Shown here: in pieces, positions 1-34,484 of the stretch | Position numbering within the stretch: position 1 is the stretch's first letter | Layout: each line of letters begins with the position of its first letter | DNA from: Candidatus Nitrotoga sp. 1052 | GTDB lineage: Bacteria; Pseudomonadota; Gammaproteobacteria; Burkholderiales; Gallionellaceae | Length of the DNA stretch: 34,484 nt | Direction: 5' to 3' | Assembly: GCF_927312905.1 (NCBI RefSeq) | Contig: NZ_CAKMHQ010000033.1 | Span: 1 to 34,484, forward strand | Made by a program: the position numbers and the translations under genes | The notes under the pieces: model-generated | Seen by the model: only the letters and a program-made list of their open reading frames with translations | What the model was told of the DNA's origin: nothing | The model's database searches: none

Positions 1-205
1 ACAGGATTCGACCAACCAGTTGTTTCTGTTCGATTAACGTTGGGACACTAGTGACCTTAAGTGAATTTTTATTATGTGAAGTCGGACTTAGTCTGGGCTG
101 AGTTGTTTGATAAATTCAATAGGTATACAACGGAACGGTGGCCAGCGAAATTGCGAAATACGCAGGATCATTTGTAATTTGAATTGAACAATTCAGGAGA
201 GATAA

Positions 206-1156
206 ATGGAAAAGAAACTAAAAAATAAAGCCATCCAGGCTGGTGAGGAAATAGCTGCGATGGTTCTTAAATCTCGGGCTAAAGCTCTGAAAAAAAGAAA
301 ATCTGCGCTGCAGAAAGTAAATAAGTTACCGCTTCATGCACCTGCTCCCATACTCAAAACAAGTTACATGCGTTTGTTGAGCGGTGTAACACAAAACAAA
401 GGGGTTCTTGTAGCGGAAGGCGATTCATGGTTCGACTATCCATGGAACGATGTGTTGAGTTGTCTAGAGGACGAGCATGGCTATGATGTTGAATCTGTTG
501 CACACAAGGGGGATTGTGTAGAAGATATGGCCTATTCTGGGGGACAGCTTGTCGAACTTTCCAGAAGAATTGAAAAGCTGTTAAGGCAGGGAGCACTACC
601 AAAAGCGATTCTCCTATCTGGTGGCGGAAATGACATTGCTGGCGATGAATTTGGAATGCTATTGAATCATAAACTATCCCCAATCGCCGGATTTAACACA
701 AATGTTGTTGAGGGGGTAATGGAGCGAATTAGTCATGCTTATGTGACTATTATCGCGGCTGTCACCAAGCTTTGCCAAGAAAGCACTGGCGTACAAATTC
801 CAATCATGGTTCACGGGTATGACTATCCGGTTCCAGATGGCCGCGGGTTCATGGGTGGGTGGGCTTTCTTGCCTGGACCTTGGTTAGAGCCCGGCTTTCG
901 CAATAAAGGGTTCGATAACTTACAAGAACGAACTGGAATGATGGTGAACCTAATTGATAGGTTTAACCTAATGCTGCAGGAAGTAGCCAAACAGCCTGAA
1001 TTCGCTAAGCATGTGGTTTATGTAGACTTGAGAAATACATTAAGAAATAAAACTGTAACCTACAAAAAAGATTGGGCGAATGAACTGCATCCAAGCGAAG
1101 ATGGGTTTTCCAGTATTTCAAATAAATTTGCAATTTTATTAGACGAGCTGCCCTGA
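206..1156 (+). CDS. SGNH/GDSL-type hydrolase
   Basis: This 316-residue protein is probably an SGNH-fold esterase, lipase or acetylhydrolase. The nucleophile block GDSW lies at residues 72-75, a glycine block (KGD) near 101-103, the asparagine block GGGND at 139-143 and the catalytic histidine in ELHPS at about 293-297. The residue three before the histidine is Asn292 where the classical family has Asp, so the triad may use another acid. The first 40 residues are very lysine-rich and no signal peptide is visible, so the protein is cytoplasmic or exported by a non-Sec route. The start is supported by AGGAGAG seven bases upstream. A zinc protease follows after 49 bases on the same strand, suggesting one transcript. 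The substrate cannot be told. Confidence 0.75.
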   Translation: MEKKLKNKAIQAGEEIAAMVLKSRAKALKKRKSALQKVNKLPLHAPAPILKTSYMRLLSGVTQNKGVLVAEGDSWFDYPWNDVLSCLEDEHGYDVESVAHKGDCVEDMAYSGGQLVELSRRIEKLLRQGALPKAILLSGGGNDIAGDEFGMLLNHKLSPIAGFNTNVVEGVMERISHAYVTIIAAVTKLCQESTGVQIPIMVHGYDYPVPDGRGFMGGWAFLPGPWLEPGFRNKGFDNLQERTGMMVNLIDRFNLMLQEVAKQPEFAKHVVYVDLRNTLRNKTVTYKKDWANELHPSEDGFSSISNKFAILLDELP

Positions 1157-1205
1157 ATTAACAATTTCGACAAAGGGATTTGTTACTTAACCTGAGGAGA
1201 GCAAA

Positions 1206-2015
1206 ATGACAAAGAAAATAGTTTCATCCACGGCTGACACTACGGATCACGAACCAATGCACATTTGCTTTGAACGAATTATTCCAGATGAACTGGATCA
1301 TGAGCGCCCTGCGCGGAGGGCCTTACGTGAATTCATGGTCGCGAGTGCAGGAAAATCACTAAATGCTGATGATATAGGTCATATGGCCCGGATGGCAGTT
1401 GTGAATTCGAAGAAATGGCAGCCCGGCACGACGCTAAAATGCATATTCCTGGACGGTAGCGCCACAATGAAGGCAAAGGTGGAAGCCATTGCCCATCAAT
1501 GGGAAAAATATGAGAGCATTAAATTCAAATTTGTTAAGTCCGGCTCTGCAGAGATCCGCATATCATTTTTCGCCGATCCAGGGTCTTGGTCTGCTGTTGG
1601 TCGAGACGCGCTAAATCAATCATACTTTCAGCCACATCAACCCACCATGAATTACGGTTGGCTGCGAGACAATACCTCAGACAAAGAATACACTCGCGTG
1701 GTGTTGCATGAGTTCGGACATGCGCTTGGCTGCATTCACGAACACCAACAGCCAAAATTTACTCGTATTTGGGACAAGCAGGCTGTGCTCAAATATTTTC
1801 AAGGACCGCCGAATTATTGGAGCCCTGCCGATATTCAATCCAATGTGCTGGACAAGTATTCACCTACTGGCTTGTCAGCTACTCAGTTCGACCCGAAGTC
1901 AATTATGCTTTACGAGTTTGATGGTCGACTGTTTTCTGATGGGTTAGGGCCAACCAATACGAATACAAAGCTATCGGCAACTGATGTCAAGATGATTCAG
2001 TCAATGTATCCTTGA
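1206..2015 (+). CDS. astacin/matrixin-like zinc metalloprotease
   Basis: This is a 269-residue metzincin-type protease. The extended zinc motif HExxHxxGxxH is complete: His168, Glu169, His172, Gly175 and His178, followed by EHQQP. A Met-turn of the form SIMLY follows at about 232-236. Together these resemble bacterial astacin-like (M12A) and matrixin (M10) families. The first half (residues 1-110) has the mixed alpha/beta look of a metzincin N-terminal subdomain. No signal peptide or propeptide cysteine switch is obvious. CTGAGGAGAG lies just upstream of the ATG. It sits directly behind the SGNH hydrolase, so the two may be co-expressed and share a target or an export route. The family call is firm; the substrate is unknown. 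Confidence 0.8.
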   Translation: MTKKIVSSTADTTDHEPMHICFERIIPDELDHERPARRALREFMVASAGKSLNADDIGHMARMAVVNSKKWQPGTTLKCIFLDGSATMKAKVEAIAHQWEKYESIKFKFVKSGSAEIRISFFADPGSWSAVGRDALNQSYFQPHQPTMNYGWLRDNTSDKEYTRVVLHEFGHALGCIHEHQQPKFTRIWDKQAVLKYFQGPPNYWSPADIQSNVLDKYSPTGLSATQFDPKSIMLYEFDGRLFSDGLGPTNTNTKLSATDVKMIQSMYP

Positions 2016-2051
2016 ATAAGAGGCGCATTCGCACGAAGTCATAGTATTGTT

Positions 2052-2363
2052 TATGCCGATGCGTGCGGGCGTCAGGGCCTTGGCACAGCTGCCGGTGGTT
2101 GTGCCGCTACTGGTGGAGTCACCGCAGCAGACGCACCACCCCGCCGTGCCGCCCCCGCAATCTGTGGGCAATGCTGTTGTTGTGCATCTATAGCGTGCCC
2201 GCTGGCCTGCCCGATTTGTCAGGCACAGATGCGAATCATCGCTTTCATCACCGATGCCGGCGCCGTGCGGAAGATACTGGATCACCTCGGTGATTCCACG
2301 CAGCCGCCGAGAATCGCCCCGGCGCATGACCCTCCGCAGTGGGGAGGCAGCAATGGCTTCTGA
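2052..2363 (+). pseudogene. IS91-type transposase C-terminal remnant
   Basis: Frame from 2052 to the TGA at 2361-2363 is open but has no convincing start. Its end reads CPICQAQMRIIAFITDAG, then a LDHLGD stretch, then PPRIAPAHDPPQW. This matches my memory of the C-terminus of IS91-like Y2 transposases: a CPxC zinc pair, MRIIAFIT, a helix ending in HLG, and a PP-P-PP tail. The upstream part of the frame is cysteine- and alanine-rich and looks decayed. Only the last 55 or so codons are recognisable, so the element is dead. The remaining 2364-2930 holds no gene that I recognise. Confidence 0.55.
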
Positions 2364-2930
2364 GCAGGCGGGCAACGATTCTCATATGGATTCGGCAACT
2401 CAGTCAGAACCGGAGTTCGAGTTCGATCAGTGCATCGCCTGGTGACAGCAATTTTTTCCCCCGTCGGGTAGGCTTGTGCGCTGTGTCTGACGTGTGCCGT
2501 TGCGATCAATTCTTACCCTGGAAATAGACGAAATGTTGAATCTGTCATGGTTTTGACGATGGAAATCGGATTGGCGAGGAGATGTGGGGCGAAGTGTGTT
2601 TGACTTGTGCGGTTAAATTTTGTACCCTTTTTCGAACCTATACGCATGTTTTCGATTGAAAGAGCAACGGCCATTAGGCAAAGGTCAGTTGGAGGCTCAT
2701 GTAGCAGAAAGACCGAGGCGTAAGTCGAAGGCGGACGTAACTGCCAGTTTGGATTGAATTGTCGTGGAATCTCGATACGCCGCTACCTCGTGCAGCTATC
2801 GAAATTCAATTCATTGGTCAATTGCGCGCAGAAAACTTTCTGTACAGGCGAGGACTTTGCCACGTAGAATTTGCGCTATAACGAATTTGATTGGATATTT
2901 TTTAGTTAGTATGACTGGGGGGAACATCTA

Positions 2931-4598
2931 ATGTCTGCAGAGCTTATGAAGCATTTGGGGAGATGCTTGGTGCTACTCGTCGCCATACAACTTGTCGGGT
3001 GCGAGCACCTTCGTCTCTACAGTGACAAGCGCAATCAACAAGGAGTCGACGTGAAAACGGCCTGGTCGAAGGTGGATATGACCGCATTGATTGCAGCCGA
3101 CCGAGACAATTTGAACAAGATTCTTCAGTCGCAGCTTGAGTTGCAGGAGAAGTACGCTACGTCCATTCGGGACCACCAGCTTCGCGCCATGCTCACTAGC
3201 GACAAAACCGTAGGGGTTGCCTTAAAAAATCCCATCATAGCTGAATTGGAAATTTTGGTCGGCACGGGAAATGAAAAAACCATCGACGCAGCTGTTGAGC
3301 AATACTTAAACCAATTTAGCTCTCCCGCAAACATAAAACTTAAACTTGCGCAGCAGCGGTTCGTGCAAGCCCAGGTACCAGCACCAACGTGCAAAGAGTT
3401 GGTTACCAAAAAGTCGCCCAACGGCGATTTTGAACTTGTCAAGCCGGAGTCTATAAAGGACCTCGTGGATAAGTTGGCTGCCTCAAAAAATCCTACGGAG
3501 GAACGCAAGCTAGCTGTCCTGAATAGCGCCCTGTTGAACCTAATAGCAGGGTGTGCAGAACCCAACGCTCAGTCAATCCCTGAGGCCCTTGCCAAATTCA
3601 AGAGCGGCAAGCTGCAGGATGCCGTGGCGGACATGACAGCAGATAGTAATGCTCTTGCGACCGCAAAACAGGCTGGCGTCACACTTCAGAAGGAATACAA
3701 AGACGCGAGCGAGGCTTACGAAAAAATCGCCGGTAAGCCCGCGGAAACTGCCACGCCTGCAGCCGCCTCTGCCGCCACGACAGCGAGTCCGACTGTGGCT
3801 CCGACGTGCAAGCCGGTGGACACTGCCAAGCTTAAGCCCACCGAGGTGGAGGCGGCAAATGCCGCCGCTCGGCTTTGCCAAGCTGTCGCCGACATAGAGA
3901 AAGCAGACAGTGCATTCGGCAAGAAATTTCTCAGTCAGGAGCGCTTGGATTCGCTTCAAAAGTTAGTGGACACCATTAATCAGACCAAGCCTGGTGACCC
4001 CGTTCCCTCCGGCGCGAGCAAGGCCACGGCTGCGTATGTGCTTATTCCCAGCTTGATTGATGAAGTACACGCCGCGATGGCGGAAAATAAAAAACCGGTG
4101 GCCATGTCGTTCCTGATTCAAAGAAACATTGAACAGCTGAAGCTAGAGGCGGCCAACCGGGAAATTGCCCTTCTGGAAACACGGGCGCACTTGTCCAGTA
4201 TTGTGGTAGAAGCGATCGTGAATGAGATTGTGCTGCTGTATAAAGCCAAGACCAACCTGAACAAGAAACCGGGGTTGTTGAACGCTCCGATGGCCACTGT
4301 ATTTAACAATACAACTATCGACGACAAGGAGACGCTGTACGCTGCACTGGTCAACTATATTGATGCCATCAGTCGTCAGGACGTCAAGTGGAGAAAGGCC
4401 CAGTACCAGCGCCTGTCCACCTTCCACGAGGTAGCACTGACCTACGCTGAGGTGAACCTGAAACAGTGGACCAGCCTGATCGACACCGCAGTCCAGCAGG
4501 TCGGGGACTCCGCAGCGGGCGGCATTAAACCTGAAAGCTACACCAACATCCTTAACTCACTAGGAATCTTTTATATCGGCCATGGAGTGAGCAAATGA
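2931..4598 (+). CDS. large lipoprotein, unknown function
   Basis: This 555-residue protein begins with a Sec/lipoprotein signal ending in a lipobox LVGC, with acylated Cys24, so it should be anchored in a membrane facing the periplasm. The rest is largely helical and lysine/alanine-rich. A low-complexity Ala/Thr/Pro linker at about 270-295 separates two helical halves. GGGGGGAAC lies 8-14 bases before the ATG at 2931, which favours this start over the internal Met at 2946. The stop overlaps the next gene's start (ATGA at 4595-4598), implying translational coupling to a second lipoprotein. I do not recognise a family. The domain plan (lipobox, coiled coils, Ala-rich linker) echoes the 1215-residue lipoprotein at 11859. 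Confidence 0.7.
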   Translation: MSAELMKHLGRCLVLLVAIQLVGCEHLRLYSDKRNQQGVDVKTAWSKVDMTALIAADRDNLNKILQSQLELQEKYATSIRDHQLRAMLTSDKTVGVALKNPIIAELEILVGTGNEKTIDAAVEQYLNQFSSPANIKLKLAQQRFVQAQVPAPTCKELVTKKSPNGDFELVKPESIKDLVDKLAASKNPTEERKLAVLNSALLNLIAGCAEPNAQSIPEALAKFKSGKLQDAVADMTADSNALATAKQAGVTLQKEYKDASEAYEKIAGKPAETATPAAASAATTASPTVAPTCKPVDTAKLKPTEVEAANAAARLCQAVADIEKADSAFGKKFLSQERLDSLQKLVDTINQTKPGDPVPSGASKATAAYVLIPSLIDEVHAAMAENKKPVAMSFLIQRNIEQLKLEAANREIALLETRAHLSSIVVEAIVNEIVLLYKAKTNLNKKPGLLNAPMATVFNNTTIDDKETLYAALVNYIDAISRQDVKWRKAQYQRLSTFHEVALTYAEVNLKQWTSLIDTAVQQVGDSAAGGIKPESYTNILNSLGIFYIGHGVSK

Positions 4599-5176
4599 GA
4601 ATAATAGCGATATTTCCCCCACTTTGTGCACTCACGGTAGCACTGTTGCTAAGCGGGTGCTCTACAACTCCGCAGGTCGCATTGGACCAGGCAAACAACG
4701 GCACGCATCTAATGACGGCTATGCAAGGCGAAATCAGCAAATTCAGGGCAGAAGAAGCAATTATTGGAAAAGTGCGTGTGAATAACGTTCGCGAGGCGCA
4801 GAAAAAAATCGCTACGATGGACAGCATTACCGCTGACGATGACCGCATCTACGCGGCGGCCGGGAAAAAAGCCATTTCTGAGCATTTCGAGCAGATTATT
4901 TCCCTCGTGGACGCACGAGCCAAGGACGAACAGGCCTTGAACGACAGGATTGCCAGCATTAACAAGACGTTCGACAATTTCCTCATACCTCTGCCTGATG
5001 GAACAAAGGATTTGGCAGGAGCTCAGAATGCATTAGCCATCTTGGGCAATGAACTGTCTTCGGAGGACCGTTTGAAAATCTTCGCGAACTTTGCCAAGGA
5101 TGTGAAGAAGTCGGTGGACGAGAACAAAAAGAAGATTGAGGCGGCAAAAAATGCGGCAGGCATCAGTGAGAATTGA
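4595..5176 (+). CDS. lipoprotein with helical body, unknown function
   Basis: A 193-residue protein with signal peptide and lipobox LLSGC (acylated Cys22), followed by STTP. The mature part is charged and mostly helical with likely coiled coil near 130-190, rich in Lys, Asp and Ala. The start codon overlaps the stop of the upstream lipoprotein in an ATGA arrangement, so the two should be made in linked amounts and may form a complex. The next gene follows after 30 bases with its own AAGGAG site. I recognise no named family. Confidence 0.7.
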   Translation: MRIIAIFPPLCALTVALLLSGCSTTPQVALDQANNGTHLMTAMQGEISKFRAEEAIIGKVRVNNVREAQKKIATMDSITADDDRIYAAAGKKAISEHFEQIISLVDARAKDEQALNDRIASINKTFDNFLIPLPDGTKDLAGAQNALAILGNELSSEDRLKIFANFAKDVKKSVDENKKKIEAAKNAAGISEN

Positions 5177-5206
5177 GGATCCTAATTAACTCAAGGAGAA
5201 GTCAGA

Positions 5207-5608
5207 ATGGCTACCATAACGAACAATCCAAATACTGCCGCTGGCAGATACATGCTCCTCGTGGACAACTCCGAGTATGCATTGATGACGGCGGTGGCGA
5301 AGCTTGATGTCATTATCAGGTTGATGGATGCGGGACCGGACAAAGAACGGGCAATTGTCCAATACAACACTTTGGACCGGGAACTCACCTACATGAAAGA
5401 TAAAGACTCGGCTTGGATTCAGGGAAATGGTTCGGTTCGCCCTCCTAGCGCAGCTGAGGTGGCGCAAACGCAGGATATTGCGGACAAGCTAGAAGAAGTT
5501 ACGGCCACTGAACAGGGCTACTCCAGGATACTGACTTTGGCAGGTGATATCGTAAATGTCGTCAACGGCATTTTTGGCTCTCCTCCGGCACCCGCAGGGA
5601 ACGCTTAG
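5207..5608 (+). CDS. small soluble protein, third gene of lipoprotein operon
   Basis: A 133-residue protein with no signal peptide or membrane segment. It is helical, with an acidic centre and a short Pro/Ala tail. AAGGAGAAG sits upstream of the ATG and the gene is 30 bases behind the second lipoprotein, so it is probably in the same operon. The lack of a signal puts it in the cytoplasm unless it is exported by a dedicated system. I do not recognise the family. Confidence 0.6.
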   Translation: MATITNNPNTAAGRYMLLVDNSEYALMTAVAKLDVIIRLMDAGPDKERAIVQYNTLDRELTYMKDKDSAWIQGNGSVRPPSAAEVAQTQDIADKLEEVTATEQGYSRILTLAGDIVNVVNGIFGSPPAPAGNA

Positions 5609-5762
5609 CACGAAGCCGCGTTAGGAGTTACTAGCGTTCTGTCTATTGCGCGTCAGTGTGAATGGCTGCCGCCAGATTCTCCCATATACCTCAAACGGCA
5701 AAACGATGTTCACGGAAACATTGGCTGTTACAGTTATCAAAGAAGGCAAGGTCATCGAGCGA

Positions 5763-5782
5763 TACTGTACATTAATACAGTA
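5763..5782 (+). promoter_or_regulatory. LexA (SOS) operator
   Basis: The 20-base site is a perfect 7-base inverted repeat, TACTGTA-N6-TACAGTA, and satisfies the gamma/betaproteobacterial LexA consensus CTGT-N8-ACAG. It lies 74 bases upstream of the ATG at 5857. A possible -10 hexamer TATATT (5781-5786) overlaps its right edge, so bound repressor would block RNA polymerase. Basis: the match is seen directly; LexA binding is inferred. Confidence 0.75.
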
Positions 5783-5856
5783 TATTGTCCCGGTTACTCG
5801 ACCAGGATGTGTAATTTCCTTATGATTTGGTGCGATGTTACTTTCTTGGAGGCACT

Positions 5857-7188
5857 ATGGGTACAACCGACGACATGGTCAGCGATGCGGAGCTGATGCT
5901 CAACTATGCTGCTGCAAACAAGATTGCACTACCTGCGGGATGCGCGACCGAGTTGATCGCTTCCAAGGGCAAGAGTGCGGAGCTAGCCGTTCCTGGCAAG
6001 AGCCGCGACGACTTCTATGCGGCGTTTGATGCGGCGGCGACTGTATTGAACGTGTCGGTAGCCAGCATCCGAGCTTCGACTGGTCGCTGTGATCGACTAC
6101 GACCACTGTTGGACGACGCGTTGCAATTACTTGAGTTCGCGGCTGCTAACGCAAAGCAGATTGAGGATGACATACGGGATCCGCTATTGGCGGCCGCAGA
6201 TGCGCTCTCGAAAGGCACTCCCACGCTCGCCGATGAGCAGGCCTTCATGAAGGCGTACCAAGCGCTGACAGTAAAGACTGCACCAGTTACTGCTGACACA
6301 TTAGATGCGTCGAAGACGAAATTGCCTGACTTGACCGACTTCTTCTCGCGGGAGCGCTTCGCTGACGCGTTCAGGGGCCTCACCATCGGCCGATTTGTGA
6401 ATGCATGGGTCTTTTTGTTTTTCCTTATCATTACTTGCGTTTCGCTGAGCTATTACTCCCTTGGCTCGACCGGTCTTGCTCGCTATCACGAACTTCACGC
6501 GTTTTTGAGTAAGACGGAGGCAGAGCTGCCTCTGAAGCGCGACCTTGTCGCATTGCGTGAGAGCGCGGTCAAGAAGGAGGAAGCAAAGGTGAAGCGGGAG
6601 GATGAGGCCTTGGCTGCAGCGAATAGGAACTTTGTTGAGGCACAGAGAGTTGTCACCGCGGACGAGGCGAGCGTTAGAGAGGCTAGGGCCGAGCATGACG
6701 CTATTCCAGATCGCCTATGGACGTGGTCGCAACAACCGTGCGAATCTAGAGGAAAATTAGTGACCGCCTATCCGTTCTATTGGACGCTGTGCTCGGCAAT
6801 TGACAAGGTTCCGGACGGGGTAGCAGCTCCAAATGCTTTGGCGAAGCTCGAAGCAGCGAGAACCGTGGCCGCAAGGCTGAGCGAAATCTACCTGCCACTC
6901 TTGCTGGGTTGGCTAGGCGCGTACGCGTTCATCTTGCGAAAGATGACGAAGGAAATCAGTGAAAACTCATTCGCAAAGTCCTCTTTTCTGCGTCATATTG
7001 TCCGGTTAGGGCTCGGAGCGCTCGCGGGATTCGTGTCGACTTGGCTCCTCACACCCGAGGTTGTCGGAGGTGAAGCGCTGAAGAGAATTTCGGCTTGGGG
7101 GCTTGCCTTCATTGCCGGCTACGGTATTGAGCTCATCTTTGCCTTTATGGATCGCATCATTAATGCCTTTACGACTAAGACCAATTGA
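5857..7188 (+). CDS. SOS-box-controlled four-helix inner-membrane protein with periplasmic coiled coil
   Basis: I start this gene at ATG 5857, which has GGAGG six bases upstream, rather than at an in-frame TTG at 5827. The product is about 443 residues. An N-terminal soluble helical part of about 180 residues is followed by a first membrane helix (about 6397-6460). Next comes a highly charged coiled coil of about 90 residues with two cysteines downstream of it, then three more helices (about 6890-6945, 6995-7060 and 7090-7150). The positive-inside rule puts the coiled coil and the cysteine pair in the periplasm, where a disulfide is possible. A LexA box precedes the gene. I know of no family match. 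A DNA-damage-induced membrane protein could affect division, lysis or release, but that is inference. Confidence 0.7.
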   Translation: MGTTDDMVSDAELMLNYAAANKIALPAGCATELIASKGKSAELAVPGKSRDDFYAAFDAAATVLNVSVASIRASTGRCDRLRPLLDDALQLLEFAAANAKQIEDDIRDPLLAAADALSKGTPTLADEQAFMKAYQALTVKTAPVTADTLDASKTKLPDLTDFFSRERFADAFRGLTIGRFVNAWVFLFFLIITCVSLSYYSLGSTGLARYHELHAFLSKTEAELPLKRDLVALRESAVKKEEAKVKREDEALAAANRNFVEAQRVVTADEASVREARAEHDAIPDRLWTWSQQPCESRGKLVTAYPFYWTLCSAIDKVPDGVAAPNALAKLEAARTVAARLSEIYLPLLLGWLGAYAFILRKMTKEISENSFAKSSFLRHIVRLGLGALAGFVSTWLLTPEVVGGEALKRISAWGLAFIAGYGIELIFAFMDRIINAFTTKTN

Positions 7189-7452
7189 TTGAACCAAGGT
7201 GTAACTGCCGCCTGGGAAGCGGCTCAAGCAAATTGACATCCTCCCCTCACAATCGGTATCAGGAGTGGCTGAATTTTCTCAAGATGATTAATCGCAACGG
7301 AGCCCGTGGGGTCACGGAGCCACGGCACTCAGTGGCTACAGCGTAGCCAACTCGTGGCCTGACAACTTGATTCGTTCCAACGAAATTTTGAATATTAGAG
7401 CTGAACATCCCCGATGCAACGAAATTTCGACGCCGTTTTCCAAAATTGATAC

Positions 7453-8610
7453 TCAACGACAACCTTTAGTAGGCATGTCTCCGTTGATTCGTGAACAAAT
7501 ATTCGCCTGTACTGCTTCCAGGTAAGCCCCGGTTTCACGATAAATTGTATTGAGGATGGGGCTGACTTGCTCTTGAAGTACAGCTACTGACCTGAACTGC
7601 TGATCTGATCCAGAATTTGGCAATGTGGCTGCAATAGGTCTGAGCGCCTCTGCGACCTTGCGTATCCGTTGTTCAAGAGGCGGGTGAGTAGCTGACTTTC
7701 CGGGATACAAAACTGTACCTTTCTTGCGAGTTAAAACATCGCAAACAAAACGCTTAGCATTGCGCTCAACTTTTGATTTTGGGGTGGGGAATTCGGTCGG
7801 AACGAATGAAGGGTGTGGAGTAGGTTGACTAATGAATTCACGTGCGAGAGCTGTTTCTTGCCAAGAATTCGCCGCCAAGCTAAGTTGGTCCACGCTCCAA
7901 TAAACCGAGCCCTGTTCAGAAAATATTGGTTCCCGATAAGGTGGCAACGGCAACAATCGGGTAAGCACCTTTACTGCCATTGCGTCGGCCTCTTCCTCGT
8001 GCTTGGTGGAGACTGGATCACAGGAATCACGAAGAATCGACAATTTAATTGCAGTGTCATTCTTAAGATCGATATGTTCAACACGACCAGCGTATTCGCC
8101 AATTCGCCGTTGAAGGAGATGGCCGAGTTCATGGGCAAGTACATAAAGCAACGCAGGATGGTCCCGCCCTGAGCGTTGAGAGAGATCACCAAAAATCTTG
8201 ACCGCATCTGCAGAGCAACGGATCTCCATGTTATTAACTGCTACAACGACGCAGCCTCCTCGAACACTGAGATCATCAAGCTGCTCGTCTTTCCGAACCG
8301 GTGATTTCACGCACCCTTCTTGGGTCACGCCATCCATGGTCGCATCGGTCACGACATAGGCGGTGAGCGTGCGCGGTTCCGTGACAACAGTTGTTGGATT
8401 GACTGATACCTTGTCGAAAAGCAAGGGTTTACCTATGACAGCATAAGCCTTTGCTGCTGCGTTGAGAGCTCTTGAAACCTTGTCAGTCAAGTCATTATTC
8501 ATTCGACATTCAGGAACTAGTTCCGCAGATTGCGAGGTTGCTACTCCTGCCATCAGAAGACCACCGAAGATAGTGGTTTTCATTGGGTAAGCATGGAAAC
8601 GCATTTTCAA
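7453..8610 (-). CDS. secreted M48-like zinc metalloprotease
   Basis: A protein of up to 385 residues with an export signal (hydrophobic GGLLMAGVA run, cleavage near SQSA). The zinc site is HELGH (His160, Glu161, His164) and the third ligand is in KHEEEADAM (Glu205xxxAsp209), as in M48 peptidases. The M48-like tail motif HPPLEQRI is at about 325-335. The open frame begins with a TTG that overlaps the upstream stop (TTGA at 8607-8610). ATGs at 8604 and about 8583 are alternative starts, and the latter gives a cleaner signal peptide. It is coupled to the Het-C-like gene, so the pair probably acts together outside the cytoplasm. Confidence 0.75.
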   Translation of the reverse strand: MKMRFHAYPMKTTIFGGLLMAGVATSQSAELVPECRMNNDLTDKVSRALNAAAKAYAVIGKPLLFDKVSVNPTTVVTEPRTLTAYVVTDATMDGVTQEGCVKSPVRKDEQLDDLSVRGGCVVVAVNNMEIRCSADAVKIFGDLSQRSGRDHPALLYVLAHELGHLLQRRIGEYAGRVEHIDLKNDTAIKLSILRDSCDPVSTKHEEEADAMAVKVLTRLLPLPPYREPIFSEQGSVYWSVDQLSLAANSWQETALAREFISQPTPHPSFVPTEFPTPKSKVERNAKRFVCDVLTRKKGTVLYPGKSATHPPLEQRIRKVAEALRPIAATLPNSGSDQQFRSVAVLQEQVSPILNTIYRETGAYLEAVQANICSRINGDMPTKGCR

Positions 8611-9485
8611 ATTCCGCGCCGGTCGAGCAGAACGTCAAATGCAACATTCGGCCCATTTAACTCTTTGAGCAATGGCCACCGTTTAAATGCATCCCTCAGA
8701 AATTCTGTCGATGCCTCTCGAGCGAGGTAAACAGCGATACGATACTGACTGATGTTCTGAAGATTGGCAACTTTCACCTTGCCACTGGTAGTAGTTGCAT
8801 TGTCCTTGGCGAGGTCGGCATGAGATATAGAGCCTGATGGGCAAAGTTGAGGGAGGCCCCAGAAGACGAATCCAGATACCAAACCTTTCCGCCCATGCTG
8901 GCGGAGTTGATTGATACGTGCCTTTCCTTCCGACTGCCACGGAGCAATCACGTCCAAATCAGTTACCCGATTAACACTCTGTTCAGTCAATTCGACATAG
9001 TTTGAGTGTGCATAAAAATCTTGGACGGCATGAAGCACCTGCCCGATAGCGAAAAAAGCATTATGTGCAGCGGCTTGGGTTTTAGCGGAATCGCCTGCAT
9101 TTTTCGCTTTTTGCGTGTCATTCACATATCCGTTTACCTCTTCGATCAGCGAATCTATATAAGCGATAGCTCCGTCAAAATCACAGTTATCGAAGTGGGC
9201 TTTGGATTCGAATTGATGCAATGAATCCTGTAGATATAGTGCCTTGCGGAGTTCCCCGATGTAAGAATTATTGACTAGACCTTCCAACACTTTTTTGTGC
9301 GTGGCTGTGTCGAATGGCTCGGAGCAGTCAATGCATACCACCGTTGGTTTGACGCTGCGTAAATCTGGCACAACTTTGGACGGTACGGGAGGTTTAACAG
9401 GTTCAGCTCCACACTCAACTAATTGAACTAAGAGTGTGATTAATCCAAAACTCAAAACAAGATGCTGCATGGTTTTTCTTGTCAT
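8607..9485 (-). CDS. Het-C-like lipoprotein
   Basis: A 292-residue protein with a lipoprotein-type signal (LVEC, Cys25), then a Pro/Val linker. The core has LHAVQDFYAHSNYVEL (His152, Asp156, His160, Asn162) and an earlier HFDN (His97, Asp99). Spacing and sequence resemble the Het-C family (fungal heterokaryon-incompatibility protein C and bacterial or animal relatives), which looks like zinc-dependent phospholipase C/P1 nuclease folds. GAGGAAAG lies upstream of the ATG. Its stop overlaps the start of the M48-like protease. The enzymatic activity is not proven; a membrane-directed hydrolase is a reasonable inference. It is divergent from the lipoprotein protease at 9548, with 62 bases between the starts. 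Confidence 0.65.
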   Translation of the reverse strand: MTRKTMQHLVLSFGLITLLVQLVECGAEPVKPPVPSKVVPDLRSVKPTVVCIDCSEPFDTATHKKVLEGLVNNSYIGELRKALYLQDSLHQFESKAHFDNCDFDGAIAYIDSLIEEVNGYVNDTQKAKNAGDSAKTQAAAHNAFFAIGQVLHAVQDFYAHSNYVELTEQSVNRVTDLDVIAPWQSEGKARINQLRQHGRKGLVSGFVFWGLPQLCPSGSISHADLAKDNATTTSGKVKVANLQNISQYRIAVYLAREASTEFLRDAFKRWPLLKELNGPNVAFDVLLDRRGI

Positions 9486-9547
9486 ATTGACCTACTTTCC
9501 TCAAGGAACTATTCTGACAAACAGATAATCATCATTTCAAGATACTC

Positions 9548-10420
9548 ATGTCCCATAATCTATCTAGTTTAGGCTTAGCATCTCTCCTGATCTGTCTTCA
9601 GATTACAGCATGTGAAGCTAATGTAAGCAAGGATATCAAAGATGTCGTTATAACGCGGGGACTTAGACATACCAATCAAGATCAGCAGATAGCAGCCAAA
9701 GCTATCGAACGAGCTAACCTCTTTCTTGAAGAAAGGAAAATTCGATTATCTCCTTCTTGGAGCAATGTCATTAAGAACAATTCGACAGGCGATGATGTAG
9801 CGGTCTACTTGGTGGAAAAACCAGGCGATGACACGACAACTCCGGCTTGGATACCAAAAGATTGCCAGTACGTCTTCGTGAACCCCAAATTTCTCGCGTC
9901 TTGGGCTGCTAATAACTCAAAAGGAATCGGACGAATGTCGATCGACCGAGAGTATTTTCTGACTTATATTTTGCTCCATGAGGTTGGGCACATTTCAAAA
10001 CACACCTCCGCAAGAGTGTTCGATGAAAGCACAATGAACCTATTGAATATTGATGATACTAAGGAAAAAGCCAATGAGGAGGACGCTGACAAATTCGCCG
10101 CAAAATTACTGCGCAAGTACTCAAGGCAATCACATGTGAACAGCGCATCCCTTGAAGCGAACTGGGTGATAAGCGAATTGTCGAAGCTAAGCTGGAACAT
10201 GCAGGCCTTCCGGACACTTGATGAATTCGGAGCTTTCGCTCTTGGCAAGCCTAGTGTGTACTTCGATAACGGTTATTCCCATCCAAATTTGGCCTGGCGC
10301 ATTCTAAAGGTCAATTACCTAATTCAGCAAACCGAAGCTACTCAAGCTTTGTTGAACTCTTTCGAAGAAGCGCATCAACGTGGCGCTAATCCTGAGCCGT
10401 TATACAAGTATCGAGAATAA
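9548..10420 (+). CDS. lipoprotein M48-like metalloprotease
   Basis: A 290-residue lipoprotein (lipobox ITAC, Cys22) with zinc motif HEVGH (His144, Glu145, His148) and a downstream glutamate motif EEDAD (Glu177xxxAsp181). This is the same architecture as the secreted protease at 7453, and the two may be distant paralogues. It is transcribed away from the Het-C/M48 pair, with both starts separated by 62 bases that must hold divergent promoters. No strong ribosome-binding site is visible before its ATG. Function beyond peptidase is unknown. Confidence 0.65.
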   Translation: MSHNLSSLGLASLLICLQITACEANVSKDIKDVVITRGLRHTNQDQQIAAKAIERANLFLEERKIRLSPSWSNVIKNNSTGDDVAVYLVEKPGDDTTTPAWIPKDCQYVFVNPKFLASWAANNSKGIGRMSIDREYFLTYILLHEVGHISKHTSARVFDESTMNLLNIDDTKEKANEEDADKFAAKLLRKYSRQSHVNSASLEANWVISELSKLSWNMQAFRTLDEFGAFALGKPSVYFDNGYSHPNLAWRILKVNYLIQQTEATQALLNSFEEAHQRGANPEPLYKYRE

Positions 10421-11020
10421 CGGAGACGTTGTGTTTTGCAGCAATCCTTCTGGGTATTAGGAAAAATTAACCACCTTTTCCAGAGCAAGGGTAGAGTAGA
10501 AAAACTAAGGGGGTCAAAGCCGAATGCCACTAAGTTAAGCCCTTTGAGCTTGGTTAGATGTTCCGTACCATGTGATCATATTTCCGTCCGTAGCTGGCCA
10601 CTGTTTGTAGCTTGCCAGTGGATGCGAGACAATATTGAGTCATTACAAAGAGAGATGAAGTCATGAGTCAAGACCATCCATGCGCTCGGCAATTAATGTC
10701 CTGTCCACCCTATCAAGTACCCGATTGTAACTATTGACATTTCCTGAAGTAAAGATAATGATTCGCTCAACTTACATTCTCGCCGCAACGCACGCCGTAC
10801 CGCATGCACGGCGTCAAGCTACTGGTGGCCTTCCAGCATTAGGAGACTGCCTCACGTTGCTTAAATTGTTTTTAGAATAAAAATTCCGTTACAGCGTTCA
10901 AAACAGAGCAACAACGAGAGCAATTAAAAACGAAGCAGCAACATAGGCAACGGAGATTTTTCGTCCCAAACGATTCTCACGCAGATGAGAACCAACAGCA
11001 TTTTGCTTCAGGGGGAACAC
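10421..11020. other. non-coding stretch
   Basis: No convincing gene is seen. Short open frames here lack a signal or a good ribosome-binding site. A small hairpin, ACGCCGT paired with ACGGCGT, lies near 10791-10813 without a T-run. The region separates the protease cluster from the second lipoprotein cluster. Confidence 0.5.
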
Positions 11021-11179
11021 ATGATGTCACCTTTAACGCCCATAATCCGTGTGGCTTTCTGCCTATGCGCACCAGTTCAGATAGGTTGCAGCATATATCG
11101 TAGGATCAAGCACAAGCTGCCTGCAAGATCAATTACACCACGCTACAAAGCTACTCTCTCAATTTTCATGCACGTTTAA
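11021..11179 (+). CDS. possible small lipoprotein
   Basis: A 52-codon frame starts at ATG 11021 behind AGGGGGAA. It has a hydrophobic N-terminus ending in a lipobox-like QIGC, followed by a short basic tail. It lies just before the lipoprotein pair at 11212 and 11859. It could be a small lipoprotein or a chance frame; only the signal-like start and the ribosome-binding site support it. Confidence 0.3.
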   Translation: MMSPLTPIIRVAFCLCAPVQIGCSIYRRIKHKLPARSITPRYKATLSIFMHV

Positions 11180-11211
11180 AACCACTACCTACCCAATGCC
11201 GAGGTGATCCC

Positions 11212-11862
11212 ATGCAATGCACAGCACGTTTTATTTATCGCCTGATCCCACTGGCACTATGCCTACTTTGCAGTGCATGCAGCTCCTTGAGTCACATTGC
11301 ACAACGTAATATTGCTGCCGGCGAAGGTACCCTGGCAGGAACGTACGTACCAACCACCACGCTGGAACAAATTTATTACCTGGGCGTATTTGACCCACAG
11401 GAGCAACTGCCGCCGACGATTTTTCGGGTGCGCGTCAAAGGCCAATCCAGTTTTTTCAACTCCACACGTTATGCCTCAGGATGGGTGCCAGCCGCAGTCA
11501 TTGATTCTTTAGGATCGACGGCGCGCTTTGATAATGTGGATAGTCATGGCGTGACTGTTTCCAAAGCTGAGGAGGGCATGCAGACGAAATTGACTGGTCG
11601 TAGATTAGTGCTATTTGGCCCCGAAGGATTCCGTGAAGCACCAAAAGACCATCGTCTGGTTATTGCTATGGGTTCCAGCCCCGAAAAATTTTTCCAGGCG
11701 GTCGATGAAGCGTTGGGGATAGTTGCTGCGGTAACACAAGGGTATAGTGGTCCGGCACTGGAACAAGATTTGTTCAAAGAATTGTTACGTGTAAAGACAG
11801 AACATGAACGTCTTGATCAATTGAGTAGTGAAGCCAGCAATGACCGTTTGAAGGAGCTATGA
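11212..11862 (+). CDS. lipoprotein, unknown function
   Basis: A 216-residue protein with a clear lipoprotein signal (LCSAC, Cys23) followed by SSL. The middle has beta-like segments and the last 40 residues look like a charged coiled coil. GAGGTGATCCC precedes the ATG. Its stop overlaps the start of the 1215-residue lipoprotein (11859-11862, ATGA), repeating the overlapping-lipoprotein arrangement seen at 4595. I do not recognise the family. Confidence 0.7.
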   Translation: MQCTARFIYRLIPLALCLLCSACSSLSHIAQRNIAAGEGTLAGTYVPTTTLEQIYYLGVFDPQEQLPPTIFRVRVKGQSSFFNSTRYASGWVPAAVIDSLGSTARFDNVDSHGVTVSKAEEGMQTKLTGRRLVLFGPEGFREAPKDHRLVIAMGSSPEKFFQAVDEALGIVAAVTQGYSGPALEQDLFKELLRVKTEHERLDQLSSEASNDRLKEL

Positions 11863-14800
11863 AAATGAAACGTGCCTATATGATTAATGGTGTTGGCGGG
11901 CGTTGCCTAACTTTTGTTACGGTGCTTTCTTTATGTGCCTGCTCCGTACTGCAAATAGATGTGGATGAATATAAAGGGCCGATGGCAAATCACGAGGATA
12001 TCCAGTTGCGGCAATATGTCGCGCTAGCCATCTCAGCCAAACCGCTTATTGTGGCACTGCGAAATAATTATATTTCGGACGATGAAAGTTACGCGTCATA
12101 TATTAAGGGCGCTAAGAAGCATGATGAAGACTGCCTCAACCAAAATGCTGGTGCTGACATTGATGACTATATCAAATGTACTTTCAAACTTGACATTGCC
12201 TATTTTCTTAATTCGATACTCGCACTTTATGAAAACACAAAGGATCTTAACGACAAAATAGAAGATCATAACAAGAAAATGGAGGGACTTAACAAGAATA
12301 TAACTAATCACCAGCCAGCGCCAAATCTGGCTGAATTACCGTTCACCAGAAAACAAAAGCCGGACCTCCCCGCGGAGGATCAAGCTAGAGATAAACTTGG
12401 AATTACCGCATTAACAAAAAAATTTATTGATGCTACCGAGAAGGTAAATAATCATCAGGATGAGAGGACCCTTAATACACTCCGTGTAGCCAAAGAACGT
12501 CTTAATGACGCGCTCATCATTTTTGCCGAAAAAATACTTTACACGGTCAACAATCATCAATTGGCCAATGGCAGTCCGGGCAAGGAAAGTTTCGCAAGAA
12601 AACTGGCGGTGCTTCAATCTCTTGGAAACACACTCGTTGTGCACGCCGATGATCTGCGTAAACGCGCTGCGCATGATCAGCATCTGAAAGATCGTAAAGA
12701 TAGCGAGTTAGCTGCATCACGACTAGCATTTGCACCGGGTGCGCAAAATGCATTTGATAACTTAGCACGAGACTTAGGCGCAGCCATCCAAAAAAAAATA
12801 AATAAGGAAGAAAGTCTGCAAAGCGCAATAAATACTTTCTCAGAAATGCATATCACAGAAGAGAGTATCTCCGAGTTAAAAAAGAAGCTTATTAATGATG
12901 CGCAAGAAAAACAACCAAAGCTAGACACCTATCGCACAGTCTTTAATGACTACAACTTTAAGTTTGAGGGAAATATTTTGGCTGACGGTTCAGTTGCTGA
13001 TGATCGTAGTTCAATTGCTAGTCTTATTGGACAATCTAATTCAACGGTAACAACGGGGGATGTCCTCAATAAACTGAACTCATGGCTTAAAGATAAGATT
13101 AAAACACCACCAACACCACCAACGCCAGAACATAATCGTCGCGTGAATACTAAAGCATACCTTGAAAAATTACACGCAGCAGATTTTGGCATTGCAAATG
13201 GCACGGAAAAAGAGGTTTTTAAAAAACTAGATGAGAAGATCCTGACGGGACTCAATGTCGACAACGTTAATCTCGAAGAAAGACAAAGAAAGATAGCCGA
13301 TAACTTACAAGCGCTTAACATAAACAAAAAAAATACGGAAGAACTACCTGCGGTGCGGAGCGCAAAAAATAAGTTGGAAACAGCTCGCGAAACGATTGGG
13401 TCATTAAAACAAGTGGTGCTGCAACAAGCCGAAACTGCCAATGTCGTCGATTTGTCTGGCTTGCGCCACCTGCTGCTGCTTGAGCTCAAGGAACAAGGCG
13501 AATCCGAAAAAGACCACGTTAAAAAAGATAATTTTTTGACAGCAGGCGATGTGCTCACAGCGATGTCGATTCCAAAGACGTTTCAATTTTCTGGCGGGTC
13601 TCAGGTAAAAACTCAACGCGATGTATTAGATGATGTAATTGCACAATTGCAACAACAACGTTTGGAAGTGGCCTCCAGAGGTGGCGACATAACAGCATTA
13701 AACAAGGCATTGGACCTGGCCTATGAACAACGGGGTGGACTTGCTTATCTTCGCCCAGCCAGCGCTTATTTGCGCAACGCTTTTTCCAATACATCGGTTC
13801 AGGATAATAGTGGCAGCACCAATTGCCGTAATTTACTATTTTCTTTATTTTGCGACGATGGCGGTAATAGAGCGTTCCGCGAAACCAAGCTCGAAATCGA
13901 CAAGCAATTCTGGCAAACCATCAACACAATCAAGGTCCGTGGCGGCGGGGCAACCGACTTTGCCATCGTCAAAGACGATGTTGGCAACTGGTATGTCAAA
14001 GGACTGTCGTCCGACCCGGAAAGCATCATAAAAAGTGCACAGAGCTTGGCCTTATTTAATATGGGCGGCAAAGTGAATCTCAATTTGTTGGGGCAGGTGG
14101 AAACTAGACGAAAATTAGCAAAATTAGATATTGGCGATTCTAACCGCAAAATTTTAAAAGATGAACTTAGAGAACAACAGTCGGGCAGTGGTGCAAATAC
14201 CGCCGGATTGGAGAAGGTGTTGGCTAAGTACCGTAAGGAATACGTAGACTCTACTACTACAGATGTCAATGGTCTGATCGGTAAATTGGACCAACTACCA
14301 ACTGACATTACTGCGGCATGGCAGGACATTAACTTCGGTGAAACCAAAGAGGCCCGTCTCAAGATATTGAAGGATTTGCTTGGCACTCCCGCTGAATTAG
14401 CTACAGCTCAAAAGGCTCTTGAGGCTGCGAAAGCCGATCTCGCTAAAGCTGCCGAGCCCGCCGCGCAGGCTTCGAATACGGCTACGGCTATAGCATTAGC
14501 TTCAACTCAAAAGGAAGCTACGGCCGATCCTGCTAAGGCTGCCGCGCCCGCTTCGAGCACGGCCAAAGTCGACATCGAGACGGCCAAGGCAAACGCTTCA
14601 AATGCTATTGTCAAATCACTGATTGAAGTACGGAATATGCGCAGCAGGTTGGTGAAGGCAATTATCCAAGACGATGAGTTCATTGAGGCCCAGAGGAGTG
14701 CCTATGAAGTTGCAAAGACAACCTTTGATGTCCAGGTTGGTACTGTGGCTGACAAGAAAAAGGACTGGGAAAAAGCTAATGTTGACGTGACAAATAAGCA

Positions 14801-15506
14801 GACACTACTTGATGCCATGACTGTGCCCGCAAAAATCGATGAACAACAAAAAATATTAACCGCTGCCAAGGAGACATTGAAAAAAGCACAGGAAGCGTTG
14901 GATACAGCCCGCAGTGAGCATGATACGGCTGTACGTGGCGCGCACGAAAACTTGAGTAGTGTTTTTAAACGCAAACAAAATGCACAGGTCAAAGTCGACG
15001 TTCTTATAGCTAAACCTCAAGACGCTGAGAGAGATAAATTACTAGACATTGCCAAGGCTGCACTTGCAGTGGAGGAGACCGCACTTGTAGCGGCGGAGAA
15101 AGAACTTGCCGAGATTTCGATTCCAAGTAAGGCGGTAACTGACACGATAAAGGCAAGGGATAACGCTAAAACAGACTTGGCGGTTCAGGAGGGCATATTT
15201 AATCATTTGACTGCGTCATCAGCAATCGAAGGTGCCAGAACTGACTTAACCACAGCCAAGGGAAAGCTTACCACTGCGAAGGCTGCATGGGAGCTTGCCG
15301 ATAGTGACTTAATCAAGTTACGTACTTCTGCCAAGGGGGCAGAGGATGCCTACACCTTGGCTAAATCCAATCGGATTGCGGCAGCGCGAAAAGTGACAAT
15401 ATTGGCTGATTCTTTAATTGAAGTCACCACTGCCAATCGACTCGAGGCCGTCAAAGCCTACGAAGTTGCCATCGGTTTTGTCGGACAAACGGCAGGAGGG
15501 CAGTGA
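11859..15506 (+). CDS. giant coiled-coil lipoprotein, unknown function
   Basis: A 1215-residue lipoprotein (lipobox LCAC, Cys28). Long helical, heptad-like segments rich in Lys, Glu, Ala and Leu occupy much of the protein, especially about 430-560 and 840-1200. A less helical part near 620-720 contains a Cys pair. An Ala-rich linker at about 845-905 contains two imperfect repeats (AKA/AAEPAAQAS and AKAAAPASS). AAGGAGCT sits directly before the ATG and the start overlaps the upstream lipoprotein stop. Its size and shape suggest a scaffold or tether reaching through the periplasm, but this is inference from composition only. Confidence 0.7.
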   Translation: MKMKRAYMINGVGGRCLTFVTVLSLCACSVLQIDVDEYKGPMANHEDIQLRQYVALAISAKPLIVALRNNYISDDESYASYIKGAKKHDEDCLNQNAGADIDDYIKCTFKLDIAYFLNSILALYENTKDLNDKIEDHNKKMEGLNKNITNHQPAPNLAELPFTRKQKPDLPAEDQARDKLGITALTKKFIDATEKVNNHQDERTLNTLRVAKERLNDALIIFAEKILYTVNNHQLANGSPGKESFARKLAVLQSLGNTLVVHADDLRKRAAHDQHLKDRKDSELAASRLAFAPGAQNAFDNLARDLGAAIQKKINKEESLQSAINTFSEMHITEESISELKKKLINDAQEKQPKLDTYRTVFNDYNFKFEGNILADGSVADDRSSIASLIGQSNSTVTTGDVLNKLNSWLKDKIKTPPTPPTPEHNRRVNTKAYLEKLHAADFGIANGTEKEVFKKLDEKILTGLNVDNVNLEERQRKIADNLQALNINKKNTEELPAVRSAKNKLETARETIGSLKQVVLQQAETANVVDLSGLRHLLLLELKEQGESEKDHVKKDNFLTAGDVLTAMSIPKTFQFSGGSQVKTQRDVLDDVIAQLQQQRLEVASRGGDITALNKALDLAYEQRGGLAYLRPASAYLRNAFSNTSVQDNSGSTNCRNLLFSLFCDDGGNRAFRETKLEIDKQFWQTINTIKVRGGGATDFAIVKDDVGNWYVKGLSSDPESIIKSAQSLALFNMGGKVNLNLLGQVETRRKLAKLDIGDSNRKILKDELREQQSGSGANTAGLEKVLAKYRKEYVDSTTTDVNGLIGKLDQLPTDITAAWQDINFGETKEARLKILKDLLGTPAELATAQKALEAAKADLAKAAEPAAQASNTATAIALASTQKEATADPAKAAAPASSTAKVDIETAKANASNAIVKSLIEVRNMRSRLVKAIIQDDEFIEAQRSAYEVAKTTFDVQVGTVADKKKDWEKANVDVTNKQTLLDAMTVPAKIDEQQKILTAAKETLKKAQEALDTARSEHDTAVRGAHENLSSVFKRKQNAQVKVDVLIAKPQDAERDKLLDIAKAALAVEETALVAAEKELAEISIPSKAVTDTIKARDNAKTDLAVQEGIFNHLTASSAIEGARTDLTTAKGKLTTAKAAWELADSDLIKLRTSAKGAEDAYTLAKSNRIAAARKVTILADSLIEVTTANRLEAVKAYEVAIGFVGQTAGGQ

Positions 15507-15621
15507 GGAACTGGCCAAAAAATTTTTGTTTATGTACAAAATAAATACTGGATGAGGCCGCGGGTACCCAAAGCCAAAAATTGACCAACCGAAATAGTTC
15601 CATCAAAATGAGTAGAAATGC

Positions 15622-16089
15622 ATGAACCCGGCATTTAAAGGCATTACGTTTGGAAACCAATCAACACACAGTGGCCCCGTTAACGCCAAAGTCACCGTTG
15701 CGCCTGATGGCGCTGCGGTCAGTGTATTATTTGACAAGATGCAAGCCCAAGCGGGTACGGCGAAACGAAGCAGTAGCCACATACGCTGCGATTTGACGTT
15801 AAGGCTGGTATCCCCCGTAGAAGCCGCGACAGAAATTCTGCTGGATGTGCGGGGAGCTATCATCAAAACGGATCATTCAACTGTTAGTTCGACAATCCTG
15901 ATACATAAACGGGCGCGCCCACTAACCTTGAGCGACCCTGATACGAAAGGTTGCTCGCGCTATGTAATAACTTTGCCAAAAGGAACATGCAAGCTCAGCG
16001 TGAGTATTGCCGCAACGACTAGGGCAAAGTACCCAGAATCAGCAATTGTGGCAATTGACTCGCTGGATGTTGTTTTTCGCAAGCCATAA
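15622..16089 (+). CDS. DUF4360-like protein
   Basis: A 155-residue, beta-rich protein. The opening (FKGITFG), then VTVAPDGAAVSVLFDKM, a CDLTL segment and later VRGAI resemble the general pattern of DUF4360 domains: an opening Gly motif, an SPDG-like turn, C-x-L-x-L, and a YRG-like strand. The resemblance is from memory and is weak. No signal peptide is visible at this start, unlike typical DUF4360 proteins, so an upstream start or unusual localisation is possible. It lies 115 bases behind the giant lipoprotein. Confidence 0.5.
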   Translation: MNPAFKGITFGNQSTHSGPVNAKVTVAPDGAAVSVLFDKMQAQAGTAKRSSSHIRCDLTLRLVSPVEAATEILLDVRGAIIKTDHSTVSSTILIHKRARPLTLSDPDTKGCSRYVITLPKGTCKLSVSIAATTRAKYPESAIVAIDSLDVVFRKP

Positions 16090-16206
16090 TAAGAAGCTCA
16101 GTAATGTGTAAATTGACGGGGTTGATTCCAGGAATCAGTGCCCGCACAATCCAAATTGAAGGAAAACGCAACGAACAGAATTTGACATGCGAGGTGTCAA
16201 AGGCTG

Positions 16207-16284
16207 TAGTGGTCAAGTAATTTCGGACACAACGATAGGTTTTTTTGCTGCTTTGTTCCGTTCAAAGACGAAAGCGGAAGCCCC
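16207..16284 (-). mobile_element. IS end with transposase C-terminal stub
   Basis: The bases at 16207-16230 look like the end of a common IS3/IS481-type element (its reverse strand reads TGTCCGAAATTACTTGACCA). On the minus strand the frame 16284-16213 ends in KKPIVVSEIT before a stop inside that terminal sequence, as transposase tails often do. The rest of the element is absent. Family assignment is from memory. Confidence 0.4.
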
Positions 16285-16308
16285 TTAACTTAGCTTACTG
16301 GTTTGGGG

Positions 16309-16560
16309 TCAGGCCTGAATGGCACTTACTTAAGAAAATATTCGTATAATATCATGCAGATATGTTGAGTGGCGAGCGATAGGATGTGCTGTTGTAATAG
16401 CGCCGAATCCGAGCGAAACCTTTATTTTTGGTGATAGTAGTAAAGAATGGAATATTCGAGAACTATATAAAATATCGCGTCAGAGCAAGAAATGTCATAT
16501 AAAAACAGAATGATAGAATTTAAGATGCTCTTAAGTAAGTTCCATTCGGCTCAGGCCTTA
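16309..16560. repeat. MITE-like element with imperfect terminal inverted repeats
   Basis: The left end (16309-16334) contains AGGCCTGA then ATGGCACTTACTTAAG. The right end (16530-16560) reads the same on the opposite strand, with one substitution and a short insertion between the two blocks. The roughly 250-base interior is AT-rich and has no open frame of note. This is the plan of a non-autonomous miniature inverted-repeat element. Confidence 0.5.
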
Positions 16561-16591
16561 CATTTGACATTTTTAAGAAAAACAATAGTGT

Positions 16592-16694
16592 CAGTCATTG
16601 CATAGCGCATGAACCCAGTATACGACGTGCTTTATATGTTCACAGTAGTACTGTAAGTTGGGTAATTCTTTCGTTATGCACTATCCAATGACTG
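16592..16694. repeat. 103-base palindromic repeat
   Basis: CAGTCATTGCATAGCGCAT at 16592-16610 is mirrored at 16676-16694 with two mismatches. The interior holds another small palindrome (CAGTAGTACTG). It could be a second miniature element or a decayed IS end. It lies directly beside the MITE-like element. Confidence 0.45.
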
Positions 16695-16896
16695 CCCCCT
16701 TTTTTGCTAAAGCATGGCTGACTGACTTCGGCATTGCCCTTCGCTCAAGCTGATTGCTGTCCTTTATGCAGTCGTTGGAATTTTTACTCGGAGAAGAGTA
16801 GATAATCCAATAGCGGACGGTGGTTTCAGACACCGCCGACACTGAGCTATGTTTTAGGCATCTTGGAAGCGGATAGTGCTTTGTGTACAGGTCAAA

Positions 16897-17325
16897 TTAG
16901 ACTGGCACGAATACAGCTGGGCTAATGCCGAAAAACTTGCCCAATTTACCTGCCAAGGTTGCGCTGATTTTTCGTTTCCCTGCCAGGATTGCCGACAGGT
17001 TGCTCTGTGGCACAATGGCTGACAGGTCTTCTTGCTTCAAGCCGCGAGCATCCATCAAGAAACGCAGGGCCTCCTTGGGTTCTGCTGCCTCGATGGCGTA
17101 ATGCTCTTGCTCATACTTCAAGACCATATCCCCAACCAAATCAAGCAAGCCTGACAGCGGATGGTCTTCGTCATCTCCGGTGGTATTCAGCAGGGAATTC
17201 ATCAGGGCCACCATACGGTCATAACTCTTTTTATCATGGATGGGGCGAAGATGCGCCATTGCGTCAAAAGCCTGCCAAGAAGATTGAATAGCCTGGATGT
17301 CAAACTGAGTGTGAGCTGCGCGCAT
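16897..17325 (-). CDS. higA: HigA-type antitoxin
   Basis: A 142-residue antitoxin. The C-terminal half (about 84-140) is a Cro/C1-type helix-turn-helix (KEALRFLMDARGLKQEDLS, then SNLSAILAGKRKIS). The N-terminal half has the acidic helical look of the HigB-binding region of longer HigA proteins. It starts two bases after the higB stop. Toxin before antitoxin is the usual higBA order. It probably represses the promoter in front of higB. Confidence 0.85.
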   Translation of the reverse strand: MRAAHTQFDIQAIQSSWQAFDAMAHLRPIHDKKSYDRMVALMNSLLNTTGDDEDHPLSGLLDLVGDMVLKYEQEHYAIEAAEPKEALRFLMDARGLKQEDLSAIVPQSNLSAILAGKRKISATLAGKLGKFFGISPAVFVPV

Positions 17326-17327
17326 GA

Positions 17328-17630
17328 TTAGCCTTTGCCTTTCCTATAGAGCATGTTCCAGTCATCGTATTCCCAATGCGTCATCACCTTATGCACACAT
17401 ATCTTCTTGAACCTGTACCTGACGATCACAACTAGGCGATAGTTGTTTCCACCCACATCAAAGATCGTATAGGGCGGCACGTAATCGACGGCGTTGAAAA
17501 ACTCACGAACATGGTTGAAGTCCTTGAATTCACCGTGCTCCACAACTGAGTGCCACTCGCGTAGGATCTTTTCCGCCTCTGGATGTTTCTGCCAGAACTC
17601 GCGAAGCATTTTGATGGAGATGATGTGCAC
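17328..17630 (-). CDS. higB: HigB-type mRNA interferase toxin
   Basis: A 100-residue RelE-superfamily toxin. The order REFWQKHPEAE, then W, FNAVDYV, FDVGGNNYRLVV, and CVHKVMTHWEYD near the end is typical of the HigB family, which cleaves mRNA at the ribosome. The GTG start at 17630 gives the usual MHIIS beginning. An ATG at 17609 is a shorter alternative. A strong -10 hexamer lies only six bases before the GTG, so the transcript may be leaderless. Confidence 0.88.
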   Translation of the reverse strand: MHIISIKMLREFWQKHPEAEKILREWHSVVEHGEFKDFNHVREFFNAVDYVPPYTIFDVGGNNYRLVVIVRYRFKKICVHKVMTHWEYDDWNMLYRKGKG

Positions 17631-17636
17631 GAGATA

Positions 17637-17664
17637 ATTATATCGAACTGATATGCAGCGTCAA
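17637..17664 (-). promoter_or_regulatory. higBA promoter
   Basis: On the minus strand TTGACG (17664-17659) and TATAAT (17642-17637) are separated by 16 bases, a near-consensus sigma-70 promoter. The -10 overlaps a near-palindromic GATATAATTATC, a possible HigA operator. The predicted start of transcription falls on or next to the GTG of higB. Confidence 0.65.
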
Positions 17665-17755
17665 GGCTATGTTCAACGAAAATCCTGACAGCGTGCTGGA
17701 ATTCGGCGCCAAGCGGTATTTGAACGGTGGATATGACCATCTCGGAAACCGCCAG

Positions 17756-17804
17756 GGACATTTCTACTTGGCAGGCGAGTGGACATTTCTATTTAGCGTT
17801 GACA
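17756..17804. mobile_element. IS21-type end fragment
   Basis: Two copies of GGACATTTCTAnTT (17756-17769 and 17781-17794), followed by a GTTGACA-like end, resemble the repeated terminal sequences of some IS21-family elements. No istA or istB genes are here, so it is a scar at most. The call rests on memory of the terminal repeat. Confidence 0.35.
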
Positions 17805-17973
17805 GGTGGAGGAATACCTGTTGGTTGATATGCTCAATAATTTGTCTGAATTAGCAGAGGATGAAGAAATGGTGCTTGAGCGGTCACAAAAACATTGAAT
17901 CAGTTTGATGCAAAAAACTGTCTAAAGCACTTTTCGATTTCGGATCGGTTGCGACTAAAAAATTAGTAAACGT

Positions 17974-18165
17974 TTGGTTACTACCGAGCAATCAAAGGGA
18001 TGCAGATTGAAAAATTCACAGTTCTTCTTGCATCAACACAAGGACTCTGACGTGCTGGTCAGTAAGATTGCGCTCGCACTCAAAATTTATCCCTACCTTG
18101 TTGAAAAAAATTATTGGCTCATGCACATTCTTGCTAGCTATAATCCCCTGAACAAAGAACAATAA
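17974..18165 (+). pseudogene. N-terminal fragment of AbiEii-type nucleotidyltransferase toxin
   Basis: The frame reads VSKIALALKIYPYLVEKNYWLMHIL before stopping at 18165. This resembles the first helix region of AbiEii/AbiGii toxins (a VA..-..LVEKDYWVMH..L pattern), which normally continues into a GGTSL-x-K nucleotidyltransferase motif. That motif is missing, so the gene is truncated to about 60 codons. No AbiEi antitoxin is seen upstream. Confidence 0.45.
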
Positions 18166-18212
18166 TCCCAACTAGACTATACTTAAATCCCAAATGGACG
18201 AGAAGGCCAGGT

Positions 18213-19484
18213 ATGCTTGAAACTGAAGCAACATCAATCTATCCCAGATACATCCAGTCACGAGTGACGGCTGCGTTGGCAGACACGCCGGTCGTGTTGT
18301 TGAGCGGCCCGCGCCAAGCGGGCAAAACCACCTTAGTGCGGCAACTGGCTGGGAGCAAGCGGCGTTATCTCACGCTCGACGATGAACTGACTCGACTAGC
18401 AGCGCAAGAAGATCCGGTCGGATTGATTCGCAGTCTTGATAGTGCTGTGATTGACGAGATACAGCGCGCGCCCAATTTGCTTTTGGCAATCAAAAAAGCG
18501 GTGGATGAAGATCGCCGCCCCGGCCGATTCTTGCTCACCGGATCTGCCAACCTGATGGCCTTGCCGAGTATTGCCGACTCGCTCGCAGGGCGAATGGAAA
18601 CCTTGGTGTTGCTGCCCCTCGCTCAGTGTGAGATCACTGCAAATCCTGAATCATCTCTCACTTGGCTCGACATTCTATTTGCAGATGGCATCTTGGCAGC
18701 AACTCAGCCAGCCGTGGGTGATGCACTGGTGGATAAAGTCATTCGAGGTGGCTATCCAGAAGCGTTATCGCGTGAGGACAATCGCCGCCGTAAAACATGG
18801 GCAAAACAATACATTGACTCGCTGATCCTGCGCGATATCAAAGACATCGCCAGCATTGACAAACTCGATCAGGTGCCCCGCCTGATGCGCGCCTTGGCGC
18901 AGACCGCAGGGCAGCTTTGCAACTACAGCCAGTTGGGCGGACAAGTAGGCATTGATCATAAGACCGCCAGCAAATACATCGCCATCTTCGAGCAAATGTA
19001 TTTGATGCAGCGGCTGCAGCCGTGGTCGGGGAACCGGCTTTCTCGTTTGGTTAAAACACCCAAGCTGCAATTTAATGATTCTGGCCTGTTGAGCGTGCTG
19101 TTGGATTTTTCCGATCCGATGCGCCAACGTAATCTATTTGGTCAATTGCTGGAAAGCTACGTGTTCGCCGAGCTACGCAAACAAATTACCTGGTCAGAAG
19201 GTGAATATGGACTTTTCTACTACCGTGACAAAGACCAGTACGAAGTCGATTTCGTCGTGGAGAATGCCTCGGGGGAAATTATCGGCATCGAAGTTAAAGC
19301 TGCCGCCAGCGTATCCTTGAGTGACCTCGCCGGATTAAAGCGGCTGGCCAGTGTTGCGCCCCAGAACTTCAAAGCAGGCATCATCCTTTACGATGGAACC
19401 GAAACGCTGCCCCTCGGCCGAGTCAATGACCGTCCGTTGTGGGCGATGCCTATTGCCACCCTCACTAGCAGTCGGAAAATGTAA
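18213..19484 (+). CDS. AAA+ ATPase with DUF4143 domain
   Basis: A 423-residue protein. Walker A is GPRQAGKT (residues 32-39), Walker B ends in VIDEIQ (Asp81, Glu82), and LLTGSANL (107-114) is the sensor-1 region. The C-terminal DUF4143 half ends in a restriction-endonuclease-like segment (YEVDFVVE, then GIEVKAA). This is a widespread family often found as a single gene on islands. Its function is unknown, with suggested links to nucleic acids or toxin-antitoxin behaviour. The start follows GGCCAGGT. The small gene at 19492 follows after seven bases. Confidence 0.85.
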   Translation: MLETEATSIYPRYIQSRVTAALADTPVVLLSGPRQAGKTTLVRQLAGSKRRYLTLDDELTRLAAQEDPVGLIRSLDSAVIDEIQRAPNLLLAIKKAVDEDRRPGRFLLTGSANLMALPSIADSLAGRMETLVLLPLAQCEITANPESSLTWLDILFADGILAATQPAVGDALVDKVIRGGYPEALSREDNRRRKTWAKQYIDSLILRDIKDIASIDKLDQVPRLMRALAQTAGQLCNYSQLGGQVGIDHKTASKYIAIFEQMYLMQRLQPWSGNRLSRLVKTPKLQFNDSGLLSVLLDFSDPMRQRNLFGQLLESYVFAELRKQITWSEGEYGLFYYRDKDQYEVDFVVENASGEIIGIEVKAAASVSLSDLAGLKRLASVAPQNFKAGIILYDGTETLPLGRVNDRPLWAMPIATLTSSRKM

Positions 19485-19491
19485 GTAAGCA

Positions 19492-19773
19492 ATGAACAAA
19501 TCCAATCTCAAAACCTACTCCGCAAGCCCGCAAGGATTTCATCGCGGTCACAATCTAACCTTGCTCGTTAATGGCGGAAGCAAGAGCTTCTTGCTTCAGG
19601 TTGTGTACGACCAACGCATCTTCGCAGGAGGGGTGGGCGCGACCATGGACATGTCGGTCATCGTTAAATTATTCAAGGAATCCTATTCCCAAGTCATACG
19701 CAAAAATATTGGTTTTGTGTCGATTTTTGCGTATGACTTGGGGCGGGATTTGCTGGGCAGCACTATAAAGTAA
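19492..19773 (+). CDS. hypothetical protein containing a long hairpin
   Basis: A 93-residue protein of unknown family, seven bases behind the DUF4143 ATPase and so probably in its transcript. A perfect 20-base inverted repeat lies inside the coding frame (19688-19707 with 19723-19742). The C-terminus may have been created by an element end. Its stop overlaps the convergent gene at 19763 by 11 bases. Confidence 0.4.
   Translation: MNKSNLKTYSASPQGFHRGHNLTLLVNGGSKSFLLQVVYDQRIFAGGVGATMDMSVIVKLFKESYSQVIRKNIGFVSIFAYDLGRDLLGSTIK
19688..19742. repeat. perfect 20-base inverted repeat
   Basis: The arm 19688-19707 is the exact reverse complement of 19723-19742, with a 15-base loop. The stem contains a run of A/T next to CCC/GGG ends. 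It lies between two convergent genes and could act as a bidirectional terminator, an element end or a recombination site. Confidence 0.7.
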
Positions 19774-20521
19774 CAGTCACCAATCCATTTCCTTTCGTTG
19801 ATTGTTCCGCCAGACCGGCATCCTCGCCCATCAAGGGTGTGCTCGCTTCCGCACTATCAGATGTTTGAATTTTCGTCTTGCGCGACTTTTTCTTAGGTGT
19901 TCCTACTACCTCGTCTGCGGGGCTATCCGTTTCCGCCTGGTCGGATCCTGCCTGAGCATCATGTTTAAGCTTTTGCGCGGCACTGAACGCGCGCGCCAGG
20001 ATTGCAGAAATTTCTGCCGAAACCCCCAGCGTCTTTCTGCGCCATTGCCGCTCCAATGCGCCCTTCGCATCGTCGGCGATGAAGCCGGCAAGCCATGTTG
20101 AATGCACCAACTCCATCAACCTGTCGAGCTCACGGATCATTTGCAGATATTGGCCGGATTTGTTGCAAGTTATTTTGGCTTGGTAAGTTGTGACATTCGT
20201 GTAATTTATCCTGCCAATTTCAATGCCGTTGTCCTCGGCGATCTTCTTGAGCCGCGCGCTTTCATTGCGCAGATTTGCAAACGCATTGTTGATCAAATGA
20301 TCCACCGCGCCGTTAACGGTCATTATTTCGTTATCACTTTTTAGTACCGCTGGTAGAACAACGCTCAAGCTACGCAGTGCCGAATCGCATTTCTCGTAGC
20401 CGTTTTCAAAAACAGCTTGGGCGGGTGACGAATGTATCTTCACCTCTTGGGTGAGGAATGGATTGCTGAACTCATCAGACTTCCTTTTTGGTGCACCTTT
20501 CACTGATTTACCGTTTTCCAC
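19763..20521 (-). CDS. hypothetical island protein
   Basis: I place the start at GTG 20521, which has AAAGGAG seven bases upstream, giving 252 residues. A longer frame to 20560 has no such site. The N-terminus and the last 60 residues are basic, Ser/Ala/Lys-rich and probably disordered. The middle (about 45-190) is helical with many Leu and Arg. The general look and context recall DUF1845/AcaB-like proteins of conjugative elements, but I cannot confirm this. It is transcribed away from the recombination module, separated by about 300 bases. Confidence 0.55.
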   Translation of the reverse strand: MENGKSVKGAPKRKSDEFSNPFLTQEVKIHSSPAQAVFENGYEKCDSALRSLSVVLPAVLKSDNEIMTVNGAVDHLINNAFANLRNESARLKKIAEDNGIEIGRINYTNVTTYQAKITCNKSGQYLQMIRELDRLMELVHSTWLAGFIADDAKGALERQWRRKTLGVSAEISAILARAFSAAQKLKHDAQAGSDQAETDSPADEVVGTPKKKSRKTKIQTSDSAEASTPLMGEDAGLAEQSTKGNGLVTVTL

Positions 20522-20708
20522 GAAACTCTCCTTTGCGGCTGTTGAACCAAAAATCAGCACAATTACAGAATTAAATAGTGAAACAGCGCTTCAGGAAAAT
20601 CTGATTGAAAGTCGGCGATTTTGCGGATTATCCACATGGAAGAAAGAATAAAACCTGTGTAGTGTCTCCCACATCTTGCTTCATGTGCTTAATGCTATGA
20701 GCTGATAT

Positions 20709-20764
20709 TTGGCGGCTGACCAATCAAAACAAACAGAAGACGAGCAATCGTCATAACCACCCAG
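20709..20764 (+). repeat. duplicated upstream segment, copy 1
   Basis: The sequence from 20709 onward is repeated at 24760 with a single difference over about 60 bases, running into the leader RNA of the next gene. It contains a small hairpin GACGA-GCAA-TCGTC. A shorter trace (GGCGGCTGACC) is at 21975-21985. It may be a shared promoter or part of the regulatory unit. Confidence 0.7.
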
Positions 20765-20827
20765 CGGGGACATCGTTCCCCGCAAGGGTCATGTTGTCTC
20801 CATTTTATTTCAAAAAGGAGACACAAA
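20765..20827 (+). ncRNA. radC-motif-like leader, copy A (before RecE-like gene)
   Basis: GGGGACA (20766-20772) can pair with TGTCTCC (20795-20801), enclosing a CCC-GCAA-GGG hairpin (20779-20788) with a GNRA loop. CGGGGA can instead pair with TCCCCG (20777-20782), and TGTCTCC with GGAGACA (20817-20823), which contains the ribosome-binding site. The two folds exclude each other. It resembles the radC RNA motif known from 5' regions of DNA-related genes. Confidence 0.65.
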
Positions 20828-21640
20828 ATGAAACGCATTGTCAGAGACTTGCCTATACAGGTTTATCACGCCAGTGAGGCAATATCACACAGCGGGATTG
20901 TTCAACTACTCAAGTCCCCCGAACACTACCTGCAATACAAAACAGGATCAATCGAGCCAACGCCAGCAATGGAATTTGGTTCGGCATTCCACGGCTTTAT
21001 TCTTGAACCTGAGGTCTTTTCAAAAGATTATGTGCTCGCGCCAAAGTTCGACCGACGCACCAAGGAAGGCAAGGAAATAGCCGCAAAGTGGGATGCTGAA
21101 AATGCGGGCAAAACGCCATTAAGCGCAGAGCAGATGGACACACTTGCTGCAATGAGGGTAAGTGTTTTCAATCATGCGGGCGCAGCCAAAATGCTTGACG
21201 ATGGTGAAGCTGAGACATCTCTGTTTTGGACGGATGACTACACGGGATTGCCGTGCAGGATACGTCCGGACTGGATGAGCGAGTACGGTATGGCAGACCT
21301 TAAAAGCTGCTGTGGTGCGAGCAAAGACAGCTTCTCCAAAGCAATAGCCAATCTTGGCTATGACGTGCAGGCCGCTTTTTACACTGACGGCATGAAGGCG
21401 GTGACTGGAAAGTCAGTCAACTTTTACTTTATCGCAGTGGAAAAAAATGCACCGTATTCGACGGCTTGCTACATCGCCAGTCAACAAATGATCGAAGTAG
21501 GGCGTGCCAAGTATCGCGGCGCGCTTGAGTTGCTGAAATGGTGCCAGGAAAACAATCATTTTCCCGGCTATCAACCGAGCGGCGAGATTGAAAGTATCGA
21601 TCTTCCGCGCTGGGCAGCAAACTTCGATATCGAAGCGTAA
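20828..21640 (+). CDS. RecE-like PD-(D/E)XK exonuclease
   Basis: A 270-residue putative exodeoxyribonuclease VIII/RecE-type nuclease of the PDDEXK superfamily. The family signature FGSAFHGFILE carries His55 and Glu60. The metal site follows as RPDWM (Asp148), ADLK (Asp157, Lys159) and YDVQ (Gln181), the expected H-D-DxK-Q order. It would resect double-stranded ends to leave a 3' strand for the RecT-like partner encoded next but one. AAGGAGA before the ATG is part of the leader hairpin, so expression may depend on leader folding. Confidence 0.85.
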   Translation: MKRIVRDLPIQVYHASEAISHSGIVQLLKSPEHYLQYKTGSIEPTPAMEFGSAFHGFILEPEVFSKDYVLAPKFDRRTKEGKEIAAKWDAENAGKTPLSAEQMDTLAAMRVSVFNHAGAAKMLDDGEAETSLFWTDDYTGLPCRIRPDWMSEYGMADLKSCCGASKDSFSKAIANLGYDVQAAFYTDGMKAVTGKSVNFYFIAVEKNAPYSTACYIASQQMIEVGRAKYRGALELLKWCQENNHFPGYQPSGEIESIDLPRWAANFDIEA

Positions 21641-21652
21641 CAACAACCCTAT

Positions 21653-21714
21653 CGGGGACACTTCCCCGACCAGGGTTTGTGTCCCCTTTTTTATTTCAAA
21701 TGAGGAGACACAAA
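21653..21714 (+). ncRNA. radC-motif-like leader, copy B
   Basis: This is the clearest copy. GGGGACAC (21654-21661) pairs perfectly with GTGTCCCC (21679-21686), which is followed by six Ts, making an intrinsic-terminator shape. GGGGA can instead pair with TCCCC (21663-21667). GTGTCCCC can pair with GGAGACAC (21704-21711) with one mismatch, masking the ribosome-binding site. Confidence 0.7.
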
Positions 21715-21957
21715 ATGGGAATTTTTATCTTGTTAATGCTGGCGTGGGCGGTTTATTCGGCCATTCGAGCTGTGATGGTATGTATCAAACCACGCATGAG
21801 AGCAAAGCCTGCAACCAGGACTTCGGCAGCATCAATGACAAACGAGCCAAACTGGGCAGAGCTTGAGATACCCACATTCATTCGGCGCGGATTAGCCTTT
21901 CCTGTTCTGACTGAAAAGAAGAAGATGGTGCGAAAGAAAATTCAAGTTGCTGCGTAA
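21715..21957 (+). CDS. small membrane-anchored protein
   Basis: An 80-residue protein starting at ATG 21715 behind GAGGAGACAC. One N-terminal hydrophobic segment (about residues 3-23) is followed by a basic cytoplasmic tail. It lies between the RecE-like and RecT genes and has its own leader of the same type, which marks it as a member of the module. I recognise no family. Confidence 0.6.
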   Translation: MGIFILLMLAWAVYSAIRAVMVCIKPRMRAKPATRTSAASMTNEPNWAELEIPTFIRRGLAFPVLTEKKKMVRKKIQVAA

Positions 21958-22048
21958 TGCAGTGACGTGAAAAAGGCGGCTGACCTTGCCGAAAGGTAAA
22001 ACAGCATTAAGCATCGTTTCTGGCAACCGGTTCGATTCAAGCAATCCC

Positions 22049-22118
22049 ACGGGGACATCCTTTGTCCCTATGGGGCGTGGTGTCTCCGTTTTTTGTGTTA
22101 ACAAAAAGGAAAAACACC
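22049..22118 (+). ncRNA. radC-motif-like leader, copy C (before recT)
   Basis: CGGGGACATC (22050-22059) can pair over ten positions, including two G-T, with GGTGTCTCCG (22079-22088), followed by six Ts. The inner hairpin is CCC-TAT-GGG (22066-22074). GGTGT can alternatively pair with ACACC (22114-22118) just before the ATG, with TCC facing the GGA of the ribosome-binding site. Confidence 0.65.
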
Positions 22119-23174
22119 ATGTCATTACAAGCACTCAAAAACATCAATCGTACCGCCGCAGCCCAGAACGAGCAACCCCAAGGCTTCCCGGCAATGCTTG
22201 AACAGTTCAAGGGAGAAATCGCCCGCGCGCTGCCCAAGCACATCAATCCTGATCGCATGGCACGTATTGCGCTCACGGCGTTTCGCATGACCCCGAAGCT
22301 GGGTGAGTGCGATCCGCGTAGTGTGTTTGCTGCCGTCATCCAGTCCTCGCAACTTGGACTTGAAGTCGGGCTCATGGGCGAAGCTCACCTTGTCCCGTTT
22401 GGCAACCAATGCCAACTCATTCCGGGTTACACCGGATTGATGAAGCTGGCGCGTCAGAGTGGATTGGTACAGGACATCTATGCACACGAGGTACGCATGA
22501 ACGACACGTTCGCGCTAAAGCTCGGCATGGAACGAAGCCTGGAGCATGAACCGCTGACTGCACCGGGTGGCTTTCCCGCGTCTGATGAAGAACGCGGAGA
22601 GGTGGTTGGCTTCTATGCGGTAGGCGTTCTCAAAGATGATAGCAGGACGTTTGTCGCAATGGGCCGCAAAGAAGTTGAAAGCATCCGTGATGGCAGTCGC
22701 GGCTACCAGGCAGCCAAGAAGTACAAAAAGGAATCCGTCTGGGATACCGACTTTGTAGCGATGGGGCTGAAAACGGCCATTCGGCGCATCTGCAAGTTCT
22801 TGCCTAAATCACCCGAGCTGGCAACGGCACTGGCGATGGATGAAAAAGCGCATGCAGGGCAAGGTCAAAATCTGAATCTGAACGATGTGATCGACGGCAG
22901 TTACGCGCCGGTTGATGTCGTGGATGAGGCAGTGGAGATCAAAGAAAAAGCGCCCGGCAAAACCGAGAGCCAACCGCAATCGGCAAATGAACTGAGCAAA
23001 CTCGAAAAGCTGGACAAGGTTGTCGCGGCTTTGAAATCAGCCAGTACTGTTGAAGCATTGGATGAGATCTATATCCGTGCCGAAGTGGATCTGGAAGATG
23101 CGGAGCTTGAGGTCGCTCTGCGCGAGTATCGCACATGCAAAGACGCGATTATTGAACAAGGCAGCCTGGTTTAA
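22119..23174 (+). CDS. recT: RecT-family single-strand annealing protein
   Basis: A 351-residue RecT. The family core is visible: the helix with RMARIALTAFRMTP, then the SVFAAVIQSSQLGLEVG block, then GEAHLVPF and CQLIPGYTGLMKLARQSG. The later WDTDFVAMGLKTAIRRICKFLP segment completes the signature. RecT binds single strands exposed by RecE and anneals them, giving RecA-independent recombination. The acidic, Lys/Glu-rich C-terminus after about 270 is variable. The start ATG 22119 follows AAAAAGGA, and the longer frame back to 22062 would run through the leader. It forms a functional pair with the nuclease at 20828. Confidence 0.9.
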   Translation: MSLQALKNINRTAAAQNEQPQGFPAMLEQFKGEIARALPKHINPDRMARIALTAFRMTPKLGECDPRSVFAAVIQSSQLGLEVGLMGEAHLVPFGNQCQLIPGYTGLMKLARQSGLVQDIYAHEVRMNDTFALKLGMERSLEHEPLTAPGGFPASDEERGEVVGFYAVGVLKDDSRTFVAMGRKEVESIRDGSRGYQAAKKYKKESVWDTDFVAMGLKTAIRRICKFLPKSPELATALAMDEKAHAGQGQNLNLNDVIDGSYAPVDVVDEAVEIKEKAPGKTESQPQSANELSKLEKLDKVVAALKSASTVEALDEIYIRAEVDLEDAELEVALREYRTCKDAIIEQGSLV

Positions 23175-23183
23175 TCACTCTCA

Positions 23184-23260
23184 CGGGGACATCGTTCCTC
23201 TCTGGGAAATATCAGAAAGTCTGAGAGGATCGTTACGTCACAAAAATTATTGTCTCCGAG
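23184..23260 (+). ncRNA. divergent radC-motif-like leader, copy D
   Basis: CGGGGACA (23184-23191) can pair with TGTCTCCG (23251-23258) over eight positions. The interior is enlarged and contains a different stem, TCCTCTC (23196-23202) with GAGAGGA (23223-23229). There is no T-run and no clear ribosome-binding site before the ATG at 23261, so this copy may be decayed or work differently. Confidence 0.45.
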
Positions 23261-23404
23261 ATGAAAATGCTCGGTGGCAACAAGACGGATGGTGAGTCGC
23301 GCGTTGCAGCACCTGCTGCGTCCGCTGCTAACAAAGGCAAAACCACAATGGCAAAACCACAAAGACAGGCCCAAAGCCTGAATTTGACGATGGACTTTTT
23401 TTGA
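23261..23404 (+). CDS. possible 47-residue basic protein
   Basis: ATG 23261 to TGA 23404 gives 47 residues, rich in Ala, Lys and Gln, with an Ala-rich centre and ending MDFF. It sits exactly where a gene start is expected behind leader copy D. No ribosome-binding site is evident. It could be a true small protein or the scar of a larger gene. Confidence 0.3.
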   Translation: MKMLGGNKTDGESRVAAPAASAANKGKTTMAKPQRQAQSLNLTMDFF

Positions 23405-23430
23405 CGAGGGATCTTTCTAAAACTCAACCA

Positions 23431-23489
23431 CCCACCGGGGGAATCATCCCCCATGGGGTGCTTCTTTGCCGGTGGTTTTACAACCACCC
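23431..23489 (+). ncRNA. radC-motif-like leader, copy E1
   Basis: CCACCGG (23432-23438) pairs with CCGGTGG (23469-23475), followed by TTTT. The inner hairpin is formed by CCCC-AT-GGGG. GGTGGTT (23471-23477) can alternatively pair with AACCACC (23482-23488). The primary sequence differs from the other copies while the switch-like plan is kept. Confidence 0.5.
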
Positions 23490-23495
23490 GCCCAC

Positions 23496-23564
23496 ACGGG
23501 ACACACCTGAACATCCCGTTGGGTGCTCTGGTGTGTCCCGTGCGGGATATACCAAGGAGGCATC
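23496..23564 (+). ncRNA. radC-motif-like leader, copy E2 (before primase gene)
   Basis: ACGGGACACACC (23496-23507) pairs perfectly over 12 bases with GGTGTGTCCCGT (23530-23541), around a CCC-GTT-GGG hairpin. ACGGGA can instead pair with the nearer TCCCGT. TCCCG can also pair with the following CGGGA (23543-23547). Here the AAGGAGG ribosome-binding site is outside the stems. Compared with copy B the outer stem has paired changes, which supports a real RNA helix. Confidence 0.65.
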
Positions 23565-24632
23565 ATGGAAGCGAAAGAACTGAAGTTGTTGGCCGCAGGA
23601 CGCTGGGCAAATATTGTTGCGTCGCTCGCCCCGCATCTTGGTCAGGCAGTAGAGCGCACACCGAATCATGTGCCGTGCCCCGTGCATGGCGGGACAGATG
23701 GATTCCGGCTGTTTCGGGATTTTGATGCGACAGGCGGCGGTGTGTGCAACACATGCGGCATCCATCACGATGGATATACGCTACTCATGTGGGCGAATGG
23801 GTGGGATTTTCTCACTACCCACCGCGCCATACATGACATGTTATTGGGAAGCGGCGAGAGGCATTACACGCCCCTGCCAGTCAAAAAAGTGTGTGTCAAA
23901 AAAGAGGAGAACAGGCAAGACATTCGTGATTCTCTGAATCATGTGTGGAAAGCCAGCATTCCTCTGACCTCCCTCGAAGCGCGGGCAGCAAGGTTGTATT
24001 TTGCAAACCGTGGAATCGGGCAGATCGACTATCGAAAAATTGATAGCAAGGTGATCCGCTTTGTCCCTTCACTTGAGTATTTCGAAAAGGGAAAGCTGGT
24101 CAACACGTATCCCGCCATTGTCACGATGGTGTGCGATGCAAACGGTTGTCCTTCGACCGTTCATCGCACCTACATTGCACACGATGGCGCGAAAGCAAAT
24201 ATCCAATCACCCAAAAAAATGATGCGGCACTGCGCCGACAATTTATTTGGCGCGATGAGGATAGCGGTGCAGGGCAGCAGCAAGGTATTGGCAGTTACAG
24301 AGGGCATCGAAACAGCACTGGCCATCATAGGTGCTTTCAATGTGCCTGTATGGGCTGCTGGAAACGCCTACTTGCTGGAAAACTTCGTGCCGCCAAAAGG
24401 TGTTGATGTGGTGATCTATGCTGACAAAGACCGGCCTTCCATGATTCATCCAGAAGGTCACGGATTAAGTTCGGCGAAGTCACTGGTAAAACGCTTATGG
24501 AAAGAAGGCGTAAAGGCCAGCATCAAGCTACCTGACACAGATATTCCGCAAGGGATGAAATCTGTTGACTGGCTGGATGTTATCAATAGCAATGCCTATC
24601 AGGCAATCATCAAAAAATCTGCCGCACGGTAA
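23565..24632 (+). CDS. Toprim-domain primase-like protein
   Basis: A 355-residue protein with the plan of phage P4-type primase N-terminal parts. A zinc site is formed by CPVH (Cys38, His41) and CNTC (Cys61, Cys64). A central DUF7146-like region follows. The Toprim domain comes after about residue 250: the glutamate in AVTEGIETALAI and the DxD in VVIYADKDRP. It probably makes primers for the island's own replication or repair; no helicase domain is attached. The start at 23565 has AAGGAGG five bases upstream. It is followed by a terminator and then by radC. Confidence 0.82.
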   Translation: MEAKELKLLAAGRWANIVASLAPHLGQAVERTPNHVPCPVHGGTDGFRLFRDFDATGGGVCNTCGIHHDGYTLLMWANGWDFLTTHRAIHDMLLGSGERHYTPLPVKKVCVKKEENRQDIRDSLNHVWKASIPLTSLEARAARLYFANRGIGQIDYRKIDSKVIRFVPSLEYFEKGKLVNTYPAIVTMVCDANGCPSTVHRTYIAHDGAKANIQSPKKMMRHCADNLFGAMRIAVQGSSKVLAVTEGIETALAIIGAFNVPVWAAGNAYLLENFVPPKGVDVVIYADKDRPSMIHPEGHGLSSAKSLVKRLWKEGVKASIKLPDTDIPQGMKSVDWLDVINSNAYQAIIKKSAAR

Positions 24633-24673
24633 GCAGCTCAGTCTCATGGACATGCCTGCCCAAGGTGGTTTTA

Positions 24674-24693
24674 CCTCGCTTGCGGGGCTTTTT
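24674..24693 (+). terminator. intrinsic terminator after primase gene
   Basis: CCTCG (24674-24678) pairs with CGGGG (24683-24687), with one G-T pair and a four-base loop, followed by CTTTTT. It ends the primase transcript 40 bases after the stop, so radC must have its own promoter, probably within the duplicated segment at 24760. Confidence 0.6.
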
Positions 24694-24759
24694 ATGACGC
24701 ATTCGATGAGTGCGCCATAAAAAGAGAATTCATTCTCATGGCTATGCCTTGAGTTGAAA

Positions 24760-24815
24760 TTGGCGGCTGACCAATCAAAACAAACAGAAGACGAGCAATC
24801 GTCATAACTACCCAG
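24760..24815 (+). repeat. duplicated upstream segment, copy 2
   Basis: This nearly exact copy of 20709-20764 includes the GACGA-GCAA-TCGTC hairpin. Placement directly before leader copy F repeats the arrangement in front of the RecE-like gene, so the unit of duplication is regulatory (promoter plus leader) and not coding. Confidence 0.7.
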
Positions 24816-24873
24816 CGGGGACACGTCCCCGCCAAGGGTTTGTGTCCCTTTCTTTATTTAAAGGAGACACAAA
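24816..24873 (+). ncRNA. radC-motif-like leader, copy F (before radC)
   Basis: GGGGACAC (24817-24824) pairs with GTGTCCC and the following T (24842-24849), then a TTCTTT run. CGGGGA can instead pair with TCCCCG (24826-24831), and GTGTC with GACAC of the GGAGACAC ribosome-binding segment (24863-24870). This is the position after which the radC RNA motif was named. Confidence 0.7.
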
Positions 24874-25473
24874 ATGAATATCCAAAATTGCAGCACACCT
24901 GACTTGTTGTCCGTACTGGTTGGAAAAAGGATGGCTAAAAAGCTATCACAAGTTCCACTTTCCGTTTTATTTGGAATGCGTGCAAATCGTCAGGAAATGG
25001 TTTGCGAAAATGAAGCTCCGTATGTGCCCGCACCTATCATCTCGGCAGCCAAGGAGTTGTTTGTGCGCGCACTCGAAGAGGACATCCACAACCACCCCGT
25101 ATCCTTTACTGCACCACAGGTGGTCAAGGATTACTTGAGGCTGGTATTAGGTGGACGGCAGCAGGAAGTATTTATGGTGCTGTTTCTAGATGCACAGCAT
25201 CGTCTTATCGCTTCGGAAGAGCTATTTCACGGAACGCTGACACAAACCAGTGTGTATCCACGCGAGGTTGTCAAACGCGCCTTGATTCACAACGCGGCAG
25301 CGGTAATGCTGAGCCACAACCATCCTTCAGGGGTGGCAGAGCCCAGCAGTGCCGACCGCTCGCTAACTGAAGCACTAAAGCAAGCGCTTGGATTGGTAGA
25401 TGTTCGAGTTCTCGATCACATTGTGATCGGCGAGCAAGAGGCATTGTCTTTTGCCGAACGAGGTTTGATATGA
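24874..25473 (+). CDS. radC: RadC/MPN+ JAMM-domain protein
   Basis: A 199-residue RadC-type protein lacking the longer N-terminal helix-hairpin-helix region of chromosomal RadC. The JAMM metalloprotease-like site is complete: SHNHPSG then PSSAD, giving His148, His150, Ser152 and Asp161, with Glu115 or Glu116 upstream. Island and plasmid RadC copies are common; their biochemical role is unsettled. The stop overlaps the start of the zinc-ribbon gene (ATGA at 25470). Confidence 0.9.
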
Positions 25474-25727
25474 GTGTGCCATTTCTGAAAAGATGGAAAA
25501 AAAAGGTGTATTGCGATCAATGCAACTCGTCCTGGAAATTTATGCATTCCGATGTGTACAACGCAAAGGAATGTCCTGTTTGCAAACGAGAGCAGGACCT
25601 TGCTGATCTGGCTAAACATACTGTTGATGCCATCATCAAGCGGCTCGATACACCGCAGGCAATACTGGAAGCCTATGTGGAAATTTATTTGGTAAATCGA
25701 AAAGCACATTTGGCGTATCAAAATTAG
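25470..25727 (+). CDS. small zinc-ribbon protein
   Basis: An 85-residue protein with two CxxC knuckles, CDQC (about 15-18) and CPVC (about 35-38), that should bind one zinc, followed by a helical tail. Start and stop overlap with radC (ATGA) suggests coupled translation and possibly a joint function in DNA transactions. No further family is recognised. Confidence 0.65.
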
Positions 25728-25744
25728 AGATTTTTTCAACCTCA

Positions 25745-25807
25745 GCGGGGGTACCTTCCCGCAAGGGGCATGGTGTCTCCGTTTTTTTTCATGAATAGGA
25801 GAACACC
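25745..25807 (+). ncRNA. radC-motif-like leader, copy G (before ardC)
   Basis: CGGGGGTACC (25746-25755) pairs over ten positions, with three G-T, with GGTGTCTCCG (25772-25781), then eight Ts. The inner hairpin is CCC-GCAA-GGG (25758-25767). GGTGTCTCC can instead pair with GGAGAACACC (25798-25807), which contains the ribosome-binding site, with one bulged A. GCGGG and CCCGC offer the short alternative stem. Confidence 0.7.
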
Positions 25808-26662
25808 ATGCAAGAAAAATCAAATCGCGCCAACTGGGGCAAATTGTTTTCGGATGCCCTTTCCTGCCCAGGAAAGGTTTCTGAGGCGTACTCGGTATTT
25901 CATGATTACAGCCTTGGCAATGCCATCCTCGCTGCTATGCAATTAACCGTCAAGGGGCTGCCACTGTCTCCGATCGCTTCCTTCAATAAATGGAAACAAT
26001 TGGGGCGATGCGTGAAGAAAGGCGAGAAGGCAATAGCATTGGTCATGCCTGTTACCGTCAAAGCCAAGTCCAATGATGAGGTTGAAAACGGTGCTGGATC
26101 CAATGACAACACCAAGGAAGTCAGAAGTTCAGGACGTACGATGTTTGTGCTGAAAAACAACTGGTTTTCTTTGGATCAAACAGAGGGCGCGGACTACATC
26201 AACGAAGTGATGATTCCAGAGTGGAACAAGGAGCAGGCCTTGTTCGGTCTGGGAATCACGGAACAACGTTTTGAGTTGATGGATGGAAACACGCAAGGGT
26301 ATTCCATTCCCAACAAGAAACAGATTTCCGTGTCTCCCGTAGCGCTGATGCCGTGGAAGACGATTTTCCACGAAATGGCTCACTGCCTGATGCACTCGAA
26401 AGAGGCGCAGATGGCGGACGGCGATTTGATGCAGAAAGACATCAAGGAGGCCGAAGCGGAAGCGGTGGCTTATCTGTGTTGTGCAACACTTGGATTGCCG
26501 GGGCTTGAAGAAAGTCGTGACTACATTCAGGGCTGGCTGGGTTCAAAGGAGAGATCCGATGAATTCAGCAAAAAAAGCGCATCACGGGTTTTTTCAGCAG
26601 CCGACAAGATACTTAAAGCAGGCACTCAATCTGCGAAAGCAGGGGAGGTGTGTCATAAGTAA
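25808..26662 (+). CDS. ardC: ArdC-family anti-restriction protein
   Basis: A 284-residue ArdC. The N-terminal single-strand DNA-binding domain contains WGKLFSDAL, then ASFNKWKQLGRCVKKGEKAI. The C-terminal zinc metallopeptidase-like domain has FHEMAHCL (His188, Glu189, His192) and a later EAEAEAVAY helix supplying the third ligand. ArdC protects incoming DNA during conjugation. It is the last recognisable member of the leader-controlled module. A second frame with its own AAAGGAGAG starts inside the gene at 26559. Confidence 0.88.
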   Translation: MQEKSNRANWGKLFSDALSCPGKVSEAYSVFHDYSLGNAILAAMQLTVKGLPLSPIASFNKWKQLGRCVKKGEKAIALVMPVTVKAKSNDEVENGAGSNDNTKEVRSSGRTMFVLKNNWFSLDQTEGADYINEVMIPEWNKEQALFGLGITEQRFELMDGNTQGYSIPNKKQISVSPVALMPWKTIFHEMAHCLMHSKEAQMADGDLMQKDIKEAEAEAVAYLCCATLGLPGLEESRDYIQGWLGSKERSDEFSKKSASRVFSAADKILKAGTQSAKAGEVCHK

Positions 26663-26813
26663 GCCACTTGGTCTTGTGACGGTGGCAATGCCAGCTGCGT
26701 TTCTGGCCATGGGCATGAAAGAGCACGCTGATTTTGAGTGTGCATATGTTCGTTATGCAGAGTCTGATGAAGGTGGTCAGATTGAACTGGTTTTCTCTGC
26801 GCGGTCAGGGTAG
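26559..26813 (+). CDS. possible overlapping small ORF at the end of ardC
   Basis: ATG 26559 follows AAAGGAGAG and opens an 84-residue frame in a different phase that overlaps the last 104 bases of ardC. Its second half (HADFECAYVRYAES, then IELVFSARS) looks like ordinary protein and stops just where the structured RNA-like segment begins. It may be a gene truncated by the intron-like insertion. Confidence 0.4.
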   Translation: MNSAKKAHHGFFQQPTRYLKQALNLRKQGRCVISKPLGLVTVAMPAAFLAMGMKEHADFECAYVRYAESDEGGQIELVFSARSG

Positions 26814-27018
26814 AAGCCTCTGGTAACAGAGGGCCTACGGCTAGACTGGAGGAGCCGGAAGTTCCGAAGGTGGCTGTAGGTGCCTTTGGCAGACAGGCGA
26901 CACGTCGAACGGGACGAAGCTTGCTGGGGAAGCCCAGTAGTCAGGAAACACCGGATACGTGATCTTTACGTCCGGTGTTGTGGGAGGACGGCAGGGGTGA
27001 CCCTGCCGCCTACTTGAT
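26811..27018 (+). ncRNA. group II intron-like 3' end, no reverse transcriptase
   Basis: The segment is dense in stems, starting with CCTCTG-GTAA-CAGAGG (26817-26832). AACACCGGA (26947-26955) pairs with TCCGGTGTT (26971-26979), with CG before the 3' strand, as in domain V. GGCAGGG-GTGA-CCCTGCC (26990-27007) with a flanking GGGAGG/CCTAC helix and an unpaired A at 27012, ending GAT at 27018, fits domain VI. The upper part of the domain V stem pairs poorly. No intron-encoded protein or clear 5' end is present, so this is a fragment or an unusual relic. Confidence 0.4.
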
Positions 27019-27285
27019 CCTGCTCGCGCCAGATCCAGCGTACCTGTGCGGGTTCCTGCGAGCGCCTGCGGACTTCGCCACCCGCATTAGCCGTTCATGG
27101 TCACACTTCACTCTCTCCTGGGCATTCCTCGTTCCGACCCGTTCCCTGAAACAGACCAGAAGTCCGCAATGGCCCCATTCATAGCCATAAGCAACAATAG
27201 GCTACGCGCGGACGAATCAAGCAGTTGGATTGCTGCATTGGCTACCGGAGAGAACATCTGGGTGGCAATGCCCTCCGTCCAGATG

Positions 27286-28377
27286 CTACGCCAGCTGCCT
27301 CACCTCACCAGTCCGTTGAATCTTCTCAAACATATCCAGCGCGGCAAACCTGGCAGTGGCGTCTTGCTCTGCACTGAGTGGTTCGAGAACTATACTGTCG
27401 CGACCTGCGACATAGACTGGACCGCCGACGTCATCGTCGTATTCCGAACCATCCTCGTTGATCGCGTAGTGAGCGTCCTCGGTCAGATCCGTTCCAACCA
27501 GCTTCGAGAGATACACCCACGTCCAGCATCGGAGCAGATCACCTTGATCGTGTTCCTCAATGAGCTGGAGTATGGCATCTGTATCCCCGCTCTCGGCAGC
27601 AACAGTCAGCCAATGCTTGGCATCAGCAGCACGCCCCATGCGTTCTGCGATAGCGGCAACTGCCGCTGGGTCTGCGTCAACATCGCGACGCGGCTGCTCG
27701 AAGAAGGACGGGTCGTCAAAGCTTTCCGCCAAGTCGAGAAGCGCGTGCTGATTGCCCAGTCGACCAGCCTCTCGGAGATGGCGGGTGTACTTTTCGGCTT
27801 GAGTAAGACGAGCCTCGTGGGCTTCGGCCCATTCCTTTTCCACGCCAGTGAGTACACGACCTTGCTGTGCCTGGGAATACAAGTAAGAGCTACCGACCTC
27901 CTGGTGACCGTCATACTCGTTGGGAGCGTGGATCAGTGCCAGCGCGTAGTGAGCAAGCTCAATGCCCTTGCTGGCCGCAGCTCCAAGCCCATCCATCAGG
28001 ATCGGCGAAAACTCCTCGTCGCGGGGGTCAGACAGGAACGGCGATTCGCCGCGCAGTTCGACCACCAAATCTGAAAGCCTTATGACTTCGATCTGACGTT
28101 CTGCAACGAAGGCAGTTAACTCGGATGAGGCGACATCTGCTGTCGCTGGCTGATATCCCAGCTCGACGCATCGCTGCCTGATGGCAGAGTTGTGCTTCGA
28201 GGAATATTTCGAGACTTGTCGCCGCCGCGTGAAAACGGCCTCGGCGCTCAGTGCAGCGTAGGAGTTGAAGCCAAACAAGGCTGCCAGTAACTCGTAGATG
28301 TGGGCTCGCTTGAAGGAGCTGCCAGTACGGGTATGAAGATGCTGCTGCGCAGAGTATGCGAGTTCTTTGATTGTCAT
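27286..28377 (-). CDS. Sel1/TPR-like repeat protein
   Basis: A 363-residue protein. The N-terminus (about 1-50) resembles a small helical module (KELAYSAQQHLH, then FKRAHIYELLAALFGFNSYAAL). The centre contains Sel1-like helical repeats: HYALALIHAP, then LREAGRLGNQHALLDLAE, then HWLTVAAESGDTDAILQLIEEHDQG. The C-terminus is acidic and then ordinary. AAAGG lies nine bases upstream of the ATG. A long open frame on the opposite strand is a shadow. A frame upstream (28610-28374) overlaps its start as ATGA. Confidence 0.65.
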   Translation of the reverse strand: MTIKELAYSAQQHLHTRTGSSFKRAHIYELLAALFGFNSYAALSAEAVFTRRRQVSKYSSKHNSAIRQRCVELGYQPATADVASSELTAFVAERQIEVIRLSDLVVELRGESPFLSDPRDEEFSPILMDGLGAAASKGIELAHYALALIHAPNEYDGHQEVGSSYLYSQAQQGRVLTGVEKEWAEAHEARLTQAEKYTRHLREAGRLGNQHALLDLAESFDDPSFFEQPRRDVDADPAAVAAIAERMGRAADAKHWLTVAAESGDTDAILQLIEEHDQGDLLRCWTWVYLSKLVGTDLTEDAHYAINEDGSEYDDDVGGPVYVAGRDSIVLEPLSAEQDATARFAALDMFEKIQRTGEVRQLA

Positions 28378-28610
28378 GACGAACCTTTCTTAATGCCACG
28401 CCGATTTCGGGTCAGACGCACACGTTTAAGTCCCCGACGACGAGGCTCAAAGATAAGTTTTCGATGACAGAAAGACAACATGCCTTTTTTTACTCGTGTG
28501 CAAGTAAGGAGGGCGCCTGTTGGCATTCTAGCTTTAGCGACCGGAGTTGTCCACATTGCTATTCGAGCCACGCCCGCTGGGCATCCCACATCGGGGGGAG
28601 GCAGAAACAC
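28374..28610 (-). CDS. doubtful small basic ORF upstream of Sel1-like gene
   Basis: A 78-codon frame ending in a very basic segment (PRRRGLKRVRL) whose TGA overlaps the start of the Sel1-like gene. The overlap is the only positive sign. No family is recognised and its own start has no obvious ribosome-binding site. Confidence 0.2.
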   Translation of the reverse strand: MFLPPPDVGCPAGVARIAMWTTPVAKARMPTGALLTCTRVKKGMLSFCHRKLIFEPRRRGLKRVRLTRNRRGIKKGSS

Positions 28611-28681
28611 ACCCCGTAACCGTAACGATCATACTTTCCCAACGGTGGCTGGGCACGACACGGGTCTATCAAGATTGAGTT

Positions 28682-28862
28682 TTAGCTATTTCCTTTCTCC
28701 CAGTCTTTAAGCAATCGGATTGCCCGTTCAATATCGCGGCTCTGAGGTTTCTTGTCACCGCCGCTTGTGAAAAGAATCACCATATTTCCAAATAGAATGG
28801 CACGCGACCACCTCGCCTTTGGCAGCAAGTTCTGAGAAGAAGACCTGTTTTTATCACCGGTC
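28682..28862 (-). pseudogene. RelE/ParE-type toxin, C-terminal fragment
   Basis: On the minus strand, just upstream of a TAA at 28682-28684, the frame reads WSRAILFGN, then MVILFTSGGDKK, then RDIERAIRLLKDW. This is the usual last strand and helix of phage-type RelE/HigB-like toxins (LLxGGDKxxQxRDIxxA). The frame is closed by a stop at about 28863 with no start, so only the last 60 or so codons remain. No antitoxin gene is seen next to it. Confidence 0.5.
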
Positions 28863-28875
28863 TATGTTGCCATTA

Positions 28876-29160
28876 TTACTTTTTGACGCCGTTGACCGTA
28901 GCCTTGAGCGTAGCCCCAGCCTTGAATGCTGGCTGCTTGGATGCCTTGATCTTAAGCTCTGCTCCAGTCTTTGGGTTGCGGCCCATACGAGCTGCGCGCT
29001 TGCGCACTTCGAACGTACCGAAACCAACCAAGGCAACGTTGTCGCCTTTTTTTAGTGTGGCGGAGATGATTTCAAGCAGTGCTGCGATATTGCGATCTGC
29101 ATCCGTTTTAGTGCTGCCGGTCTTGTCTGCCAGTGCATCGATCAGTTCTTTGCGGTTCAT
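28876..29160 (-). CDS. HU-family DNA-binding protein
   Basis: A 94-residue HU/IHF protein starting at ATG 29160 (MNRKELIDALA) with GGGAG nine bases upstream. The hallmarks are GFGTFEVRKRAARMGRNPKTG, which includes the DNA-binding beta-arm with its conserved proline, and a closing K-A-G-x-x-L-K segment. It bends DNA and compacts the nucleoid. Mobile elements often carry their own HU, which may help recombination here. Confidence 0.92.
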   Translation of the reverse strand: MNRKELIDALADKTGSTKTDADRNIAALLEIISATLKKGDNVALVGFGTFEVRKRAARMGRNPKTGAELKIKASKQPAFKAGATLKATVNGVKK

Positions 29161-29323
29161 GCTGTTACTCCCTTTTATGGTGGTGGTTAAAAATCCACTG
29201 CGGATTGTTGTGGATATTGGGCTGCGCGGCAAGTGAAACCTATTTGAAAGGGTGGCTGGGCTTTGAGTAAATTGCTTGCCAATCTTTACGAGCCAACTAA
29301 AAAAAGGAATCCAACTTCATCCA

Positions 29324-30034
29324 TCAATGTAAGCTCGTCGGGGGCTCGTTGTCTTCCTTCTTGGGCAACAGGTGCATAAATCGGCCTTCAACTTCCTTGA
29401 AATAGCGGAACTCGACTACCCCAATTGTCCGTTTCTTTTTGGAAATTCCCTTGGGCTTTATCTGCGGTTGTGCGGCCCACACCCCATGCCTCGTTTCCAA
29501 CGTAAACGAGCACGTGTCTATCGCGTAGGGCGAGGCGCCTATGCTTCCGTACTTGTCGAGGATCGCATTCATCTGCTGTATTTTGTTTGGCCGAAGCGTC
29601 CATGCTTCCATAATCGCGAACACAAAATCAGCATCCAATGCCAACGCCGCTGACTTTATCTTCCGCGCAGATTGATCTTTGTCCACGACGCTTTCAGGAT
29701 GAATCATCACCGGGATAATTTCTTTGGTGGTTAGATTGCCAACGAAGGCGAATGCCTGAAGTTTTTCACCGGCCTCCAGAAAGTCCCGCGCTTTGTCGAT
29801 CAGCGAACTGATGATGTCCATGTATGCTTGCGGTGGGGTGCTAATGGGTGCCTCAATCATTTTTTCCTCAATATGTGCCACCGGTCGTGTAAACCGGGGA
29901 ACGTGCGGTGATGTTCGCTGAGCACTTGCGTATAGGCGTTCGAAATCGGCGATGAGCACATCGAAAAACTCCCTGGTCGCCGTGTTGCCGCCTTTCTCAT
30001 TGCCTTCGATAATCATAACCTGTTCGGAGCGCAT
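29324..30034 (-). CDS. hypothetical island protein
   Basis: A 236-residue protein of no family known to me. It is mixed alpha/beta without signal or membrane segments. The middle has a strand-rich block (FAFVGNLTTKEIIPVMIHP, then ADFVFAIMEAWTL), and the C-terminus is basic (KPKGISKKKRTIGVVEFRYF). The start could be 30034 or the internal ATG at 30016; neither has a strong ribosome-binding site. Confidence 0.5.
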   Translation of the reverse strand: MRSEQVMIIEGNEKGGNTATREFFDVLIADFERLYASAQRTSPHVPRFTRPVAHIEEKMIEAPISTPPQAYMDIISSLIDKARDFLEAGEKLQAFAFVGNLTTKEIIPVMIHPESVVDKDQSARKIKSAALALDADFVFAIMEAWTLRPNKIQQMNAILDKYGSIGASPYAIDTCSFTLETRHGVWAAQPQIKPKGISKKKRTIGVVEFRYFKEVEGRFMHLLPKKEDNEPPTSLH

Positions 30035-30224
30035 CGCGTGAGCGACCTGTTAGCGGAGTAATCGAGCCAAGGCCGAAAATCGCCCGAATGTCACTCCAAA
30101 TGTTTCTATATAAAATAATTATTTATATTTAGTTATTTAAGATATGGCTGAATTGCTTGCCGCAATCAAGGCTGGGCAGCGTGCGCAGATACAATGACAA
30201 CACCGAACAGGTGTAAGTATTTTT

Positions 30225-30260
30225 ATTTATTCATGTATAATTCATTCAGTATTTATTCAT
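30225..30260 (+). promoter_or_regulatory. promoter region with direct repeats before the HipA-like gene
   Basis: ATTTATTCAT occurs at 30225-30234 and again at 30251-30260, flanking a consensus -10 TATAAT (30236-30241). Two repeats around the -10 are a plausible operator for the helix-turn-helix at the start of the adjacent HipA-like protein. A -35 is weak. Confidence 0.4.
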
Positions 30261-30284
30261 CTATTCGACAAAGTTAACGCTAAA

Positions 30285-31664
30285 ATGGCTGCGCCCGACA
30301 CCCTCATTCAACTGCTACGTGAAGGCTCGCAGCCAGCCAGAGTGCTATACGAGCGGCTAGGTGTCAGTCAGCCTACGCTTTCGCGCATGGTTGCGCAGCT
30401 TGGAGTATCCATTCTCCGTTTCGGCAAAGCTCGCCAGACCCAATATGCGCTGCGGCGCAAAATTGGCGCACACGACAAGTTTCCGCTGTTCCATATCAGC
30501 GCAACTGGCAACCTCGAACAATGGGGAATCCTCCATCCTGTGATGCCCGAATCCTATCTGGTCGAAACCCTGGCGAACCATGCCGATGAACTGAAGATGG
30601 ATTTTCACCAAGGGCTGCCCTGGTATTTGCAGGACATGCGGCCACAAGGCTTTCTTGGTCGTGCATTTGCCCGGTTTCATGGCCCGTTGCTGGGTCTGCC
30701 TACCGATCCCAATCGATGGAGCGACGACCAAACTTTACTGGCATTGGCCAACACGGGGCACGACTGTCCGGGCAATCTGCTGGTCGGCGAAGAAGCCGCT
30801 TCGATATATCAGACCGGCGCACTTTTTACTACGGTGGACAGGGCATTGCCGCCGGTGCCTGCCGATCAACGTTTGCAGAAATATCCTGAATTCGCGCGCC
30901 TCGCCTTGGCGGGCGAGGTGGTGGGCTCCTCGGCTGGCGGCGAGCAACCCAAGTTCGATATTGAAATCCTGCACGACGGCCAACCGGTTCATGTCATGGT
31001 CAAATTTAGCGCGCCGCAGGACAACGCCGCGACGCGCCGCTGGCGCAGCCTGTTGATCTGCGAACACCTGGCCTTTCAAGCGCTGAATGGGGTGCTGCCG
31101 ACCAGCCATAGCCATTTACTGGAGGTTGAAACAGGCGGGGTGGCTAAACAACTATTTCTGGAGGTGCCACGCTTTGACCGCATTGGCGAGCGTGGCCGCC
31201 GTTGCGTGGTTTCGCTCAAGGCGCTCGATGATGAGTTTGCCGGGCTGGCTGCCGATTGGCCTAAGATTGCCGCCGCACTCGTACAGTCCGGGCACCTGAA
31301 TGAAACTGCCTATCTGCAAGTGCAAAAGTTGTTTGCCTTTGGCGTGCTCATCGGTAATAGCGATATGCACCCCGGCAATCTCTCATTCTTTGTCGATGAT
31401 GTGACCAAACATGTGCCAGAGTTTACGCTTGCGCCCCTGTACGACATGCTGCCCATGTCATTGGCACCACGCCCCTCCGGGCAAATCCCCGATGCGTTGC
31501 CGATGCCCAAAATAGGTATCAATCCACCCTTGGCAATTTGGCGGGAAATGTTGCCCTTGGCGTGCGACTACTGGCGGCAAGTAGTGGCGCACCCCGGCGT
31601 GGCAAACGATGTAAAACAAATGGCGCAGAACCAGGCAGACATCCTGGCCCGTCCCTTAACATGA
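30285..31664 (+). CDS. yjjJ: HipA-family kinase, YjjJ type
   Basis: A 459-residue HipA-fold serine/threonine kinase with a built-in N-terminal winged helix-turn-helix (residues 1-65: ARVLYERLGVSQPTLSRMVAQLG), the hallmark of YjjJ proteins, which lack a separate HipB. Kinase features include SAGGEQPKF (substrate/ATP loop), VMVKFS (ATP lysine strand), GNSDMHPGNLSF (catalytic loop with Asp and Asn) and LAPLYDMLPM (the metal-binding DFD-like motif). It may phosphorylate a translation factor or tRNA synthetase, as HipA does, but the target is unknown. Confidence 0.85.
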   Translation: MAAPDTLIQLLREGSQPARVLYERLGVSQPTLSRMVAQLGVSILRFGKARQTQYALRRKIGAHDKFPLFHISATGNLEQWGILHPVMPESYLVETLANHADELKMDFHQGLPWYLQDMRPQGFLGRAFARFHGPLLGLPTDPNRWSDDQTLLALANTGHDCPGNLLVGEEAASIYQTGALFTTVDRALPPVPADQRLQKYPEFARLALAGEVVGSSAGGEQPKFDIEILHDGQPVHVMVKFSAPQDNAATRRWRSLLICEHLAFQALNGVLPTSHSHLLEVETGGVAKQLFLEVPRFDRIGERGRRCVVSLKALDDEFAGLAADWPKIAAALVQSGHLNETAYLQVQKLFAFGVLIGNSDMHPGNLSFFVDDVTKHVPEFTLAPLYDMLPMSLAPRPSGQIPDALPMPKIGINPPLAIWREMLPLACDYWRQVVAHPGVANDVKQMAQNQADILARPLT

Positions 31665-32074
31665 ACGGACAGACTATCAATAATTTTCAATCTGGTTTTG
31701 TCTGAACGCTTGGGTTTCATGCTGTCATTTTAAGGCCTGAATATTCTTTCTTTGGTTCTTTTTTTGGGCATTTGGTTGTTCGGATTCAGGCACACAAAGC
31801 AGGCTGGACGCCAAGTTCGGAACCAAGAGTTTGAGGGAGATCGAGTCCCCAGCACGTCTCCAGAACATCTAACAATCAGTAATTGCGTTGATCTGGTTGG
31901 CCACAGTAACTACAGCACGTTTGGGGGCAGTAGGGTTCTGGATGGACTGGCAACAGAACACTCGTCCATTACGATAAAGCATCGCACCTACAACAACGCA
32001 CCAACAACAATTTGATGTGTCGTCACTTTGTGACCACAACAAAACTCTGCCAGCCAATTTTAAGGAGAATCGCT
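31665..32074. other. intergenic region upstream of dinJ remnant
   Basis: No gene is firmly supported. A 62-codon minus-strand frame (32057-31869) contains a protein-like stretch (GRVFCCQSIQNPTAPKRAVV) but has no clear start signal. The AAGGAG at 32062-32067 belongs to the next gene. Confidence 0.4.
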
Positions 32075-32340
32075 ATGAGTACCGCTGACACCTACGTTCG
32101 CGCTCGCATTGATACTGCCACTAAGGAACGTGCCGCTGCTGCACTGGAAGCAATTGGCTATCAATCTCGGATGCTATTTGCTTACTGATGTTAGGTATAG
32201 CGGATGAGCGCCGTTTGCCCTTCGATGTAAAAGTGCCGAACGCGACTACCCGCAAGGCCATTGCCGAACTCGAATCAGGCAAGGGCAAGCATTTCGACAG
32301 CGTTGATGCATTGATGGCTGATTTGAATGCGGACGATTGA
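32075..32340 (+). pseudogene. dinJ: DinJ/RelB-type antitoxin, frameshifted
   Basis: The frame starts MSTADTYVRARIDTATKERA, a classic RelB/DinJ ribbon-helix-helix opening, with TAAGGAGA upstream. It runs out of frame after the GGC codon at 32156-32158 and stops at 32188. Restoring one base there gives LSISDAI, then LLMLGIADERRLPFDVKVPN, then the normal toxin-binding tail ending ALMADLNADD at 32340. A single-base deletion therefore explains the break. Confidence 0.75.
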
Positions 32341-32377
32341 TCGATCAACAGCCTTCAAGTGTGATTAAAGGCGTGTA

Positions 32378-32611
32378 ATGGCAACGCCGCGCTACAGTAA
32401 GTATGTGGGTTCGCTGTTGCCTAGGATTTTGAAATTGCTGCTTGTCGATCAATCTTTGCCAGAGAATTATGGCAATCATGTGTTGAGTGTTGATTGGACT
32501 GGATATCGAGAATGCCACGTCAAGCCAGATCTGCTGCTGACCTGCCGCAAGCCAGATGCCGATACTTTGAGATTGGCACGGCTTGATTCGCATAGTGAAC
32601 TGTTCAACTGA
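32378..32611 (+). pseudogene. yafQ: YafQ-type toxin, N-terminally shortened
   Basis: A 77-codon frame whose C-terminal half is good YafQ: NHVLSVDW, RECHVKPDLLL, and the end SHSELF. These carry the histidines, aspartate and phenylalanine of the ribosome-dependent RNase site. The first helices are shorter than the usual 90 or so residues and lack the normal ARDWxxL-like region, suggesting an internal deletion. Loss of toxin fits with loss of its antitoxin next door. Confidence 0.55.
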
Positions 32612-32768
32612 CAAAGCTTATATTTGTGGCCAGTGTCTTGTGCATAGTGGCGCAGCATTTTTTGGTAACAGATGAAGCAGAGAAGCAGGGCATTGCCCCA
32701 CTTGGAATTAAACAGTGCGATGTACTGAGAGCATAAATCGCCGAGCGGAATCAGATATCGGTGGAGCA

Positions 32769-32842
32769 ATTATTTTTGTAAGATGCGTAAAAGTGTCCGC
32801 ATGGATAGTGACTTTGCGGACGTAGGATCTTACAAAAATAAT
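32769..32842. repeat. two-tier palindrome near the island end
   Basis: A perfect 16-base inverted repeat (32769-32784 with 32827-32842) encloses a second perfect 7-base one (GTCCGCA 32795-32801 with TGCGGAC 32815-32821). It lies 34 bases before the tRNA fragment. It could be a recombinase or excision-factor binding site, a terminator, or the end of a small element. Confidence 0.65.
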
Positions 32843-32876
32843 ATGCTAACCATTTGAAATAATGTATTTTACAATC

Positions 32877-32924
32877 TGATTGTGATTCCGGTTGTCGTGG
32901 GTTCGAGCCCCATCAGTCACCCCA
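32877..32924 (+). other. tRNA-His 3' fragment (attachment site)
   Basis: The bases hold an anticodon loop TTGTGAT (anticodon GTG, His), the 3' half of its stem (TCCGG), the variable loop, the T-arm (GTGGG-TTCGAGC-CCCAT) and the 3' acceptor strand CAGTCACCCCA. The D-arm, the 5' acceptor strand and the proper 5' anticodon strand are missing. Duplication of a tRNA 3' end beginning in the anticodon arm is the footprint of tyrosine-integrase insertion. This should be one att site of the island. Confidence 0.75.
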
Positions 32925-33806
<882 letters not shown>

Positions 33807-33932
33807 CCATTTTTAATAGAAGAAGGAATCGGCCGCGCAAACTTTATGTCTTCTCCCTGCTTTCCTCCCCCATTCAATTCTCTGTTTTCTAAAAATGGAA
33901 GACTGATTAACACAGTCGTATAAGGTTATATT

Positions 33933-34412
33933 ATAAAAATCAACATTCATATCGCCACGCAGACACTTGAGTTACTCGACGATGCAGGCATGCTATTGCA
34001 TCGTTATCCAGTTTCTACAGCTGCTAATGGAGTGGGTGAGAAATCCGGCAGTTATTGCACGCCGCGCGGCAAGCACAGCATTCGTGCCAAAATCGGTGCA
34101 AGCCAGCCGCTCAATACCGTGTTCGTAAGACGTCGACCTACCGGCGAAATCTATACGCCGGAACTGGGGGCGCAGTATCCGGGTCGTGATTGGATACTGA
34201 CGCGCATATTGTGGCTGTCTGGCAGTGAAGTCGGTTTCAACCGTTTAGGTGCCTGCGACACCATGCGTCGCTATATATATATTCACGGTACGCCGGACAG
34301 TACGAAACTCGGCCAACCTGGCTCCAAGGGCTGTGTGCGCATGCGCAATGCCGACCTTGTGGAGCTGTTCGACCTTGTTCCGGTGGATACCGAAGTTTAC
34401 ATTGGCATGTAA
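33933..34412 (+). CDS. L,D-transpeptidase (YkuD domain), unusual start codon
   Basis: A YkuD-type L,D-transpeptidase that would cross-link peptidoglycan or anchor lipoproteins. The active-site motif is SKGCVRM, with the catalytic cysteine, preceded by the histidine in IHGTPDS. The reading frame extends upstream of the first ATG (33990) with typical family sequence KINIHIATQTLELLDDAG. The natural start therefore lies at ATA 33933-33935 (AAGG seven bases upstream) or ATT 33930, giving about 159 residues. Starting at 33990 would remove the first strands. No signal peptide is seen, as in many short relatives. Confidence 0.8.
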   Translation: MKINIHIATQTLELLDDAGMLLHRYPVSTAANGVGEKSGSYCTPRGKHSIRAKIGASQPLNTVFVRRRPTGEIYTPELGAQYPGRDWILTRILWLSGSEVGFNRLGACDTMRRYIYIHGTPDSTKLGQPGSKGCVRMRNADLVELFDLVPVDTEVYIGM

Positions 34413-34484
34413 TCTGCAGTGTATATCCTGTGGCGGATTCAACTCTGAAGTGCAACTTTTGTAAGTGAATTTAGGTGGCGAGCT

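Follow-up and report, generated by a model that had tools for sequence, protein, structure and literature searches.

Small RNA leaders predicted to mask ribosome-binding sites before nearly every gene of a recombination block in Candidatus Nitrotoga

Leaders and genes of the block

Nearly every gene in the recombination block of the window, the whole 34,484-nucleotide stretch of Candidatus Nitrotoga sp. 1052 DNA that was analyzed, is preceded by its own small RNA structure, which is predicted to mask the ribosome-binding site (RBS) and to be capable of refolding so that this site is uncovered. These leaders probably form a gene-by-gene regulon of cis-acting translational attenuators, each with two exclusive folds. 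Computation reveals the pairings, their specificity for each leader, the predicted occlusion of the RBS and the placement before the genes of one module; the leaders presumably repress translation in this host, and a change from the RBS-masking fold (state A) to the alternative one (state B) would presumably be the switch.

All features of the block lie on the + strand. It contains a gene for a DUF3799 PD-(D/E)XK nuclease (20828..21640; Pfam), whose product is similar to the C-terminal region of exonuclease VIII at an NCBIfam score below the model cut-off, an 80-codon ORF without a Pfam match (21715..21957), recT (22119..23174; Pfam RecT, 2.1e-40), a Toprim primase-like gene (23565..24632; Zn_Ribbon_Prim, DUF7146, and Toprim_3) with an intrinsic-terminator-like hairpin and T-run on its 3′ side (24674..24692), radC (24874..25473; Pfam RadC, 4.5e-45), and an ardC-like antirestriction gene (25808..26662; Pfam ArdcN, 1.7e-9). 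In a phage collection, 39 records matched, all of them mycobacteriophages, and among the 20 listed the match covers at most 77 bases inside recT. Viral contigs gave no match to the RecT of the window in a single-sequence query, which reaches close relatives only.

The first-pass annotation had counted eight equal leader copies; five canonical leaders, one composite leader and one relic were found. Leader 1 (20757..20830), before the DUF3799/RecE-like gene, has arm 1 at 20766-20772, arm 2 at 20795-20801, and arm 3, in the RBS, at 20817-20823. Leader 2 (21645..21717) stands before the 80-codon ORF, with its arms at 21654-21661, 21679-21686, and 21704-21717 (arm 3/RBS), and leader 3 (22043..22121) before recT, with arms at 22050-22060, 22079-22088, and 22108-22121 (arm 3/RBS). 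The leaders of radC (leader 4, 24808..24876) and ardC (leader 5, 25738..25810) have theirs at 24818-24824, 24842-24848, and 24863-24876 (arm 3/RBS), and at 25746-25755, 25772-25781, and 25798-25810 (arm 3/RBS and start), respectively. The GGGGACA-like arm, the inner CCC/GGG hairpin, the GTGTCYCC arm and the RBS segment described earlier are present where they had been placed. The fold drawn from them is one of two exclusive folds, and arm 3 within the RBS had been overlooked. All five leaders are supported by their folds and by a covariance model, R1, which was built from 24 leaders including these five; R1 matches the window exactly five times at 42.6-59 bits (leaders 1 to 5: 42.8, 51.9, 42.6, 42.6, and 59 bits), as expected by construction for training members. 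That the leaders exceed chance is shown by the pairing tests below and not by the R1 matches in the window.

The other proposed copies are of different kinds. Two had been assigned to the Toprim gene, and these fold as a single composite leader (23426..23567), which starts at 23426, has arm 2 at 23457-23468 and arm 3/RBS at 23553-23567, and carries an inserted long hairpin at about 23491-23546. The supposed second copy, a hairpin from 23493, is thus placed between arm 2 and the RBS arm. R1 does not match this leader; it was recognized from its fold, an inverted repeat and comparison with the relatives L004, L005, and L022, in which similar folds occur. The copy at 23178, assigned to a 47-codon ORF, turned out to be a truncated leader joined to an SSB pseudogene (23178..23405), again with no R1 match. 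This pseudogene has a frame change and an in-frame stop and lacks its N-terminal part; the supposed second arm of the leader lies in codons that align with residues 81-126 of the L004 SSB. The tail of the pseudogene holds the 47-codon ORF.

Pairing within leaders and the two folds

In each leader, arm 2 is complementary to both arm 1 and arm 3 (RBS). Leaders were compared among related sequences labeled L004-L007, L019-L022, and L038, of which L022 is the IncC plasmid pSN254. Forty-five leaders were chosen by hand, those of L004-L006 by reading upstream of annotated genes and those of L007 by gene position (12 taken), and in L004-L006 this choice left out the Toprim genes and genes without a visible leader. 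A first parser, which often took the wrong P2 helix, gave z -2.0 for arm1:arm2, -11.3 for arm2:arm3, and -0.2 for the control over all 45. Before the rerun, the starts of eight sequences were corrected and three L007 rows were removed by hand, leaving 42 leaders with about four rows judged misparsed. In this set the arm1:arm2 energy of a leader's own arms is -13.7 kcal/mol, vs -10.2 when arms are permuted between leaders (z -8.5; 0/50,000 permutations), and that of arm2:arm3 is -13.5 vs -9.4 (z -11.0; 0/50,000), with z -0.1 for the control, arm1:arm3. The 59 held-out matches of the model, which are leaders from relatives in the order of the window, gave z -8.8 for arm2:arm3 (0/20,000), a helix outside R1, z -3.4 for arm1:arm2 (8/20,000), a helix that is part of R1 and hence selected by the model that found it, and +0.7 for the control. 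For 55 matches of L019-L022 the two pairings, in the same order, reached z -13.7 and -9.8, and the control was itself mildly significant (z -2.3; 225/20,000).

Paired changes between copies, which the earlier reading had taken as a sign of conserved RNA structure, are borne out by these permutations and by a covariation test. In 58 aligned matches, whose alignment had been fitted to the arm1:arm2 structure, arm1:arm2 and the inner hairpin show 27 cells changed on both sides vs 6.4 in shuffled alignments (0/500), 16 further pair types vs 9.7 (0/500), and five pairs with two-sided change vs 2.6 (10/500). RNAalifold on a MAFFT alignment recovered the arm1:arm2 state alone. Arm2:arm3 contributes 4 bp or more to the minimum-free-energy fold in 39/42 hand-picked, 53/59 held-out, and 50/55 L019-L022 leaders. 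With an open RBS imposed on the fold, arm1:arm2 reaches 5 bp or more in 30/42, 44/59, and 40/55 leaders, respectively, and stays below 5 bp in the remaining 12, 15, and 15 as well as in the IncC bet leader. Computationally, then, there are two mutually exclusive conserved helices with one common arm. On average, state A is favored by 8-10 kcal/mol over the best open-RBS fold, so that state B would need help or co-transcriptional trapping. Opening the RBS costs at least 6 kcal/mol in 29/38 leader genes vs 13/34 tra-region genes of the same plasmids (medians 7.6 and 4.2 kcal/mol; p 2.5e-4); since 13 of the 34 tra-region genes are also costly to open, a hidden RBS by itself is not unusual.

The translational attenuator may be pictured as follows. 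State A is the ground state: the 5′ ACCC box would pair with a downstream GGG (P1), arm 1 with the strand immediately 3′ of this GGG (P2), and arm 2 with arm 3, the Shine-Dalgarno-to-start region (P3), by which the ribosome would be excluded. In state B, arm1:arm2 would form, the freed strands would close the inner CCC/GGG hairpin, and the RBS would be released. Because the arms vary between leaders and match within each, each gene would have a private toggle. Candidate triggers are masking of the shared ACCC box, by a ribosome that is completing the preceding gene or by a trans-acting factor, and a separate upstream element, U.

U is a hairpin, TTGG-CGGCTGA-CCAA, with an A-rich tail ending in CAG, at 20709..20736; a second, identical in sequence, lies at 24760..24787, and a third U-like element, AAGG-CGGCTGA-CCTT ... 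CAGC, was noted by eye before the recT leader (21973..22005), all on the + strand. The stem has a covariation score of 0.469 vs 0.127 when shuffled (0/500). Possibly U is an H-type pseudoknot, and it could be an aptamer. As judged by eye, U elements head sub-operons behind terminator-like hairpins, one of which was scored in the window. The put, nut, and ops sites, at which antitermination is loaded, offer a comparison, and the leaders could accordingly be transcription attenuators first, with arm1:arm2 and its T-run acting as an intrinsic terminator that processive antitermination loaded at U overcomes. The position and the covarying stem of U would suit such a role, and a T-run of at least four within 10 nt after arm 2 occurs in 36/59 leaders of the order relatives and in four of the five window leaders, in keeping with the earlier statement that T-runs are usual. 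This statement does not extend to IncC pSN254, where only 4/23 leaders have one and arm2:arm3 is nevertheless retained; moreover, U elements lie upstream of some leaders only. We therefore regard a primarily transcriptional device as unlikely. Under translational attenuation, state B of the window-order copies, in which a T-run often follows arm 2, may still terminate unless RNA polymerase is termination-resistant.

Distribution of the leaders and relation to Rfam families

R1 matches three IncC or IncC-like plasmids 24, 23, and 21 times. On one IncC plasmid (150 of 158.6 kb searched), 24/24 matches, eight of them training members, share a strand and are confined to a single 27 kb block, and in further sets 55/56, 69/69, and 49/51 matches agree in strand. 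An ORF of at least 30 codons follows 103/114 matches. Among genes of two blocks with an upstream gap of at least 40 nt, 16/55 have no R1 match. Genes with a gap below 40 nt have a leader in 0/10 cases, a trivial count because a leader cannot fit there, and it is not used as evidence. The IncC bet leader (L022:11121-11200), an R1 match outside the training set, pairs CATGGTGT with ACACCATG across the start codon. Many leader scores of L038 are identical to those of the IncC plasmid L022, and L038 may be an integrated IncC-type element.

In the genome of the window itself, R1 found nothing beyond the five leaders at E<=1 (150/274 first-look candidates scored), and it is this outcome of the R1 search that carries information. 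With strict filters and 12-17 candidates scored per genome, at least 15/300 genomes of the order have matches at E<=1e-3 and at least 2/398 phylum-wide at E<=3e-4, neither of them new. As a query, the bet-exo stretch occurs in 909/72,556 plasmid records and the exo gene in 88/5,426 E. coli genomes, figures that count the query and the gene rather than leaders.

The leader genes (ssb, recT/bet, exo, ardC, and methylases) resemble those of plasmid leading regions. This likeness, with the inverted repeats, might suggest DNA elements, either operators to which a regulator binds or, in the incoming single strand, hairpins that serve as single-strand promoters. Such elements are very improbable, as the arms vary among leaders of one plasmid while self-pairing is retained, nearly all matches share a strand, and arm 3 coincides with the RBS. 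A single DNA operator sequence is disfavored because the arms differ between leaders.

In Proteobacteria, the radC RNA (RF01754) precedes radC and further genes related to DNA, and the leaders, which likewise precede radC and other DNA genes, had been ascribed to it. Its covariance model fails to match them: Rfam gave no match over the whole window at gathering thresholds, none for the radC family at E<=1 between 18 and 28 kb, and nothing for RF01754 on this contig at E<=10. The best RF01754 score in the same genome, 14.7 bits on another contig, falls short of the gathering score of 40, so that membership is rejected. The DUF3085 RNA (RF02959) comes closer in one place, with a sub-threshold match on L005 (27.7 bits; gathering 40.6) that covers a U element together with the initial bases of a leader. 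Its model spans CGGUAGCUGG...CCAGC and ends in CAACCC..CGGG, which corresponds to just these parts, but it stops there, has neither arm 2 nor arm 3, and does not match in the window. Its best score in the same genome is 15.2 bits, on another contig and below the gathering score (150/343 candidates scored), and at E<=0.5 no match occurs in L020, where a leader precedes a DUF3085 gene, or in L022. In spite of the common theme in gene neighborhood, there is very little chance that the leaders are distant or variant members of either family. The leaders are an RNA family that the Rfam scans of this analysis did not find. What remains of the proposed regulon on one island is that, within one mobile-type DNA-metabolism module, most genes carry a conserved RNA leader; the radC identity of this leader is not supported.

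Significance and comparison with known attenuators

Among the top-ranked open-licence papers, none was seen to describe such a leader family. Within passages of PMC12826799, PMC4207636, PMC3118119, PMC2786100, and PMC2864571, radC RNA appears in a table only (PMC2864571), PMC12826799 treats the DUF3085 protein only, 'leader', 'untranslated', and 'terminator' do not occur in PMC4207636, nor does 'attenuator' in PMC2786100. In passages of PMC4207636, IncA/C plasmids are considered a substantial threat in the spread of resistance, and a mapping of AcaCD, the activator of their transcription, is described. The present reading, if true, would add a post-transcriptional second layer covering ssb, bet/exo, methyltransferases, radC, ardC, and many unknown genes. 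Such a layer would account for genes that are transcribed yet poorly expressed, and bet/exo are indeed transcribed but weakly expressed according to passages of PMC4542580. Leaders without an annotated downstream gene may also flag overlooked small genes. A bolder reading, which we hold only tentatively, is that about 20 private toggles would run the whole establishment/recombination operon of IncC-type conjugative elements post-transcriptionally, as a parallel and self-insulated RNA regulon. All would be thrown together by one signal, sensed at the shared ACCC box in its single-stranded form and/or at the U pseudoknot, and the differing arms would prevent cross-pairing between neighboring leaders on the long mRNA.

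Exclusive hairpins are known from the trp leader and from riboswitch expression platforms. As in these systems, arm 2 would alternate between two pairings, of which the first leaves the RBS exposed and the second hides it. The present leaders differ in that more than 20 copies, no two sharing their arms by design of a common sequence but each with private ones, occur on one plasmid, and in that no upstream ORF or aptamer was noticed within the leader in an unsystematic look.

The closest precedent concerns bet of SXT: a 'strong translational attenuator' is reported to stand before this gene and to be present also in IncA/C plasmids (Garriss et al., 2013, cited in PMC4542580), and for SXT bet PMC4542580 states that translation is repressed without loss of transcript. 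Gene and element type are the same, and P3 of the IncC bet leader pairs the Shine-Dalgarno sequence and the start codon; more generally, the predicted folds of most leaders contain a hairpin in which the SD/start region is bound by a segment further upstream. The published bet attenuator is presumably the same hairpin as this P3. In the available passages of that source the attenuator is stated for bet only, whereas here a family stands before most genes of the block, and the present leaders add an alternative arm and variable sequences matched within each leader.

Leaders of the window and their two predicted folds

The stretch at 20.8-26.7 kb carries six co-oriented genes: a RecE-like nuclease gene (DUF3799), an 80-codon ORF, recT, a primase-like Toprim gene, radC and an ardC-like antirestriction gene; an 85-codon ORF downstream of radC, joined by a stop/start overlap, has no leader. 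The window is one entire contig of a 3.23 Mb genome, and none of the 30 window ORFs compared with Pfam is a recognisable conjugation gene. At 26946-27018, 3′ of ardC, the sequence weakly resembles a group II intron (23.3 bits vs. a gathering threshold of 40), and a 325-codon ORF with no Pfam match comes next. A long near-perfect inverted repeat at 19668-19757, at the end of ORF 19492-19773, has only a sub-threshold miRNA match in Rfam.

Each leader consists, from 5′ to 3′, of an ACCC box (5′-strand of helix P1), arm 1, arm 1′ pairing with arm 1, GGG (3′-strand of P1), arm 2, and arm 3, which runs from the Shine-Dalgarno sequence to the start region. Fold A comprises P1, P2 (arm 1:arm 1′) and P3 (arm 2:arm 3), and fold B pairs arm 1 with arm 2 around an inner CCC/GGG hairpin. 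The structure drawn in the first-pass annotation equals fold B, and fold A, in which arm 2 sequesters the ribosome-binding site (RBS), was absent from it. In the ardC leader, the fold A partner of CATGGTGTCTCC is GGAG-AACACCATG, a pairing that runs over the start codon; in fold B, CGGGGGTACC pairs with GGTGTCTCCG.

Two of the eight copies proposed at first, both before the Toprim gene, do form a structured leader but fold as one, in which a long hairpin insertion separates arm 2 from the RBS arm; the Toprim leaders of plasmids pSTJ2 (L004) and pSN254 (L022) and of comparison stretch L005 fold likewise. The copy before a 47-codon ORF is a truncated remnant, and its supposed second arm is SSB coding sequence. 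Alignment to the pSTJ2 SSB reveals a pseudogene at 23178-23405 that lacks the N-terminal part and contains a frame change and an in-frame stop; one frame corresponds to residues 81-126 and another to the acidic tail. The 47-codon ORF at about 23261 belongs to this pseudogene.

Leader-specific pairing

Since the arm letters are private to each leader, pairing between its own arms can be compared with pairing to the arms of other leaders. In 42 hand-picked leaders (5 from the window, 7 each from L004 and L005, 14 from L006 and 9 from L007; three of 45 were dropped), arm 1:arm 2 and arm 2:arm 3 paired far better than permuted combinations, and the control arm 1:arm 3 did not. A covariance model, R1, was built from 24 of these leaders with fold B as its only structure, and at E≤0.1 it gave 60 matches in seven stretches from six relatives of the window's order. 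In 59 of these (one antisense overlap removed), the arm 2:arm 3 helix, which is absent from R1, was leader-specific (z -8.8, 0/20,000 permutations), arm 1:arm 2 was weaker (z -3.4, 8/20,000) and the control gave z +0.7. For the 55 matches in L019-L022, left after removal of one antisense match, the respective values were -13.7, -9.8 and -2.3. The paired changes between copies noted in the first pass were supported: on 58 aligned matches, arm 1:arm 2 had 27 two-sided cells vs. 6.4 after shuffling and 16 further pair types vs. 9.7 (each 0/500), in an alignment fitted to the structure tested. The ACCC box is present in 99 of the 114 matches to R1, which itself favours ACCC, and the four positions 5′ of it are almost G-free (13/396 letters).

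In the three sets (42, 59 and 55 leaders), the predicted minimum-energy fold had at least 4 bp of arm 2:RBS in 39, 53 and 50 leaders and at least 5 bp of arm 1:arm 2 in 3, 1 and 5. Keeping the last 18 nt open cost 8-10 kcal/mol on average and gave at least 5 bp of arm 1:arm 2 in 30, 44 and 40. On the same plasmids, RBS opening cost a median of 7.6 for leader genes (n=38) vs. 4.2 for tra-region genes (n=34; p 2.5e-4), and 6 kcal/mol was also reached by 13 of these 34, so that RBS occlusion by itself is not special. The distinctive trait of the leaders is the leader-specific double pairing rather than occlusion alone.

Distribution and the upstream element

A distant DNA search located the module on the Sulfuricystis multivorans plasmid pSTJ2 and a portion of it on a plasmid of Simplicispira suum; on both, the same leader plan in other letters was read 5′ of the genes, as it was before many genes in a block of an IncC plasmid. 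R1 matched the five window leaders, partly its own training set, and no other site in the genome at E≤1 (150 of 274 candidates scored). In 150 of the 158.6 kb of IncC pYULZMPS10, 24 matches at E≤1, of which 8 are training sequences, share a strand and fall within a single block of 27 kb, and the tra-gene stretches have none. IncC pSN254, from which no training sequence was taken, gave 23 matches in 45 kb, 21 of them at ≤4 nt from annotated starts. In 34 kb of the Vibrio plasmid pVP7-1 (L020) there were 21 sense-strand matches, all but one at annotated starts, plus one antisense. Where a match ends at no annotated gene start (L022 8011 and 31740, L020 31316), an unannotated small gene possibly follows. 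Comamonas and Halomonas plasmid stretches had 6 and 5 matches, respectively, and one E. coli record had none. A Denitratisoma MOBF plasmid, also with radC, showed no leader by eye and no match at E≤5 in 20 kb. Of 62 named-genome loci retrieved with IncC Bet, 23 had at least one match at E≤0.01, all 69 matches being on the Bet strand. Matches occurred in at least 15 of 300 genomes of the window's order and at least 2 of 398 phylum-wide.

A second element, U, is a hairpin whose loop reads TAGCTGG, or CGGCTGA in the window, with AAACAAACAGC 3′ of it. It occurs at 20709-20736, 21973-22005 and 24760-24787, and in L004, L005, L007, L019, L020 and L022; by eye, it stands at the heads of sub-operons after terminator-like hairpins, and a UUCG-type hairpin often precedes it. 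Its stem shows covariation in 16 distinct copies picked by hand (score 0.469 vs. 0.127 shuffled, 0/500; slid versions at most 0.123). All five pairs show two-sided changes, but this count was matched by 53/500 shuffles and the number of pair types by 60/500, and 11 of the copies lack the outermost pair. GCTG of the loop and CAGC of the tail, though 98% pairable, are nearly invariant, so a putative H-type pseudoknot is possible rather than proven.

Proposed function and known RNA families

For bet of SXT, a review (PMC4542580) citing Garriss 2013 reports a strong translational attenuator in front of the gene, likewise found in IncA/C plasmids. The IncC bet leader is an R1 match and presumably corresponds to that attenuator. 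Separate translational attenuation of each gene is therefore the most likely function of the leaders. We hypothesize that release starts with masking of the ACCC box, which would free GGG, then arm 1 and then the RBS. By a rough criterion, which counts any frame of ≥60 open codons that stops between 60 nt 5′ and 25 nt 3′ of the start of the leader, an ORF precedes 75 of 114 leaders, with a median stop-to-box distance of 13 nt (quartiles 5.5 and 24); a ribosome terminating there could thus mask the box. A T-run in 36 of 59 leaders from the window's order suggests an extra termination step in these copies.

The leaders had been assigned to the radC motif. Rfam 15 at gathering thresholds gave no match in the whole window, radC RNA gave none in 18-28 kb at E≤1, and the best RF01754 score over the genome was 14.7 bits, on other contigs; this identity was therefore rejected. 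No leader could be placed in an Rfam family in the stretches scanned, namely the window, L019, L021, L028, L029 and L031 at gathering thresholds and window 18-28 kb, L004, L005, L020 and L022 at permissive ones. The DUF3085 gene of pVP7-1 is preceded by an R1-family leader (L020 25448-25516), at which Rfam DUF3085 RNA had no match at E≤0.5; a weak match to that RNA in L005 spans just the U element and the first leader bases. No description of the leader family was found among the top-ranked open-licence papers. With no Rfam or published family found in these searches, and bet as the one instance already recorded as an attenuator, the leaders are a new, large RNA family of a known kind.
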